DNA of 64,000 nucleotides, taken from contig NZ_CALYQV010000001.1 of the NCBI RefSeq assembly GCF_945290125.1, positions 49,901 through 113,900 on the forward strand, in the 5' to 3' direction. Positions 1 through 64,000 of the stretch are shown in pieces. Origin of the DNA: an uncultured Lactobacillus sp. (lineage in GTDB: Bacteria > Bacillota > Bacilli > Lactobacillales > Lactobacillaceae). Numbering within the stretch: position 1 is the stretch's first letter; each line of letters starts with the position of its first letter. The translations under genes were made by a program, and so were the position numbers. The notes beneath the pieces were generated by a model. The model was not told the DNA's origin. It saw nothing but the letters and a program-made list of their open reading frames with translations, and ran no database searches.

Positions 1-1
1 C

Positions 2-859
2 CAGGCAGCTCAGATCCTGGGCATTACTCAACCGGCTTTAACTCAACAAATTAAGAAAATCGAGCATGCAATTGGAACACCGCTATTCGGGCAAATGGGC
101 AAAAAGCTTTACCTAACGGAAGCGGGTAAGCAATTGCAAACTGGAGCGATCCAATTGCTTGGAACCATTAATTCTGTGGTTAGTGATATTCAAGAATTTA
201 CTCAGGCTGATAAGGGTAATATTGCAATTGGTGTTTTAGAAAGTGTTGACTCTGATCTTCTCAGACGGTTTTTGATTGAGTTTAACCAAAAGTTTCCGCA
301 TATTACCATTAGTGTCTCTTATTTTAACCGTAAAGATTTTTGGTATAATCTTGATAACAATTTAATTGATTTAGGGTTACTTTATGTTCCTGAAACTGCT
401 AAGAAAAGTCAATCCAATATACAAAATCAATATGAACAAATGAAAGTCACACAAGAGAGATTGACAATCTTGACACATAATTCTGATTTTGAGGCAAAAA
501 AGGCATACCCAGTTTCCAAATTTTTAGGGAAAAATTGGGTACTTTATCCAGATGGTTTTTACTTAACTCAATTGTTAAAAGATAAATTAGGCTCTAAGTT
601 AAATGCTAAAAACGGGTTAAATGTTCCCTTAACCTTTACTTCAACCAAGCAAGTAGTTGATACTGCTGAGGAAACTGATTATGATACAGTTGTAAGTAAA
701 TCATATTATCAGCTCCACCAAGGCGAAATTGATTTAAAACCAGTATTTTTAAAAGGTGTCGCAAAATTTACAACATCAATTATTTATCGCAAGGGTAAGA
801 AAGAGGTTCCACGGATTGAAAACTTTTTGGCCGAATTTAAAAAATTTTTGAAAGTATAA
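2..859 (+). CDS. LysR-family transcriptional regulator, 5' end outside the window
   Basis: The reading frame is open from base 2, so the gene begins before the window. The first visible residues (QILGITQPALTQQI, then EHAIGTPLF and LTEAG) are the second half of a LysR winged helix-turn-helix with its dimerisation linker. The remaining 230 or so residues have the look of the periplasmic-binding-protein-like effector domain, with GNIAIGV at its start, as usual. About 20-30 N-terminal residues are missing. It would be a DNA-binding regulator responding to a small molecule; the effector cannot be deduced because the usual divergent target gene lies off the window. Downstream ppaC has its own leader of 130 bases, so it need not be co-transcribed. 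Confidence 0.9.
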   Translation, partial: QAAQILGITQPALTQQIKKIEHAIGTPLFGQMGKKLYLTEAGKQLQTGAIQLLGTINSVVSDIQEFTQADKGNIAIGVLESVDSDLLRRFLIEFNQKFPHITISVSYFNRKDFWYNLDNNLIDLGLLYVPETAKKSQSNIQNQYEQMKVTQERLTILTHNSDFEAKKAYPVSKFLGKNWVLYPDGFYLTQLLKDKLGSKLNAKNGLNVPLTFTSTKQVVDTAEETDYDTVVSKSYYQLHQGEIDLKPVFLKGVAKFTTSIIYRKGKKEVPRIENFLAEFKKFLKV

Positions 860-990
860 TTCATCTTGCAGTCAATAAGACATAATCTCAATTATTTAAA
901 CTAAAATTTAAATTTTTTCTGGGAAGAAAAGGATTTATTAGGTAAACTAGAAGATAAGTATAAAATTTAAAAGAAACAGGGGAAAGTTAA

Positions 991-1923
991 ATGGAAAAAG
1001 AATTAGTTTTTGGTCATCAAAATCCAGATACAGATGCCATAGGAACAGCGATTGCATATTCATATTTGCAAAATAAATTAGGTTATGATACAGAAGCAGT
1101 TGCGTTAGGTGAACCTAACGATGAAACAGCTTTTGCCTTAAAGAAATTTGGTTTTGAAGAAGCGCCAAGAGTTATTAAAACAGCTGCTAATGAAGTGAAT
1201 AAGGTAATGCTTGTTGATCATAACGAACCGCAGCAAAGCGTTTCCGATATTGATAAAGTAACTGTAACTCATGTTGTTGACCATCATAGAATTATGAATT
1301 TTAATACAAGTACGCCTCTGTTTTATCTTGCAGAACCTGTAGGTTGTACTAGTACAATTATGTATGGACTGTACAAGCATTTTAAGGTGGAAATTCCCGA
1401 AAATATTGCAGGAATTATGCTCTCTGCAATAATATCAGACACATTATTGTTAAAATCGCCAACTACTACTGAGAGAGATAAAAAGGCTGTTCAGGAACTT
1501 GCAGAAATTGCTAATGTGGATTACCAGAAATATGGTTTGGAAGAACTAAAGGCTGGAACCAATATAGCAAGTAAATCAGAAGAAGAATTAATTGATCTAG
1601 ATGCTAAATCCTTTGATTTAAATGGTAAGAATGTTCGGGTTGCTCAAATCAATGTAGTTGACTTACCAGAGGCTTTGGAACGAAAAGAAACTTTCTTAAA
1701 GACAATGAAAGACTCTGCAAAGTCTGAAGGTTATGATTTATTTATGCTGCTTATAACTAATGTACTTGACTCAGATTCAACTGCATTAGTTATAGGTTCA
1801 GATGAAGCTTTGACTTCATTTGAAAAGGCATTTGGTGAGGTGAAGGATTCTGAAATAAGCTTACCTGGAGTTGTTTCAAGAAAGAAGCAAGTTGTGCCAC
1901 CATTAACTGAAGCTTTTAAGTAA
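991..1923 (+). CDS. ppaC: Manganese-dependent inorganic pyrophosphatase (DHH family)
   Basis: Hydrolyses pyrophosphate to two phosphates in the cytoplasm, pulling biosynthetic reactions forward. It is a family II enzyme: [11 protein letters not shown] near residue 8 supplies the first metal ligands, VDHNE near residue 75 and VDHHR near residue 97 are the DHH motif, and SRKKQ near residue 298 is the substrate-binding C-terminal motif. The length of 310 residues is normal. The start is an ATG preceded by AGGGGAAAG at good spacing. It is a stand-alone gene followed directly by a strong hairpin terminator. All family key residues are present, so activity is expected. Confidence 0.97.
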
Positions 1924-1926
1924 TTT

Positions 1927-1963
1927 AAAAACACGAAATAGATCTTCTCTATTTCGTGTTTTT
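1927..1963. terminator. Bidirectional rho-independent terminator between ppaC and the XRE gene
   Basis: Perfect 12-bp arms ACACGAAATAGA (1931-1942) and TCTATTTCGTGT (1948-1959) with a 5-base loop, A-rich on the left and T-rich on the right. It can terminate ppaC on the plus strand and the convergent XRE gene on the minus strand. Confidence 0.92.
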
Positions 1964-2323
1964 TTAATCTTTATTAATTTCCTTAGCCAAAATGATGAAT
2001 GATTTGCATACTCTTTCAGCTTTATCAGGTGACATTTTTCTAAGTTCATTAAGAACCTTCTTAATAAATACTGGAGTATTATCTTGATGATTTTCAACTT
2101 TAACTTCTTTAAAGCGGTAGGCATTCATGATAATATCCGGTGTAGTTGTATTTAAGGCTCTGGCAATGGAGTCAAGCTTTTGAATACTAATATTTTGATT
2201 TTTGGTACGCTCAAGACGGGAAATAAAATTAACCGACAAATCGCTTAATTCAGCGAGATCCTCCTGGGTTAATTTCTGTTCACGTCGCCTGCGACATATT
2301 TCTTTTCCTAAATTTATACTCAT
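1964..2323 (-). CDS. XRE-family helix-turn-helix regulator
   Basis: A 119-residue protein with a phage-repressor-type HTH at residues 5-60 (REQKLTQEDLAELSDLS, then FISRLERTKNQ). The C-terminal 50 residues are charged and lack a recognised domain. XRE proteins bind DNA, often autoregulating. Here a 10-bp inverted repeat lies 36-65 bases upstream of the start and is a likely operator. The ATG at 2323 is preceded by GAAAGGGTTG. The gene sits between ppaC, with a shared terminator, and the non-coding dif region. Its target beyond its own promoter is unknown; it may be a relic of an integrated element, but nothing else of such an element is visible. Confidence 0.88.
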   Translation of the reverse strand: MSINLGKEICRRRREQKLTQEDLAELSDLSVNFISRLERTKNQNISIQKLDSIARALNTTTPDIIMNAYRFKEVKVENHQDNTPVFIKKVLNELRKMSPDKAERVCKSFIILAKEINKD

Positions 2324-2359
2324 GGAATAAATTCAACCCTTTCAAAAAAATAATTCCAT

Positions 2360-2388
2360 ATTCTATAATAACAGATTAATTATAGAAT
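2360..2388. promoter_or_regulatory. Inverted repeat upstream of the XRE gene, probable autoregulatory operator
   Basis: Perfect arms ATTCTATAAT (2360-2369) and ATTATAGAAT (2379-2388) separated by 9 bases, so the half-site centres are two helical turns apart. It lies immediately upstream of the XRE start at 2323 and overlaps TATAAT-like sequences on the minus strand. Binding by the XRE product is inferred from position only. Confidence 0.6.
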
Positions 2389-2517
2389 TAAACATTAAAA
2401 TAAAAAAATAATGAATAAAACACTTGCTTTTAGCAAAATTAAACTCAAACTAAATGTTTTAAACTATACTCCACATAGTATTGTAAGCTATTTTTTTGGA
2501 AAATAAAATAAAAAAGC

Positions 2518-2640
2518 ACCAATTAATAACCCTAAAGTGAAAAAGGAAAGAGTGGAAAATATTATATCATAGGGTGCATTCGCTTGCCAGGGTTGGAAAT
2601 AGAAAGGCACGGGTTTAAAAAAAGAGGGCAATTAATTGGT
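2518..2640. repeat. 123-bp element with 16-bp imperfect terminal inverted repeats
   Basis: The outer 10 bases ACCAATTAAT (2518-2527) are perfectly complementary to 2631-2640. After two mismatches, CCCT (2530-2533) pairs with AGGG (2625-2628). The interior is clearly more G+C rich than the surrounding DNA. AACCCT at 2528-2533 can alternatively pair with AGGGTT at 2589-2594. The minus strand carries an extended -10 (TGATATAAT, complement of 2561-2569). It could be a small MITE-like relic, a structured RNA, or part of the XRE leader; no target-site duplication is evident. Confidence 0.5.
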
Positions 2641-2659
2641 TTATATATTTATCAAGCTT

Positions 2660-3274
<615 letters not shown>

Positions 3275-3849
3275 GATTTGTATAAATTAAAAAAGTGTGT
3301 GAATTACTAGGAATAGCACTTTTACCTCACTGTTGTTTTTATTGTTTTCATTAAAATTATTGTTTTAACGAAAGCAATAAGGAAAAATATAAGAAAAAAA
3401 TTTAAACTTATTAGGCTCTAAAGCTTGCAAATTTAGCGATTAATAATCAAGTTTTAAACTAGAGATATTAAGTTTTTATTATAAATATGTTGTTAATGGT
3501 TATAATTTAAAAATGAAGCTATTTCCCCTCTTTAAAGTACGCTACAACTAACAGCCTAGCTCTAATTACTTGAATTTCTCTACTAATGCCCCAAGTTTGA
3601 TATGAATACTATATTTTATCAATAAATTATTAGATCTAAACAAGTAAATAATATTTATCAATCATCCTCTTAATTTTCAGCAAATTAAGCTACAGTTCAA
3701 TAATTCATGCGCTAAATTCATTTGAGAGACTGCCTATTTGTTTTCCCTCTCTTATTTAGGATAAACTAAGAATAAAAAAGACAAACATACATTCTGGTTT
3801 TGCTATATAATAAAATACATAATTATTTCAATCAGGAGAATTTTGCTAC

Positions 3850-4935
3850 GTGGAAACAAAAAAATACTTAGATCTAATCGATGATGAATTGAAGAAAATG
3901 CCGGATTTTGTTAAGGATTACAACTTTGGCACCAATCATTCTCTGGCAACATCTTATCAATATTTAACAGAAATCAGACGCTTTTTTGATTGGCTGCGTC
4001 AAGAAGGCATTTCGCCAGCAGAAAGTAATCAAAAAGTTGAAACAGAAACTTTGGCTAAACTTCAGCGCAATGATATTATGCTGTACATTAATTATTTAGG
4101 CCATGTCAAAAATAAGCAAGGTAATCTTAACTCCCCCACTACCATCAATCGCTCCATAAATGCGTTAAGGTCTTTGTTTAAGTTTTTAACCATTACTGCT
4201 GATAATATTAATGGTCAGCCATATTTTGAACGAAACGTAATGCTTAAAATTGATTCCCTCAATAATACTAAAACGCTAAATTACCGTGCACACGTCCTTG
4301 AATCACACATGTATACCGGTAAATTAAAGTATCAGTTTCTAGACTTTATTGATACTAAATATGAACTTCAATGCAATAAACATGCTCTACCTGGTTTTAA
4401 AATTAATAAAGAACGTGATATGGCAATTATTGCTTTAATTTTGGGAACAGGGATCAGGGTTTCAGAATGCGCAGGAATTGATGTTTCTGACATTAATTTT
4501 AGAAAAGCTACGTTAGACGTAACACGTAAAGGTGGTCAAAGAGACAGCGTTCCAATTGCCGAATGGACAATAATTTATATCAAAGAATATAAAAAGATTC
4601 GCAAGGAACGTTATTCAGCCTCAAAAAAAGATTCAGCATTCTTTCTTACACGGTGGCACAATAAAACAAGAAGGATTACTGCCAGTGCAATTGAAAAGAT
4701 GGTCAATAAATATTCAGCTGCCTTTGGACATCCACTAACCCCTCATAAATTGCGCCATACTGTAGCTTCTGAATTATATGGTGTGACTAAAGACCAGGTT
4801 TTGGTTGCCCAACAGCTGGGACAAAAAGGAACTTCAGCAACTGATTTATATACTCACGTTGATCAAAAAAAGCAAAGAGCCGCATTGAATGAGATTACTG
4901 AAGCTGATAAAAATAATAGTAAAAAACAAGCATAA
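3850..4935 (+). CDS. xerS: Tyrosine recombinase, XerS-like
   Basis: A 361-residue site-specific recombinase resembling streptococcal and lactococcal XerS in length and motifs (PTTIN, NKERD.AIIAL, DVTRKGGQRDSV). The N-terminal SAM-like core-binding domain covers about residues 5-120 and the catalytic domain 185-345. Catalytic residues: R203 (GTGIRVSE), K227 (TRKGG), H299 and R302 (TPHKLRH) and nucleophile Y334. The usual His or Trp of the LGH motif is Gln325 (QQLGQKG), which is unusual. The start is GTG with AGGAG 11 bases upstream. It is monocistronic with its own terminator. Proximity to dif supports a role in chromosome dimer resolution; xerS genes in related bacteria also lie next to their site. 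Confidence 0.9.
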   Translation: METKKYLDLIDDELKKMPDFVKDYNFGTNHSLATSYQYLTEIRRFFDWLRQEGISPAESNQKVETETLAKLQRNDIMLYINYLGHVKNKQGNLNSPTTINRSINALRSLFKFLTITADNINGQPYFERNVMLKIDSLNNTKTLNYRAHVLESHMYTGKLKYQFLDFIDTKYELQCNKHALPGFKINKERDMAIIALILGTGIRVSECAGIDVSDINFRKATLDVTRKGGQRDSVPIAEWTIIYIKEYKKIRKERYSASKKDSAFFLTRWHNKTRRITASAIEKMVNKYSAAFGHPLTPHKLRHTVASELYGVTKDQVLVAQQLGQKGTSATDLYTHVDQKKQRAALNEITEADKNNSKKQA

Positions 4936-4950
4936 TAGTGCTTGCTTTTT
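4927..4950 (+). terminator. xerS terminator overlapping its stop codon
   Basis: CAAGCA (4927-4932) pairs with TGCTTG (4939-4944), followed by CTTTTT. The left arm includes the last two sense codons of xerS. Confidence 0.75.
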
Positions 4951-4994
4951 ACTATTATTCGAATCTGGTCTGCCAATTAGAACTTTTATTAGCC

Positions 4995-5592
4995 TCAAAG
5001 CACATTTTTATTTCTGCTAGAGAGTTTCTGGGTACTGACAAAGGTGGCAGATTTATCAAAGTCAAAAAATGAACATCTTTCAGTTTCAGTATTTTTGACA
5101 AACTTTCCCTCCTAAATCTCTGCAGAGAAAAATAACGTTACATACGTTAATTGCTCGCTCAACGCGCTTATTATCGTAAACGTTAGTTGAATGGTTATTT
5201 ACAGCAATGATTTGCTGAACAGCAATTTTATGTCCAGATTCTTCTTCCGCCTCTTTTATACAATTTTCTTTTACTGTAATATTTGGTTCACACCACCCGC
5301 CTGGCATTGACCATAAATTGTCGGTAGATTCTTTTACCAACAAAATTTTTTGATCATTAAAAATTGCTGCTCTGGTAGAAACCTTAGGTGTCTGATAGCC
5401 ATCTTCACTACTAAATAGCCCCTTGATCACATCAATTGGTTCACCAGTTTTAGCAGCCATCATCTTTGTTGCAATTTCTCTTATCTGTTGGTATCTTTCT
5501 CTGTCGAAACGATCGTGTCCATATTCGATGCCATCTTGAGCAATGCTTTGTAGTTCTACTGCCCACCTTGACAGTTGGTCTAATTTTTTCAT
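4995..5592 (-). pseudogene. NUDIX hydrolase with N-terminal Nudix_N-like domain, frameshifted near the 3' end
   Basis: Resembles the about 205-residue ADP-ribose-pyrophosphatase-type NUDIX hydrolases that carry an extra N-terminal helical domain (residues 1-60 here). The NUDIX box is visible from MPGGWCEP to KEAEEESG. The open frame stops at 5086 after GGKVCQKY. Removing one G from the GGAGGG run near 5110 restores GGKFVKNTETERCSFF and further sequence to a stop at 4995-4997, matching the usual family C-terminus (FF followed by D, then R-rich) and length. A one-base insertion is therefore the simplest reading, real or a sequencing error. The chosen ATG at 5592 has TTGAGG upstream; a TTG at 5604 is less likely. 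Confidence 0.82.
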
Positions 5593-5615
5593 AAAAAGCC
5601 TCAATTCCTTAGCAA

Positions 5616-5642
5616 AAGAGCAACCTTTGAGAGGTTGCTCTT
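5616..5642 (-). terminator. Hairpin terminator after degV
   Basis: Arms AAGAGCAACCT (5616-5626) and AGGTTGCTCTT (5632-5642), 11 bp perfect, followed on the minus strand by a short T run. It overlaps the degV stop codon and separates degV from the NUDIX gene. Confidence 0.85.
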
Positions 5643-6519
5643 ATTTTGTTAAATCGATTTTATCAATATCTATCATCCAGCCAATAGCAAAAGACTTTTC
5701 TCCTAAATGTGTCGCAATAACAGGACTAAACTTCGTTACTGAAATATTTTGCTTGGGAAACTTCTCCTTTAAAAACTTCTCTGCTTCTTCAACTTGACTT
5801 TTATCATTAGAATCAATGATAAAAAGTTTGATTTTGTCTTTATAAGGCAACTTATCAATCTTTTCCACTGTTAAACTCTTAATTTTGATAAAAGCCCGTT
5901 TCATAGACCGAATCTTATCAAATGCCACAATATCACCATCTTTAAAAGTAAGCAGTGGCTTGATGTTCAGCATGGATCCGATAAACGCAGTAGCATTGCT
6001 TAAACGACCTCCACGACTCAGATTTTTTAAATCGTTGACTACAAAAATCTCATCTATGGTAGATTTGATTTTATCTAATTTTGCCAGAATGGTATCAAGG
6101 TCAAGACCATTCTTTATCATTCTTGCTGCAGCCAAAACCAAATTTCCCTGCAAGCGAACTGTCATCCTTGTATCTATAGCATGTAGATTATATTTGGGAT
6201 TGTTTTCAGATATATTACAAAGCGTTTGATAAAATCCTGAAATTCCGCTTGATAGTGTAATTGCGATAATAGCCTCATAACCTTCTTCATGTAAGCGATC
6301 AAAAAGACGAATCAAATCACCGCTACTAGGTTGAGAAGTCTTAGGAAAATCAGCTCCTTCTCTTTGCATCTTAAAAAGCTGGTCAGAAGTAATATCAATA
6401 TTTTCTAAGTACTCTTTTTGACCTATGATTATGGGAATAGATATAACAATAATATTGTTTTTTTCCGCCTCTTGTTTTGTTATGGCGCTGGTACTATCAG
6501 TAACTAAAGCAATCTTCAT
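5641..6519 (-). CDS. DegV-family fatty-acid-binding protein
   Basis: 292 residues beginning MKIALVTDSTSAI, the hallmark of DegV proteins. TSQPSSGD near residue 60 and TLSSGISGFY near residue 87 are the conserved motifs that hold the fatty-acid carboxylate, and the C-terminal lid domain follows. Members of this family act as FakB-type subunits presenting fatty acids to the kinase FakA for incorporation into membrane lipids. Several paralogues per genome are usual and lipid preference cannot be deduced. Start ATG at 6519 follows AAAGGTAAGTTAG. It is transcribed separately from the upstream MarR gene, with about 90 non-coding bases between. Confidence 0.93.
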   Translation of the reverse strand: MKIALVTDSTSAITKQEAEKNNIIVISIPIIIGQKEYLENIDITSDQLFKMQREGADFPKTSQPSSGDLIRLFDRLHEEGYEAIIAITLSSGISGFYQTLCNISENNPKYNLHAIDTRMTVRLQGNLVLAAARMIKNGLDLDTILAKLDKIKSTIDEIFVVNDLKNLSRGGRLSNATAFIGSMLNIKPLLTFKDGDIVAFDKIRSMKRAFIKIKSLTVEKIDKLPYKDKIKLFIIDSNDKSQVEEAEKFLKEKFPKQNISVTKFSPVIATHLGEKSFAIGWMIDIDKIDLTK

Positions 6520-6607
6520 CTAACTTACCTTTCGCTTTTGTCTGTACAACATACAAGAATTATAGCATAAAAAAATAAGTGTTTCGACCACCAACTAGAA
6601 GAACAAA

Positions 6608-7009
6608 TTATTTCTCACTTTTTTGCACTAATTCATTAACAGTATGGTTAAAAGATGCTATCTCTTGCTTACTAAGCCCTTGCAATAAGGATTCTTCAAT
6701 CTCTTTTAATTCACGTCTTAATTGAACGACTTTTTGAAGTCCCGTTTCATTTAACAAAACAGTTTTGCTTGAATCTCTCTCAGATCTTTTAACTGTAATA
6801 AAACTTACTGTTTTTTTCTGTTGTAATTGTCTGCTTAATGTCGATAGCGAAATTTTTAAGTTATCAGCTAAATCTCCCATTTTTAAAGCTGTATTGTCAT
6901 TTTGATCGAAATATAGCAAAATTCTTGTTTGTGAAAGATTTAAGCCACATTTTTTGCTTATTTCGTTTTTAATATTCTCCGCTATTGTGCTAAAAGATAA
7001 AACATTCAT
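6608..7009 (-). CDS. MarR-like winged-helix regulator
   Basis: 133 residues with a winged helix: the SQTRILLYF helix at about residue 26, LKMGDLADNLKISLSTLSRQL as helix-turn-helix at 42-62, and KRSERDSSKTVLLNETG as the wing at 75-95. The C-terminal helix would dimerise. MarR proteins bind palindromes near their own promoter and are released by small ligands or oxidation; the only Cys (residue 21) might be a sensor, which is speculative. Start ATG at 7009 has AAGGTAG upstream. Upstream is a 330-base AT-rich gap shared with the divergent rqcH, containing an 11-bp direct repeat that might be an operator. Confidence 0.85.
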   Translation of the reverse strand: MNVLSFSTIAENIKNEISKKCGLNLSQTRILLYFDQNDNTALKMGDLADNLKISLSTLSRQLQQKKTVSFITVKRSERDSSKTVLLNETGLQKVVQLRRELKEIEESLLQGLSKQEIASFNHTVNELVQKSEK

Positions 7010-7348
7010 TTAACTACCTTTTCTGATAAAAACAAAAATAATTTGTAAGTTAATATTTATACTGTTCACAATTTTTCCAAAAGATAAATTACTTTGTGAA
7101 ACAATAGGGTTACCAGTATAGTGATATTACTTACCATTAATTTTAACTTATAAATATTTATATCAATAACTTTAAATCTATATTACCAGTATATCAGTTT
7201 TTTGCAATAGCTTCTTTAAAAAGTAAATTTATAATTAATATATAACTAGTAGTACTCTTTTTTAAGATTTAATCATAAAATATACCTAAAGCTAATACAA
7301 ATTGCTTAATACTTGATATAATAGTAAGCGTGTTTTGAGGTGATAATT
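7010..7348. promoter_or_regulatory. Divergent intergenic region between marR and rqcH
   Basis: AT-rich, no coding potential seen. TTACCAGTATA occurs twice in direct orientation at 7110-7120 and 7183-7193, spaced close to seven helical turns. The rqcH promoter is likely the extended -10 TTGATATAAT with TATAAT at 7317-7322; a good -35 is not evident. GAGG at 7337-7340 is the rqcH ribosome binding site. Confidence 0.5.
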
Positions 7349-9037
7349 ATGGCTTTTGACGGTTTATTCATACATAGTCTTTTAAATAGTGTTAAGCCAA
7401 AAATAATCAATGGTCGGCTTTCAAAAATTTACCAACCATTTGAACAAGATTTAGTATTAACTTTTAGAAAAGAACGCAAAAATATTCAGTTGTTATTATC
7501 GGCAAATGCGCAATACCCTAGGTTTTACATAACTAACCAAACTATTGCTAATCCTGATAAGGCTCCCACTTTTGTCATGGTACTGCGCAAATATTTGGAA
7601 GGCTCAGTATTGCAATCAATTGAACAACTGGGTGTTGACCGCATTATATATTTTAATTTTAGTAATCGTAATGAGCTGGGAGATCAAGTTCAGTTAGTTT
7701 TATCATTAGAATTAATGGGACGACATAGTAATGTCATACTTTATGATCAAAAAAGTGGCCATATAATTGATCTGCTTAAGCGAATTAATCCAGATGAAAA
7801 CAGGGTGAGACTGCTTTTGCCCAAAGCCAAATATGAATTACCACCTTTAATATCTGGAATAAACGGCTTTGAAGTAACAGAAAAAGAGTTTAAAGAAAAG
7901 GCTATAAATTCGGATCCAGTAGATTTTGCTAGTCAAATTAGTGGCCTGGATCGTGACGATCGCCAAGAGCTCATTGGTTATTTAGAAGATGATTTTTCTT
8001 ATTCATCTTTTAAGACTTTTATGAGTCAATTTAATAAAAAAGGCGCTTTTATATTAAAAACGCCAAATAATAAACGTAAAATTTTTCCCTACCTGCCCTA
8101 CCATCTTAACCTAACAAAAGAAAGTGCTGATCCCGATATCAATCATGCTTTGGATGAGTTTTATGAGTATCAGTCAAATCAAGATTGGGTACGACAAAAG
8201 TCAGCTCAAATTGAGCGGCTAATCAAAAATGAATACAAAAAATTAACCAAAAAAATTGTTAAGCTCAAAAAGCAGCTGGAACAGGCAGAAAATTCTGAAG
8301 GATACAGGATACAAGGAGAAATCCTTAACGCAAATTTATCCCAAGTTAAGCCAGGAATGGCAGAAGTTTCTTTGCCAAATTATTATGATAATAATCGTCC
8401 ACTAAAAATTAAACTTGATGTTGCCCTCTCTCCGGCTCGTAATGCGCAGAAGTATTTCACTAAATATAAAAAACTACGTGATTCTATTAAACACGTTAAA
8501 GAGCAAATAGCTATTGCTCAGGATAATTTAGATTATTTTGATTCTGTTCAGACTGCAATTGATAATGCTGAACCGCAGGATATCGATCAAATTACTGAAG
8601 AGTTAATGAATCAGGGCTATTTAAAGAAACCCCAAAAACCAAAACGAAAAAAGAAAATTACCGAAAAGAATCTGAATAAATTTCGTATATCTTCGGGTAA
8701 AACCGTTTTAGTTGGAAAGAATAATTTACAAAACGACTGGTTAACTTTAAAAAAGGCTAATAAAACTGATATTTGGTTTCATGTTAAAAATATTCCAGGC
8801 TCACACGTGATTTTGCAATCATCTGAAGCAACAGATGAAGACATTTTAGAAACAGCTGAAATTGCTGCATATTTCTCCAAAGCTAAAAATTCTGCTCACG
8901 TACAAGTCGATTATGTTCAAGATAAACGTGTAAAAAAACCAAATGGAGCAAAACCAGGCTTTGTGATTTATACTGGTCAAAATTCAATTGAAGTGACCCC
9001 TGAAAAAACTAGGGTATTATCTAAGAGAATAAATTAA
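7349..9037 (+). CDS. rqcH: Ribosome quality control factor RqcH (NFACT / fibronectin-binding-like)
   Basis: In bacteria RqcH binds split 50S subunits carrying stalled peptidyl-tRNA and adds C-terminal alanine tails that mark the chain for degradation. The NFACT-N domain covers residues 1-215 (MAFDGLFIHSLL; GVDRII near residue 95 matches the Asp-Arg pair needed for tRNA handling). Then come a helix-hairpin-helix-like segment, charged coiled coil at about 280-420, and the NFACT-R domain with KTDIWFHVKNIPGSHVIL near residue 475. Homologues were first called fibronectin-binding protein A. ATG 7349 was chosen over GTG 7340 because GAGG precedes it at normal spacing. Length is typical. Confidence 0.93.
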   Translation: MAFDGLFIHSLLNSVKPKIINGRLSKIYQPFEQDLVLTFRKERKNIQLLLSANAQYPRFYITNQTIANPDKAPTFVMVLRKYLEGSVLQSIEQLGVDRIIYFNFSNRNELGDQVQLVLSLELMGRHSNVILYDQKSGHIIDLLKRINPDENRVRLLLPKAKYELPPLISGINGFEVTEKEFKEKAINSDPVDFASQISGLDRDDRQELIGYLEDDFSYSSFKTFMSQFNKKGAFILKTPNNKRKIFPYLPYHLNLTKESADPDINHALDEFYEYQSNQDWVRQKSAQIERLIKNEYKKLTKKIVKLKKQLEQAENSEGYRIQGEILNANLSQVKPGMAEVSLPNYYDNNRPLKIKLDVALSPARNAQKYFTKYKKLRDSIKHVKEQIAIAQDNLDYFDSVQTAIDNAEPQDIDQITEELMNQGYLKKPQKPKRKKKITEKNLNKFRISSGKTVLVGKNNLQNDWLTLKKANKTDIWFHVKNIPGSHVILQSSEATDEDILETAEIAAYFSKAKNSAHVQVDYVQDKRVKKPNGAKPGFVIYTGQNSIEVTPEKTRVLSKRIN

Positions 9038-9074
9038 AAAAACGAGGATGAAGTAAAAATCATCCTCGTTTTTT
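9037..9074. terminator. Bidirectional terminator between rqcH and carB
   Basis: A-run then ACGAGGATGA (9041-9051 region) pairing with TCATCCTCGT (9060-9069), followed by a T-run; it overlaps the carB stop codon at 9073-9075. It serves the two convergent genes. Confidence 0.92.
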
Positions 9075-12000
9075 AAATCGGCTGAGTAGTTAAAGATAAA
9101 GACTCTAAAACGCTTAAAATAAGTTCAGTAGTTTCGATGCTTGAGAAAACTGGTATGTTTTGATTCAGAGCTTCATCGCGTATCCTGGTTGCATCATCAC
9201 TAGCGGAATCAGATAAATTAGTAATATTTATTACCATATCAATCTTATGTTGGCGAATCTTGTCTAATAAGCTGCAAGAGCCATGACTAATTTTTGACAC
9301 TATTCCAGTTGTAATACCGGCTTCGGCCAATTCATTAGCCGTACCCTCGGTTGCAATTATTTTAAAGCCTAAACGGTAAAATCTCTGAGCCAATTCTGTT
9401 ACTTTTTTCTTATCTTCGTCGCGCACAGATATAAAAATTATTCCATAACTTGGTATTTTTACGCCACTAGCTTCATACCCTTTGTATAAAGCTTTTGCCA
9501 GTTCGGTATCTCTACCCATGACAGAACCAGAAGACTTCATTTTTGAGTCGAACGTATTTTCGCTTTGATAATTAATATAAGAAAAGACCGGCATTTTAAC
9601 AAATATAAAGCTATTTGAACGCCATAATCCACTTTTGTATCCTAATTCAGGCAAAGACTTTCCGATTAAAACTTCTGTCGCACATTTGGTAATATCCTTA
9701 CCAAGAGCCTTGGAAAGAAAAGCGATATTATGGCCAGCATAAGGCTTAATTTGCAATAAATATACTTTCTTATCAACAATTAAGAAATGTAAGGTAAAAA
9801 TACCACGCATATTTATACGTTTAACTAATGCAATAGCAAATTCAGTTAATAATTTCTTGGCCGTTTTAGATAAGTTTTGTGGTTTAAAAACAGCTATTGA
9901 ATCTGACGCATGTGAACCTGTTTGTTCCAAGTGCTCAATAATACCTGGAAGAGTTACATTTTTACCATCTGAAATGGCAGTTATCTCATATTTATTTCCT
10001 TCAATAAAATGAGACAAGCTTACCTTAGAAAGCTGATTTTCTTCTAAATATTTTTTTAAGGCAGGTAAATCATAAACCACAGCCGACTTTTGCTTTACCC
10101 CTAAATTATTAAAGCCACCAATTAAAATTGGAAATCCGTGTTCTTTAATGAACTTTTGGGCTGCACTTTTATTAACAGTCGTTAGTAGTTTGTTTTGACT
10201 TAAATTTTTTACTGGTTTAGTTAATGCCTGCTCTATACGATCTTTAGGATTAACATCCTTGTTACCTAAAATATTCAGACCGTTTTCGATTAATTTCTTA
10301 CATAGAGCATTCATCTCTTTGCCAGAAAATTGGATTAAAACATCTTTGATTTTTTCTTTCTTAGTAATTTGCAGAATACTTTCAACTGTAATTGGTTCAA
10401 AATAAACTTTATCTACTCTCTTGTAGCTGATAGCAACTGACTCATCATTATTTGAAAGTAAAATAATGTCATAATTATTATTATGTAAAGTATCAATTGC
10501 ATGACTTAGCATATAGTCGAATTCACTTGTAACTGAAACTTGTGATGGCAGCATTCCGATTATTAAAACCTTTTTAGAGGTAGTCAAAGCTCGGCTTTCG
10601 TCTTGAACTCCAAACGAGCCATAATATGCTTTAACTAAGGGCTTAATGGTTCCCGCAGTGCCATCAATTTGCTGGTAGGCGGGGTTTAAATGTATTTTTG
10701 CAAGTCTTTTTTCAATTGCACCCACACTTATGTTAGATAAGTTAGCAATTAAAAGATTACGGAAGCCTCTCTTTTTAGCTTCAATTAGTAATTCATCTGA
10801 TAAGTGTTCGTTTACTAATTTATAACCAATTTCCACTATATGATACAGCTTTTGGAAATATACCGGATGAATATGAACAATTTCTTGTAATTCCTGATAA
10901 CTAAAGCCTTTTGCAATTGCAGCTAGTAGTTTAAGTAAATGTAACTCATCTGGTTGTTTTAGATCAGAAAGAATTTCTGATTTATCTTTAGCTTTTTCCG
11001 CTTGAAAAACGGTTAGTGACATTTTTATATTTACTGTTGAAGCCAGACCTTTTAAAAAAGCAGACTCAAAATTTGTACCTAAGCCAATAGCTTCTCCACT
11101 CGCCTGCATTCTGTTGTCTAATTTGTAATGATTACTACCAGATTGGGTTAATGACCAAAATGGCATCCGAATGGCTACTTTGTCCAAAGTTGGTTCGATT
11201 GCCGCATTAAGTCCTGATAACGGATCTTTAATTTCATCTAAACGATAACCAAGTGCAACCTTACAGACAATATAACCTAAACTATATAGTCCTACCCTTT
11301 TAGACCAAATAGCGCTACGCGTTAGTCTTGGCTTTATCGATAAAACTTTGACTGCAAAATTTGTACCTTTATGCTTGACGGCGAAATGTATATTTAAAAT
11401 TCCTACTATTTGCAGACTAGCCGCTATTTTTTGGGCAATTGCTCGAATCCTCTGTACTTGGTCATTGTTAAGGGTCAGGGCGGGCATCACAGCCGCTGAA
11501 TCACCGGCATTTATAGCTACAGACTCAATAGTATCTGCTAGATTAGTAAAAAGCGTATTTCCTGAGCTATCACGAATAATATTAGCAATTACTTCGTCCC
11601 AAGAAGATAAGTCTTCTGCTAAGTGATAATTACCAAACGAAAAATTTTCCAGTCGTTTTTCTTTTTGTAAGTACTCGTTCAGATCAGTAATATTATTAAA
11701 AATAATTTTTTGGTTAAGTGCTGAATCTTTTTGCTTAATAAGCATCACAGGAAAGTGAACGTGCTCTTCCAATTGCATTTGCAAGTTAATTGCATCGAAA
11801 TCAGTTAGATTCCAATATTTGCTTGCCTCAATCAGGTTTTCTGTCAGAAAAGCGTTCATTTTTTGATGATTGTCCATTGCCAATGTGCGTTTATTCAAAG
11901 TTAACAAGCGCACTCCCATTTGTCGCAAAATACCATCTTGAACAAGTTCCCGAGTAACTTTTAAGCCAGTTGTAGAACCATAAGCAGATATAATGGCATC

Positions 12001-12249
12001 CGGTTCTTCCATTCGAATTATTCTTTTGAGAAATTCCAGGGTCATTGGTTCAAGATATACGGTTAAGCCAGGCTTTTTATCAGTAGAAATAGTTGCAGGG
12101 TTAGGATTGACTAAAACTACCTGAATATCCTCTTCAAAAAGTGCTTTAATAGCGTCTTCAACTAATAAATCAGTTTCAGATACCTTACCGACTAAAGTTG
12201 GTCCTGATCCGATGATTAATACTTTATCTAAATCATTATCTAAAGGCAT
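9073..12249 (-). CDS. carB: Carbamoyl-phosphate synthase large-subunit-like protein, catalytic residues lost in both ATP-grasp halves
   Basis: Full-length (1058 residues) with complete CarB architecture: carboxyphosphate half 1-400, oligomerisation domain 400-550, carbamoyl-phosphate half 550-930, MGS-like allosteric domain 930-1058. Conserved framework motifs remain (VNPNPATISTD, DELLIEAKKRGF, ATEGTANEL). The residues that normally bind ATP and Mg do not. In half one the usual EMNPR is SIKPR (304-308), the Arg of VRPS is Ile171, the Gly-rich loop is gone, His of HTGDS is Asn247 and Gln of NVQF is His288. In half two EVNPR is QIKPY (833-837), the Arg is Gly711, Gln is His821 and the NNNPETVSTD loop is rewritten. 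No stop or frameshift is seen. It follows carA by two bases. Probably a pseudoenzyme kept for another role, or a decaying gene. Confidence 0.9.
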   Translation of the reverse strand: MPLDNDLDKVLIIGSGPTLVGKVSETDLLVEDAIKALFEEDIQVVLVNPNPATISTDKKPGLTVYLEPMTLEFLKRIIRMEEPDAIISAYGSTTGLKVTRELVQDGILRQMGVRLLTLNKRTLAMDNHQKMNAFLTENLIEASKYWNLTDFDAINLQMQLEEHVHFPVMLIKQKDSALNQKIIFNNITDLNEYLQKEKRLENFSFGNYHLAEDLSSWDEVIANIIRDSSGNTLFTNLADTIESVAINAGDSAAVMPALTLNNDQVQRIRAIAQKIAASLQIVGILNIHFAVKHKGTNFAVKVLSIKPRLTRSAIWSKRVGLYSLGYIVCKVALGYRLDEIKDPLSGLNAAIEPTLDKVAIRMPFWSLTQSGSNHYKLDNRMQASGEAIGLGTNFESAFLKGLASTVNIKMSLTVFQAEKAKDKSEILSDLKQPDELHLLKLLAAIAKGFSYQELQEIVHIHPVYFQKLYHIVEIGYKLVNEHLSDELLIEAKKRGFRNLLIANLSNISVGAIEKRLAKIHLNPAYQQIDGTAGTIKPLVKAYYGSFGVQDESRALTTSKKVLIIGMLPSQVSVTSEFDYMLSHAIDTLHNNNYDIILLSNNDESVAISYKRVDKVYFEPITVESILQITKKEKIKDVLIQFSGKEMNALCKKLIENGLNILGNKDVNPKDRIEQALTKPVKNLSQNKLLTTVNKSAAQKFIKEHGFPILIGGFNNLGVKQKSAVVYDLPALKKYLEENQLSKVSLSHFIEGNKYEITAISDGKNVTLPGIIEHLEQTGSHASDSIAVFKPQNLSKTAKKLLTEFAIALVKRINMRGIFTLHFLIVDKKVYLLQIKPYAGHNIAFLSKALGKDITKCATEVLIGKSLPELGYKSGLWRSNSFIFVKMPVFSYINYQSENTFDSKMKSSGSVMGRDTELAKALYKGYEASGVKIPSYGIIFISVRDEDKKKVTELAQRFYRLGFKIIATEGTANELAEAGITTGIVSKISHGSCSLLDKIRQHKIDMVINITNLSDSASDDATRIRDEALNQNIPVFSSIETTELILSVLESLSLTTQPI

Positions 12250-12251
12250 AT

Positions 12252-13307
12252 TTACACCATCATCTTTACAAAGTTATCAAAAATAGGAAGAGCATCAAGA
12301 CTTCCTGGAGCTCCTTCAGCATTGAAAGCCGTACCAATTACCTTGTTAGTTTTATTACTATAACCGGCAAGTAATTCACTGTGAAGATCGTAAAATTCTC
12401 TTTCCATTTCGAATTGAACGCTATTTGGTAGAATCAGTTGATCAATATTCATAGCCACTTGCCAAATCTTGTTTGTGTTCTGATCAATAACAGGATAATT
12501 AATGCCACTATATGGTTGTGGTAAGTCGACAAGTTCGAAATTCAAAAAATCGCTTAATGTTAAAAAACCTAAGCCAATTCCCCAAATTGGAATTTGATCA
12601 TAAAATGCTGAAAAAATTGGTTCAAGGTCCGGCATTAATTCATTGGGCTTGCCTGGTCCTCCTGAGATGATAATTCCTTGGGGCCGCAGATTTTCAATAT
12701 CTGGCACAGCAACATTATATGGTAAAACAGTAGCATTAACCTTTCTCAAAGATAATTCTCTAAGCATGGAATGCTTTAAACCAAGATCAATTATAGCTAC
12801 GGTTTTACCTACATTAGGTACCGCATATGCATTCTTAGTGGAAACAGCCGCTGATTTATTTTTGGGTAAAACCAAAGCTTTAATTTGGTCAAAAGCGTGT
12901 TCATCATTTGTGTCCATAATCGAAGCTTTGATTGTCTTCTCCTTATTCAAAAGATGAACTAATGCTCTGATATCGACATTAAAAATTGCTGGTATATTTT
13001 TTTCTTTTAAAAAAGAAGCTAAATCCTGGAAGTTGCCACTTTCGGAAATATTTTGCGCAACATCATTGGCAATTATTCCCTTTACCGTTGGATTAATACT
13101 CTCATAGTCAATTGCATTAATGCCATTGCCACCAATCATTGGTGCAGTAAACACCAGAATTTTGCCCGTATTGGTCGGATCAGTCAGTGCTTCTTGATAA
13201 CCAAAATTACCCGTTTGAATGGCTAACTCACCAGTGGAAATTATTGAGGATCCTAATCCTTCTCCTGGAAATGATTGTCCATTTTCCAGAATCAAATATC
13301 GTTTCAT
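12252..13307 (-). CDS. carA: Carbamoyl-phosphate synthase small-subunit-like protein, glutaminase residues lost
   Basis: 351 residues, normal CarA length. The N-terminal CarA-specific domain is well conserved (TGELAIQTG, FGYQEALTDP, GNGIN, VDIRALV). The C-terminal class I glutamine amidotransferase fold is recognisable (IIDLGLKHSMLREL, GIIISGGPGKPN), but the nucleophile motif GICLGHQ reads GIGLGFL, so the catalytic Cys is Gly245, and the catalytic His of YHPEASPGP is Asn329 in FNAEGAPGS; only the Glu (331) remains. SQNHGY is also absent. It therefore cannot release ammonia from glutamine by the known mechanism. It lies in the order fhs-lspA-rluD-carA-carB with no other pyrimidine or arginine gene nearby. 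Losing activity in both partner subunits suggests co-evolution. Confidence 0.92.
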   Translation of the reverse strand: MKRYLILENGQSFPGEGLGSSIISTGELAIQTGNFGYQEALTDPTNTGKILVFTAPMIGGNGINAIDYESINPTVKGIIANDVAQNISESGNFQDLASFLKEKNIPAIFNVDIRALVHLLNKEKTIKASIMDTNDEHAFDQIKALVLPKNKSAAVSTKNAYAVPNVGKTVAIIDLGLKHSMLRELSLRKVNATVLPYNVAVPDIENLRPQGIIISGGPGKPNELMPDLEPIFSAFYDQIPIWGIGLGFLTLSDFLNFELVDLPQPYSGINYPVIDQNTNKIWQVAMNIDQLILPNSVQFEMEREFYDLHSELLAGYSNKTNKVIGTAFNAEGAPGSLDALPIFDNFVKMMV

Positions 13308-14219
13308 TTAATCACTTTTTTCTCTCAATTCAGTCAGTCTTTGCAAAAAAATCCTTGGAGGTTGTACTTCAAATTCGAGCCATTTACCAGTAGTTGGCTG
13401 TCTGAATCCTAATACTTGAGCATGCAAAAATTGACCATTTTCCTTTAAGGTATGATGCGGTCCGTATAATGGGTCTCCTGCAACAGGATGCCCAATATAA
13501 GCAAGGTGTACCCTGATTTGATGAGTCCGACCCGTTTCAAGACGACATCTGAGTAAACTGTAATTTTGAAATTGTTCAAGAACAGTAAAATGTGTAATAG
13601 CTTCTTTGCCATTTGCTATTACAGCCATTTTTTTACGATTATAATGATCGCGTCCAATTGGAGCTTCTATTGTTCCTTGTTTTTCAGAAAAATTGCCGTG
13701 TACTATTGCTAAATATAGTCTTTTATTAGTTTTTGTGGCCAATTGTTTTTCCAAACTTTCACGTGCAAAAGCATTTTTGGCCACCATTAATAAGCCAGAT
13801 GTATCCTTGTCAATGCGATGGACAATTCCTGGACGAAATCCTTCAGGACTTTTAGCCAGGTTTTTCGTATGAAATAATAATGCATTAACGAGCGTGTGAT
13901 CTGGATGTCCAGCAGCTGGATGTACAACCATACCTTGAGGCTTGTTAACTACTATAACGTCTTGATCTTCATAAACAATGTCTAATGGAATGTCTTCCGG
14001 GATTAATGCCAATGGCTTTAATTTAGGTACAAAAACCGTAATTATGTCATTTTTTTGTACTTTATAGGACGACTTAACTATTTTTTTGTTAACCAAGATA
14101 TTTTGATCCTGGAGCAATTCCTGAATCCGTGAACGTGATAAAGAAGGAATTGCGTTTGCAAGCACTTTGTCTATTCTGCCCTTTTCATTTTGGATAACAA
14201 ACTGATATTTATTCGGCAT
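13308..14219 (-). CDS. rluD: 23S rRNA pseudouridine synthase, RluD family
   Basis: Converts specific uridines in 23S rRNA to pseudouridine. An N-terminal S4-like RNA-binding domain (residues 12-60; RIDKVLANAIP, SRSRIQELL) precedes the RluA/RluD catalytic domain with HRIDKDTSGLLMVAK near residue 133, where the Asp is the nucleophile, and GRTHQIRVHL near residue 225. Length of about 303 residues is usual. ATG 14219 was preferred: it overlaps the end of lspA and gives the normal N-terminus, so translation is probably coupled; an in-frame TTG lies at 14240. lspA followed by an RluD gene is a common arrangement in Firmicutes. Confidence 0.95.
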   Translation of the reverse strand: MPNKYQFVIQNEKGRIDKVLANAIPSLSRSRIQELLQDQNILVNKKIVKSSYKVQKNDIITVFVPKLKPLALIPEDIPLDIVYEDQDVIVVNKPQGMVVHPAAGHPDHTLVNALLFHTKNLAKSPEGFRPGIVHRIDKDTSGLLMVAKNAFARESLEKQLATKTNKRLYLAIVHGNFSEKQGTIEAPIGRDHYNRKKMAVIANGKEAITHFTVLEQFQNYSLLRCRLETGRTHQIRVHLAYIGHPVAGDPLYGPHHTLKENGQFLHAQVLGFRQPTTGKWLEFEVQPPRIFLQRLTELREKSD

Positions 14220-14676
14220 CGTTTTTTTCGCTTTCGTCAAAAAAGAGCAGATAAATAAATACCAATATTATTCCTATTGTAATTGCAGAGTCAGCTATAT
14301 TAAAAATATTGAAGTGAATAAAGTCAACTTGAATCATATCAATAACATACTTTAAGTGAATACGGTCAATTAAATTGCCAATAATTCCGCCTAAAACCAG
14401 TGCCACTCCAGAATCAAAAAGCTTACTATGAAAATTGTTTCGTAACAGGTAATATAAACAAATTACGATAGCAATAATACTAATCAGGTAAAAAAGTACC
14501 ATTTGACCGGGCAAAATATTCCAAGCAGCTCCATCATTTTGGACATAAGTAAATGAAAAAACATGGGGTACAATCTGCTGAGTTTCTCCCAGCTTGTAAT
14601 TACCTGCAATAAAAGATTTCAACCCTTGATCAAGAAGTACAATAAATAATGAAATAATTAAATATAAGAATTGCAT
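14209..14676 (-). CDS. lspA: Lipoprotein signal peptidase (signal peptidase II)
   Basis: Integral membrane aspartyl protease that removes signal peptides from lipidated prolipoproteins. 155 residues with four predicted membrane helices (about 4-22, 58-78, 85-105 and 125-147). The catalytic aspartates are in GGIIGNLIDRI (near residue 110) and FNIADSAI (near residue 133). The start ATG is followed by MQFLYLII, a typical first helix. It overlaps rluD by 11 bases and follows fhs by 10 bases, so the five genes probably form one transcript. Confidence 0.96.
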   Translation of the reverse strand: MQFLYLIISLFIVLLDQGLKSFIAGNYKLGETQQIVPHVFSFTYVQNDGAAWNILPGQMVLFYLISIIAIVICLYYLLRNNFHSKLFDSGVALVLGGIIGNLIDRIHLKYVIDMIQVDFIHFNIFNIADSAITIGIILVFIYLLFFDESEKNDAE

Positions 14677-14685
14677 CGATACTTT

Positions 14686-16362
14686 TTAAAATAAGCCACT
14701 AATTTTACCATTATTGTCGACGTCAATATCTAATGCAGCTGGATGTTTAGGTAATCCTGGCATATCTAAAACATGTCCGGTTGTGATAACAATAAACCCG
14801 GCTCCATTTTTCAAACTAGCGCCCTTTACGTGCAAAGTAAAATCAGTTGGTGCTCCTAATAGTTTTTGATTATCAGTAAATGAATACTGTGTCTTGGCAA
14901 TAATGACTGGTAGCCTATCCTTCCCCATTTTCTCAAGTTCATGAATATCATTTTCAGCTTTTTCAGTATATTCGACTTTAGCTGCATGATAAATTTTTTG
15001 TGCTATTTTAGCAATTTTAGTTTTTACGTCATCATCTTTTTGATAAGTAGGTACTAGCTTGCCTTCACCTGAATTTGCTAAATCAAGGACAGCTTTAGCA
15101 GCTTCTATTCCGCCCTTTGAGCCCTGCTCATGATAGTCAACAACAACAGAATCAATTCCTTCTTCTTTAATCAATTGCTGTAAAAGTAAGAGTTCATTTT
15201 CACTGTCAGTTGCAAAATGATTAATTAAAACGATCACAGGAATGCCGTAGTTACGCATATTATTCATATGTCTCTTAAGATTTGCAAAACCGCTACGTAA
15301 AGCAGACAGATTTTCTTTACTTAAGTTTTCAGTGGTACCTTCTGCTTGATATTTTAAGGCACGTACAGTTGCCACGACCACGCTAGCATCAGGCTTTTTA
15401 TCCAAATGTTCAGATACAAAGTCCATGAATTTTTGACCACCTAAGTCGCTGCCGAATCCTGCTTCAGTTAAAACATAATCACTTAAATGCAATGCTAAAT
15501 TAGTTGCCATAACGGTATTGGCGCCATGGGCAATATTGGCAAAAGGTCCACCGTGTACAAGAGCTGGTGTATGTTCAATTGTTTGAACTAGATTTGGCTT
15601 TAAAGCATTTGAAAGCAAAGCTGCAATTGCACCCTCAAATCCCAAATCTTTAACGTAAATAGGCTTATCATCTTTAGTGTAGCCCACGAGCATTAAACCA
15701 ATTCTCTTTTTTAAATCGTTAATGTCGGTAGCCAAACACAAAATTGCCATTAGTTCATTGGCAACCGTAATTGCAAAACTGGACTTGTGTTCAACCCCGT
15801 TGAATTTTGAACCTTGTCCTACAGTGATATTTCTTAAACTACGATCGTTTACGTCAATTCCCCGTTTCAATAGAATTCTGTCAGGATTTAGCCCAAGTTC
15901 ATTTCCCTGATAAATGTAGTTGTCTACTAAGGCTGCCAAAGTGTCAATAGCAGCTGTCAAGGCATGCATATCTCCCGTAAAATGAAGATTAATGTCTTCC
16001 ATTGGAATAACCTGAGCCTGACCTCCACCAGTAGCTCCGCCTTTTAAGCCAAAAACTGGGCCCATTGAAGGTTCGCGTAAAGCAATCATCGTTTTCTGGT
16101 GTAACTGATTGTTAATGGCATCTCCCAGACCAATAGTCATTGTTGATTTACCTTCTCCAGCTGGAGTAGGAGAAATTGAAGTAACCAAAATCAATTTACC
16201 AAGGTGTTTGTTCGCCAATGTCTTTTTGATTGCCTGCCAATTGATCTTGGCTTTATCATTGCCATATGGCTCAATATCTGAGCTGCTTAAACCAATTTTA
16301 GCAGCAATTTCGTTAATGGGTAATGCGTGTGCTTCTTGTGCAATTTGAATATCTGATTTCAT
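14686..16362 (-). CDS. fhs: Formate--tetrahydrofolate ligase
   Basis: Makes 10-formyl-tetrahydrofolate from formate, THF and ATP for purine and formyl-Met-tRNA synthesis. 558 residues, the family's usual length. The P-loop TPAGEGKST is near residue 66; [18 protein letters not shown], the folate/nucleotide region, follows near residue 97, and [10 protein letters not shown] near residue 302 is another signature. It heads the fhs-lspA-rluD-carA-carB group; a 224-base AT-rich leader upstream, without an obvious riboswitch, separates it from the small membrane-protein gene. The start is ATG with GAAAGAGG upstream. Confidence 0.97.
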
Positions 16363-16586
16363 TGCGCATGCCTCTTTCTGTATATAAAATTTAATAATAA
16401 TTTTTCATCTTAAATAATATCCTTTTCATATTAGAATTTAGGTCCCACCTTTTATTTAATCAATTGTCATTATAACAAACATTAAGCAATTTTTATGCAT
16501 AACCTGTTATAAATTATGAATAAAGCTAAATTTTCTTTTATAACTAAAAATTTAGACTTTGCCAAAATTATTCTATTTTGACTATT

Positions 16587-16919
16587 TTATTTTTCAAATC
16601 TTAACAAATAATAGTGACCAAATTCGTCCAATTTAATTTCATAAATTTTAAGAAAATGCCATTGCAGCAAAACTGTTGGCTCAGATGACATTTTGGTCTT
16701 AGGACGAAATGGGAGTTTTAATATGCTCGTATTCCAGTATGAATTAAAATAAGTATAGAGCAATAAAATAAGGAAAAATAAAGAACAAATAAGTGCTGGC
16801 CAATTAAAAGCTTTGGTGCTTTCATATAAAAATATCAGACTCAAGAAAAATACAATAAATATCCAGCAAAAATAAATTAATCCACTACGACCTAAAATAA
16901 TAAAATGCTTTTTTTTCAT
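16587..16919 (-). CDS. Small membrane protein of unknown function
   Basis: 110 residues from the ATG at 16919, chosen because AGGA lies 8 bases upstream; an earlier in-frame start would overlap the previous gene. Two adjacent hydrophobic helices at about residues 8-28 and 35-58 are followed by a polar 50-residue tail (KLPFRPKTKMSSEPTV) ending in LLRFEK, probably cytoplasmic. No family is recognised. It directly follows the phosphoesterase gene by 11 bases and is probably co-transcribed with it, and is followed by a gap before fhs. Confidence 0.75.
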   Translation of the reverse strand: MKKKHFIILGRSGLIYFCWIFIVFFLSLIFLYESTKAFNWPALICSLFFLILLLYTYFNSYWNTSILKLPFRPKTKMSSEPTVLLQWHFLKIYEIKLDEFGHYYLLRFEK

Positions 16920-16930
16920 AAAAATTCCTG

Positions 16931-18160
16931 TTAATACCAAATTTTTGCATTAAGGTTACTGTGATTAGAAGTATCGAACAAAGTTTTCATATAATCGCTA
17001 AATCGTGGCCTCTGACTAACTAAGATTTTAAATTCTTTAGAGGAGTACAAATTTTCTAGTTGCTTTTTTTCGATATGATTATGTCCCGTAAAATATTGAT
17101 AATTCATTTCAATAAACAGACGGTTTACCTTTTCTAAAAATTTAGATTGTTCATCGTTTAAGTGATCTTTTTTATTTGAATTACCAGTTAAATTTCTTAT
17201 TTGAATGTTCTTTAAGTAACTGTGAAAGTGAACCAGATTCGAATCTAGCCGTTCTTTTTTAGTTAAAAAAGGTTTCATATCAAATGTATGTCGCTGATAT
17301 TCAATGTGATCCGTTCTTACTTTGACTATTCCATATCCTTGGTCGTATGAACAAAAACTTGAAGTAACAATTTCTGTAGTGGGTGTTTTTGCCTGTGGCT
17401 CGACGATATTTTGAGCATGAATGTGGCCGGAAAAAGCAATTTTAACCTTATAATCCTGGCATAAACGACATAATGTTTGAGCATTATTTAAAACAAAGCC
17501 GCGATTTACAGCTGGATTATGAACATAAAGATTATGGTGCATAAACAAAAGGGGTTTAAGGTGCTTCATCCTAGCACTTTCTAACTGCTTTTCTATCCAG
17601 ACAATTTGTTCTTCGTTTATTTGCCCTTCAGTAGAGGGAGCACCACTAGCTTCATGTTCACTATAAATATTGGAATCAAGTAATAGTAATAGGTATTCTT
17701 TATTTAATTGTACGCTGTATGCCAATGAATTGGGATCAATACTTTGCGCACAATCATATGAACATTTAAAAATTTCTTGCCAATCAGTGGGACTAATTTG
17801 ATGGGCATAAAGCTGATTTGGACCTTGAAAAGCCCTGGCCCAGCCATCATATATGTCATGGTTTCCGGGTAAAACCAATAATTTAGTTTCATTTAAATTA
17901 CGAAAAATTTCTGCAAATTTTTGTGCCGAAATAAGCTCACCGTTAAAAGTAACATCCCCAGTAACAATGATAGCAGACGGCTTTTTTTTATTAGCCAAAT
18001 CAGTAAAAGCCCTTAAAGCTATTTCTTGATAAACCAGGTCTTTACCTTGACTGGTATTTTGAATACGTTGAAAAGCTTGACCATCATCATGCAAGCTATC
18101 TGCAATTAAATGCGTATCTGTAATCACCCAAAATTTGGTATTTGCTTTATTTGTAATCAT
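16931..18160 (-). CDS. Calcineurin-like metallophosphoesterase
   Basis: 409 residues with the complete set of metallophosphoesterase motifs: DTHL near residue 15, VTGDVTFNGE near 64, LPGNHDIYDGW near 96, MHHNLY near 206 and SGHIHAQN near 244. These coordinate two metals for phosphoester hydrolysis, often of cyclic nucleotides or nucleoside polyphosphates. The last 130 residues form a helical, charged C-terminal extension seen in a lactobacillar subfamily. No signal peptide, so it is cytoplasmic. It overlaps rlmL by 14 bases. The substrate is unknown. Confidence 0.9.
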   Translation of the reverse strand: MITNKANTKFWVITDTHLIADSLHDDGQAFQRIQNTSQGKDLVYQEIALRAFTDLANKKKPSAIIVTGDVTFNGELISAQKFAEIFRNLNETKLLVLPGNHDIYDGWARAFQGPNQLYAHQISPTDWQEIFKCSYDCAQSIDPNSLAYSVQLNKEYLLLLLDSNIYSEHEASGAPSTEGQINEEQIVWIEKQLESARMKHLKPLLFMHHNLYVHNPAVNRGFVLNNAQTLCRLCQDYKVKIAFSGHIHAQNIVEPQAKTPTTEIVTSSFCSYDQGYGIVKVRTDHIEYQRHTFDMKPFLTKKERLDSNLVHFHSYLKNIQIRNLTGNSNKKDHLNDEQSKFLEKVNRLFIEMNYQYFTGHNHIEKKQLENLYSSKEFKILVSQRPRFSDYMKTLFDTSNHSNLNAKIWY

Positions 18161-19280
18161 TTTTTATTGCCCAATATTGGTAGAAATCAACCCTTAAGTT
18201 GCCATTAAACAGTTTGCGCTTTTTGGTTGCTTTTTTACCAAAAAATTTTTCAAATGCTGGATCGCCAACCAAATAATACTGGCTAAATGTGTCATATTTT
18301 AAAAGTGACTCACCCATTTGCTTATAAATTATTTCAGCTGATTCCCGATCTTTCAGTCTTTTACCATATGGTGGATTAGCGATTATAACCCCATTTTCTA
18401 AGTCTGTGGCAAAATCCTTTACTGCAACTTGTTTAAAGTAAATATCCTGTAAAACACCAGCATTGTTGGCGTTTAATTTTGCAATTTCTAAAATGGATTG
18501 GTCGATATCACACGCCCATATTGGTTGGTCAAGTTGTTTAATTTCACTTTTAGCTTCTGCTACCAATTCATCATGAATAGAACTGTCAAACCAGTCAAAA
18601 CCGTCAAAAGCAAATTGGCGCCAGATACCAGGGGCAATATTTTTCCCAATTAAAGCTGCTTCAATAGCTAAAGTACCTGAACCTGTCATAGGGTCAATCA
18701 AAGGATGGCTGCCGTCGTAAGGAGTTAGTTTTAATAATCCTGCAGCAAAATTTTCTTTCAGAGGTGCTCCACCGTGCTCAATACGATAGCCTCTTTTAAA
18801 TAAACTGGCACCAGTAGTGTCTAGAGAAATTCGGGCAATGTCTTTATTGATGTGAATATCAAGAGGATATTCATTACCATTTTCTGGCAAAAAACCGCGA
18901 CGATGGTACTGATCGGACATTTTGTTTACAATCGCCTTTTTTACAATTGATTGAATACCAGGTTCAGAATGCAACTTCGATCTGACTGACCTGCCTTTAA
19001 CAGGAAACTTAGCGTCAACAGGTAATAGCTCTGCCCAATCAATATCATATACCTGATTAAAAAGGGTATCAAAATCAGTCGCCTTGAACTCTTTAAGTAA
19101 AATTTTAACGCGGTCTGCCGTTCTTAACCACAGATTGGTTTTGACAATGTCTTTTTGATCGCCTTCAAAGAATACCCTGCCATTCTCCGTGTGAGTTTGA
19201 TATCCCATCGCTTGTAGTTCCTTTGCAACAACGCTTTCAAAGCCGACACCCATAGTTGTATATAACTGATATTTTCTCAT
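18147..19280 (-). CDS. rlmL: 23S rRNA guanine-N2 methyltransferase, RlmL/YpsC type
   Basis: 377 residues: an N-terminal ferredoxin-like and THUMP RNA-binding region (1-155; FESVVAKELQAMGY) and a Rossmann methyltransferase domain with DPMTGSGTLAIEAALIG near residue 192 for SAM binding and the catalytic ANPPYGKRL motif near residue 306. This matches the YpsC/RlmL family that modifies large-subunit rRNA. It sits directly downstream of rnpB, as in Bacillus (gpsB-rnpB-ypsC). The ATG at 19280 has AAAGGAAAG upstream. Confidence 0.93.
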   Translation of the reverse strand: MRKYQLYTTMGVGFESVVAKELQAMGYQTHTENGRVFFEGDQKDIVKTNLWLRTADRVKILLKEFKATDFDTLFNQVYDIDWAELLPVDAKFPVKGRSVRSKLHSEPGIQSIVKKAIVNKMSDQYHRRGFLPENGNEYPLDIHINKDIARISLDTTGASLFKRGYRIEHGGAPLKENFAAGLLKLTPYDGSHPLIDPMTGSGTLAIEAALIGKNIAPGIWRQFAFDGFDWFDSSIHDELVAEAKSEIKQLDQPIWACDIDQSILEIAKLNANNAGVLQDIYFKQVAVKDFATDLENGVIIANPPYGKRLKDRESAEIIYKQMGESLLKYDTFSQYYLVGDPAFEKFFGKKATKKRKLFNGNLRVDFYQYWAIKNDYK

Positions 19281-19296
19281 CTTTTATTCTTTCCTT

Positions 19297-19333
19297 TAAA
19301 AAAAGCGTTGAGCCCTTTGAAAAGCTCAACGCT
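19297..19333 (-). terminator. rnpB terminator
   Basis: GCGTTGAGC (19305-19313) pairs with GCTCAACGC (19325-19333); on the minus strand the stem is followed by a run of seven T. It lies directly after the 3' end of rnpB and just upstream of rlmL. Confidence 0.92.
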
Positions 19334-19335
19334 GC

Positions 19336-19722
19336 CAATGCAAATTTCTGTAAGCCACGTTCTGTTCGGGTATTTGTGGCATAAATACCTGTAGCAGCCA
19401 TCTATCTTTGCTAAATTAGTAGCAATCCAATCTTTAGTTCATTTTCTTAGATTGAACGCCCCCACCAAGTTTGGGTTGCACGCTCGCAGGGTTTACCTCG
19501 TTCCACCAAAAGTGTTTCCACTTTTGCTTCGTCACTGTGGCACTTTTCAGAATATTCATGCATATCAGTAGAATGACTTAGCACTTTTTTCGCCGTAATT
19601 AAAATTCTTTAGCTTATTGGGCTAAATACGAACACTACAAGCATCTCAGCTCGTGCGTGCGTGGACTTTCCTCAGCCTGACCTATTTTCAGATCAAACCG
19701 CGACTGCTCAAAAATTGCACCA
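19336..19722 (-). ncRNA. rnpB: RNase P RNA, type B (Bacillus class)
   Basis: Catalytic RNA that removes tRNA 5' leaders. The minus strand contains the universally conserved core: GAGGAAAGTCCACGC near the 5' end, GAGATGC, then AAAGTGCCACAGTGACGAAG, GTGGAACGAGGTAAACCC, AAACTTGGTGGGGG, and AGATAGATGGCTGC with ACGTGGCTTACAGAA at the 3' end. The 5' strand GGTGCAA and 3' strand TTTGCATTG form P1. Ends are estimated from P1 and the promoter (plus or minus about 5 bases). The position between gpsB and rlmL is conserved in Firmicutes. Confidence 0.95.
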
Positions 19723-19728
19723 TTAAGA

Positions 19729-19737
19729 ATTATATCA
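19729..19737 (-). promoter_or_regulatory. Extended -10 promoter of rnpB
   Basis: On the minus strand TTTGATATAAT, i.e. TGATATAAT, lies about 7 bases before the predicted 5' end of rnpB. It falls within the last codons and stop of gpsB upstream. Confidence 0.65.
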
Positions 19738-19741
19738 AAGC

Positions 19742-20182
19742 TTAGTCTTTTTGTAACCCATAAACTCGTTGTTCAAGGTTATAAACTTTACGTTCAAGAG
19801 TCGAAATTCGTTGAATAATGGCCATATTGGTGGAATTTTCAGTTTGTGTATCTGATTTATTAATTGGATTGAAGCTTTGCGTTGAGCGCTCATGATTAGG
19901 GGTATACGTCTTTATACTTTCCGCACTTGTTACTGGAGTTATTCTCCTGGTTTTTTGAGACTTAAGAGCTTGCTCTTTATGATGGTCATCCATTAATTCA
20001 CCCTGCAGCTTGCCAATTTGGCCGTATAGGTCTTCAATAATTTGCTCAAAAGTTTCATAATCTGCGATTACTTTATCTAAAAAAGCGTCAACTTCATCTG
20101 GGTCTAAACCTTTAACTTTTGTCCTAAATTGTTTTTTTAAAATATCCTGTGTGGATAGTTGAATATCATTTAAATCTGCCAT
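19742..20182 (-). CDS. gpsB: Cell-cycle protein GpsB (DivIVA family)
   Basis: Adaptor that links division and elongation peptidoglycan synthases at the membrane. The DivIVA-like N-terminal domain (residues 1-65; LSTQDILKKQF, then GLDPDEVDAFLDKVI and a coiled coil) is well conserved. A polar linker and a C-terminal helical trimerisation motif (RISTLERKVYNLEQRVYG) follow. ATG 20182 was chosen because AAGGAG lies at normal spacing; the open frame extends further upstream without a site. It is next to ypsA and rnpB as in Bacillus. pbp1A, a known type of GpsB partner, lies 1.4 kb away. Confidence 0.94.
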   Translation of the reverse strand: MADLNDIQLSTQDILKKQFRTKVKGLDPDEVDAFLDKVIADYETFEQIIEDLYGQIGKLQGELMDDHHKEQALKSQKTRRITPVTSAESIKTYTPNHERSTQSFNPINKSDTQTENSTNMAIIQRISTLERKVYNLEQRVYGLQKD

Positions 20183-20267
20183 GATAATATACAACTCCTT
20201 TTTCATCACTTTTATTCTAGCAAAAACTATTCATGCTTAAAACAAAAACGTTAATTTTAAAATAAAG

Positions 20268-20834
20268 TTATCCTTTAAAATTATCTTCTTGATTTTCTTG
20301 ATACTCCTCAGCCTCATCTTGTAGATCATAAAAATCAATTAATTCAAGCGGATATTCTTTCGTTTCTTGGTATTTCTTGATTAAATTATAATCAAACTTG
20401 GGCTTACCAGGATTTTCAGGATCATAAAGCATTAAGGCCCTATCCGTATGTAGTAGCATAAAATTCTGGTAATTGCGCAGTTGAACTGGGTTTTGATACG
20501 GCTCTTTAGATGTAGAAGCAAAAAAGTCTACTTGACTTTTTAAGTTAAGATACTTTTCTTGATTGCTTTCATTCCATCTGCCAGCAAAGTCTTCATAGGG
20601 AACAATAATAGATGTTCTTAGGGGATATTTTTTCCGCAAGGAAACGGCCACTTCACTTGCCCATTGCTCTACTCCTAAATTTGCTCCAGTTATTACCCAA
20701 TCTAGCTGGTCATTTTCCAGTAAATTTAGCATATACTTTTTTAAAACTAATTTTATGATTTTGATTTTGGGATCCTTATCACCGAATGTATTTAACTCGT
20801 AATTACGATACCCCGTTACCCATAGTCTTTGCAT
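20268..20834 (-). CDS. ypsA: YpsA-like SLOG-domain protein (DUF1273)
   Basis: 188 residues matching the YpsA family: [13 protein letters not shown] at the start, [17 protein letters not shown] near residue 48, and ETKEYPL near 160. The SLOG fold (TGxR and GANLGVE) suggests binding of a nucleotide-related ligand. In Bacillus YpsA influences cell division and oxidative stress; the biochemical role is unsettled. It is next to gpsB and divergent from recU, a conserved arrangement. An acidic C-terminal tail is present. Confidence 0.92.
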
Positions 20835-20903
20835 AATGAAACAAATGGCTCCTTGTTCAAAAACTTTTCCTTTATTGCTATAATGCTAGCAGGAGTGATA
20901 TTT

Positions 20904-21542
20904 ATGGTCAAATATCCAACCGGCAGTTTTGCCGCTTTTCGCAACTTAAGCTTAAATGATAAGCCCCAAGCTTCATACAAAAAAAGAAAACATAAAAATA
21001 TTAATTTTTCTGATCGAGGCATGAACCTTGAACAGATGATTAACGAATCTAATAAATATTATCGTACTAAAGAAATAGCCGTGGTACATAAAAAGCCTAC
21101 GCCTGTTCAAATTGTTAAGGTAGACTACCCTAAAAGATCACGTGCAGTAATAAAAGAAGCATACTTTCGCCAGGAATCGACCACAGATTATAATGGTGTA
21201 TATAAAGGTTACTATCTGGATTTCGAAGCAAAAGAAACCAAAAACAAAACTAATTTTCCCTTAAAAAATTTTCACGAACATCAAATAGTTCACTTAGCAG
21301 AATGCTTGAAGCAAAAAGGAATATGCTTTACAATAATAGGATTTACAAGCTTAAACCGCTATTTCGTTACTCCAGCGAGCTCAATTATCAAAGCTTGGTG
21401 GACTAAAAACAAAAGTTCATTAACATTAAAAGAAGTCGAGGATTGGTCAATAGAGATTAAGAACGGTTTTCAACCAATACTCCCGTATTTGAAAGCTGTA
21501 GATTCTTTTATCTCGGATAGGAAAATACACGATGACAAATAA
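20904..21542 (+). CDS. recU: Holliday junction resolvase RecU
   Basis: Cuts Holliday junctions symmetrically during recombination. 212 residues from ATG 20904 (MVKYPTGSF), chosen because CAGGAGTG precedes it; a longer frame starting at 20829 would run into the ypsA promoter. The restriction-endonuclease-like core is visible: RGMNLEQMINESNKYY (residues 39-54), DYNGVYKGYYLDFEAKET (about 100-117) with acidic and Lys catalytic residues, and HEHQIVHL. It overlaps the PBP1 gene by 11 bases, as in Bacillus (recU-ponA). Confidence 0.95.
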   Translation: MVKYPTGSFAAFRNLSLNDKPQASYKKRKHKNINFSDRGMNLEQMINESNKYYRTKEIAVVHKKPTPVQIVKVDYPKRSRAVIKEAYFRQESTTDYNGVYKGYYLDFEAKETKNKTNFPLKNFHEHQIVHLAECLKQKGICFTIIGFTSLNRYFVTPASSIIKAWWTKNKSSLTLKEVEDWSIEIKNGFQPILPYLKAVDSFISDRKIHDDK

Positions 21543-23898
21543 AAATTTCAACTCAAATAATGGACGTGAATCACGTAAAAACTACCGTCAAAGTTTACCT
21601 AAACCATTATGGCGCCGCTTACTTAAGTGGACGTTTTTGGTTATTTTTCTATTTCTGGTAGCTGGCGTTGGTCTATTTGCATTTTACGCTAAGGATGCTC
21701 CCAATATTAGTCGCGCTGACCTTGAAAGTGGCGGCTCTTCAGGATTATATAATACCAATGGTAAATTTGTAATGTCTTTAGGTACCGAAAAGCGACTATA
21801 CGTTAAAGACAGTGAAGATTTGCAACTGTTAAAAGATTCTATCGTATCAGTTGAAGACAAGCGCTTTTACAAGGATAAATTGGGAATTGATCCGATCAGA
21901 ATTGTAGGATCAATGTTAACTAATGCCAAAAGTAAAAGTATTTCTGCTGGCGGTTCTACCATCACCCAGCAATTAGTTAAGCTGACAAAATTTTCAACAG
22001 CTGCTTCCCAACGAACTTTACGCAGAAAGGCTCAAGAAGCCTGGCTAGCTATGAGAGTGCAGCGAGAATACAGTCATGATGAAATCTTGGAATTTTATAT
22101 TAATAAAGTTTACATGAATTATGGCAATACTGGAATTGGCACTGCAGCTAACTTTTATTATGGTAAAAAAATTGGGGACTTAGACTTAGCTCAAACAGCG
22201 ATGCTTGCAGGAATGCCTAATAGGCCTACTGTTTATAATCCTTATACCTACCCTCAATATGCAAAATACCGTCGTGATATTGTTTTAAAGGCGATGTTGA
22301 AGAATAAAAAAATTTCGCAAGAACAATATGATGAGGCAAGCAGGGAAAGCATTAAAAAGGGTTTAAAACCACATAATCAGCGTAAACAGTCAAACTTACG
22401 TAAAATTAATGATCCTTATGTTAAAGAAGCAATTGCCGAGGTTAGAGCCAAGGGCTTTGATCCTTTCCGTGATAATTTAAAAATTACGATTAATATGGAT
22501 CAGAAAGCTCAAAAGAAACTATATCAACTGGCTAATAATGGTCAGGTTCCATTCACTAACGATAAAATGCAGATTGGTGCTTCCGTAGTTGATCCTAGCA
22601 ATGGTCATGTGGTAGCTATATTGGGTGGCCGGCATCTACCTTCTTCAGTTCAGTTGGGCTTAGATCGGGCTGTGCAAACTACTCGTTCAACTGGATCTTC
22701 AATTAAGCCTGTTCTAGATTATGGCCCTGCCATTGAATACCTTAATTGGTCCACTGCTAAAATGTTAGATGATAGCAAATACGTCTATCCGGGAACAAAT
22801 GTTCAATTATACGACTGGGACAATAAATATGACGGCATGATGACGATGAGGCATGCCTTAGAACAATCACGTAATGTTCCTGCAGTAAAAACGTTAAGAG
22901 AAGTCGGCATACCTCGTGCGAGAAAGTTTGCCGGCAAAATGGATATTGATATTCCAATGGATTCCGGCTTGTCCGTAGCTATCGGTACGAATGCTTCCAG
23001 TTTACAAATGGCCGGAGCCTTTAGTGCATTTGCAACGATGGGTATTTATCATAAACCGCAATTTGTTTCGAAAATTGAAACTCCTGATGGATTAACCAGA
23101 AATTATGATTCTGAGGGTATTCGTGTTATGAGTAAAGCCACAGCATACATAATTACAGATATGCTAAAAGGCGTTATAAAACGTGGCTCTGGCAGAAATG
23201 CCCAGATTAATGGTTTGTATCATGCCGGTAAAACCGGATCCGTTAAGTATTCAGAACAAGATTTAGCACGCTACCCAGGGTACGCAGCTACTCCAAAGGA
23301 TTCCTGGTTTGTGGGTTATACACCTCGTTATGCATTAGGTATTTGGACCGGCTATGATAACCTGAAAGATGGGACTATTTCAGGTATCGGTCAGCAATCA
23401 GCGCAACTTTTTTATAAAAATATGATGACCTATTTGATGAGAAATAAAGAAAATGTTGACTGGCAAAAGCCCGATTCGGTGATTAGGGCTAGAATTGCTA
23501 AAAATTCGAATCCTCCAGAGGTTTCTTCTACTGGGGAGTGGCAACTGTTTGTTCGTGGACATTCTCCTGTTGGTATAGTTGATGATAGCAGCGACTATGA
23601 TGAAGATGATGAAAAAACTATTACTAATAATTCATCTTCTACAAGCAATACTCAAGAAAGAAATTCACTTCATCACGAAAATGGTTCAACAACCCAAAAT
23701 AATAAAAATGAAAAGAAAGATAAGGATTTAAAAGATAAGCCGCAAACAGGTAATACTGGTAAAGACAATTCATCTGATTCGAGTCAAAATAATGATGCAA
23801 ATAATTCTATTTCTGAAAATAATTCGCACCATGAACAGAAGCCGAATAAGCTTGGGGGCGAAAGTAATAACTCGGGCAATGACGAGAATCATCATTAA
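21532..23898 (+). CDS. pbp1A: Class A penicillin-binding protein 1A
   Basis: Bifunctional peptidoglycan glycosyltransferase/transpeptidase at the cell membrane. Cytoplasmic tail, one membrane helix at about residues 30-52, GT51 domain at 70-245 with EDKRFYKD containing the catalytic Glu and GGSTITQQLVK, and a transpeptidase domain at 340-640 with SSIK (near residue 390), SRN (near 448) and KTG (near 568). The last about 120 residues are a disordered tail rich in Asn, Ser, Asp, Lys and His, outside the cell. Translation is coupled to recU. A strong terminator follows. Confidence 0.96.
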   Translation: MTNKNFNSNNGRESRKNYRQSLPKPLWRRLLKWTFLVIFLFLVAGVGLFAFYAKDAPNISRADLESGGSSGLYNTNGKFVMSLGTEKRLYVKDSEDLQLLKDSIVSVEDKRFYKDKLGIDPIRIVGSMLTNAKSKSISAGGSTITQQLVKLTKFSTAASQRTLRRKAQEAWLAMRVQREYSHDEILEFYINKVYMNYGNTGIGTAANFYYGKKIGDLDLAQTAMLAGMPNRPTVYNPYTYPQYAKYRRDIVLKAMLKNKKISQEQYDEASRESIKKGLKPHNQRKQSNLRKINDPYVKEAIAEVRAKGFDPFRDNLKITINMDQKAQKKLYQLANNGQVPFTNDKMQIGASVVDPSNGHVVAILGGRHLPSSVQLGLDRAVQTTRSTGSSIKPVLDYGPAIEYLNWSTAKMLDDSKYVYPGTNVQLYDWDNKYDGMMTMRHALEQSRNVPAVKTLREVGIPRARKFAGKMDIDIPMDSGLSVAIGTNASSLQMAGAFSAFATMGIYHKPQFVSKIETPDGLTRNYDSEGIRVMSKATAYIITDMLKGVIKRGSGRNAQINGLYHAGKTGSVKYSEQDLARYPGYAATPKDSWFVGYTPRYALGIWTGYDNLKDGTISGIGQQSAQLFYKNMMTYLMRNKENVDWQKPDSVIRARIAKNSNPPEVSSTGEWQLFVRGHSPVGIVDDSSDYDEDDEKTITNNSSSTSNTQERNSLHHENGSTTQNNKNEKKDKDLKDKPQTGNTGKDNSSDSSQNNDANNSISENNSHHEQKPNKLGGESNNSGNDENHH

Positions 23899-23900
23899 TT

Positions 23901-23940
23901 AAAAGAACCGCTGAAATTTTTTTCAGCGATTCTTTTATTA
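23901..23940. terminator. Bidirectional terminator after pbp1A
   Basis: AAAAGAACCGCTGAAA (23901-23916) pairs with TTTCAGCGATTCTTTT (23921-23936) with a small internal mismatch, then further T. It also fits the convergent small membrane-protein gene that ends at 23938. Confidence 0.88.
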
Positions 23941-24138
23941 TTTTTTCACAAATAAATAAACAATTAGTTCTATAAGACCAATAAAAGCAAAAAAGATTAT
24001 TAAAATAGCTAAGGAAATAAGTTTGACATTCATTGTGTTAGCTGTACCAGTACCATCATAGGGACGCAGCCAGAGAAATAATGCCATACCCGCAAATAAA
24101 ACAACGAAAATAATGTTAGTTATGCGCCACCTACTCAT
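23938..24138 (-). CDS. Small two-helix membrane protein of unknown function
   Basis: 66 residues: a basic start (MSRWR), hydrophobic helix 1 at about 8-25, a polar loop LRPYDGTGTANTMN, and hydrophobic helix 2 at about 37-63 ending FVKK. AAAGGGGG lies upstream of the ATG. No family is recognised. It is monocistronic between the pbp1A terminator and nth, and the two-helix hairpin topology with both ends inside fits the positive charges. Confidence 0.72.
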   Translation of the reverse strand: MSRWRITNIIFVVLFAGMALFLWLRPYDGTGTANTMNVKLISLAILIIFFAFIGLIELIVYLFVKK

Positions 24139-24202
24139 ATTTTAAACCCCCTTTTGATTAATTTGTTAAGGAAATTATACTAAATTTTTTAGTTTTTAAA
24201 TA

Positions 24203-24832
24203 TTATTTTTCTTTTAAATAAGTATAGGGGTCGTTTTTGTCCCGTGCTGTCATTGAGTAGCGACCAAATAAAATCATAGCGTGATGTGTATGAATCCATT
24301 CACTTTTAGGTAGAATTTCCTCTAATCTCTTTTCTACTTCCAGTGGCTTAGCATCTTGCGGTACTATATGAAAGCGCTTAGAAATTCGTGACACATGAGT
24401 ATCGACTGCTATCGCAGGTATGCCAAACCCTTCAGCTAAAACAACATTAGCCGTTTTCTCTCCGACTCCAGGTAAAGAAATCAGACTCTTTTTGTCATGA
24501 GGAATTTTACTATCATATTTTGAAACTAGAATTTCAGCAGTTGCTTTTAAGTGTTTAGCTTTAGAATGATAAAGTCCAATTTGAGAGATATGTTTTTCTA
24601 TTTCCGGAATCGTTGCTGTTGCTAAGTTTTTCGGTTCAGGATAATCTTTCATAAATTTAGGCATTACTCGATTTACCATTTTATCAGTAGTTTGAGCACT
24701 CATTAAGACCGCGCATAATAAATGGAATTTATTATCCCATACCAATTCACTTTTTGCGTAAGGATACATTTTGTTGATACATTCTAAAACTTTTCTGGCT
24801 TCTTTAGCACTAAGAATTTTTTCTGCTTCCAT
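24203..24832 (-). CDS. nth: Endonuclease III without the iron-sulphur cluster motif
   Basis: Base-excision repair glycosylase/AP lyase for oxidised pyrimidines. 209 residues: helix-hairpin-helix ISLPGVGEKTANVVL with the catalytic Lys near residue 118, and AVDTHVSR with the catalytic Asp near residue 136. The C-terminal C-x6-C-x2-C-x5-C motif that holds a 4Fe-4S cluster in most Nth proteins is absent; the end reads FGRYSMTARDKNDPYTYL with no Cys. It follows dnaD with no gap. This fits lactobacilli with low iron dependence. Activity is still expected because both catalytic residues remain. Confidence 0.93.
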   Translation of the reverse strand: MEAEKILSAKEARKVLECINKMYPYAKSELVWDNKFHLLCAVLMSAQTTDKMVNRVMPKFMKDYPEPKNLATATIPEIEKHISQIGLYHSKAKHLKATAEILVSKYDSKIPHDKKSLISLPGVGEKTANVVLAEGFGIPAIAVDTHVSRISKRFHIVPQDAKPLEVEKRLEEILPKSEWIHTHHAMILFGRYSMTARDKNDPYTYLKEK

Positions 24833-25474
24833 TTAGCGATTCCTCCTCAAAAATTTTTGGACCTCACTCACAGTTTTTAAATTGTGTCTTTGCCAATTTA
24901 ACAGAATGCGATCGACGTACTTTAAACTATATGCCTGAGATAAAACAGCTTCCCGCAAAGCCAACTTGATAATGGCAGGATCATAATGGTCAACGTTTAA
25001 CCAAGCAGCAATTTCTTCTCGTTCGATTGGGCTTAAGTAGCGACCAAATTCAATTTCAAATTGGCGAACTAATTGATTCAAAGGACTGTTGTCAATAACA
25101 GATGATGAATTCTCGTTACCATTTTCTTTGAGGGCACTATCAGTTTTTGCTGTCAATAATTTATCCAGTTTGTCGTACAACTGGTTAAGGTTGTATTTAT
25201 TTCCAATCATGCCCTTTCTATCAGTTACCTGGTCAATTACCAGAAAATTTTGTTCAATTAATTTTTGCAATAAAGATCCAATTTCTGCAACGGAAAAATT
25301 AGAGTTTGCAGCAATTTGTTCATTGGTGGGAAAAAAGTCTCCTTTTTGAGCAAACATTTCCAATTGCAAGATGACCATCATTTCAGCGTCATCAATTTTT
25401 AGTTGCGGATAATAAGCGATCAGACCATTTGATAACAGAGTTACTCCTAAAGCACGGTAATCATTATATTGCAT
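24833..25474 (-). CDS. dnaD: DNA replication protein DnaD
   Basis: Primosomal protein used in replication initiation and restart at oriC and stalled forks. 213 residues: an N-terminal winged-helix oligomerisation domain (LLQKLIEQNFLVIDQV at residues 66-81) and a C-terminal DnaB/DnaD DNA-binding domain with EREEIAAWL near 145 and YVDRILLNW near 185. A polar linker joins them. It abuts nth, as in Bacillus. A terminator hairpin immediately upstream stops asnS transcription, so dnaD may have its own weak promoter or depend on read-through; a GAGGAG site precedes the ATG. Confidence 0.93.
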   Translation of the reverse strand: MQYNDYRALGVTLLSNGLIAYYPQLKIDDAEMMVILQLEMFAQKGDFFPTNEQIAANSNFSVAEIGSLLQKLIEQNFLVIDQVTDRKGMIGNKYNLNQLYDKLDKLLTAKTDSALKENGNENSSSVIDNSPLNQLVRQFEIEFGRYLSPIEREEIAAWLNVDHYDPAIIKLALREAVLSQAYSLKYVDRILLNWQRHNLKTVSEVQKFLRRNR

Positions 25475-25488
25475 GTTTTTTCTCCTCT

Positions 25489-25525
25489 AAAAAAGTTGAA
25501 CTAAAGAATTTTTAGTTCAACTTTT
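25489..25525 (-). terminator. Terminator between asnS and dnaD
   Basis: AAAAGTTGAACTAAA (about 25491-25505) pairs with TTTAGTTCAACTTTT (25511-25525), 15 bp; on the minus strand it is followed by TTTTTT and then the dnaD ribosome binding site. Confidence 0.88.
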
Positions 25526-25547
25526 AATTATCTTATTGATTTTAATA

Positions 25548-26846
25548 TTAAGGCTCAAGTCTGTTAATCATTCTTGGGAACGGAATAGCTTCACGAACAT
25601 GGTCTAAATTACAAATCCAAGCAATTACTCGTTCAAATCCCATGCCAAAGCCAGAATGAGGTACGCTACCATATTTACGTAAATCTAGGTACCAGCTATA
25701 ATCATTTTCATTTAAGCCGGCTTCATGAATTTGTTTAAGTAATGTCTCGTAATCACTTTCACGTTCTGATCCGCCCATAATTTCACCATAACCTTCAGGT
25801 GCTAAAACATCAGCACATAAATATTCTTTAGGGTTATCAGGATTTTTCTTCATATAAAAAGGTTTAATAGATGTTGGGTAATTTACTATGAAGAACGGGC
25901 GATCAAATTTTTCAGAAATAAAGGCTTCATCAGGAGCGCCAAAATCATCTCCCCATTTAAAGTCGCGTCCATCATCCTGTAACATTTTTACTGCATCATC
26001 ATAAGACAAACGAGTATAATCACCCTGAGAAGCAGGCTCAAGCTTCTTAGGATCCCTGCCTAAAATTTCCAGTTCATATTGGCAATTTTGTAAAACTTGT
26101 CCAGTGACATATGACAAGAACCGTTCTTGCAAAGCAAGAGATTCATCTTGATGCATCCAGGCCATTTCCGGCTCCATCATCCAGAACTCGGTTAAATGAC
26201 GACGAGTTTTTGACTCCTCTGCTCTAAAAGTTGGGCCAAAGGTGAAAATCTTCCCGAATGCTTCAGCCCCTACTTCACCGTAAAGTTGACCAGATTGAGA
26301 AAGGTATGCATCGCCACCAAAATATTCAGTATGGAATAATTCTGTAGTTCCTTCAGGAGCAGAATGCATAAAGATTGGAGCATCAAATTTTATAAACCCT
26401 TCCTTTTCAAAGAAATCAACAGTTGCTTTGAAAATGACGTTTCTAATTCGCATGATCGCAAACGGGCGTTTGCTTCTTAACCATAAATACCTGTGATCAA
26501 GAAGAAATTCAATACCATGTTCTTTATTACCGATAGGATAGCCTTCATTGTTAGTAATAAGTTGCAAATCCGAAATTTGAATTTCATAACCAAAGTGAGA
26601 ACGTTCGTCTTGATGAACAGTCCCCTTGATGTAGAAACTTGCCTCCTGATGCAGTGATTTTGCTGTCTCAAAAACTTCATCCGAAACGGCATTTTTACGA
26701 ATAACCCCTTGGAAAAATGCTGTACCATCACGTAATTGTAAGAAAACTATCTTACCACTTGAACGTTTATCCGTTAGCCAAACGTGCATCTGCACTTCTT
26801 GGTCGACATGATTGCGACAATCTGCTATAGAAATTAATTCTGTCAT
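25548..26846 (-). CDS. asnS: Asparaginyl-tRNA synthetase
   Basis: Class IIb aminoacyl-tRNA synthetase. N-terminal OB-fold anticodon-binding domain at residues 1-110 ([24 protein letters not shown]), then the catalytic core with motif 2 [21 protein letters not shown] near 208-228 region and motif 3 [12 protein letters not shown] near 402. 432 residues, normal length. The core has the Asn- rather than Asp-type active site context ([21 protein letters not shown] region). Only 67 bases separate it from ypmB, so a T-box leader does not fit. Synteny dinG-ypmB-asnS-dnaD-nth is as in Bacillus, without aspB. Confidence 0.97.
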
Positions 26847-26913
26847 AAACTTTTATTCCACTTTCCTTATCATAATCAAATTAATAATACCAAAGTTTGA
26901 GCAATTTAGCGAC

Positions 26914-27396
26914 TTAACCTACTAATTTTCCATTTTTAAAATCAAAAAGTTGATAATGATATTCACCCGCAACATTTTTAGAGCTTACTTCCCAAACCGG
27001 CTTATTCTGATACCAGCCTAAATTTACTTCAGTAATTTTTTCAGATGGCCTTTTAACACTGTATTTGTTGCGGATAACTGCTTCATTAACACCCTTACTT
27101 GCTGGATATAAAAATGCTTTTTTAGATCCGGGTAAATAAATAAAATAATAGGTCTTATGATTCTTGGTCAAGCCTTTTAAAGAATAGCTGTTAATACCAC
27201 GATTCAAATGATAGGTCTTTTCAGTATACCTGATTGGAGTCTTTTCAAGAGCAATTTTGTTAAGTTCGCGGGTTTCTGCTCTTTCGGGATTACCAGCTTT
27301 ATAAAAAATTATAATAAAAGCAAAGTATAATAATACCAATATTAAGAATACCCATGCTAAAAATTTAAAAGTTTGTTTTGTATCATCTTGTATCAT
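26914..27396 (-). CDS. ypmB: YpmB-like membrane-anchored protein (DUF5590)
   Basis: 160 residues with one N-terminal membrane helix at about 11-33 and an extracellular domain of two PepSY-like repeats (YYFIYLPGSKKAFLYP; NLGWYQNKPVWEVSSK), ending GKLVG. Assignment rests on the fold pattern and on location between dinG and asnS, where Bacillus ypmB is found. It overlaps dinG by 14 bases. Function is not established; PepSY-type domains often bind or regulate extracellular enzymes. Confidence 0.82.
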   Translation of the reverse strand: MIQDDTKQTFKFLAWVFLILVLLYFAFIIIFYKAGNPERAETRELNKIALEKTPIRYTEKTYHLNRGINSYSLKGLTKNHKTYYFIYLPGSKKAFLYPASKGVNEAVIRNKYSVKRPSEKITEVNLGWYQNKPVWEVSSKNVAGEYHYQLFDFKNGKLVG

Positions 27397-30172
27397 AGTT
27401 TTCTAACATTTCTTGTAAATCATTCAAAGATATTTTTTTGACTTTAACGGGAATGGCAGCCAGAAAAATAGAACCATAATCTTTAGACCAAATTCTGGAA
27501 TCTAATATTAAAAATTGTCCTTTATCCTGCTCTCCACGTATTAACCTGCCCATTCCCTGCTTAAACCGAATAACCGCCCTTGGCATCGTATCAGAATGAA
27601 AAACGTCAATTCCTCTGTCAATGAGCTGTCTTTGGCGCAACTTAACTTTAGGTAAATCGGGGGCTTCAAATGGCAATTTTGTTGCTATTACCAAATCTAC
27701 ACCACATTCGTGAAAATCTATTCCTTCCCAAAAACTATCTGCACCAAGTATCAGAGCTTTTTTAGCAATGGCGAATCTTTTGATAATACGATTATTTGAC
27801 CCGGAAACACCCTGAGCCAAAATTTCAAAATCCCGTAAGTTGGGCGAATTGATAATAGCACTAAAAGTTTTTTTAATTTGTTCTAAATTTGTCATTAGTA
27901 TTAAAACATGATTTTTATTTGCCAAGTCATTTTCAATAATTTGCGTTAGCTTTTTTTCGTGGGCAGGATCATTAATATCTGGAAAATCAGTTACAGATAA
28001 AACCTCAAGATGTTTTGCTAATTTAAATGTGCTCGTCCCGATGTATTTTTGGGGTGCTAAATCGGTTAACCCTAAAAGTTTAATTATAAAATCAAAACCA
28101 TTTTCACTGGTCATAGTTGCACTTACAAATGAAATGTGATCGAAGCGATCGTATATTTTGTGCAATTCTGGCGTTGCATCCAGCATTAACCAGCTTAAGT
28201 TGGCACTCAAAGGATCTTGAGGATTAGTTAAAGTAACAATAAATCCTTCTGATTCAACATAAGCTTTTTTACGAAGTAAATCAGATAACTGATAGCTTTT
28301 TGTAATAAAATCATCCAGCTGATCTATTTGACCTGAAGCTTCACTTAAAATAGCATCCCGATCAATATTTGAATTGTCAGTTTCATTGTACATCTTAAAT
28401 AAAATTTGATTAGTTTTCTGCCTGATGTCTTCCAATTTCCGTTGCAGTTCAGTTAGTTTGACTAAAAACTGACTATTTTTGGAAAATAAATCCCTTCCTC
28501 TAAAGCTAAGTAGCAAATTACCATTAGCCAAAGTATTTTGGCTGACAGCCTTTTTCTTTTTGGAGCAAAGCAAACGTTGCAAATGATTAATGACCTTAAT
28601 TAACTCAAGAATTGCTGGATCCAGCTTTTCCAATAAGAAATTGAATTGAACGTCGTTACCGTATTGATTAAATATACTGTCATCGGCATAATAAAGCAAA
28701 TTACGCAGATGATTGAGAGCTCCCCATAATGATTCGAACTGAAACGAATCGTTTCTAGAACTGATAACATTGTCAACAAAGCGGTGAGCTTCGTCAATAA
28801 CGAGATAAGGATTTTGTCCCCAAATAGTATCATTATAATGATTGGCTAAATAGGCATGATTTGTCACTAAAATGTCTGCCTGCTCTTGCCGCTGCCTAGC
28901 AAGGTTCCAAAAATCAACGTCCGCAAAAATGCTACCAACGCGTGCATCACCAGGATGGGCAATTTGAGTAAATAAAGGTGCACGATAGTTAGTGAGCTGC
29001 AGTTCGTCTAAATCGCCAGTCTTCGTTTCGGTTAACCAAACTAAAATACGCATCTGTAAAACTAAAGTCAACTTATTAGGAGTACCTTGATATAAACTCT
29101 GATAAAATCCATCTAGATCAAGGTAATGACTACTGGCTTTCACTTCTTCAGCCTTTAAGTCTAACTTGGTGACGTTCAATAATTGGGGTATTTCATGATT
29201 AATAATCTGTCTTTGCAAAACTTTTGTAGGAGTAGCGATTACTAATTTTCTGTTTGTATATAAATGATAGGAATAAGCAAATAAATAAGAAAAAGTCTTA
29301 CCACTTCCATTAGGAGCCTCAACTAACAGCGTTCTTTGCTTTGAGGAACGCAAAAACTGTTCAATACGATTAATTAGGTCTACCTGCGGTTGCCGGTAAT
29401 TAATTTTACTTTGGAACAGCTTCTTTTTTGTGCTGTCACTTTTTGGAAAAGTAGTTGACGACTGACTTTCAGTAATTGCTATTTTTTCCTGCTTACGCAG
29501 TATTATTTGTCGTACTTGCTGGTATTCAGGAGATAAAGGACGTTTCTCTTTGCGTGCATCATCAGCAATAGTCGTAAAAATCCAGGAAGTGTCGCGGATT
29601 AAACCGTGTGCCAAAGAACTTAAAGTATTCAGGGTAGCTTGAGGTAAACTTTCAAGCCGCTCAATAATTTTTATTAGTAAAACTGCAGTGCCATAGGCAT
29701 CAGAGTCAGCTTTATGAGGGTTTAAATGTTTAATGTGCAATAATGCAGTTAAATCGCTCAGTTTATATGAAGGCTCTGTGGGAAAAGCAATTTTAGCCAG
29801 TTCCACGGTGTCAATTGCACGATTGATCAGAGGCTCATAACCATGTTGTACTAATTCATAATTTAAAAATGGCAAATCAAAATTGACGTTATGAGCAACA
29901 AAAACAGTATCTTTTAAAATTTTTACAATCTTTGGTGCATAAAAAGAAAAATCTTTTGCATGGGCCACATCCTTATTATGTAAATGAGTCAAGTTTTGGA
30001 CCGCTATTGGAATTTCACGATGGGGATTAATCATAAACGAATATGTTTTGACAACTTTCATATTTTTAATAATGGCACAGCCAAACTGGATAATATGATT
30101 GTTATCTTCTCGCTGTGTTCCGGTAGTTTCCAAATCAACGACCGCAAAAACGGTCTGCTCAAATGATTTCAT
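27383..30172 (-). CDS. dinG: DinG-family helicase with N-terminal 3'-5' exonuclease domain
   Basis: 929 residues. An N-terminal DEDDh exonuclease at 1-190 (AVVDLETTG, HNVNFDLPFL, HKADSDAYGTA, all catalytic positions present) and a superfamily 2 XPD/DinG-like helicase from about 265 with Walker A EAPNGSGKTFSY, DEAH box VIDEAHRF near 455 and later motif V/VI GADSFWEGID and FKQGMGRLIR. The four Cys that bind an iron-sulphur cluster in E. coli DinG are not present, as in other Gram-positive DinG proteins, which have been reported to act mainly as exonucleases. It precedes ypmB and may be co-transcribed with addBA upstream. Confidence 0.93.
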   Translation of the reverse strand: MKSFEQTVFAVVDLETTGTQREDNNHIIQFGCAIIKNMKVVKTYSFMINPHREIPIAVQNLTHLHNKDVAHAKDFSFYAPKIVKILKDTVFVAHNVNFDLPFLNYELVQHGYEPLINRAIDTVELAKIAFPTEPSYKLSDLTALLHIKHLNPHKADSDAYGTAVLLIKIIERLESLPQATLNTLSSLAHGLIRDTSWIFTTIADDARKEKRPLSPEYQQVRQIILRKQEKIAITESQSSTTFPKSDSTKKKLFQSKINYRQPQVDLINRIEQFLRSSKQRTLLVEAPNGSGKTFSYLFAYSYHLYTNRKLVIATPTKVLQRQIINHEIPQLLNVTKLDLKAEEVKASSHYLDLDGFYQSLYQGTPNKLTLVLQMRILVWLTETKTGDLDELQLTNYRAPLFTQIAHPGDARVGSIFADVDFWNLARQRQEQADILVTNHAYLANHYNDTIWGQNPYLVIDEAHRFVDNVISSRNDSFQFESLWGALNHLRNLLYYADDSIFNQYGNDVQFNFLLEKLDPAILELIKVINHLQRLLCSKKKKAVSQNTLANGNLLLSFRGRDLFSKNSQFLVKLTELQRKLEDIRQKTNQILFKMYNETDNSNIDRDAILSEASGQIDQLDDFITKSYQLSDLLRKKAYVESEGFIVTLTNPQDPLSANLSWLMLDATPELHKIYDRFDHISFVSATMTSENGFDFIIKLLGLTDLAPQKYIGTSTFKLAKHLEVLSVTDFPDINDPAHEKKLTQIIENDLANKNHVLILMTNLEQIKKTFSAIINSPNLRDFEILAQGVSGSNNRIIKRFAIAKKALILGADSFWEGIDFHECGVDLVIATKLPFEAPDLPKVKLRQRQLIDRGIDVFHSDTMPRAVIRFKQGMGRLIRGEQDKGQFLILDSRIWSKDYGSIFLAAIPVKVKKISLNDLQEMLENYDTR

Positions 30173-30193
30173 TCTGCATTACCCCTCCTTTCT

Positions 30194-33100
30194 TTACTTA
30201 ACTTCAACAATTTGGCATGCATCTAATAAAATTAAATATTTGGCTTTAACTTTTTGGTCGGAAAAAGAATTTAAGGCCCTTTCATATAAACGCAATTGTC
30301 CTGCATACTTTTGTTTAATCTTATCTATGGCTAATTCTAAATGGCTGTGATCGATATGATCAGTTTTATAATCAAACAATATTATGCCATCTTTTTCACT
30401 AAAATAACCGTCTATTGTACCATGAATTAAAATTTTCGCATCAGGGTCACTGAAATTGCCAAATAAAACGTCAGCTGGCAACAGACTTGAAAATTCAATT
30501 TCGCGCTGCAAATTTGCAGGATTTTTCCAAAATTTCTGGGCAAAATCACTATGAACAAACCAATTTATTTGTTGCAAATTTAAACTAGCAACAATTTTGC
30601 TGTTGAGCTTATTTTGTTTTACTAATTGCTGCACTTCTTCTTCAACTTGGTCTGCTTTTCCTGAGCCATAATAATCATAGTATTGCAGAAGAAGGTGCAT
30701 GGCAGTACCAATTTCTGCCCCGGTAAATTTTGTCTGATATAAAAAGTCAGGTTTAGTATCAATCGGTTGCAAATAACGGTTAGTAGAAGAAATCAAGTGG
30801 GCGTTTTCAAGTTCAGCATCAAGAGGATCATTAAAAGCTTTTTTAATTTCAGATACAGACTGATAAGCAGTTGTGTGACTTGCATCTTGAAAAGGATAAC
30901 TGAAGTTGTATAACTTTTTGGCATATTCTGTTAACGCTGAAACATTATCTTTTCTCGCCTTTTCTTTGACTGCTTTCTCTTTTAAATTGATACTTTCATC
31001 CTGATATTGCAGATACAGCAGCTTTTGACTTGTTTCTGCAGCTAAATTAATATCTGCAATTTTTTGATTTAGAAGTTTATGCCAGTCAATTGTAGGACCA
31101 ATGAAACTCATTGGATTAGTAGCATTAAGTTTATTGTTGAGAGTTATCTGACCATGTTGATTAACTTGATCTTGCCATTCTTTGATCATTTCTGGTAAAT
31201 TTTTTAAATCTGCCACTAAAATTAGCTTTTGCTTTGCACGTGTCATTCCGACATATAGAATACGCGCTTCTTCTTCTAAAAGTTGTCTTTTTTTATTCAC
31301 ATTGTCAATTGCTTTGATTAGTGTATCAGCACGATACTGAGTTTCTTTGATTGTCAAACCTACTGAATTTGAATTGATAATGTAATTATTACTTAAATCC
31401 CGCATTTGAAAGCGGTGCTGCAAACCTAAATAGAACACAATGGGAAATTCTAGCCCTTTGGAACCGTGAACTGTCATTAAGCGCACTGAATTTCCTGCTT
31501 CTTTGGTTAACAGTGGTTGAGCAAGATCTTTTTGACTGCGCCGCATTCTTTCTATGAAATTAATAAATTGATATAATCCCTTAAAACCCGCACTTTCATA
31601 CGAAGCAGCTCTTTCATACAAAGCTTCCAAATTGACTCTGCGTTGCTTGCCATTAGGCAGTGACGTCATAATTTCCAGTAGGCTAGTCCTTTCATAAATA
31701 CTCCAAATTAATTCTGAGATTCTGTGCGTTGCAGCAAATTTGCGCAAATCTTCAAGCTGGTTCAAAAAGTCCTTCACTCTCTGACTGAGTTCATCGCCAA
31801 CTGCCACATATGAAGTCAAAGCATTGTAAAAACTAGCTTTTGGGGTATGAATACGGATAAGACTCAGGTCAGGCTCTTTAAAATTAAATAGCGGTGATCT
31901 TAAGACGGCCACTAGAGGAATATCCTGGTCGGAGTTATCAATTATGCGCAAGTAATTCATAATGATAGTCAATTCCAGAGTTTGAAAGTAATTTTTAGCA
32001 TCCGTAACCATGATTGGAATATTATTCTTTGCAAATTCCTGCATGATCTCAAGATTATTGCTCCGGCTTCTCGTTAAAATGACAATATCACTGTATTTGA
32101 AGGGTCTTAAATGATTATCATTAGTTGCAGACTTGTCGTAGACTAAGAAGTTTTCTTCTGTGAATTTTTTAATTCGGTTGATGACCATGGAAATTTCAGC
32201 TGAATCGATATCATCAGAAGCATCTTCCTGGGCAGTGTTTTTATCATTGTTTTTTTCATGAAAGAGAATTTCTGTTGCAGCTGGTAAGTTTTCGGGATAG
32301 TACTTTGCTCCGTAAACCAGCTGGCTCTCATCTTTATAGTCAATACCACCAAAGTCTGAAGTAAGAACATTTTTAAATACCTGATTGACGATTTCGATTA
32401 CTGGCTTGGTAGAGCGGAAATTATCAGATAATAAAATTCGCTCTTCTTTTTGTTCATTTTCTTTAAGAGCTGCTTCTTGATATTTATGTAAAAACAAACT
32501 CGGTTCAGCCTGCCTAAAGCCATAAATTGACTGTTTAATGTCACCCACCATAAAGAGATTGTTTTGACCGTCTTTTTTAACCAGCTGTAAAATTTTCTCT
32601 TGCAGGGGATTGATATCCTGATACTCATCAACCAATATTTCACTAAATTTGTTTTGATAAAAGGACCTTGCCATCTGGGATGCGGAAGAATCCTGACTAA
32701 GAATTTGGTAAGCCAGTTGTTCCATATCACTGAAATCAAGAAGATTTTCTACTCTTTTTAACTGAGTAAAATGATCAATCAATGCCAGTTCAGCTTTTAC
32801 AATCGCTGACATAATTTGATTACCCTTTTGCATTAGTACCAATTGTTCCTGCTCGTCCGTTGCGTAAAAAGAAGTAAAAGAGGTAAAAATTTGTTCTGCT
32901 GCTTCTTCTTTTACGCTATGACATTCATCATAAAAGGCAATGATATCTTCATCCCACTTTGCAGATTTACGCATACTTCCACGAAAAATGCAGTTACGTA
33001 GTTTTTCTCTTTGATCATCATAGTCGGCATCATTTTTGAGAGCAGCCAAATAATTGGCAAGACATTTTGCAAATAAGTCAAAACTTTCTCTGACTTTCTT

Positions 33101-33835
33101 TAACTGCTTAGTAGCCATATTAGTACTTTGACAAAGTTGTGCAATATTGTCAGCTAAATTCTGAAAGAGATCTAATAAATATGGTTTGATTGCCTTTTGC
33201 CATAATGAAGATTTAATCACTTCTGGTCCACATTGATATTTTTGAGGTAGTTCTTTGAACCAGTCACGATAATCAGGCTTAGTCATTGCATAATTATATA
33301 AATCCAGTAGTAAATTCTGTGGCGTCTGTGCATCCCTGTCACCTGCAAAATTATCATAAAAAGCAATGAAGTCAGCGTCTTTATTTTCTAAAAACTCACC
33401 TTCAATATCTTTTAATGCTCGCTCGCGCATTAGCTCAGCTTGAGAATCGTCAGTCAAAATACTGAAACTAGGATCAACCCCAATCACATAATAAAAACGA
33501 TGTATTACATCCAGGCAAAAGGCATCAACCGTTGAAATGTTAGCTGAATCAACCAAGTTAAGCTGTTGGCGCAGGTATGATTTGGGGGAAGCCTTTTGCA
33601 ACTGCGATAATAATTCTGTTTTAATTCTTTTTTTCATTTCGGAAGCAGCAGCTTTGGTAAAAGTCACTACTAGTAGCTTATCAACACTGGTTCCGGCAAG
33701 TATTTCATTTATTAAACGCTGCACCAATACCGTTGTTTTTCCACTTCCAGCAGAAGCCGATACCAAAATATCACGGCCATGATCATTAATTGCTTTTTGC
33801 TGAACCGGCGTAAACTGGTTATCTTCTAAGGCCAT
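30194..33835 (-). CDS. addA: ATP-dependent helicase/nuclease subunit A (AddA/RexA)
   Basis: Subunit of the RecBCD-equivalent enzyme that processes double-strand breaks to 3' ends for RecA. 1213 residues: UvrD-type helicase with Walker A SASAGSGKTTVLVQRL near residue 31, motif II VDEYQDINPLQ near 400, motif VI VGMTRAKQKLILV near 870; and a C-terminal RecB-like nuclease domain with GTAMHLLLQYYD near 1050 and catalytic FDYKTDHID near 1160. It directly follows addB (one base between) and both probably form one transcript. Confidence 0.96.
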   Translation of the reverse strand: MALEDNQFTPVQQKAINDHGRDILVSASAGSGKTTVLVQRLINEILAGTSVDKLLVVTFTKAAASEMKKRIKTELLSQLQKASPKSYLRQQLNLVDSANISTVDAFCLDVIHRFYYVIGVDPSFSILTDDSQAELMRERALKDIEGEFLENKDADFIAFYDNFAGDRDAQTPQNLLLDLYNYAMTKPDYRDWFKELPQKYQCGPEVIKSSLWQKAIKPYLLDLFQNLADNIAQLCQSTNMATKQLKKVRESFDLFAKCLANYLAALKNDADYDDQREKLRNCIFRGSMRKSAKWDEDIIAFYDECHSVKEEAAEQIFTSFTSFYATDEQEQLVLMQKGNQIMSAIVKAELALIDHFTQLKRVENLLDFSDMEQLAYQILSQDSSASQMARSFYQNKFSEILVDEYQDINPLQEKILQLVKKDGQNNLFMVGDIKQSIYGFRQAEPSLFLHKYQEAALKENEQKEERILLSDNFRSTKPVIEIVNQVFKNVLTSDFGGIDYKDESQLVYGAKYYPENLPAATEILFHEKNNDKNTAQEDASDDIDSAEISMVINRIKKFTEENFLVYDKSATNDNHLRPFKYSDIVILTRSRSNNLEIMQEFAKNNIPIMVTDAKNYFQTLELTIIMNYLRIIDNSDQDIPLVAVLRSPLFNFKEPDLSLIRIHTPKASFYNALTSYVAVGDELSQRVKDFLNQLEDLRKFAATHRISELIWSIYERTSLLEIMTSLPNGKQRRVNLEALYERAASYESAGFKGLYQFINFIERMRRSQKDLAQPLLTKEAGNSVRLMTVHGSKGLEFPIVFYLGLQHRFQMRDLSNNYIINSNSVGLTIKETQYRADTLIKAIDNVNKKRQLLEEEARILYVGMTRAKQKLILVADLKNLPEMIKEWQDQVNQHGQITLNNKLNATNPMSFIGPTIDWHKLLNQKIADINLAAETSQKLLYLQYQDESINLKEKAVKEKARKDNVSALTEYAKKLYNFSYPFQDASHTTAYQSVSEIKKAFNDPLDAELENAHLISSTNRYLQPIDTKPDFLYQTKFTGAEIGTAMHLLLQYYDYYGSGKADQVEEEVQQLVKQNKLNSKIVASLNLQQINWFVHSDFAQKFWKNPANLQREIEFSSLLPADVLFGNFSDPDAKILIHGTIDGYFSEKDGIILFDYKTDHIDHSHLELAIDKIKQKYAGQLRLYERALNSFSDQKVKAKYLILLDACQIVEVK

Positions 33836-33836
33836 T

Positions 33837-36800
33837 TTATTCGTTCTCCTTTAGCCGTTTTTTGATTTTTTCCAGTAATTCTTTCTTTTTAATATTGCCG
33901 ACTTGATGGTATTTATTTTCTTTCAACATGGCATCAAAAAAGAAAATGTCACGGTAATCAGAATAAGTTAAGGCATTTATACCATTACCATATTTATAGG
34001 GGTTTAATTTTATTTGCCCTGATAAAATTTGACTGGAGGCTTCTTTGATGAGTTCTTCGTCATACTTAAGCAGCAACTCAAGTTCATCATCCTTAAAAGA
34101 ACTGCCACGAAAAGTTAGAGTACCATCTTTTTTAGAACTGACCCCGGTATAAAGAGAAGATGAATTGCCCGGTTGTTTTAAATCAGGCTCAGCTTCAAGC
34201 ATTAATAATTGGTCGTTATTGATCAAACCGGTATATTTAAGCTTAACCTGACCTTCTAGGTTGGCTTTTTTGATCTGTAAGTCATTACTGTATAAATCTT
34301 TACCATTTAGTCTATCCGTTTGCCTTGTTACAGTTTGATAAAAAGCCCCTAAAAGTGAGAAAGGTGTCGACCCTGCAAAAAACTTTTTATTTTGCATTAA
34401 AACGTCCAAATAAGAAACCATTTGTAAAGAAATACCATGATAAAATAATCCTAAATTAAATTTCTTAGCGGAAGACTTATAGTCAATTACCTGGGCGATT
34501 AATTCATTCTGATCTGTAACCCGAGCTAAATCTACTCGGTCCATTTTACCCCTTAAGTTGACGTAATGTTTGCCGGAGAGACTAGGAATTTTGAAGTTAA
34601 GTCCCTTTACCAGCTCACCATTACCAAAACTAAGTTCTGAATATTTAGCACGTAATGGCGTTTTAGTGACTGCCTTGTGCCAGTTAGTAGAGACTTTAGT
34701 TGTGGTTTGGTCAAGACAGTTAAATAAAAATTCGTTAAAGGGATCATTCAAAAGCTGCTTATACCTGGCTTCACTCTGCATTTTAGTGCGCGCCACTTTG
34801 AGGAGCTGATTTAGTGTTTGACCATCAATTTCTTCTAAATCAAGAGAACGTTCATTTAATTCTTTAACTAACCTGTCAAAAGTTTCATGAAAGTAGTTTC
34901 CTGCCTGGATGATATCGAGTTCATTTTCAAATCTTTTATGAAGATGCAAGCCATAAGTTAGAAAATATTCATACGAATTTTCATAGAATGTTTCCAGCTG
35001 AGAAACCGAAGAATTAAGATTATTACCGTATAATTTTTGCGCCAAGTCAGGTCCAATGTTTTGGGGTTCATTAATAAATTGGCTTGCGGCGATAACTTTA
35101 GTGGTCTTTTGTGGTAATAGATCATGAGTTAGTTTTAATAACTCTTTTACGCCGATATTTTTTTCCGTCCGATTAAGGTAGCTTAAGTATCCTAAACTTG
35201 CTTGAGCATTAGTAATAAAAGACAATAGCTGACTTGTTTCTTCTGGAAGATTGTGCTGCGAAAATTCTACTGCACCAGCGTTCTTAAACCTTTCATAATA
35301 GATTGAAGGTTGAACGGTGTCCCCTTCATCAGAGGCTAAAGAATAAGTTAAATAAACTTTATCCTGCGCTAAAGCCAGACAGATACCGAATTGGTAATTT
35401 TGATCCCAATTGCTTAACTCTTGTCGGTCTTCAATATACGAATCTTCGCCGAAATCCTTTTTCAGTTCTGCTAGGTTTTCTGTACTTAAAAACCCGGGCG
35501 TATTTTGTATTTGCGGCAGCCCATTAACCGTTGCGCCCATAATAAAAACTTGCTTATAGCCACTAACTTGGACAATCCCCATTTCAGATAAATTGACTGC
35601 ATCAAGTGTGGCCGGAATTTGCGAAAAGGTCGCTTCCTTAAAGCCATTGATCAGTACATCAAAAAAGCTCTTAAGGTCAAAACTGTCCGGGTTGATCAGT
35701 AAATAATCATGTAAGAGGTTAATCAACAAATCCCACACCTGCTCAGACTGACGAGCTTCTTGCAAGGCTCCGCTCTCTTGAGCATCAGCGCGCCACTTTT
35801 CTAAAACGTCACTAACACCGTTTTGAGTTAAAAAATCGAAAAAGGTCGTAACTGCTTTTTGGGTATCCGTCTCTTCTTTTAAATTTTTGAACAACTTGGT
35901 AATTTGTTTAACAAAAAAATCTTTTAGTTTATCTATTTTGTTAACTTCTTCTGGAATCTTGTCTAAATCAATTACCTCAGCAGCCATATAATCGGTAAAA
36001 CTTCGGCGCCAAAGATTATGGTTAATACCGTGTGCCAGAACAAAATTTTCCAGCTGATCAACATCATATATGTAAGCTGATTCATCTTGATACCACTTAG
36101 GAATAATGAGTCTGGTTTTCATGATTGCCAGCATATTTTGCGCTTGGAATGGTCTATTCAGCAACTGCGCAACATTCTCAATCAAAACAACCAGAGGATG
36201 ATATTTCATTTCCTGCTGCAAGTCATTAAAAAAGGGAATTTGATTCTGCCTTAAAATTGGAGTTAAATAGGTTTCGTATTCATGTAAATTGGGTGCCAGA
36301 ACCAAAAAGTCCCGGTAACGATAATGCCTTAAAGCAACTTGTTGATAAATGGTATGTGCAACGTAATATGCTTCAGCGTACCTATTGTCAGCACGCACAA
36401 GCTGCATCTGATCCAATAGACCAATATCACTAACCGTTCCCGTCCAAAATTCATTGAGTAACTCTCTTTTAGTAGGTTTGGGACTAATAGTTGTCGTTGA
36501 TATTTGATGAGGCAAATTACGGGTTTGAATGTACTGTAACAGTTTGTTGATGGTAGTTTGAATAACGTAATCGTAGTCTCCCGGCTCCGGTGTAGAATTA
36601 ATTTCACCCTCTTTGGTTTTGAATGCCAAAGTGACACTATGAGCTTTGGCCATCAGTAATTTAACGGTTAAGCATTCTTGCAGTGAAAAATGGGAAAAAT
36701 CACTGAAGTAAAAGTCTGTCTCGTTTAGTCTCTTGCAGGCCGCCAGATATTCATTTAATTGCAATTGAATTTCATTTGAAGTAGAAAATTTACCTTTAAT

Positions 36801-37310
36801 AGCTTCAGTGAAAGCAGAATATAAAATATTCAAATCTGCAACTTTGTTTTTGGTTTCAAGATCAAGAGTATCCAGATCAATCTCATTAAGGTCCAAGTTA
36901 CCTTCGCGTATTTGCAAGATTGTATCATACAGTTGTTTGAGCAAGCCGGGATTTAAATTGGTAGTTTGAAAGAGATGCAACTGCTCTTTTTTTTGCTCAA
37001 TGATTTTTGCTAAAAGCATAGCCGCTGCAGCATCATCCAGCTCTGTTGGTAAGCCTTGTTCGGCATCTTTTAAGAAGAACCAGGCCAACCTGGAAAAAGA
37101 TAAAACTTGTAAGTTTTTCACTGATTGCTCTGTCTGGTTTTTACTAGCAGCCAGCCTGTTAATTGCCCTGACTTCTGTGGTAAACTTAATGTGATTAGGA
37201 ACGATGACAAAAGTTTTATGATTAGGGAAACGCTGATAATTTTCTACTGCTTCCTGTAAAACTTTTTCCTGCATGGGATCGGTTTGCCGACCTAGTAAAA
37301 TTTTAATCAT
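33837..37310 (-). CDS. addB: ATP-dependent nuclease subunit B, RexB type
   Basis: 1157 residues. Inactive-helicase-like N-terminal half starting [17 protein letters not shown], in which the Walker A Lys seen in Bacillus AddB is missing, as in RexB of lactic acid bacteria; and a C-terminal RecB-type nuclease domain with [12 protein letters not shown] near 840 and catalytic [11 protein letters not shown] near 990, then [10 protein letters not shown]. The Cys cluster that holds a 4Fe-4S centre in Bacillus AddB is absent around the nuclease domain, again RexB-like. It precedes addA and is divergent from the mevalonate operon. Confidence 0.95.
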
Positions 37311-37385
37311 CTATTCTTAGCTCCTTTGCCATTATTTTAGCATAGGAACTAAAGATTTTTAAAAACAATAAGGATCTTAAATAAA

Positions 37386-38294
37386 ATGAAATCAAGTTTT
37401 TTAGGACATGGAAAAGTTATTTTAATTGGTGAACATTCAGTAGTTTATGGCTATGATGCTTTAGCATTGCCAATTACTTCTTTACATATTAAAACAACTG
37501 TAGAACCATCTGAAAAAATGTGGATGGATACGGCTTATTATCAGGGGCCTTTTTTTATGGCTCCGGATGAATATGATGGTTTAAAATATATAGTTAAAAC
37601 AATGCTGAACAAAGCTGCAAGTCAAACACCACTTAAAATAACCTATACTGGAGAGATTCCAATTGAACGCGGCTTAGGTTCCAGCGCAACCGTGGCACTG
37701 GCTACTACGCGCGCAATGAATGATTATTTCCACTTAAATTTAACCGAAACTGAAATTATTAACATTACTAACCACGCGGAAATGATCAACCACGGTAAAG
37801 CATCAGGTCTTGATGCAGCAACTGTTAATTCTGATTGCCTAATCTTTTTTAATCAAAAAGAGGGTCCTAAACCGCTAAGGTCGAAATTACACGCCACCTT
37901 GCTTATTATGGATACGGGTGAATTGGGTAGTACGAAAAAAGCTGTTAATCAAGTTTATAAATTACTAAATGAATCAACCACAGCTCAAAATAATCTTAAG
38001 GAATTAGGTAAACTGGCTGATGAAACTAAAAGTGCTTGGCTAAATAAAGATGCAGCGACAGTTGGCTTAGCTTTCAATCGGGCTCAAGAAATATTGCATT
38101 CATTTAACCTTTCAACTGATAAGATTGATCAATTGCAAAAAATAGCTCATGCAAATGATGCCTTGGGTTTTAAATTGTCTGGTAGCGGACTAGGCGGTAT
38201 CGTGATCGCTTTGTGTCGCAATCAGGATGATGCTCTTAAAATAGCTCATAAATGTCAAAATATCGTAGCACATAGTTGGATTGAGGAAATTTAA
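37386..38294 (+). CDS. mvaK1: Mevalonate kinase
   Basis: First ATP-dependent step of the lower mevalonate pathway to isopentenyl diphosphate. 302 residues, GHMP kinase fold: GHGKVILIGEHSVVYG near residue 6, PIERGLGSSATVALA near 96 (the phosphate loop), GKASGLDAATV near 136 with the catalytic Asp, and KLSGSGLGG near 265. ATG 37386 follows AAGGATCTTAAATAAA. It heads the four-gene operon mvaK1-mvaD-mvaK2-fni and lies divergent from addB with a 75-base shared promoter region. Confidence 0.96.
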   Translation: MKSSFLGHGKVILIGEHSVVYGYDALALPITSLHIKTTVEPSEKMWMDTAYYQGPFFMAPDEYDGLKYIVKTMLNKAASQTPLKITYTGEIPIERGLGSSATVALATTRAMNDYFHLNLTETEIINITNHAEMINHGKASGLDAATVNSDCLIFFNQKEGPKPLRSKLHATLLIMDTGELGSTKKAVNQVYKLLNESTTAQNNLKELGKLADETKSAWLNKDAATVGLAFNRAQEILHSFNLSTDKIDQLQKIAHANDALGFKLSGSGLGGIVIALCRNQDDALKIAHKCQNIVAHSWIEEI

Positions 38295-38297
38295 TTT

Positions 38298-39257
38298 ATG
38301 GAAAAAACAGTTCGTGCTCATACCAATATTGCCTTAATAAAATATTGGGGTAAAGCAAACCAAAGTCTGCGTTTACCACTAATGTCCAGTTTGTCTATGA
38401 CACTGGATCAATTTTATACTGATACTAAAGTTTATGCTGATCCTAAAAACCAGTTTTGGTTAAATGGTGTTGAACAGAGCGGACCAAGTTACCAAAGGGT
38501 TTTTTCTTTTTTAAAGCGGTTACAAGAAAAGTTCGACGTTAAGGGTAATTTAAAAGTTGAGTCAGTTAATCATGTTCCGACGGCCGCAGGCTTGGCCTCT
38601 TCCAGTTCAGCTTTTGCAGCATTAGCAGGAGCCTTTTGCGTTCACTATGGTATTAGTTTATCAGCAGTTGAACTTTCCCGTCTGGCTCGTTTAGGCTCAG
38701 GTTCAGCCAGCAGGTCAATTTTTGGTGGCTTTGCGATTTGGCAAAAAGGTATTGATAATGAATCTTCCTATGCTTATGCTTTAGATGAAAAGCCCAAAAT
38801 GGATTTACAATTACTAGTGGTTGAACTTGATAAAAATCCTAAAGACCTCTCCTCTACTCAGGGAATGGAGCAAGCACAAACTTCACCTTTTTTCAGGCCA
38901 TGGCTTGAGCGTAATCAAGCTGAGTTGGCGCAGATGGTTTCTGCTATCAAAGCAAATGATTTTTCAAAACTAGGCAGCTTAGCAGAATTAAATGCCTGTG
39001 AAATGCATGCTGTTAATCTAACTGCTCAACCGGGTTTTACATATTTTGAGCCCGCAACTATTAAAGCAATCAAATTAGTAGCTGATTTGCGTAGCCAAGG
39101 TATAGAATGTTACTTCACGATAGATGCCGGACCTAATATAAAAATCTTAAGTCAATTAAAAAATGTAAAAGATATTACTAAGAGGTTTGTATCCGAATTC
39201 CATAATGTTAACATAATAAATGCAAGTTTTGGTCCAGGTATTTCATGTCTGAACTAG
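38298..39257 (+). CDS. mvaD: Diphosphomevalonate decarboxylase
   Basis: Converts mevalonate 5-diphosphate to isopentenyl diphosphate. 319 residues with the characteristic ALIKYWGKANQSLRLP at residue 14, VPTAAGLASSSSAFAALA near 95, GSGSASRSIFGGFAIW near 130 and TIDAGPNIKIL near 275. It begins three bases after the mvaK1 stop. All signature motifs are intact. Confidence 0.97.
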   Translation: MEKTVRAHTNIALIKYWGKANQSLRLPLMSSLSMTLDQFYTDTKVYADPKNQFWLNGVEQSGPSYQRVFSFLKRLQEKFDVKGNLKVESVNHVPTAAGLASSSSAFAALAGAFCVHYGISLSAVELSRLARLGSGSASRSIFGGFAIWQKGIDNESSYAYALDEKPKMDLQLLVVELDKNPKDLSSTQGMEQAQTSPFFRPWLERNQAELAQMVSAIKANDFSKLGSLAELNACEMHAVNLTAQPGFTYFEPATIKAIKLVADLRSQGIECYFTIDAGPNIKILSQLKNVKDITKRFVSEFHNVNIINASFGPGISCLN

Positions 39258-39293
39258 TTAATGTAAATTAATTGATTAGGAGATTAAATTCTT

Positions 39294-40376
39294 TTGATAA
39301 CAGAACAAGCACCCGGAAAATTATACATAGCTGGCGAGTACGCAGTACTAGAACAAGATTGTCCTGCAATTCTAGTAGCTGTTAACCAATTTATTCGTGT
39401 GTCAATCATTAAGTCAAAATCAAAAACAGGTTTAATCCACTCTAAACAATATTCTCAAAGCTCCATTCACTGGGTTAGGCATGGAGCAAAAATGGTTATT
39501 GATAACCGCGATAATCCATTTGAATATATTTTGGCCGCAATTTCTTACACGGAGCGTTTTTGCTTGGAACAAAAAATCAAGATGAAAGTCTATGATTTAT
39601 ATGTTAATTCAGATCTTGATTCTTCAGATGGCAAAAAATATGGTTTAGGTTCTAGTGCTGCAGTTACAGTAGCCACTGTCAAAGCAATATTGCGTTTTTA
39701 TAACGTTGCTTTTAGTAATGAATTAGTTTATAAATTATCAGCCATTTCTCATTACTCAGTTCAAGGAAATGGCTCGGCTGGTGATATTGCAGCCAGTGTT
39801 TTTGGTGGCTGGATTGCTTATCAGACTTTTGATAAACAATGGCTTGCTAATGAACTGGCACATAAAACATTATCTGAAGTGGTCAATGAAGCCTGGCCCG
39901 GTTTGAAGATACAACTTTTAACTCCACCTGCTGGCTTAAAATTAATGATTGGCTGGAGTCAAAAGCCTGCATCCACTTCCCGGCTCGTTGATGAAACTAA
40001 TGCCAATAAGGCTGCCTTAAACGGACAATATCAAGAATTTCTCAGGCTTTCGCGTAAATGTGTACTAAAGATGATTGCCGGATTTGAACAACAAGATATT
40101 CAGTTAATAAAAAAGCAAATTCGAGTTAACCGCAAATTGTTGCAACATTTTGCGCAAATAAATCAAATTGCAATTGAAATTCCGCGACTTTCCCAACTCA
40201 TTAATATCGCCGAGTCATTTGGAGGAGCTGCTAAAACTTCCGGTGCTGGTAATGGCGATTGCGGTATTGTAATCGCTGATGCAAATACGGATACTGCTTA
40301 TCTCGAAGATAAATGGCGCCAAAACGGTATAATGCCGCTAGACTTTCGCGTCCACCAAATTCGGGTTGCAGACTAG
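39294..40376 (+). CDS. mvaK2: Phosphomevalonate kinase
   Basis: Makes mevalonate 5-diphosphate; in the pathway it acts between MvaK1 and MvaD. 360 residues, GHMP fold: APGKLYIAGEYAVLE at residue 6, KKYGLGSSAAVTVATV near 116 and KTSGAGNGDCGIV near 313. The start is TTG at 39294 with AGGAGA ten bases upstream; no nearer ATG keeps the conserved ITEQAPGKLY beginning. Confidence 0.96.
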   Translation: MITEQAPGKLYIAGEYAVLEQDCPAILVAVNQFIRVSIIKSKSKTGLIHSKQYSQSSIHWVRHGAKMVIDNRDNPFEYILAAISYTERFCLEQKIKMKVYDLYVNSDLDSSDGKKYGLGSSAAVTVATVKAILRFYNVAFSNELVYKLSAISHYSVQGNGSAGDIAASVFGGWIAYQTFDKQWLANELAHKTLSEVVNEAWPGLKIQLLTPPAGLKLMIGWSQKPASTSRLVDETNANKAALNGQYQEFLRLSRKCVLKMIAGFEQQDIQLIKKQIRVNRKLLQHFAQINQIAIEIPRLSQLINIAESFGGAAKTSGAGNGDCGIVIADANTDTAYLEDKWRQNGIMPLDFRVHQIRVAD

Positions 40377-40385
40377 AGGAAAACC

Positions 40386-41402
40386 ATGTCACTTAGATCT
40401 AATCGTAAAGAAGAACATTTAGTTTTAGCACAAAGATTTTATCAAGACAATAAACAAAATAGTTTTGATCAGATGCATTTGGTGCGGCCGGCTTTGCCAG
40501 AAACTGAAGTAAGTATAAAAGCCATACAAACCACAATGTTTGGCAAAAAAGTGGCAGCCCCCTTTTTTATTAATGCAATGACCGGCGGTTCTCATAAATC
40601 CTATTTGATTAATAAGCAATTGGGACAAGTTGCCGCTAAAACTAATATTGCTCTGGCACTCGGCTCTGCTAGTATTTTGACTAAGGAGCCTTCTCTTAGT
40701 GACAGCTTTTTGATTGCACGCCAGCAAGATCCAGCTGGTGTTTTAATTGCAAATGTAAATGCTAAAACATCGGCCAAACAAGCACAAAAAATAGTTACAG
40801 AATTAAATGCTGACGCTCTCCAAGTTCACTTGAACGCGGTGCAAGAAATTGCCATGCCTGAAGGAGACCGTGATTTCTATTGGCTAAATAATTTAAAAGA
40901 ATTACGTCAAAAAGTAACAGTACCAATTATTATTAAAGAAGTCGGCTTTGGTCTAGATGAAAGAACAATTCATTTGTTGAAAAATGAAGGCTTTAAAGTT
41001 TTCGATGTTGCTGGCAGCGGCGGCACAAATTTTGCCCAGATAGAAAATGTTCGTAATGCCAATGATGTTTCTTATCTGAGTGATATCGGCTTACCCACTG
41101 TCATTTCAGGCTTAATGGCTGCTAAACAGCAAGTTGATTTTATTGTCTCAGGTGGTGTGCGTAATCCTTTAGACGTTTTTAAGGGGTTATGTCTAGGCGG
41201 AAAAGCTGATGGTATTTCCAATGTTTTTTTGCAAGCGTTAATCAAACATGATGTTAATTATTTGCAAAATCTTATTTTACAATGGCAACAAGAACTTGCT
41301 AATCTGCTAGCAATTTATGGTCAAAATGATTTAACAAAGTTAAACGAGATTAAAAAATATTATGATTTACCGTTGAAAACAGTCATTGATCAGCTGTTAT
41401 AG
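40386..41402 (+). CDS. fni: Type 2 isopentenyl-diphosphate delta-isomerase (FMN-dependent)
   Basis: Interconverts isopentenyl and dimethylallyl diphosphate using reduced FMN. 338 residues: N-terminal RKEEHL near residue 6, PFFINAMTGGS near 59, LGSASIL near 97, QVHLN near 142, IIKEVGFG near 180, VAGSGGTNFA near 206 and VSGGVRNPLDVFKG near 252 for FMN phosphate binding. It is the last gene of the mevalonate operon, nine bases after mvaK2, and is followed by a strong terminator. Confidence 0.97.
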   Translation: MSLRSNRKEEHLVLAQRFYQDNKQNSFDQMHLVRPALPETEVSIKAIQTTMFGKKVAAPFFINAMTGGSHKSYLINKQLGQVAAKTNIALALGSASILTKEPSLSDSFLIARQQDPAGVLIANVNAKTSAKQAQKIVTELNADALQVHLNAVQEIAMPEGDRDFYWLNNLKELRQKVTVPIIIKEVGFGLDERTIHLLKNEGFKVFDVAGSGGTNFAQIENVRNANDVSYLSDIGLPTVISGLMAAKQQVDFIVSGGVRNPLDVFKGLCLGGKADGISNVFLQALIKHDVNYLQNLILQWQQELANLLAIYGQNDLTKLNEIKKYYDLPLKTVIDQLL

Positions 41403-41416
41403 ATTCTTGTAAAAAT

Positions 41417-41461
41417 AACCACAAATAACTATAGTCTTACATAAGTCAGTTATTTGTGGTT
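41417..41461. terminator. Bidirectional terminator between fni and the IclR gene
   Basis: AACCACAAATAACT (41417-41430) pairs perfectly with AGTTATTTGTGGTT (41448-41461), followed by TTT on the plus strand and preceded by AAAA-T for the minus strand. Confidence 0.9.
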
Positions 41462-41489
41462 TTTAATTTCTAAAAATTATCCAATAAAG

Positions 41490-42257
41490 TTACAAATTTA
41501 AATGTTGAATATCTCTTTGAATAAAACTTGCTTCTTTTTTTAATGTAGTAATTATTAAATCCGTACCTTTGTGATTTAATCTACTAGTTGGTCCTGTAAC
41601 ACTTATACAACATAAAACCTTTTTGTTTGCTTTATAAATTGGGATTGCATAACAAGACATCCCATATTCATATTCTTCATTATCTATTGAAATCCCACTT
41701 TTTGAAAACTCATTTTTATATTTAATAAAGTCTTTATAGTTTGTAATTGTGTTAACTGTTCTTTGTTTGACGTTTTTAAAATAATTAAGTAATTCTGCGT
41801 TACTGTATTCTGTCATAAATATTTTTCCCATAGCTGAACAGTATAATTCACCTATTGGAGGGAGCATTACTTGTAATTGGTATGGTTCACCATGTATTCT
41901 TAGAGGTATAAATAGTTTACCATCATATTTCATTCCTAGGTTCGTGCATTCACCTGTAACGTTACGAATGTTCGTAAGATGAGGTTTAACTACATCGACT
42001 AATTCGTCATCTAAAAATTCAATCTGATTATAATTTATTAAATGGTATCCTAAAACATAATCATTGGTTTCAGTTTTTCTAACAATGTCAATTTTTTCAA
42101 GAGTTTTTAGTATTCTAAAAGCCGTTGTCTTCGGTAATTCCAACTTAGCAACTATATAGTTAAGACCAATTTTTTTATCTTGATTTATTAAATCTAAAAT
42201 TCTAAAAGTATCAATTATATTTTTTATTGTGGGATTTTTTTTAGTCAAAATTGTCAT
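41490..42257 (-). CDS. IclR-family transcriptional regulator
   Basis: About 255 residues: N-terminal winged helix (NIIDTFRILDLINQDKKIG at 14-32, then ELPKTTAFRILKTLEKIDIV) and a C-terminal GAF-like ligand domain with TNLGMKYDGKLFIPL and GKIFMTEYSN, ending in VTGPTSRLNH, all typical of IclR. Such proteins control small-acid and sugar catabolism. Divergent from the EIIC-like gene with a perfect 14-bp palindrome of IclR type in between, so it probably controls that gene, the dehydrogenase and itself. ATG 42257 was chosen over TTG 42266; the GAGG upstream is close to either, so the start is uncertain by three codons. Confidence 0.92.
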   Translation of the reverse strand: MTILTKKNPTIKNIIDTFRILDLINQDKKIGLNYIVAKLELPKTTAFRILKTLEKIDIVRKTETNDYVLGYHLINYNQIEFLDDELVDVVKPHLTNIRNVTGECTNLGMKYDGKLFIPLRIHGEPYQLQVMLPPIGELYCSAMGKIFMTEYSNAELLNYFKNVKQRTVNTITNYKDFIKYKNEFSKSGISIDNEEYEYGMSCYAIPIYKANKKVLCCISVTGPTSRLNHKGTDLIITTLKKEASFIQRDIQHLNL

Positions 42258-42333
42258 ATTCCTCAACTCATTGTTTATATAAATTTTACCACACTAGTTG
42301 CTTTTTTATTTAAGATGAGTTATATTTCAATTG

Positions 42334-42347
42334 TGGAACGCGTTCCA
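42334..42347. promoter_or_regulatory. 14-bp palindrome, likely IclR operator
   Basis: TGGAACGCGTTCCA is a perfect palindrome in the 153-base divergent region between the IclR gene and the EIIC-like gene. IclR-family sites commonly have the form TGGAA-N5-TTCCA or close to it. It is also by far the most GC-rich stretch of this AT-rich region. Confidence 0.75.
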
Positions 42348-42410
42348 TTATTTTTTAGAATCATTTGTGAAAAATGTAACGATTTATTTTTGTAGTAAAA
42401 GTGTGGTTAA

Positions 42411-43475
42411 ATGAATAAAAATAATAAAACAGACCACTCGCTTATGAACTTTATCATTAATGTCGTTAATGGAGCAACAGTCGGAATACTGGTTGCTGTT
42501 ATTCCTAATGCCATTTTTAGTCAAATATTTTTAAGTTTAAGCGGATTTTGGAGTGGTTTTAAGCAACTATATCATATCGTCCAAATTATTCAGTACTTAA
42601 TGCCAGTGCTGGTCGGGATCGGCGTAGGATTTAAATTTAAATTAACCGCTATTCAGTTATTATCAGTTGGTGCTGCCTCCTATGTTGGTAGTGGTGCTTT
42701 GGTTCAAACTAGCAATATTTGGAAAGTTACTGGTATTGGCGATACAATTAATGCAATGCTGACTGCAGGAATAGCAGTATTTTTAGTACTCTTAATCCAA
42801 AATAAAGTCCAAGCACTTGCCACAATTGCATATCCAGTTATTGTTGGAATGGGCGCAGGTGCAATTGGATTGATAACGCTTCCGGTAATTTCAAAAATTA
42901 CCAGTTTTGTTGGTAAAATCGTTTATGATGCAACTAAATTGAACCCCCTTCTAATGAGTATATTAATTGCAATCTTATTTGCCTTAATGATTTTAACTCC
43001 TATTTCAGTTGTGGCCGTTGCATTTGCAATTAATTTAACAGGCCTTGGTTCAGGCGCAGCTAATCTAGGACTGGTTGGTGTAGTAGTTTTCGCAACAATC
43101 GGTTCTTACAGAGCTAAAAATGATGCTGGTACTACCTTAGCGTTGATGTTAGGTGGAATTAAAACTATGATGCCAGCTTTTTTCAGAAAATTGCAGATGG
43201 CGCTTCCTATAATTTTCGTGAGTGGAATAATGGGAGCAATGGCTCAAATATTTAATATCCAGGGTACCCCAGGATCAGCTGGTCTTGGCTTTGCGGGATT
43301 AGTAGGACCAATTGTTGCTTTCGGCTACCTAAAAAATAGTTTTATTGTAAACTTAATTATTCTTATATTAGTTTACGCGATAATACCGATCATTCTTTCA
43401 TTGCTAGCACATTGGTTGAGTGTATCAGTATTTAAACTTTTAAAATATTCCGATTATAAAATAAATTTAAGTTAA
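42411..43475 (+). CDS. PTS EIIC-type membrane transporter (PTS_EIIC_2-like)
   Basis: 354 residues, nearly all hydrophobic, with about nine to ten predicted membrane segments and Gly-rich loops (VGIGVGFKF, GAASYVGSGAL, GMGAGAIGL, GLGSGAANLGLVGV, GTPGSAGLGFAGLVGP), the pattern of the PTS_EIIC_2 family. No EIIA, EIIB or HPr-binding domain is encoded with it, so phosphotransfer would need partners from elsewhere or it may work as a plain transporter. The 'substrate' is unknown; the neighbours (IclR regulator, D-2-hydroxyacid dehydrogenase) hint at an organic or sugar acid, which is inference. ATG 42411 has a poor ribosome binding site. Confidence 0.82.
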   Translation: MNKNNKTDHSLMNFIINVVNGATVGILVAVIPNAIFSQIFLSLSGFWSGFKQLYHIVQIIQYLMPVLVGIGVGFKFKLTAIQLLSVGAASYVGSGALVQTSNIWKVTGIGDTINAMLTAGIAVFLVLLIQNKVQALATIAYPVIVGMGAGAIGLITLPVISKITSFVGKIVYDATKLNPLLMSILIAILFALMILTPISVVAVAFAINLTGLGSGAANLGLVGVVVFATIGSYRAKNDAGTTLALMLGGIKTMMPAFFRKLQMALPIIFVSGIMGAMAQIFNIQGTPGSAGLGFAGLVGPIVAFGYLKNSFIVNLIILILVYAIIPIILSLLAHWLSVSVFKLLKYSDYKINLS

Positions 43476-43485
43476 GGAGATTTTT

Positions 43486-44480
43486 ATGACACGTATTTAT
43501 TGTTTTGGCGTTACTCAGGAACGTGCACCATTTGTACAAGAATGGTCTAAAAAAATAATGTTGAAGTTACTATGACAAGTGAAAACCTAACTATTAATAA
43601 TGTTAATAAAGTTAAGGGATATGATGGCGTTTCAATAGCTGAAATAGCAAAATTTAATTCTGCTATTTATCATAAGCTAAAAGAATATGGCATTAAGCAA
43701 TTATCTCAAAGAACAGCTGGCTTTGATTATTTTGACTTAAAAAAGGCTGAAGAAAATGGGATTATAATTACTAATGTTCCAAGTTACTCCCCCGAATCGA
43801 TTGCGGAATTTACAATAATGTCTGCTTTACAATTAGTTCGTAAACAAAAGTTACTAGCAGATCACGTGGCAAAACATGATTTTCGGTGGGTTCCAGAAGT
43901 TCGCGGGCGTGTATTAGGTAATATGACTGTGGCAGTAATTGGAGTAGGAAGAATTGGATTACAGGCTGCCAAACTTTTTAAAAATTTTGGTTGTACTGTA
44001 GTAGGCTATGATCCATATCCTAAAGATAATGTTTCTGATATCATTACCTATAAAAAAAACGTTCAATCGGCAATTAAAGACGCTGATATAGTCACTTTAC
44101 ATATGCCAGCTACTGATGAGAACTATCATTTGTTTGATAAAGATATGTTTAATAAAATGGAAAAAGACTCATATTTAATCAATGCAGGACGAGGAAGTTT
44201 AATTAATATCGAAGATCTGATTAGTGCACTGGATGAAAATAAACTGGCAGCTGCTGCATTAGATGTGTATGAAAAAGAAGCAACTTATGTACCTGGTACT
44301 TATCCAAATAAAGAAATTAAAGATAATGATTTTAACAAATTATTACATCACTCAAAAATAACATATACACCTCATTGCGCATACTATACAGATGAATCTG
44401 TCAAAAATATGATTTATAGTGGACTAGATTCAACTCTAAAAGTTATTAAAACAGGTACTTCTAAAAACCGAGTTAATTAA
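43486..44480 (+). pseudogene. D-2-hydroxyacid dehydrogenase (D-lactate dehydrogenase-like), frame broken at an A7 run
   Basis: NAD-dependent reduction of 2-keto acids. The natural start is ATG 43486 with AAGGAG upstream, giving MTRIYCFGVTQERAPF; the frame then ends at 43575. Re-reading one base back at the seven-A run 43549-43555 gives SKKNNVEVTMTSENLT and the rest of the protein, for a total near 331 residues, normal for D-LDH. The downstream part has AVIGVGRIGLQAAKLF (NAD), NAGRGSL with catalytic Arg, DVYEKE with Glu and TPHCAYYT with His. Either a one-base loss, a sequencing error, or -1 slippage at A AAA AAA. If translation starts at ATG 43572 the N-terminal 28 residues are missing. Confidence 0.85.
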
Positions 44481-44562
44481 TAATCAAATATTCGAATATT
44501 AAATGCAATATTCTTTAGCAATGTAAAATATTGTTTTAAAGTTGAATTTCATACTAAAGCAT

Positions 44563-44601
44563 AAAAAATAAGCATAATTGTAAATTTATGCTTATTTTTT
44601 T
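44563..44601. terminator. Bidirectional terminator between the dehydrogenase and HAD genes
   Basis: AAAAAATAAGCATAA (44563-44577) pairs with TTATGCTTATTTTTT (44586-44600), flanked by A- and T-runs for the two convergent genes. Confidence 0.88.
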
Positions 44602-44608
44602 GACCTTT

Positions 44609-45394
44609 TTAGTTTAACAAACGCCATATTTCTTTTTGAACAGCGCTGTCGTTGCTTGAGCCTATAATGTGAGTAGCAGCCTTCTTAGCCACGGGAAGTG
44701 CAGTTCCTGTGGCATAACTGGTACCAGCATATTTTAGCATCCCCACATCATTGCCGCTATCACCAAAAGTTACCATTTCTTTAGGATTAATTTTGAATTT
44801 ACTACTTAAAAACTGTAAGCCCTTTGCCTTATTCATACCTTTTGTTGACATATCTATAGATGAAGAAGAGCCAGAAACAAAGTCAATTTCAGGATAATTA
44901 CGTCTTAATGTTTCTAAAAGATGTGGCATTTTATTTTCAGGAACATCAAACGTAACCTTGAAAATTTGATCATCAAGATCATTAAAATTCTCAACAACTG
45001 TTAGTTTTTCATAGTACTTTTTTAGTTCTTTAGCATACTCAGGTCCATCTTTTCTTAAAATATAAGCACTGGCAAGACCCGAAACTGTAACCTTTTCCTG
45101 GTTTTCCTGCATTATCTTCATAATAGTCCGCCAGTCCCTTTCAGAAAGACAATCAACGTGAATAACCTGCTTACCTTGTGCTACTAGTGCTCCATTATCC
45201 GCTATGTAGTAAAGCTGATTGGCCACTTGTGGAAATCGCGAATATAAATTTTCAAACTGATTTCCGCTAGCAACAACAAACTTAATTCCTTTTTTTTGCA
45301 TAATCTGAAATTCTTGCAAAAACAATTTCTGATCATATGTTTTCTGATCTGTTAACCAAGTTCCGTCCATATCTGTGGCGATTAGTTTAATCAT
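44609..45394 (-). CDS. HAD superfamily Cof-type phosphatase (class IIB)
   Basis: 261 residues with HAD motif I ATDMDGTWL near residue 6, motif II VASGN near 41, Lys of motif III in KGLQFL near 189, and motif IV FGDSGNDVGML near 211; the class IIB cap lies between. Such enzymes dephosphorylate sugar phosphates or flavin precursors; many paralogues exist and the substrate cannot be told. It follows the RsmF gene by 15 bases on the same strand, so is likely co-transcribed. Confidence 0.92.
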   Translation of the reverse strand: MIKLIATDMDGTWLTDQKTYDQKLFLQEFQIMQKKGIKFVVASGNQFENLYSRFPQVANQLYYIADNGALVAQGKQVIHVDCLSERDWRTIMKIMQENQEKVTVSGLASAYILRKDGPEYAKELKKYYEKLTVVENFNDLDDQIFKVTFDVPENKMPHLLETLRRNYPEIDFVSGSSSSIDMSTKGMNKAKGLQFLSSKFKINPKEMVTFGDSGNDVGMLKYAGTSYATGTALPVAKKAATHIIGSSNDSAVQKEIWRLLN

Positions 45395-45409
45395 TCTTTA
45401 TTCTTTCTA

Positions 45410-46795
45410 TTAAACTCGTAGTCCCTTAGGGTAATAATTTTTAATAATGTGATTGCTGATTTTACCAAAACCTAGAATAAAATTTTGGTAACTGACTAAA
45501 ACAAAACCCGTTTCGTTAGATTCCGTTCTTAATGCTTCACCGTGTAAGTGTTTTAAGTAGTTTTCATTGCTTAGTTCAAGTACCCTATTTTGCTTTTCTT
45601 CTGCTAAAACCATAGCTAGTTGGTGGCTAGGCTCAAAACGGTTTTTCTTTAGCAAGCCTAGCTCAACCCCATTTGATAATATCTGCAAATGAAGATTTGC
45701 ACTAATTGTTAATGCGGGTATAAAAGCGTGATTATTATGTACTTGACTATTTAACCGCCAATTTTTTATTGCAGCTGGCAAATTAAATTTATCTAATACT
45801 TCTGCTATTAATTGAATTTCGGCTTTGTTTAGAGATTCTTTTTGAAACTTACTTTTTTTCTTCGCTTTTTGATTTGTCGATATTTTGCCTTGAACCTCCA
45901 CTTGGGGCGATAATTTTAGTTTTGCAGCAAATTGCCCTTCACCTAGTTCAGCCGTAGGCCAAAATCGTACTGTCTTAATGAGATCAGGGTTATTGTCAGC
46001 CCATTCAGGATGTCCATGATCAATAGAGCGTGTTTTTATGTCTAGTGGCATAATAGTTAAATTAAATTTTTTGGTTAGCCACGAAACTATTTGTTCATTT
46101 TCCTCTGGAGAATATGTGCAGGTTGAATAGACTATTTCTCCTTCTGGCTTTAACATTTTGACTGCCGCATTTAAGATTTCCTTTTGCCGTTTTTGACAAA
46201 GCAGGACGTAATTTTGTGACCAGTAATCAATAGCTTGAGGATTCTTACGAAACATGCCCTCGCCACTACAAGGCGCATCAACTAAAATTTTATCAAAATA
46301 ATGGGGGAAACACTGTGCCAATTTTTCTGGCTTTTCGCTTACAATTAAAGAATTTGTTGTACCCCACCGTTCAAGATTTTCCCGTAATACTTTTGCTCTG
46401 CTATGTGAAATTTCATTTGCGACTAAGAGTCCTTCACCTTTTAGCTGTTCGCTGATTGCAGTGCTTTTACCGCCAGGTGCAGCACATAAATCAAGGATTT
46501 TTTGTCCGGGACATGCTTTTAGAAATAATGCTGGAAACATTGCCGTGGGTTCCTGTGAATAAACAGCTCCACTTACCCAGGCTGGATCTTGACCATTAAT
46601 TTTCCCGTAATAGGCTTTGGATACACCCGAAACTTCTTTTTCTTGTTCATAAGATACACAGTAGTTTTCTTTTAATGAATTAATGCGAAACGCACTTTTG
46701 GGTCTATCATTTATTGAGTCGAAAAATTCTTCTGCTCTACTTTTTCCTAATAACCTAATATATTTTTCTTTAAAATCCTCAGGCAGTTTAGGCAT
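45410..46795 (-). CDS. 16S rRNA cytosine-5 methyltransferase, RsmF/NOP2 family
   Basis: 461 residues: N-terminal RsmF-type extension, SAM-binding core with LCAAPGGKSTAIS near residue 105, VDAPCSGEGMFRKN near 172 with one catalytic Cys, and YSTCTYSPEENE near 223 with the second; a C-terminal PUA-like RNA-binding region at 390-461. This matches RsmF (YebU)-like enzymes of Gram-positive bacteria. Overlaps the upstream MacB-like gene by 8 bases. Substrate position on rRNA is inferred from family only. Confidence 0.92.
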   Translation of the reverse strand: MPKLPEDFKEKYIRLLGKSRAEEFFDSINDRPKSAFRINSLKENYCVSYEQEKEVSGVSKAYYGKINGQDPAWVSGAVYSQEPTAMFPALFLKACPGQKILDLCAAPGGKSTAISEQLKGEGLLVANEISHSRAKVLRENLERWGTTNSLIVSEKPEKLAQCFPHYFDKILVDAPCSGEGMFRKNPQAIDYWSQNYVLLCQKRQKEILNAAVKMLKPEGEIVYSTCTYSPEENEQIVSWLTKKFNLTIMPLDIKTRSIDHGHPEWADNNPDLIKTVRFWPTAELGEGQFAAKLKLSPQVEVQGKISTNQKAKKKSKFQKESLNKAEIQLIAEVLDKFNLPAAIKNWRLNSQVHNNHAFIPALTISANLHLQILSNGVELGLLKKNRFEPSHQLAMVLAEEKQNRVLELSNENYLKHLHGEALRTESNETGFVLVSYQNFILGFGKISNHIIKNYYPKGLRV

Positions 46796-47753
46796 TATTT
46801 TGATCCTTTCGTAATAAATGCAAAATGCATAAGCTATATAAAACTGAAATGATGATCCAGCAGGCTGTAAGGAGCCAAATTAGATGCTGCGGCTTAGATA
46901 GAAAAGTTCGCCACATCAAGAAAAAATATGCACATATAGTTACTAATACTTCAATCAATAAGATTCTGATACCATGATTTATTAACCAATTACGCAGCAA
47001 GTTACCCTTTAAGTGAGTTAATTTAACTGTTTTCCAATCTATAAAAGCTAAAACTAAATTGCTGAATGAGGCAATTAACAAAAAGATTATGATAAATAAA
47101 ATTTCTCTAATGATTGAAAACTGATGTATTTGATGACTTTTAACAAACAGTGGTACTTTAGCTTTTACCCCATAATGTTTGGCAATTTGTCGAATTACTT
47201 TATTTGAACTATCTATTACAATTTGATAATTATGTAATTTGAATTTTCCAGTTGGCTGGTTAGGACTAGTAGTAAGATAATAACTATCTTGCTTCATTTG
47301 GCGATAATGTTTTAAGGTACCTACAACTGTATAATATTTCTTATTCAAATAAACATATTCGTTTCCTTGCGCCTCATAGGTAGGGACTTTCGCATTTAAT
47401 CCCAGTACAGCAAAAGAAACCTGACCTTTAAAGTCGTCTTTGGTAAAATATCTGCCTGCTTCTGTCGGTAGATTTAATACATCATGATTTGACCATACCA
47501 AAGTTTGATTTTTCTTGGATTTGCTAGTCATATGAACTTGAATTTTGTTGTGGGGATATGCTTTTTGTAGGTATATCAAAAAGAATCTGACATTTTGCTT
47601 ATTCTTAATTTCAATGTAACGAGTATTATTACTTAGACCATAGGCTTCAAGTAGTTGATCCGCTTCTCGTGACTGAACATTTGACAGCATACTGCCAATT
47701 CCCAGAAACGATAAAAATATAATAATAACTAAAATTGTTTTTTTAAATCTCAT
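46788..47753 (-). CDS. Membrane protein with MacB-like extracellular domain, no ATPase partner
   Basis: 321 residues. Helix 1 at about 5-25, an extracellular domain at 30-210 in which GRYFTKDDFKGQVSFAVLG and YVYLNKKYYTVVGTL resemble the MacB periplasmic core of ABC permeases, then three to four helices at about 218-240, 255-285 and 292-312. The normal FtsX-type permease segment is short, and no ABC ATPase lies next to it. It overlaps both neighbours (methyltransferase-like gene by 11, RsmF by 8), so all are probably translated together. Function unknown; perhaps mechanotransmission or assembly of an envelope factor. Confidence 0.72.
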   Translation of the reverse strand: MRFKKTILVIIIFLSFLGIGSMLSNVQSREADQLLEAYGLSNNTRYIEIKNKQNVRFFLIYLQKAYPHNKIQVHMTSKSKKNQTLVWSNHDVLNLPTEAGRYFTKDDFKGQVSFAVLGLNAKVPTYEAQGNEYVYLNKKYYTVVGTLKHYRQMKQDSYYLTTSPNQPTGKFKLHNYQIVIDSSNKVIRQIAKHYGVKAKVPLFVKSHQIHQFSIIREILFIIIFLLIASFSNLVLAFIDWKTVKLTHLKGNLLRNWLINHGIRILLIEVLVTICAYFFLMWRTFLSKPQHLIWLLTACWIIISVLYSLCILHLLRKDQNNA

Positions 47754-48501
47754 GTGCTATCTCAAAAATTTGTTCATCAATAAAATCAAAACTTGTAAAT
47801 ATCTGATTGATTAGCTTTAGTTTCTTTGTATGAAGAAATGACTCCTTTTGCCAAAATGCTACGGAATTGGTCACACCATTTCTTTCACCTACAAACAGTA
47901 GATGTTTAGCAGAATTGAATTTTTGCCAAGTAGCAACGACTTTTTCATCACTGTTGCCAAAGTTAGGCGCCCAAGAGCAAATTATTAAATCGACATCATT
48001 AAATTGCTTGACAGCTGTTACAGCGTCATAATTACCAACAGACACAAATGCTTGGGCTCCAGTATTTGAAGTCCTTGACCAATCTAAATTATCCGTAGCA
48101 GTCATTTTGACGCCAACTTGAGACAATGCTTTGCTCCAATAGCCGTTACCTGCCATTATTTCCAAACCTTTGTAAATTTTTAGCTGATCTTTAATTGTTT
48201 GAGCAGTTTCTAGATTCGGAATTGACCATAAGCCAAACTTAATTGCTAAAAATTGCCGGGTATTATTTAGCAACTGATTAATTGTTTTGAAATCATCTAG
48301 CTGATCTTTAGAATGAAAATGGTTGCTGCAAATTTCTTCAGCAATATCGGGTAGGAAACCCAGCTTTTTGGGCGCTTTTTTTAAAACCTGCTTTTGCTTA
48401 ATGGTAGCAACAATATTATTTATTTCCACTACTTGTTGATGCACAGACTCGATATTAAGTTTGGCATCCAATTGGTTAATTTTACTTAAAAAATCTGTCA
48501 T
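47743..48501 (-). CDS. SAM-dependent methyltransferase-like protein
   Basis: About 252 residues. A helical N-terminal region of 90 residues precedes a Rossmann-like core: GLEIMAGNGYWSKAL near residue 125 is motif I, MTATDNLDWS the acidic turn, DAVTAVKQFNDVDLIICSWAPNFG the motif IV region and KHLLFVGERNG a later strand. The substrate is unknown. ATG 48501 was preferred to an upstream TTG. It leads the three-gene group with the MacB-like and RsmF genes. Confidence 0.75.
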   Translation of the reverse strand: MTDFLSKINQLDAKLNIESVHQQVVEINNIVATIKQKQVLKKAPKKLGFLPDIAEEICSNHFHSKDQLDDFKTINQLLNNTRQFLAIKFGLWSIPNLETAQTIKDQLKIYKGLEIMAGNGYWSKALSQVGVKMTATDNLDWSRTSNTGAQAFVSVGNYDAVTAVKQFNDVDLIICSWAPNFGNSDEKVVATWQKFNSAKHLLFVGERNGVTNSVAFWQKESFLHTKKLKLINQIFTSFDFIDEQIFEIAHEI

Positions 48502-48585
48502 TATCAAATACCTATAATGATTTTAACATTCAAACGACCAGATTTCAGTTATAATAAAGAGTAACATGAAAAAGGAGAATATTTT

Positions 48586-49164
48586 ATGGCAAAAAAAGTT
48601 ACAAAAAACCAAGACGAAGAGGAAGAAAGCTTAGGTAAATTTATTCTTGATGTCGTTATAATGATGGCAGTAATTTTAGGAGTTTTCTTTGTTTTATTCC
48701 ATTTCGTACTTTCTAATGATAGAGTTTCAGGGCCATCAATGCAACCAACCTTTGAAGATAATGACCGCTTAATCGCTGTACGCCATTTCAAACCTAAGCG
48801 CAATGATGTAGTTGTATTGTTAGCCCCTAAAGCCGCAAATGATTTGCCAGGAGCCTACTATATCAAGCGCATAATTGGATTACCGGGTGATAAGCTGGTT
48901 TCCAAAAATGATAAGATGTACGTCAATGGTAAGCTCTTACCTGAGCCTTATCTAGAAAATCACTTTAAAAAAGCTAATAATGCTCAAGGACAGACGTATA
49001 CGACCAATTTTACTTATAAAGTCCCTAAGGGTTATTATTGGGTAATGGGTGATCACCGCGATATATCTAAAGATTCGCATATTTTTGGACCTGTTAAAAG
49101 ACAGAATCTGATTGGCAAAGTCAAATTCAGATATTGGCCATTTAATAAAATTCAAGGTTTTTAA
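48586..49164 (+). CDS. sipI: Signal peptidase I
   Basis: Membrane serine protease that cleaves signal peptides from exported proteins. 192 residues: cytoplasmic charged tail, one membrane helix at about 21-44, catalytic Ser in SGPSMQPTF near residue 48, catalytic Lys in YYIKRIIGLPGD near 92, and MGDHRDISKDS near 150. AAAAAGGAG lies upstream of ATG 48586 and a TATAAT at 48550-48555. The Gram-positive single-helix form. DISKDS replaces the more common NSxDSR variant slightly. Confidence 0.95.
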   Translation: MAKKVTKNQDEEEESLGKFILDVVIMMAVILGVFFVLFHFVLSNDRVSGPSMQPTFEDNDRLIAVRHFKPKRNDVVVLLAPKAANDLPGAYYIKRIIGLPGDKLVSKNDKMYVNGKLLPEPYLENHFKKANNAQGQTYTTNFTYKVPKGYYWVMGDHRDISKDSHIFGPVKRQNLIGKVKFRYWPFNKIQGF

Positions 49165-49226
49165 GTTTAATTTTCATTGAATTTTAGTATTTTTCCGTTA
49201 AAATAAATTGTAAAGGAGAATTTAAT

Positions 49227-49418
49227 ATGAATCAGCAGTTAGAGGGATTATCTGATGCAATTATTGACTTTCAAGTCAAACATCATGTTACTGATACGGA
49301 TTTAGCTTTTGCTAGTCATTTGTCAGTTGAAAAGATTCATGCGATGAAAACTGGTGAAGGTGAATTTACTCCTGAAGAAATCAATCAGCTGTATGATTAC
49401 CTTGCTGCGAATCATTGA
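49227..49418 (+). CDS. Small HTH-like protein of the LBP_cg2779 family
   Basis: 63 residues, acidic, resembling the small LBP_cg2779-type proteins of lactobacilli: SDAIIDFQVKHHVTDTDLAFASHLS and KMKTGEG-like turn (HAMKTGEGEFT) followed by EEINQLYDYL. The helix pattern resembles a minimal HTH. AAAGGAG precedes the ATG. Function unknown. It has its own hairpin terminator downstream. Confidence 0.82.
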   Translation: MNQQLEGLSDAIIDFQVKHHVTDTDLAFASHLSVEKIHAMKTGEGEFTPEEINQLYDYLAANH

Positions 49419-49436
49419 AAAGTTAGTTATAAGTAT

Positions 49437-49476
49437 AGCCTGCAGTTCATCTTGGATAATTGCAGGCTTTTATTTT
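49437..49476 (+). terminator. Terminator after the LBP_cg2779-like gene
   Basis: AGCCTGCA (49437-49444) pairs with TGCAGGCT (49461-49468), followed by TTTATTTTT. It rules out the early TTG start of the next small gene. Confidence 0.85.
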
Positions 49477-49492
49477 TGGTAATTTGAGAAAA

Positions 49493-49678
49493 ATGTTAGT
49501 CATAGGAATAATTATAGGAATTATCTTGCTTTTGATCAGTTTAATAGCGTTTATTATTTCAAGAAAAAACCAAAGCCTAGTAGCAAAGAACATTGCTGCT
49601 TTGGCTTTCATTGTCTTTTGTCTTTTATTTGGATTGACATTTTTGTTGTTTGTCTTATGGGCCTTTTTTGGCTGTTAA
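49493..49678 (+). CDS. Small two-helix membrane protein
   Basis: 61 residues from ATG 49493: hydrophobic helix at about 2-22, a polar loop SRKNQSLVAKN, and a second helix at 28-58 ending FFGC. Weak ribosome binding site (TTGAGAAAA). It lies between two hairpin terminators, so has its own promoter or depends on read-through. No family recognised; coding status is plausible but not certain. Confidence 0.55.
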   Translation: MLVIGIIIGIILLLISLIAFIISRKNQSLVAKNIAALAFIVFCLLFGLTFLLFVLWAFFGC

Positions 49679-49683
49679 AAAGA

Positions 49684-49707
49684 CGCTAAAAAATTTTAGC
49701 GCCTTTT
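49684..49707. terminator. Bidirectional hairpin between the small membrane protein and ABC permease genes
   Basis: CGCTAAAA (49684-49691) pairs with TTTTAGCG (49694-49701), followed by CCTTTT. Short loop. Confidence 0.7.
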
Positions 49708-49721
49708 AGTATGCGAATTTT

Positions 49722-50561
49722 TTATTTGCCTTCTCTTGCTTCAAAAAACTTACTGAAAAGAATTGTATCAAAAAACCAAAATAATATATTAATAAGAAGC
49801 ATTAATAATAATGCTAAAGCCAAATCATCATTTGTACCAGATGTTTCGCCAAACATAAATTTAAATGGAAAAGAAATTATTTTTAGGCCAACGTCATTTG
49901 CCTTGATCATAAGCCAGGCAACCAAAATAATTATGAAAACTGAAATGACGCGAACATAAATTTTACTCAATGCTTGCGGCAGAAAGTCTAAAAGTGCACG
50001 ACTAGAGTAATTTAAAAAACTAATTATGAAGTAACCCAAAAACGCGCAAAGAATGACCATCATAAGTGCACCAAAGAAATCAAACATAATTTCCAGATCA
50101 ACTTGTTGCAAATGCCTTCCAATATCAGCAAACATTTCGATTATAGAGCTATGAAACTGACCATCAAAAGTGAAAGTTACAGCACTTAAAATTAACGTGC
50201 AGATAATTTCCAATATCGCAAAGAAAAGCAAGGCAGCAAATGAGCTTAAAATATTATCAAAGTAGAGTTTTTTATCATCAATTGGTATTAAGCGCCAAGT
50301 CTGGTTACCACTTACGCGTTCATTTTGAAAACAAGTAGTTAAATAAAATATGCCTATAAAAAGCAATGCTTGTACAATAAAAATAGCTAGCCATAATGTA
50401 AAAAAGTTAGAAAAAATTTGTCTGTTGATATAAACGTGGCCGTTATTAAAATTGAAAAAAGTCATAGCAAATGAGGCAACAGTCTGGATAATTAACAGAA
50501 GAGAAATCCATTTAGTTTTTAACCTAAAGAGTACAGTAAAATAACGATTAAAAATTGCCAT
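49722..50561 (-). CDS. ABC exporter membrane subunit, paralogue 1
   Basis: 279 residues with six predicted membrane helices (about 15-35, 52-75, 105-130, 160-190, 200-225 and 245-270), ending RKG-type tail FFEAREGK. It shares with three other proteins of the cluster the signatures NxxRNQTWRLxxIxDxKFYxxNxLSSF (here SGNQTWRLIPIDDKKLYF) and FLNYSSRALLDFLPQ, so all four are diverged copies of one ancestor. Its gene shares the sequence TAATG with the ATPase stop, so translation is coupled to ATPase 1. Substrate unknown; YtrCD-like units respond to cell-wall antibiotics in Bacillus. Confidence 0.83.
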   Translation of the reverse strand: MAIFNRYFTVLFRLKTKWISLLLIIQTVASFAMTFFNFNNGHVYINRQIFSNFFTLWLAIFIVQALLFIGIFYLTTCFQNERVSGNQTWRLIPIDDKKLYFDNILSSFAALLFFAILEIICTLILSAVTFTFDGQFHSSIIEMFADIGRHLQQVDLEIMFDFFGALMMVILCAFLGYFIISFLNYSSRALLDFLPQALSKIYVRVISVFIIILVAWLMIKANDVGLKIISFPFKFMFGETSGTNDDLALALLLMLLINILFWFFDTILFSKFFEAREGK

Positions 50562-51268
50562 TATTCCTCCTCCTCTCTCTGGTAAAAGCTTTCATAAAAA
50601 TCTTCTACTGTTTGGTTATCCGCTCTAATTTCTTCAGTAGACTTTTGCATACAAATTGTCTTATTTTTGATAATGACAACTTCATCGAGAACCGCCGCAA
50701 TCTCATTGACAAAATGATCAGAAATTAAAATAGTAGACTTTTCCTGCTTCCATAAGATGATCGATTTGATAATTTTTTTACGAGCCATAGCATCAATTCC
50801 GGAAAAGGGCTCATCCAGAAGATACAAGTCCGTTTTCCTGGAAAAAGTTAGAGCAATTATCAGCTTTTCTTTCATTCCTTTGGACATTTCAGATAAGCGT
50901 AAGTCAGAATCTAAATTCATGAATTTTCTTAACTGCTCAAATTGCTTTAGACTAAAATCATGGTATAGAATTTGGTAAAACTTGACGATTTCATTAACTT
51001 TGACGGAGTGGGAAAATCCAGTTAAACCGTCAGTAAAAGAAAGATGGTCTTTTCTTTCAGACTCCTTAGCAAAACCTGCAACTTTTACCGTGCCTTGGTA
51101 ATTTTTGGCAACTCCGCTGATAATTCTCATCAATGTGGTTTTACCTGCACCGTTTTCGCCCAAAAGAGCGACAATTTTTCCCGGTTTGAGTGTTAAATTT
51201 AAATCAGTAATTATTTTTTTCTGGTTCTTTTTGTAAACCAAATCGGTTATTTCTAAAGGGTTTGCCAT
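50561..51268 (-). CDS. ABC transporter ATP-binding protein 1 (YtrB-like)
   Basis: 235 residues: Walker A GENGAGKTTLM near residue 37, Q-loop replaced in the LSFTDG region, signature LSEMSKGMKEKL near 130 in place of LSGGQ, Walker B LYLLDEPFSGID near 154, and SDHFVNE H-loop near 182. About 70 percent identical by eye to ATPase 2 of the same cluster. It follows the GntR gene with a one-base overlap. It would power permease 1 and possibly other permeases of the cluster. Confidence 0.92.
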   Translation of the reverse strand: MANPLEITDLVYKKNQKKIITDLNLTLKPGKIVALLGENGAGKTTLMRIISGVAKNYQGTVKVAGFAKESERKDHLSFTDGLTGFSHSVKVNEIVKFYQILYHDFSLKQFEQLRKFMNLDSDLRLSEMSKGMKEKLIIALTFSRKTDLYLLDEPFSGIDAMARKKIIKSIILWKQEKSTILISDHFVNEIAAVLDEVVIIKNKTICMQKSTEEIRADNQTVEDFYESFYQREEEE

Positions 51269-51633
51269 TATTCACGCTCCTTTTTAAGATATTCAGATAA
51301 AGATTTGAGAATTTGTTCGTCAGATACTCCTAAAGAATTCATACTATGTACAAACTTATCTAGTTCCGCATTAATTAGTTCCCTTTTTGTTTTATCAAGT
51401 AAAGTAGTATCTTCAGTGACAAAATTACCTTCTCCCCTCTTGGTGTACAAAATACCTTCAAAATTCATCTGTTGTAAAGCACGTTGCACCGTGTTGACAT
51501 TAACAGTGAGTTGCACTGCCAGTTCACGTACAGAAGGGATTTTTTTACCTGGCTTTAATTTACCGGTAATTATTTGTCGATATAAGTATTGCTTAATTTG
51601 TAAGTAAATGGGAATGTTATCTTTAAATTCCAC
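51268..51633 (-). CDS. GntR-family regulator 1 (YtrA-like)
   Basis: About 121 residues: GntR winged helix at 1-75 (DNIPIYLQIKQYLYRQI, PSVRELAVQLTVNVNTVQRAL, KRGEGNFV) and a short helical C-terminus, the YtrA subfamily that regulates linked ABC transporters. The GTG at 51633 was chosen because it matches the start of GntR 2 and leaves the operator 51653-51674 outside the gene; a frame from 51666 would overlap the operator. It heads the operon GntR1-ATPase1-permease1. Confidence 0.9.
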   Translation of the reverse strand: MEFKDNIPIYLQIKQYLYRQIITGKLKPGKKIPSVRELAVQLTVNVNTVQRALQQMNFEGILYTKRGEGNFVTEDTTLLDKTKRELINAELDKFVHSMNSLGVSDEQILKSLSEYLKKERE

Positions 51634-51652
51634 ATGTCCACCATCCTTTGGC

Positions 51653-51674
51653 TGTAATACACCCATAATACACT
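51653..51674 (-). promoter_or_regulatory. GntR (YtrA-type) operator A
   Basis: On the minus strand AGTGTATTAT-GGGTGTATTACA, 22 bases, placed 20 bases upstream of GntR 1. It aligns with sites B and C of this window. Its left half AGTGTATTA is identical to that of site B. Confidence 0.75.
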
Positions 51675-51774
51675 ATCATAAACTAGATTGATTTTTTCCG
51701 CAAACCTTTTAATTATTGTAGTTAAACTACTATTTGTAAATATTTGGTAAGTTTTTACTTGTTAATGGTAAACC

Positions 51775-52614
51775 CTACTTATGTTCAGTTGCTTCATAAA
51801 AATGATTTATTAGGAAAATGTTGCTGCCTAATAAAATAAGATCACAAATTGCATTTGCCAAAATTGCAAAAGGTAAACTACTAGAGAAATTAAGTCCATA
51901 ATTAGTCGGATGAATAACTGATAAAAGAACTTTGTAAACAAAGATATTTTGGATTTTAAAGAAGAACCAGATTAATCCGAAGATTATGACTATGTGTAAT
52001 ACTTTCACAACTGCTCCATTAATGTTTGCAGGAACAAAATCTAGTATTGCTCGGCTGGCAAAATTAAAGAAACTGATAACAAAATATAAAAAGAAACAAC
52101 TTAAAATAGCTAAAACGATCGTACCAAGTATTATCCAGAATACATTAATGTCAAGATTGCGTTGAATGCTTTTTAATAAATCGCGGAAAAAGTATACAAC
52201 AGGCTTGTCGGTCAAATATGATAAAAATAGGAGTATTATTGCAGCAACGAATTCAAGTACAATAAAGTAAATGAAAGATACGAATGTGCTTAATACGTTA
52301 TCTAGATAAAATTGACCGTCGCTTATTGCAGCTAAGCGCCAGGTTTGACTGCGGTTAAATTTCTCGCTCTTTAATGGCGTAATAAAATAAACGAAAAAGA
52401 TGACAAAAAAGGCCAAGAAGACAAAGTATATAGCCCATTCCGGTATAATTCCGACATTATTTTGGGGATTTTTGCGGATATGCCAATTTATCACTTCATA
52501 ATAAGTAAAAAAAGCACATGCGAGAGCTGCAATTATCTGGAAAAAAAGTAATACGTGTAATTTTTTTGCTTTAATTTTAAATAATCGATTAAATAACCTG
52601 CTAAATTCTGCCAT
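51775..52614 (-). CDS. ABC exporter membrane subunit, paralogue 2
   Basis: 279 residues from ATG 52614 (MAEFSRLFNRLF), chosen for AAGGAG upstream; the open frame extends 15 codons further without a site. Six predicted helices, same signatures as paralogue 1: NRSQTWRLAAISDGQFYLDNVLSTF split by loops, and FFNFASRAILDFVP. It is last in the operon GntR2-ATPase2-permease 4-3-2. No ATPase of its own. Confidence 0.83.
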   Translation of the reverse strand: MAEFSRLFNRLFKIKAKKLHVLLFFQIIAALACAFFTYYEVINWHIRKNPQNNVGIIPEWAIYFVFLAFFVIFFVYFITPLKSEKFNRSQTWRLAAISDGQFYLDNVLSTFVSFIYFIVLEFVAAIILLFLSYLTDKPVVYFFRDLLKSIQRNLDINVFWIILGTIVLAILSCFFLYFVISFFNFASRAILDFVPANINGAVVKVLHIVIIFGLIWFFFKIQNIFVYKVLLSVIHPTNYGLNFSSSLPFAILANAICDLILLGSNIFLINHFYEATEHK

Positions 52615-52690
52615 TTTGAACTCCTTATTTTTTAATTTTGCTCGATGCCAAATTGTCACTCATATAAAATTGGTATTATGCCTCTATTTT

Positions 52691-53518
52691 TTACTCTGCT
52701 TCAAAGAAATGCTTAAATAAAAAGATATTAATAACAAACACTATTAGATTAACAACTACAACAATTAGATTAAGATAGGGTAAAGTGTTGTTATAAGCCG
52801 GATTTAAGTTTAAAAAATTCAAAAGGCTGCCTAAAACTTGGTCTACAAAAATTTTTTCTACTTTCGTAAAAAACCAGGCTATTATGATAACAATAAAAAT
52901 ATGTAATATTTTGACAATTAACCCACTTGAAGCTATGGGAAGATAATCCATGATGGCTTTACTGGAAAAATTTAAAAAGCTGATCAATAACGAAATGAAA
53001 AAGCAACATAAAAGTAAGAGTAACATGATATCAAAAATTAAACGAATTGTATTCAGTTCAAAATTTGGTCTAAATTGCCTAAACATTCTTTCACATGAAT
53101 TACGAAAAGCCTTGTCCATAAAAAATGAAACAAATAGTAAGATGCCTGCAACAATAATGTTAAGAATAATGAAATAGATAGAAGTTATAAATGAACTTAA
53201 ACTATTAGCAATATAAAATTTTTCATCAGTGATTGCAGTTAAACGCCAAGTTTGACTGCGATTAATCCGCTCATTTTTGACAGCCATATAAATAAAAAAG
53301 AAAATGATAAAAAAGACACTCAATAGACAAAAGTCCATTAGCCAATCAGGTAAAAGCTCGGAATAAAGATTTAAAAATTCACCGAACTCACCTGTACCAA
53401 TCAGTAGCCCAAAAATAGAAAATGCTAAAGCACCAACTATTTGAATAATTAAAAATGAATAAACTTTCTTGGCTTTTTCTACAAAGAATCTACGAAATAA
53501 ATTTTTAAAAGATGTCAT
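52691..53518 (-). CDS. ABC exporter membrane subunit, paralogue 3
   Basis: 275 residues, six predicted helices, with INRSQTWRLTAITDEKFYIA and FLNFSSKAIMDYLP signatures shared with its paralogues. It lies between paralogues 2 and 4 with intervals of 76 and 42 bases on the same strand. Pairing with ATPase 2 is inferred from the operon layout. Confidence 0.83.
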   Translation of the reverse strand: MTSFKNLFRRFFVEKAKKVYSFLIIQIVGALAFSIFGLLIGTGEFGEFLNLYSELLPDWLMDFCLLSVFFIIFFFIYMAVKNERINRSQTWRLTAITDEKFYIANSLSSFITSIYFIILNIIVAGILLFVSFFMDKAFRNSCERMFRQFRPNFELNTIRLIFDIMLLLLLCCFFISLLISFLNFSSKAIMDYLPIASSGLIVKILHIFIVIIIAWFFTKVEKIFVDQVLGSLLNFLNLNPAYNNTLPYLNLIVVVVNLIVFVINIFLFKHFFEAE

Positions 53519-53560
53519 GCTTTTCCCTTCTACTATGAAAATATTGAAACAGTATTAGGT

Positions 53561-54370
53561 TTACCTCTCTCCTGCTTCAAAAAAGTGATTGATTAAGAAG
53601 ACGTTAATGCCAAGTATTATTAAATCAATGATAAACATCATTAATACCACGGATTCCAATCCCGCAAGACCAGTAGATCTTAGTAAAAGTATATTGATAA
53701 TATAGTTTGCAAAGACACTATAGAGCCTAACTAGTAATCCTACCAAGGCGATAATTATAAATATGCGCACGAAAGAAATTAGAATATGACTTGATGCATG
53801 TGGTAAAAAGTCTAAGATTGCTTGACTGGAAAAGTTAAGAAAACTAACCAAAAAATAAAGAAAAAGACAAGTAAGAATTAGCAGTAACATAATGCCAATA
53901 AAATCAAAAATTGCAGTACTGTTTAAATCAACTTCAAACTGTAAATTTTTGCCAAATTTAGAATTAGTAAATATTGATAAAAATAAAAAACAAATTGCAA
54001 TTAACACATCTAAGAGCACAAAATAAATCAACGAAACAAATGAACTTAAAATATTGGCAACATAAAACTTGCCATCACTGATTGGTGCTAAACGCCATGT
54101 TTGATTTCTATTTAACCGTTCATTTTCAACTACAGTTAAAATGAACAAAATCGGTCCGAACAAGAAAGTTAATGATGCAAACAGTGCCATCCATCCTGGT
54201 AAAAATTCGAGATTATCGTGCGAATTAAAGTGAAATCTGCCAGAATAAAAACTAAAATAAGTAAAGAATGCTGAAGCTAGAGAACTAATGAATTGCAGAA
54301 TAACTAAAAGATAAACATTTTTGGCTTTTTTCTGCAGTAACTTTTCAAACAAATGATTGAAAACGTTCAT
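53561..54370 (-). CDS. ABC exporter membrane subunit, paralogue 4
   Basis: 269 residues, six predicted helices, LNRNQTWRLAPISDGKFYVA and FLNFSSQAILDFLPH signatures. Start codon overlaps the stop of ATPase 2 (TAATG), so this is the direct partner of ATPase 2, matching the permease 1 / ATPase 1 arrangement. Confidence 0.84.
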   Translation of the reverse strand: MNVFNHLFEKLLQKKAKNVYLLVILQFISSLASAFFTYFSFYSGRFHFNSHDNLEFLPGWMALFASLTFLFGPILFILTVVENERLNRNQTWRLAPISDGKFYVANILSSFVSLIYFVLLDVLIAICFLFLSIFTNSKFGKNLQFEVDLNSTAIFDFIGIMLLLILTCLFLYFLVSFLNFSSQAILDFLPHASSHILISFVRIFIIIALVGLLVRLYSVFANYIINILLLRSTGLAGLESVVLMMFIIDLIILGINVFLINHFFEAGER

Positions 54371-55074
54371 TATTCCTCCTCCGCATCGTATAAACCTTCA
54401 TAATAATCTTCAACACTTTTATGATGTTCGCGAATCTCCTCGGTTGATTTGTGCGTGTAAATGGTTTTGTCTTTAATAATGACGATTTCATCAAGCATAC
54501 TGGCTATTTCGTTGACAAAATGATCTGAAACAAGAATCGTTGAATTTTCCGGTTTCCATAAAATGATCGAATTAATTATTTTTTTGCGCGCCATGGCATC
54601 TATCCCCGAAAAGGGCTCATCTAATAAATAAAGGTCAACTTTGCGCGAAAATGCCAGGGCAATGACTAACTTTTCTTTCATTCCTTTGGACATTTCAGAT
54701 AAACGCATCTCTGAATCTAATTTCATGAACTGACGCAACTGTTCAAATTGATTTTGATCAAAATCTTGATAGATGATCTCATAAAATTTGACAATTTCTT
54801 TGATTTTCGTTGAATTAGCAAAACCAGTTAATCCATCAGTAAATGAGAGTTGTGCTTTTCTTTCTGCAACATTGTTCTTACCTGAAATAGTAACTGTACC
54901 GTGGTAGTTTTTGGCCATACCACTGATGATGCGCATTAAAGTTGTTTTCCCGGCACCATTCTCACCTAGAAGGGCTACAATTTTTCCCGGTTGTAAATTT
55001 AAATTGATGTTATCCAAAATTGTTTTTAAATTTTTCTTGTAAGTTAAATCTCTTATTTCCAATAGATTTTCCAT
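54370..55074 (-). CDS. ABC transporter ATP-binding protein 2 (YtrB-like)
   Basis: 234 residues: Walker A GENGAGKTTLM near residue 36, signature LSEMSKGMKEKL near 129, Walker B YLLDEPFSGID near 153 and SDHFVNE near 182. Very close to ATPase 1, indicating tandem duplication of the GntR-ATPase-permease cassette. It follows GntR 2 by 10 bases. Confidence 0.92.
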   Translation of the reverse strand: MENLLEIRDLTYKKNLKTILDNINLNLQPGKIVALLGENGAGKTTLMRIISGMAKNYHGTVTISGKNNVAERKAQLSFTDGLTGFANSTKIKEIVKFYEIIYQDFDQNQFEQLRQFMKLDSEMRLSEMSKGMKEKLVIALAFSRKVDLYLLDEPFSGIDAMARKKIINSIILWKPENSTILVSDHFVNEIASMLDEIVIIKDKTIYTHKSTEEIREHHKSVEDYYEGLYDAEEE

Positions 55075-55084
55075 TTTTTACTCC

Positions 55085-55438
55085 CTACTTTAAGTGTTCA
55101 GTTAAAATTAAATTAAGTTTTCTCGCTGAAACTCCTAAGGCTTTCATATTCTGCACAAATTTACTTTGTTCAGATATGATAATGTCTCTTTTAGTTTTTT
55201 CCAGTAATTTTTTATCATTAGTCACAAAATTACCCTCTCCTCTTTTAGTAATTAAAAGCCCCGATATGATCATTTGCCTGAGCGACTTTTGAACAGTGTT
55301 CACGTTGACCACTAGGTGAGTTGCTAAATTACGGACAGAGGGAATTTTCTGACTGGGTTTAAGTTCTCTGGTAATTATTTGGCGACATAAATTTTCTCGG
55401 ATTTGAACATATATCGGCCTATCATCTTTAAACTTCAT
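55085..55438 (-). CDS. GntR-family regulator 2 (YtrA-like)
   Basis: 117 residues, GntR winged helix at 1-75 (MKFKDDRPIYVQIREN, PSVRNLATHLVVNVNTVQKSL, KRGEGNFVTND) and a short C-terminal helix. Diverged copy of GntR 1. Operator B lies 15-36 bases upstream of the start. Heads the operon GntR2-ATPase2-permeases 4, 3 and 2. Confidence 0.92.
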   Translation of the reverse strand: MKFKDDRPIYVQIRENLCRQIITRELKPSQKIPSVRNLATHLVVNVNTVQKSLRQMIISGLLITKRGEGNFVTNDKKLLEKTKRDIIISEQSKFVQNMKALGVSARKLNLILTEHLK

Positions 55439-55452
55439 ATTTCCCCTCTAGC

Positions 55453-55474
55453 TGTATTACATTTATAATACACT
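55453..55474 (-). promoter_or_regulatory. GntR (YtrA-type) operator B
   Basis: On the minus strand AGTGTATTATAAATGTAATACA, with inverted 7-bp arms TGTATTA and TAATACA separated by six bases. Upstream TATTATAG is a possible -10, so a bound regulator would block initiation. Confidence 0.78.
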
Positions 55475-55514
55475 ATAATATTACAATAAACTTAAAGCTG
55501 ATGCAATTATTTGT

Positions 55515-56279
55515 TTAAAATCTTTTTCTCCGAAAGATTAAATAGCCGGCAATCACAAAAATAAAAATATAGACTAGACTACCTACTAAAAGCTCTTGAT
55601 TGTTCAGTTGGGTAGTTAAAGCATACATGCTGTAATTAGCATATTGCCTAGTTAAATCGACCATATTAAAGGGATTCCATTTCATAATACCTACTAGCTT
55701 TCCTCCGTTCATTAAGTCGGAAGAAATGCTTTGACCCATGAGCGTCACTAATAAACTTGCAGTAATTACAACTGCATTACTGTTAATTAAACATGAGAGT
55801 AAAAAGACAATAGCAATAATTAACATCGTAGTAACTAAATCAATTAGTAAAGCGGTCAACATGTTTAGCCACACAGGCTGATGGTATAGATATAGTTCTG
55901 ACCAATTAACTTGATAATTAAATAAGGTGTAACGCAGGCAAATTGTATAAAAAAGAGCTAGCAGATGCAGAAAAACATCGTATATGAACAAAACAATATA
56001 CTTTGATAAGTAAACATACACTTTATTAGAAGACTTATATAAAAGTGTCAAAATCGTATTATTTTGAAACTCCATTGAAAAACACGTGGCACCTACGATC
56101 ACTAGGATAAACATTATAAAATCAGAAGAATCAAAAGTTAATGTTAAAATCAGCTTTTTACTTTCATCTGCTAAAGCGAAACCGGTAATAAGCATTAGAA
56201 AAAATAATATGAGAGCTGCAATCCAGCTAATTTTGCGGTGTACTAATTTATATAATTCTTGCTTAATACTATAAATCAT
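55515..56279 (-). CDS. ABC-2 type permease subunit (unit 3, second permease)
   Basis: 254 residues with six predicted helices (about 17-37, 47-70, 92-118, 140-170, 172-195 and 228-248). The N-terminal MIYSIKQELYKLVHRKISW and GATCFSMEFQNNTI patterns are typical of BcrB/ABC-2 membrane proteins of bacitracin-type exporters. It ends FRRKRF, is similar in plan to its upstream neighbour, and is the last gene of the ATPase3-permease-permease operon. Confidence 0.85.
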   Translation of the reverse strand: MIYSIKQELYKLVHRKISWIAALILFFLMLITGFALADESKKLILTLTFDSSDFIMFILVIVGATCFSMEFQNNTILTLLYKSSNKVYVYLSKYIVLFIYDVFLHLLALFYTICLRYTLFNYQVNWSELYLYHQPVWLNMLTALLIDLVTTMLIIAIVFLLSCLINSNAVVITASLLVTLMGQSISSDLMNGGKLVGIMKWNPFNMVDLTRQYANYSMYALTTQLNNQELLVGSLVYIFIFVIAGYLIFRRKRF

Positions 56280-56297
56280 TTTAGTTATCTCCTCTCT

Positions 56298-57053
56298 TTA
56301 TACTCGTCGATGTTTGAATAGATAGTAGCCCCAGACCACAAAAATTATGCCGTAAACGATATTGGCTATAATTAGTTCAACACTTGATAAGTTCGATTTT
56401 AAGCTAAGGCTTGGATTTGATAATTGCTGGGAAATAAAAATCATATTTAAAAAATTCCATTTAATGGTGCCTATAAAATTGGGAAAGCTTTGCATTAATC
56501 CCCTCGAAAAACTGGCACCAAAAAATGCTAGTACAATTCCAAAACAAACTACTACAGCGTTATTTTTAACTAGCATAATGAGCATAAAAGATAAACCAAT
56601 GCTAAAAAAAGAATAAATCAATGCTCCTGCTAAGTTAATTAGCAGATCATTTAAAAGATTATTACCATTTTTGTTAACTAACCAATCATACCTGGCAGCA
56701 TTAAAGAACATGCTTAAAATCAAAGTAAGTAGAAATGCGATTACTGTTAAGAAAAAACTATAGATTAAGACAACCCAAAACTTGGCAAAGTAAATTTGAT
56801 ACTTGCTTGAAGTCTTATACTCCAACATGATAATCGTGTTATTCTTGTATTCCATTGAGAAAACTGCAGATGCTACGGTAATAACAATTAAAGGAATCCA
56901 CTCAATTGTACCAAATCCGTAGCTAAGGGATTGGCGCGTAATAGGTTTAGTAAAAAAGTTGTAAGTCATTGTTACAATGAGAACAATCAGACCATACAAA
57001 GCGATGTTTTCATGGCTAAACTTATAGATTTCCCGTTTAAAATTTGTATTCAT
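56298..57053 (-). CDS. ABC-2 type permease subunit (unit 3, first permease)
   Basis: 251 residues, six predicted helices. MNTNFKREIYKFSHENIALYG start and VASAVFSMEYKNNTIIMLEYKT match the pattern of the neighbouring permease, so the two probably pair as a heterodimer with ATPase 3. Ends FKHRRV. Lies five bases after the ATPase gene. Confidence 0.85.
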   Translation of the reverse strand: MNTNFKREIYKFSHENIALYGLIVLIVTMTYNFFTKPITRQSLSYGFGTIEWIPLIVITVASAVFSMEYKNNTIIMLEYKTSSKYQIYFAKFWVVLIYSFFLTVIAFLLTLILSMFFNAARYDWLVNKNGNNLLNDLLINLAGALIYSFFSIGLSFMLIMLVKNNAVVVCFGIVLAFFGASFSRGLMQSFPNFIGTIKWNFLNMIFISQQLSNPSLSLKSNLSSVELIIANIVYGIIFVVWGYYLFKHRRV

Positions 57054-57058
57054 GGTAA

Positions 57059-57946
57059 CTAACCCCTCTTTTCCGCCAAAATATCAACTACAATCTGTTC
57101 AAGGTTGGCCTCAAGAGGCAACATCTCCTTTAAATGAATTCCTTCTTTAAAAAGCAGATCTTGTATTTTGTATATATCCTTTTGGCTTACTATCAAATAG
57201 TTTTCATTTGCTGTAAACGTGATCTGATAAGCAGCAAAAATCTTTTTTGCAAGTTTATTGTTGTCAGTAGTCAAATGATATTTTTGATGACTAATTTTTT
57301 CAAATTCTGCAACTTCTTTATTCAATATGATTTGTCCCCTAGAGATTAAGACAACTCTCGTCATTACTTTTTGTAATTCACTTAAAATGTGACTTGAAAT
57401 TAAAAAAGCTGTTCCTTGGTCAGAATACCTTTTGATTAGTTTTCTTACTCTAATAGTTGATTCAATATCCAGTCCGTTCATTGGTTCATCAAGAATTACA
57501 ATTTGAGGTTGATTTAGTAAGGCGATTGCTATTCCTAATTTTTGCTTCATACCAAGAGAATACCCTTTAGCCTTATTATTAATATAGGAACTCATTTGTA
57601 AATCAGAAATCAAACTTACCATATCTTTTTGGTCATGGGCATAAAGAGTTAAATTTTGTTTACCAGTAAGAAATGGGTAAATAGCAGGATGTTCAATTAA
57701 CGCACCTGCCTTATCTAAAGCCTGATGATCATTTTCAGAAACTTCTCGCCCATTAACTACAACTTTTCCTTTAAATTTCATTAAACCCAGGATAGTTTTC
57801 ATAATGGTGGTTTTCCCAGCCCCATTAGGACCTATCAAACCGATTATTTCACCTGGTTTAACTTCAAAAGTAGCATTTTTGACTAGCACAGTTTTGCCAA
57901 CAAATGTACTAACATTATCCAGTTGTAATGCATTAATATTTTTCAC
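57059..57946 (-). CDS. ABC transporter ATP-binding protein 3 (BcrA-like)
   Basis: 295 residues: Walker A GPNGAGKTTIM near residue 38, Q-loop region GALIEHPAIYPFLTG near 80, signature YSLGMKQKLGIAIAL near 127, Walker B QIVILDEPMNGLD near 147, H-loop SSHILSE near 182, plus a C-terminal extension of 80 residues. Typical of ATPases for lantibiotic or bacitracin export and self-protection. No GntR gene lies with it, but operator C upstream resembles the GntR sites of the two neighbouring operons. Confidence 0.93.
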   Translation of the reverse strand: MKNINALQLDNVSTFVGKTVLVKNATFEVKPGEIIGLIGPNGAGKTTIMKTILGLMKFKGKVVVNGREVSENDHQALDKAGALIEHPAIYPFLTGKQNLTLYAHDQKDMVSLISDLQMSSYINNKAKGYSLGMKQKLGIAIALLNQPQIVILDEPMNGLDIESTIRVRKLIKRYSDQGTAFLISSHILSELQKVMTRVVLISRGQIILNKEVAEFEKISHQKYHLTTDNNKLAKKIFAAYQITFTANENYLIVSQKDIYKIQDLLFKEGIHLKEMLPLEANLEQIVVDILAEKRG

Positions 57947-57969
57947 TCTTAATCATCCTTACTAAAAAC

Positions 57970-58011
57970 TATTATACTAGTGAACTACATATGTAATACA
58001 CTAGTATAATA
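57970..58011 (-). promoter_or_regulatory. Promoter with GntR-type operator C and a perfect 13-bp inverted repeat
   Basis: TATTATACTAGTG (57970-57982) and CACTAGTATAATA (57999-58011) are perfect inverted arms. Inside, 57981-58002 matches site B at 18 of 22 positions (AGTGTATTACATATGTAGTTCA on the minus strand). The TATAAT complementary to 57971-57976 is a plausible -10 for ATPase 3, so binding would interfere with initiation. Confidence 0.78.
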
Positions 58012-58113
58012 AAATAAATTTTATTTTTTTGCAAATGTATTTTTAATCAAAAGTCTTAAAATAATTTAAATGTTCCACATCTTAGCTGTTAGTATTACAA
58101 AAAATAAAAAAGG

Positions 58114-58240
58114 CACCTAAAACCATTTTTGATAATGATTTTAGGTGCTCGTTAGCATATTTTTAATAACTGTGCATAATTTTGCTAACCTTTTACAAGC
58201 TTAAATTCCTTTATCAGAACAAGCTTGTAATTTTTAATTT
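58114..58240. terminator. Three consecutive hairpins between pepT and the ABC unit 3 promoter
   Basis: Hairpin 1: GCACCTAAAA (58114-58123) with TTTTAGGTGC (58140-58149), followed on the minus strand by a T run, a good terminator for pepT. Hairpin 2: GTTAGCA (58151-58157) with TGCTAAC (58183-58189). Hairpin 3: TTACAAGCTT (58193-58202) with AAGCTTGTAA (58221-58230), followed on the plus strand by a T run. No open frame is present in the 332-base gap. The series may be just a double terminator or a small structured RNA. Confidence 0.75.
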
Positions 58241-58278
58241 TTTTATAAACAGCCTTAAAAAGAGCCGTTTTTGTTTCA

Positions 58279-59520
58279 CTATTTATTAGCAGTAGCATTC
58301 ATTTGTACCATTTTTGTCATGACATCTACTGCTTTTGCCATAGACTCAAGAACGGTATATTCAAACCTGCCATGCATGTTTTCTTGACCAGAGAAAAGGT
58401 CGGGACAAGGTAAGCCTCTATAAGTCAGAAGTGAACCATCAGTTCCTCCTCTTACTGGATCTTCATTGATTGTTAAGCCCTCTTCCTTATATGCTTTTCT
58501 TGCCAAATTAACAATCTCCATATGATCTTTAAGAATATCGGCCATGTTGTAGTATTGATCTCTCATGTTAAGCTTAATTCTCTCAGTATCAAAGTCCTTG
58601 TTCATTTGATTAACAATAGCCTTGACTTTATTTTTACGATCTTCCAGACCATCTCTTTCAAAATCGCGAACGATGTACTCCATTTGAGCGTTATCAACTG
58701 TACCAGTAAAATTGGTTAGATGATAAAAGCCTTCCCTGCCCGCAGTTTTTTCAGGGATTTCGTTTTGCGGAAGTTGATTTTGGAAGTTAATGCCAACTTG
58801 GATAGCATTAATCATCTGATCTTTAGCTACTGAAGGATGTACATTTACGCCTTGGATATCCAGAGTAAATGTAGCTGCGGAGAAAGTGCCCCAATCTAAC
58901 TTTCCAGGAGCTCCACCGTCTACTGTGAAGGCAAAATCTGCACCAAATTCATCAATATCAAAATGTTGGGCCCCCATGCCAATTTCTTCGTCCGGAGTAA
59001 AACCAAGGCGAATTTTGCCGTGTTTAATTTCAGGATGGTTTAACAAATATTCTGCTAATGTAACTAATTCCGCTACCCCGCATTTATCATCCCCACCTAA
59101 TAAGGTGTCACCTGAAGCCGTAATAATGGTTTGGCCAGCATATTTTCTTAAGTTCGGAAATTCTGCAGGATCTAAATAAAATGCCGAATTTCCAAGCCTA
59201 ATTTTTGATTTGCCATCATAATTTTCATGAACTTGCGGTTTAACATTTTCCGCATTAAAGTCTGCAGTATCGCAGTGCGCTAGAAGTCCCATTACAGGTA
59301 CATCATAATCTACATTAGCCGGAATTTCCGCAATGACACAGCCTGATTTCTGATTATAATGCACATCAGATAAGCCTAGTTTTTCTAGGTCAGGTAGAAT
59401 TACTTCTTTTTGGAAATCTTCTTGACGTTTTGTTGAAGGAAACCTGTCTGAATGTTCATCAGAACGTGAATTAACTTTTACATATTTTAAAAATCTTGGT
59501 AATAAATTTGGATACTCCAT
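58279..59520 (-). CDS. pepT: Peptidase T (tripeptide aminopeptidase)
   Basis: Cytoplasmic zinc peptidase of the M20B family releasing N-terminal residues from tripeptides. 413 residues: GLLAHCDTADF near residue 79 (first metal ligand region), TLLGGDDKCGVAEL near 139, FTPDEEIGMGAQHFD near 174 with catalytic Glu, and PVRGGTDGSLLTYRGLP near 368. Normal length. It follows the Nif3-like gene by 13 bases and may be transcribed with trmK; hairpin 1 downstream terminates. Confidence 0.97.
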   Translation of the reverse strand: MEYPNLLPRFLKYVKVNSRSDEHSDRFPSTKRQEDFQKEVILPDLEKLGLSDVHYNQKSGCVIAEIPANVDYDVPVMGLLAHCDTADFNAENVKPQVHENYDGKSKIRLGNSAFYLDPAEFPNLRKYAGQTIITASGDTLLGGDDKCGVAELVTLAEYLLNHPEIKHGKIRLGFTPDEEIGMGAQHFDIDEFGADFAFTVDGGAPGKLDWGTFSAATFTLDIQGVNVHPSVAKDQMINAIQVGINFQNQLPQNEIPEKTAGREGFYHLTNFTGTVDNAQMEYIVRDFERDGLEDRKNKVKAIVNQMNKDFDTERIKLNMRDQYYNMADILKDHMEIVNLARKAYKEEGLTINEDPVRGGTDGSLLTYRGLPCPDLFSGQENMHGRFEYTVLESMAKAVDVMTKMVQMNATANK

Positions 59521-59533
59521 CTTATCTCCTTAA

Positions 59534-60331
59534 TTAAAATAGATCTTGAAATGGGCTAGTTGATACTTCAGATTGGGTAATTTCGACATCCCAAGAGTTT
59601 TCTTTATTCCATTCAAGCAACTTTTGATAAATTTTTTCTTTAAAAATCTTTTCAGTATAGTGTCCTGGATCAACTACTGTTAGACCGGCAGAAATCATAT
59701 CATGGCCTGTGTGGTAATATACATCTCCTGTAATAAAAGCATCAATATTCTCTTCTACTGCTTGATGCCAATATTTGCCGCCATCACCGCAGATAAAACA
59801 AACTGAAGAAATAGTCTGCTGATTATCAGCAGTAATTAATCTTACCATTTTTACATGCATCTTGTCTTTGACATAATAAGCAAATTCCTTGGTAGAAAGT
59901 GGCTGAAGCAATCTCCCCTTACGTCCTATGGCAATGCCATCATCATCTGGACAAAAAGGCTCAACGTCTTTCAAACCCAACTCTTCAGCTTGCCAGTCGC
60001 TTGAGCCATCTTCAGCCTTGTCTGAATTTGTATGAATGGAATAGACCGTAATGCCATGAGCAATTATTTTTCCGTACATAGCGTATTGGGGATTAGCAAA
60101 GTTTAAGTTTGGAGCAGGACGAAACATCAAGGGATGATGGCTGATAATCAAATTCACCCCTTTTTGAATTGCTTCATCAACTACTTGTGGTCTAACATCT
60201 AAGGTAGTCATTATTTTAGTAACATTCTGCTCAAGAGAGCCTATTTGGATACCAACTGGATCGCCTTTGCTAGCTATTTCTTCTGGAAAATGTTGTCTTA
60301 AGACAGCAACTATATCCTCTACTTTAATCAT
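59534..60331 (-). CDS. Nif3-like dinuclear metal centre hexameric protein
   Basis: 265 residues of the YqfO/Nif3 (DUF34) family: VGIQIGSLEQNV near residue 27, ISHHPLMFRP near 64, YSIHTNSDKAEDG near 96, with the C-terminal HYTEKIFKEK completing the two-metal site. The extra about 100-residue insert of Bacillus YqfO is shorter here. Overlaps trmK by 8 bases, an arrangement widely conserved in Firmicutes (trmK-yqfO). Function is unsettled; GTP cyclohydrolase-like roles have been suggested for some members. Confidence 0.93.
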   Translation of the reverse strand: MIKVEDIVAVLRQHFPEEIASKGDPVGIQIGSLEQNVTKIMTTLDVRPQVVDEAIQKGVNLIISHHPLMFRPAPNLNFANPQYAMYGKIIAHGITVYSIHTNSDKAEDGSSDWQAEELGLKDVEPFCPDDDGIAIGRKGRLLQPLSTKEFAYYVKDKMHVKMVRLITADNQQTISSVCFICGDGGKYWHQAVEENIDAFITGDVYYHTGHDMISAGLTVVDPGHYTEKIFKEKIYQKLLEWNKENSWDVEITQSEVSTSPFQDLF

Positions 60332-61007
60332 TTATTTCTTCCTCAATCATTTTTATTTCAGCTTCAATTTTATGGATATGAGCAAAGTCTTTTTCTTTTG
60401 CTTTGTTTAAATTAAGCAATAAGTTTTGGTGATATGCAAGCTGATACCGCCACTTTTGGTAAAAAACTTGATTTTTTTCTTTTAAAATTTTTGGGCCAAA
60501 AAATATTTGTCGGTCAGTTAAACTGATAGTATTTTCTACCTCTTGTGCTTTAATAAGTTCATATATATGTCCCGCTTCAGCGATTATTTTTTCATTTATA
60601 ATTTGATACTTATGTGCTGAAAGCCATTCACGCACACCCGGCTCCCCTACATTAGGCTCCAAAATTAAAGTAGCAAAATGAAAATTTTTTGACCAAGCTT
60701 TGTTTAAAATATTGGTCATTAATTTGCCACCCATACCAGCAATTACTACTGTGTCAATTCTGTCTTCTTTACTAATAGTTTCCAAACCTGATCCCATACG
60801 AGTTTCAATTTTATTTTTTAGACCTGCTGTAACAATATCTTTTTCCGCATTTTCTAATGGCCCAGCTGCTACGTCACTGGCGATAGCATAATCAACTTTG
60901 CCTTCTTTAACTAATTGGATCGGTAGATAAGCGTGATCTGTCCCAATGTCTGCAATACGGGCTCCTTGATCAACCATTTGCGCTAAAGTACTTAATCGTA
61001 AATTCAT
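60324..61007 (-). CDS. trmK: tRNA adenine-22 N1-methyltransferase
   Basis: 227 residues from ATG 61007, chosen because AGG lies six bases upstream; an ATG two codons earlier is directly adjacent to that AGG. SAM-binding IADIGTDHAYLPI near residue 22, ASDVAAGPLENA near 47, VVIAGMGGKLM near 84 and LILEPNVGEPGVREWL near 107 are the TrmK signatures. A coiled coil (150-227) would bind tRNA. Translationally coupled with the Nif3-like gene. Confidence 0.93.
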   Translation of the reverse strand: MNLRLSTLAQMVDQGARIADIGTDHAYLPIQLVKEGKVDYAIASDVAAGPLENAEKDIVTAGLKNKIETRMGSGLETISKEDRIDTVVIAGMGGKLMTNILNKAWSKNFHFATLILEPNVGEPGVREWLSAHKYQIINEKIIAEAGHIYELIKAQEVENTISLTDRQIFFGPKILKEKNQVFYQKWRYQLAYHQNLLLNLNKAKEKDFAHIHKIEAEIKMIEEEIND

Positions 61008-61078
61008 CTTCATCCTACTTTCTTTATAATAGAATTTTAGCATAATGCTTTTTATAAGATAAAAAAAAAATAACGAAT

Positions 61079-62662
61079 TTAGTTACTCTTATTATTAGTT
61101 TCTAAATCAATCTGGCGGTCAAACATGCTTATCTCGTCTTTAGCTATGTGATGAGCAACTTCAATCACTGTTCCGGGAAATTCTTTTAAGAAAGCAGCGT
61201 GGATTTTTTGAGACAATTTTATGTCCAATGAGGAAGTGGCTTCGTCTGCTAACAAAATTTGTCTTTGCTTTAGCAGTGCGCGAGCAATTTCTATGCGCTG
61301 ATTTTGTCCTCCTGACAAATTTTTACCTCCCAGACCAACTTGATACTGATACCCTTTTTTTCTGATCAGTTCTTCAAGGCCAGCTTTAGAAACCGCTTTA
61401 TTCAGTTCTTGCTTGGTAACCTTTTGCCCTAAAGTAATATTGTATTCAATCGTGTCGTTTAAAATAAACGGTTGTTGATTAATTAAAGCAAAGAGTTCAT
61501 GGTCTTTATTCCAATTGCCATTAGCTTTTTCTCCATTTATCAGATAGGTGCCTGAATCCAGCTTATATTTTCCTAGCAAGACTTTGAGCAAGGTTGATTT
61601 TCCCCAACCCGAGGGAGCTTGTAATAATATTTTTTCGCCCTGTTTGATTACCAAATTTACATTTTGAAAAATAGTTTGCTTATCAAAATGGATTGTGGCA
61701 TTAATTAAACTCAAATTATTGAAAACTGGGGTTGAACTATTATCGCTTGCTTGTCTTTTGTACTTTTGTATTTTTATAAATTTAGTCCAAATGGGAGTAG
61801 TTGTTTTAATATCATTAACGCACATAAAAATATTAACTATCGGATTCACAAAATTATTCGATAGCTGCACAATCATCATAAAAGTACTCAAGGTAATATT
61901 TCCTATGGTTATCAAATAAACTCCAACACTAAATGGAAAAATCATGCCAAAACAATATGCGGCAAAAGAGGTTAACTCGTTTGCAATGCCCTTGGATAAA
62001 TTCGTTGATTGTAAGGCGTCCTCCATTTCACGAGCGCTTTTTATTAAGCGTTTAGCAATAGAATTTTCTGAATTATATAAAGAAAAAATGGTTGTACCGT
62101 CAATGGTTTCCGTAACGGTAGCGGTATAATTACTATTTGCTTTTTCCCATTTTTTAGAATTAGCAGAAATTTTTTTACCGGCAAAATTTTGAACTAAGGC
62201 TGGAATTATTGCTGCAATAAAAAAGATCAAAGAAATAAACCAGGATGCAATCACTGCAGTGATAATAGCAGTCAAAAATTTTAAGATGTAATTAAAAATT
62301 TTTAATTCGGCAACAACTTTACTAGTCTCAATTTGTTTAAGGTCGTTGGTCATAAATGAAGTATCAAGTTTAGCTTGATCATTAATATTAACGATATGAT
62401 CAGTTGTTATCTCTTTGATTTTGATGTTAATATCATGGATCAAATTTAAAAAGGAATACTGAAAAAGTATTCCAATTATACTGAAAATAATTAATCCGCT
62501 AATGGCGAATAAAGTTAATCCGACCAAATTTCCCATAGGCTTTTGAGCAAAGGATATGAATACTTTTAATAGATAAGCTAAAAATACTGACTGAAATGAA
62601 TCAAGAATTGAAATAATTAGAAAAAGAAAAAGTTTCCATTTTTTTGCATATTTGAGAGCCAT
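61079..62662 (-). CDS. ABC exporter with fused membrane and ATPase domains
   Basis: 527 residues: six-helix ABC exporter membrane domain at 1-290 and ATPase at 320-520 with Walker A APSGWGKSTLLKVL near 350, signature NLSGGQNQRIEIARALL near 430, Walker B LLADEATSSLD near 452 and H-loop EVAHHIAK near 492. All catalytic residues are present. The shortened N-terminus and low similarity in the membrane part prevent a substrate call; homologues move peptides or lipids. Monocistronic with about 150 bases of AT-rich sequence upstream. Confidence 0.92.
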   Translation of the reverse strand: MALKYAKKWKLFLFLIISILDSFQSVFLAYLLKVFISFAQKPMGNLVGLTLFAISGLIIFSIIGILFQYSFLNLIHDINIKIKEITTDHIVNINDQAKLDTSFMTNDLKQIETSKVVAELKIFNYILKFLTAIITAVIASWFISLIFFIAAIIPALVQNFAGKKISANSKKWEKANSNYTATVTETIDGTTIFSLYNSENSIAKRLIKSAREMEDALQSTNLSKGIANELTSFAAYCFGMIFPFSVGVYLITIGNITLSTFMMIVQLSNNFVNPIVNIFMCVNDIKTTTPIWTKFIKIQKYKRQASDNSSTPVFNNLSLINATIHFDKQTIFQNVNLVIKQGEKILLQAPSGWGKSTLLKVLLGKYKLDSGTYLINGEKANGNWNKDHELFALINQQPFILNDTIEYNITLGQKVTKQELNKAVSKAGLEELIRKKGYQYQVGLGGKNLSGGQNQRIEIARALLKQRQILLADEATSSLDIKLSQKIHAAFLKEFPGTVIEVAHHIAKDEISMFDRQIDLETNNKSN

Positions 62663-62842
62663 GTTATCCTCCTAAAACTTAAAACAGTATTACAAGTATA
62701 ATGGAACAAATTAATAAATGCCACAAAATTTCTGGTCTAATTTAAATTTGTTGGCAAAAAAGTGAGAAAAAATTTCTTTTTCTTTCCAAATTGCTATTTT
62801 ATAATTGAAAATAAGATTTAAAAGAAAGAGATTTTTGATTTA

Positions 62843-63283
62843 ATGGATAGAACTGAACCAGTTACTTTAACGAATATGTGTATGATTAAAAGCAAAAATA
62901 AAATATTAGTGTTAGATCGCAATGACCCATATTGGCCAGGGCTTACCTTTCCAGGTGGCCATGTTGAAGATCATGAATCTTTTCATGACTCGGTAGTACG
63001 GGAAGTTAAGGAAGAAACAAATTTGGATATTAAGAACCCGCGTCTATGTGGTATTAAGCAATTTTATGATGAAAATGATCACCGTTACCTTGTTCTTTTT
63101 TACATAGCAACTGAATTTACCGGTACAGTCAAAGCCTCAAGGGAGGGTGAATTGACTTGGATGACTGAGGAAGAACTTTTCCAACATAAGTTAGCTTATA
63201 ATTTTGACCGCGACTTGCTGGTATACTTTAATGAAAATATTGATGAACACATATTAGACGGTAAGAGGGATGAATTATTTTAA
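62843..63283 (+). CDS. NUDIX hydrolase, MutT/8-oxo-dGTPase-like
   Basis: 146 residues with an intact NUDIX box PGGHVEDHESFHDSVVREV continuing KEETN near residues 36-60 and start VTLTNMCMI. Hydrolyses a nucleoside diphosphate linked to another group; the short single-domain form resembles MutT/YtkD-type enzymes. AAAGAAAGAG lies upstream of the ATG. Followed by a small decayed membrane-protein gene in the same direction. Confidence 0.92.
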   Translation: MDRTEPVTLTNMCMIKSKNKILVLDRNDPYWPGLTFPGGHVEDHESFHDSVVREVKEETNLDIKNPRLCGIKQFYDENDHRYLVLFYIATEFTGTVKASREGELTWMTEEELFQHKLAYNFDRDLLVYFNENIDEHILDGKRDELF

Positions 63284-63295
63284 GGAGAATTTGAA

Positions 63296-63868
63296 ATGCT
63301 TTCTGAAGAAGCAATTAAGCGTTGGCATCTAGGGCAAATAATAGTGCGAGAGATTCTGATCATTGTGGCACTTGTGCTATTTTTTTAAATTAAATCCCTG
63401 ACCAAAAGTAAAATTGTGGCAGTGGTAGTTCTGCCAGTTTTGTTCTTACTGGTATTTCTACAAATAGCCCTTCTACGCGAAAAACATCGTGAAAGAAAAA
63501 TAGTCCAATTCAATCATTATTTTCAAGCCATTAACATCCAAATATGTTTTTTAGTACTTCTCACAATTGGAGCAGGTTTTATCAAAGTTTTTAATAATAA
63601 GAACATTATCTGGTTGTTAATTCCACTTACTTTATATGAATTGGATATGCTAGTTCCTATGGCAGAACTGTCCTAGGGAAAGATAAATAGTGTAATTGGG
63701 CAAATCATAACTTTATTATTATTCTTAAGTCTAATAGTTTTTATTCCGGAAATGTTGACGATGTACAGCTACCCTTCTTGGCTACAAATGCTTAATAAAA
63801 CTGAAATTACCGGGTTAATTTGTTTTGTCATCACTTCAGTAGTTGTGATGAATAAATGGGGCTATTAA
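63296..63868 (+). pseudogene. Decayed membrane-protein gene with two in-frame stops
   Basis: One frame of 190 codons from ATG 63296 (TAAGGAG upstream) reads MLSEEAIKRWHLGQIIV and continues through hydrophobic segments, interrupted in frame by TAA at 63386-63388 and TAG at 63674-63676 and ending at TAA 63866-63868. Four to five predicted helices run across all three pieces, which fits one former protein of about 190 residues better than three genes. An 86-codon piece (63416-63676) is open but begins mid-helix. Family unknown. Confidence 0.72.
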
Positions 63869-64000
63869 ACTCCAGGCTTGAGACTGTGTTCAAGAGCTAA
63901 GTATGCAATTCTGGGGTCTATCGCTTTATTTATTATTATTGACTGTTTGTTTAATGCTTTTAATGTAGCAGATAACTGGGGACAACTGCTCACGAGCAGG
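63869..64000. other. 3' end of the window, nothing recognised
   Basis: 132 bases after the decayed gene contain no ribosome binding site with a convincing reading frame; a 22-codon hydrophobic frame at 63903-63971 is too short to support. Confidence 0.6.

Follow-up and report, generated by a model that had tools for sequence, protein, structure and literature searches.

A carA-carB pair at the old pyr-operon site of Lactobacillus is very probably a maintained carbamoyl-phosphate synthetase pseudoenzyme

The window, that is, the whole 64,000-nucleotide stretch of DNA analysed here, comes from a bee-gut Lactobacillus. It carries a two-gene unit of 4.2 kb resembling carbamoyl-phosphate synthetase (CPSase), which we call carA*-carB*, and the start of carA* comes immediately after the stop of an RluD-type gene. 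The features of the region are the following:

7340..9037, + strand: convergent gene for an fbpA/RqcH-type NFACT protein, marks the native pyr site on its right-hand side (Pfam NFACT_N)
9073..12249, - strand: carB*, large CPSase-like subunit with both ATP-grasp sites changed (1058 aa ORF; Pfam CPSase_L_D1, D2, D3 and MGS; residues)
9076..9459, - strand: MGS-like domain of CarB* (aa 931-1058), nucleotide-site residues kept (Pfam MGS 950-1035; residues 60/60)
9739..9753, - strand: QIKPY, CarB* 833-837, replacing EVNPR of ATP-grasp site 2 (Q and K in 61/61, Y in 59/61)
11326..11340, - strand: SIKPR, CarB* 304-308, replacing EMNPR of ATP-grasp site 1 (E299 and N301 lost, R303 kept in 60/61)
12252..13307, - strand: carA*, small CPSase-like subunit, glutaminase Cys and His lost (351 aa ORF; Pfam CPSase_sm_chain and GATase; residues)
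12321..12323, - strand: Asn329 codon of CarA*, at the place of catalytic His353 (alignment; Asn in 61/61)
12573..12575, - strand: Gly245 codon of CarA*, at the place of catalytic Cys269 (alignment; Gly in 61/61)
13308..14240, - strand: RluD-type pseudouridine synthase, directly upstream of carA* (TIGR00005, Pfam)
14209..14676, - strand: lspA, signal peptidase II (TIGR00077, over cut-off)
14686..16362, - strand: fhs, formate-tetrahydrofolate ligase (NF010030, over cut-off)

Both reading frames are uninterrupted from start to stop, and an earlier note on this DNA was right to describe the two genes as intact and of normal length. According to Pfam, the pair has the CarA/CarB domain architecture of a glutamine-dependent CPSase, and its predicted structure retains the CPSase fold, the matches listed in the structure comparison being CPSases, carboxylases, PurK/PurT-type proteins and other ATP-grasp chains. 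Like E. coli CarA-CarB (PDB 1jdb, 1ce8), the window pair consists of two subunits with the same order of domains and the same predicted fold, but its identity to that enzyme is only 30% and 26%. Additionally, the pair passed the cut-offs of PRK05294 and PRK12838 and the looser ones of NF009475 and NF003671, but missed the NCBIfam cut-offs of TIGR01368 (239.7 vs 307.35 bits) and TIGR01369 (641.3 vs 1027 bits).

Alignment with the E. coli enzyme showed that the glutaminase triad and both ATP-grasp sites have been lost. In CarA*, C269 and H353 are replaced by Gly245 and Asn329, each in all 61 divergent copies, and only the Glu of the Cys-His-Glu triad is kept (E355, Glu331 in the window). At site 1 of CarB*, which forms carboxyphosphate, the window has R129H, R169I, Q285H, E299S and N301K (E. 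coli numbering), with R303 and E215 unchanged, and these five residues are lost or variable among the 61 copies. At site 2, which forms carbamoyl phosphate, it has R715G, D753S, E761K, Q829H, E841Q, N843K and R845Y; together with R848H and T849N these make nine switches, each present in 59-61 of the 61 copies. The E. coli residue occupies those CarA and site-2 positions in 31 or 32 of 32 comparison copies, the sole exception being L106, which is itself dead, so that the live controls number 31. Because the switches are this consistent in the divergent copies and the canonical residues equally so in the comparison set, the pattern goes beyond chance. The claim that the catalytic residues are gone in all three active sites was confirmed exactly for the residues named, and the alignment with E. 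coli and Lactobacillus homologues that had been suggested as a check found the CarA and site-2 changes fixed in the divergent copies and absent from live controls. The essential catalytic residues of an enzyme relative have been lost, and the window pair is very probably not the CPSase that it is annotated as. Judging from these residues, carA*-carB* should make no carbamoyl phosphate, and CarA* and CarB* presumably still form a complex.

The divergent CarB is found in 74 of 75 Lactobacillus genomes (end to end in 71). Only 51 of the 75 have a full-length second CarB of the live type, so the dead form is the commoner of the two. The dN/dS of the pair is about 0.03-0.08, which indicates strong purifying selection; carB* values rise to 0.13-0.16 in the two closest pairs, where changes are very few. 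Only one genome of the 75 (G016) has a broken reading frame in its dead carB. Furthermore, the pair is intact in genomes in which neither a live CPSase nor PyrB was found, such as G038, G043 and G074, and it is kept in six genomes without any PyrR match (these three together with G022, G036 and G044). PyrR, PyrP or a live CPSase as an obligatory partner in Lactobacillus was ruled out by the genomes where they were not found. The search for a second canonical carAB proposed earlier gave a divided answer: most relatives have the full-length live-type CarB, but no live CPSase was found in the assembly of the source strain, which is 94% complete, making its absence likely, not certain.

According to the earlier note, canonical close relatives with stops in this strain, or a dN/dS near 1, would indicate a recent pseudogene. 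Instead, the frames are open, the divergent copy is genus-wide, its new residues are fixed and its dN/dS is far below 1, and a recent strain-specific pseudogene was ruled out on these grounds. Every catalytic centre of a two-gene complex has been lost, yet the genus retains it under purifying selection. On this sequence evidence, carA*-carB* is with high probability a maintained CPSase pseudoenzyme, and it offers a clean natural case for studying non-catalytic roles of an enzyme. The earlier note had not recognised that the divergent pair spans the genus, that most relatives also have a live carAB, or that dead copies are numerous elsewhere in the family.

The surroundings of the pair identify its site. 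The order at the native pyr site is fhs-lspA-rluD-...-carA-carB-fbpA; fhs-lspA-rluD lies upstream of the live pyr operon in all seven cases examined in other genera, and fbpA also flanks such operons downstream. Therefore the pair is what is left of an old pyr operon. The earlier argument that lspA, rluD and fhs, as non-pyr neighbours, strengthen a new role does not hold, as the same genes flank live operons; of the proposal of a retained pseudoenzyme complex with a new role, what stands is that the pair is intact, selected and, by residue inference, dead. The PyrR attenuator RF00515 was not detected in window positions 7000-17000, where Rfam gave two sub-threshold matches to other families. 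Among eight sources, RF00515 was above threshold in three dead loci (L094, L095, L106) and a live one (L105) and below it in the remaining four, and none was found in 11 further loci. PyrR attenuation as a common control was ruled out by this absence from the window and most loci.

Of the 40 Lactobacillaceae genera sampled, 33 have dead carAB copies at this native site; pyrR is often adjacent, and CarB is truncated in many of these copies. Two other families have dead copies as well. In 18 of 20 short-type loci pyrR lies directly upstream of dead carA, as it does in g15, g22, g11 and g40; loci beyond the genus were chosen partly for low-scoring or first-half-only CarB, so the proportions among them should not be read as frequencies. 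In the short type most site-1 residues are gone, the dead carB of g23 is broken, and in g49, which belongs to another family, dead carAB lies within a largely kept pyr operon. In the CarB tree a very long stem, flagged for long branches, separates the Lactobacillus clade from canonical copies; in the CarA trees the clade falls inside the family. A single origin of the family's main dead groups was not rejected (AU p 0.23); adding L133 of g34, the sister of a live copy (support 100/93), gave an AU p of 0.043. The trees also place g49 apart from the family's dead groups. Catalysis was likely lost more than once.

The best-conserved part of the dead pair is the MGS domain. K954, T974, T977, K993 and N1015 (E. 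coli numbering), which we take to be its nucleotide-site residues, are shared with E. coli and retained in all 60 ungapped of 61 copies; the nucleotide-sensing idea of the earlier note fits this conservation, although retained site residues are no proof of binding. Gram-positive CPSases usually have UMP and PRPP as effectors. Some MGS residues are lost in the dead copies of g15 and g22, and MGS sensing as a common function of all dead copies was ruled out by the short forms of other genera, in which the domain is absent. In Lactobacillus, carA*-carB* probably derives from the CPSase of an ancestral pyr operon and kept its place there once the remaining pyr genes had gone from the site. The conserved MGS domain may bind nucleotide or PRPP, and the signal could then reach a partner by way of the second ATP-grasp half, which has been rebuilt, with CarA* and the first half of CarB* being mainly structural. 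The complex would be a nucleotide-status sensor or a scaffold, and the dead pair may thus serve a regulatory or structural job. A nucleotide-responsive role is possible but held tentatively, and for the whole reading that we favour, an ancient maintained pseudoenzyme acting as a nucleotide-responsive sensor or scaffold, we consider the case evenly balanced.

The nine fixed site-2 switches, together with the 22% invariant columns of the second ATP-grasp domain, resemble a working pocket more than a relic, and the rebuilt site could run another reaction with the MGS domain still regulating it. We regard such a new enzyme as unlikely, as the metal ligands Q829, E841 and N843 have become H, Q and K and the phosphate Arg R715 a Gly, with no recognisable ATP-grasp chemistry and no candidate substrate. 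Where pyrR adjoins dead carAB, the pair might instead sense bicarbonate or the pyrimidine state, bicarbonate being a CPSase substrate, and act through that PyrR. The frequent adjacency of pyrR speaks for this, as does the inorganic-carbon response of L. plantarum PyrR2 described in PMC3582564. In g38 genomes, which appear to be Lactiplantibacillus-like, a dead short carAB adjoins the native-locus pyrR, whose product shares 63-64% identity with the operon PyrR and which, from its place and identity, is probably PyrR2. The Lactobacillus pair persists in the six genomes without a PyrR match, and the short type has mostly lost its site-1 residues, so we find this sensor rather improbable; if the link is true, the CO2 response of lactobacilli becomes testable at the molecular level. 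A broader version is also improbable: that lactic acid bacteria widely use dead CarAB at the old pyr site for regulation, catalysis having been lost in more than one lineage and a second, non-catalytic job of live CarAB persisting once catalysis was dispensable, and that dead CarAB and the neighbouring PyrR2 together make up the inorganic-carbon/pyrimidine sensor that is missing in L. plantarum and related species.

With known pathway pseudo-subunits as a precedent, the pair might serve the live CPSase, or other pyr enzymes, as a subunit for regulation or assembly. Most Lactobacillus genomes do contain both forms and g49 keeps its dead carAB among pyr genes, but the pair is intact where no live CPSase or PyrB was found, and there is little to recommend this role. 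That the pair still works as a CPSase with unusual residues is very improbable: the PRK cut-offs and the predicted fold would allow it, but the nucleophile, the His, the metal ligands and the phosphate-loop Arg differ across all centres, both TIGR cut-offs are missed and most relatives have a live-type copy besides. A decaying, functionless pseudogene is hardly credible and for Lactobacillus is refuted, the broken frames of G016 and g23 standing against occurrence in 74 of 75 genomes, fixed new residues and low dN/dS.

Among known systems, human CPS1 differs from the dead pair in retaining both synthetase sites, and it uses ammonia to produce carbamoyl phosphate. Two pseudo-subunits of the pyrimidine pathway, PyrC' of Pseudomonas ATCase and the pseudo-dihydroorotase of fungal Ura2, resemble the dead pair in being relatives of enzymes of that pathway kept without catalysis. 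They are dihydroorotase relatives within complexes containing live enzymes, whereas in dead CarAB the entire CPSase heteromer is dead and is retained, too, in genomes where a live partner was not found. The numbering pyrAa1/Ab1 in the L. plantarum operon hints that its authors knew of a second pair. In PMC3582564 and PMC7911632, two CPSases are described for L. plantarum, both live. A literature search, with subscription papers mostly outside its reach, found no paper in which the pair is described as dead.

Lastly, the strict CPSase cut-offs of NCBI do not keep out every dead copy: at least one, the CarB of L106, is above them, with 1327.6 bits against the 1027 of TIGR01369. Because of this, and because the window pair passes NF003671 and NF009475, lactobacilli can be assigned, in annotation and in metabolic models, a carbamoyl-phosphate synthesis that is absent from them.

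The divergent CPSase pair consists of two intact ORFs:

9073-12249, minus strand: divergent carB, intact ORF
12252-13307, minus strand: divergent carA, intact ORF

Their products are 26% (CarB) and 30% (CarA) identical to those of E. coli, and among named species the closest is L. melliventris (CarB 96%), a member of the Firm-5 group of bee-gut bacteria. Alignment bore out every CarA and CarB residue that the earlier note had named in calling the complex apparently catalytically dead. The alignment joined 61 divergent copies to E. coli, whose numbering is used here, and to 32 comparison copies. Of the divergent copies, 58 came from Lactobacillus (74 genomes had a match) and three from genomes of two other genera, g28 and g40; comparison copy L106 turned out to be dead, leaving 31 live controls. 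In CarA, C269G, Q273L and H353N were each found in 61/61 divergent copies, and H312 was always replaced by I, L or V. At the second ATP-grasp centre of CarB (site 2), R715G, D753S, E761K, E841Q, N843K, R848H and T849N were each present in all 61 copies, together with Q829H in 60 and R845Y in 59; these replacements are new fixed residues, not drift. At the first centre (site 1), R129, R169, G175, G176 and E299 were lost and variable, and the near-fixed positions were E215 and R303 (60/61 each) and Q285H (59/61). With sites defined as in work on E. coli, mean entropy (bits) in the divergent copies was 1.17 for site 1, 0.55 for site 2, 0.10 for the nucleotide site of the C-terminal regulatory domain (MGS) and 1.24 overall; the 31 live copies gave 0.15, 0.19, 0.31 and 0.82, respectively. 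Invariant columns (49 copies) made up 25% of MGS, 22% of the second ATP-grasp, 12% of the first and 2% of the oligomerisation domain. In Lactobacillus, it is the second half of the divergent CarB, along with its regulatory domain, that selection guards.

A divergent CarB (identity 48-100%) was found in 74 of 75 Lactobacillus genomes, the sole exception, G045, being 59% complete. By our own count of the 75-genome table, 71 copies span at least residues 1-1057 of 1058 and are free of stops, and G039 and G062 have partial copies. The one broken dead carB among the 75 genomes is that of G016 (locus L206), whose frame is interrupted near residue 953, possibly through an assembly error. A second full-length CarB, 29-32% identical to that of the window, is present in 51/75 genomes, and PyrB over the cut-off in 52/75. 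In all 15 second copies fetched (L077-L091), the CarB positions checked and CarA C269, Q273, H312 and H353 have the residue usual in live enzymes. In genome G008, stops interrupt both pyrB and the second carB, and the divergent copy is whole.

The earlier note had named dN/dS near 1 as a mark of a recent pseudogene, and the pair is not in neutral decay: in eight Firm-5 pairs, analyzed with our own Nei-Gojobori script, the values for divergent carA and carB lay far below 1. Five pairs (dS 0.28-0.59) gave 0.027-0.038 for carA and 0.052-0.082 for carB, and the two closest (dS 0.03-0.08) 0.041-0.082 and 0.13-0.16; in the most distant pair carA was saturated and carB gave 0.047. For the live genes, two pairs were compared, with values of 0.02-0.05 for carA and carB. 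For the neighbouring rluD, lspA, fbpA and fhs, dN/dS was 0.068, 0.075, 0.036 and 0.032 between loci L005 and L010, all at dS >1, and 0.30, 0.14, 0.025 and 0.054 in the close pair L005/L006. The MGS part had the lowest dN/dS in 5/6 computable pairs. The divergent pair is very probably a maintained pseudoenzyme, and its most likely role in Lactobacillus would be that of a nucleotide-responsive regulatory scaffold with a putative ligand, signalling route and partner. PyrR and PyrP were rejected as obligatory Lactobacillus partners because neither was found in genomes G038, G043 and G074; genome searches of these three also returned no PyrB over the cut-off and no second CarB.

Comparison of 27 Lactobacillus loci with wider flanks placed lspA-rluD upstream in 27/27, carA directly after rluD in 25/27 (L061 and L063 have an extra ORF) and convergent fbpA downstream in 26/27, the gene being absent from stretch L066. 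The live pyr operons of g12, g13, g26 (two), g32 and g34 abut the same fbpA (L104, L112, L097, L143, L136, L102), and fhs-lspA-rluD-pyrR-pyrP stands upstream in each of them as well as in L101 (7/7). Intermediates were also found, rluD-pyrR-pyrP-carA-carB in L095 and rluD-pyrP-carA-carB in L094, both with the divergent pair; their pyrR and pyrP products matched PyrR and uracil permease, and in each an Rfam PyrR element precedes the first of the listed genes. Since these flanks are common to live operons and intermediates, the pair is what remains of a pyr operon at its native site. Extra ORFs around the dead pair in L061, L063, L065 and L067 leave carA and carB unharmed: L061 has one of 619 aa separating rluD from carA, L063 an antisense one of 402 aa, and L063, L065 and L067 one of 447 aa after carB.

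The genome containing the window (G000) has one CPSase small-chain gene, and the search for a second, canonical carAB suggested in the earlier note found no second CarB in this 94% complete assembly. It also yielded no PyrB over the cut-off, no PyrR match at 1e-15 and no PyrP match at 1e-60, and comparison with 13.5 kb around the pyr operon of a sister genome gave three weak matches only. That sister, G065, carries a live-type pyr operon (L077); given this and the completeness of G000, the strain likely, not certainly, lacks a live CPSase. Provided that the assembly is correct, pyrimidine auxotrophy is probable.

Beyond Lactobacillus, 33 of 40 sampled genera of the family have a dead copy at the native site, where a single locus without the CarA Cys or His sufficed for a genus to count and mostly one genome stood for each. 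The remaining seven comprise g12, g13, g26 and g32, with a live operon at the site, and g30, g31 and g39, unread there. Dead carAB occupies it in 8/8 genomes of g15 (four without another CarB at 1e-150), 3/3 of g22, one each of g18 and g11, and G107 of g34, whose other seven genomes have a CarB 74-75% identical to the live query. The g22 copies (L128, L153, L154) combine a dead CarA and dead site 2 with the full live residue string at site 1, and might hydrolyse ATP with bicarbonate. A short form of CarB without MGS (818-901 aa) occurs in 20/20 loci (L171-L190, 16 genera) selected for a first-half-only CarB match; all 20 have CarA C269G and His353 changed to F or S, and pyrR lies directly upstream in 18. 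L159-L161 and L196 resemble this form, CarB is still shorter in g4, g9, g36 and g10, and that of g23 is broken by a stop. In addition, L176 has a THF riboswitch over threshold (1203-1303, minus strand), in the same orientation as the genes of the pyr site.

In family f2, three g49 genomes (L132, L166, L167) hold dead carAB within a pyr operon that is mostly preserved: pyrR, pyrC and another three pyr genes are there, and pyrB in L132 only; no other full-length CarB matched in them at the cut-off used, and a fourth g49 genome gave no CarB match. In f4/g43 (L197, L198, L199), a CarA without the catalytic Cys, one of three keeping His and Glu, adjoins a first-half-only CarB of 577-579 aa, following pyrR and, in 2/3, pyrB. 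The fetched loci gave 182 CarA, with E. coli included and some genomes represented twice. Gly replaces the Cys in all 124 that have lost it, and 57 keep the triad; L133 keeps Cys and has lost His and Glu. CarA trees joined the Lactobacillus group to g22 (86/91), placed L133 beside a live g34 copy (100/93) and set g49 apart. A single origin of the main family groups was not rejected (p 0.23) and became marginally rejected with L133 added (p 0.043); catalysis was likely lost more than once, the long branches of the trees limiting finer conclusions. Pathway pseudoenzymes are a known kind. Our literature search, outside which most subscription literature lay, found no paper describing the pair as dead. 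To our knowledge, retention of a complete but dead CPSase heteromer throughout a genus, and widely in the family, is a new form of such pseudoenzymes.

Lastly, L106 (G084) is a ready trap for annotation, its dead CarA and CarB scoring 448.1 and 1327.6 bits, above NCBI's strict TIGR01368 and TIGR01369 cut-offs. In f5/g44 (L131, L168), CarB has no CarA among the flanking ORFs and matches E. coli at 16/16 catalytic positions checked, possibly making it an ammonia-using CPSase. The pyrR beside the short form is suggestive in view of two reports on L. plantarum: one, citing earlier work, describes PyrR2 as acting on inorganic carbon (PMC3582564), and the other gives pyrR2 as lp_1782 (PMC7911632). 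The native-site PyrR of g38 is 63-64% identical to the operon PyrR, and from its place and this identity its gene would correspond to PyrR2.
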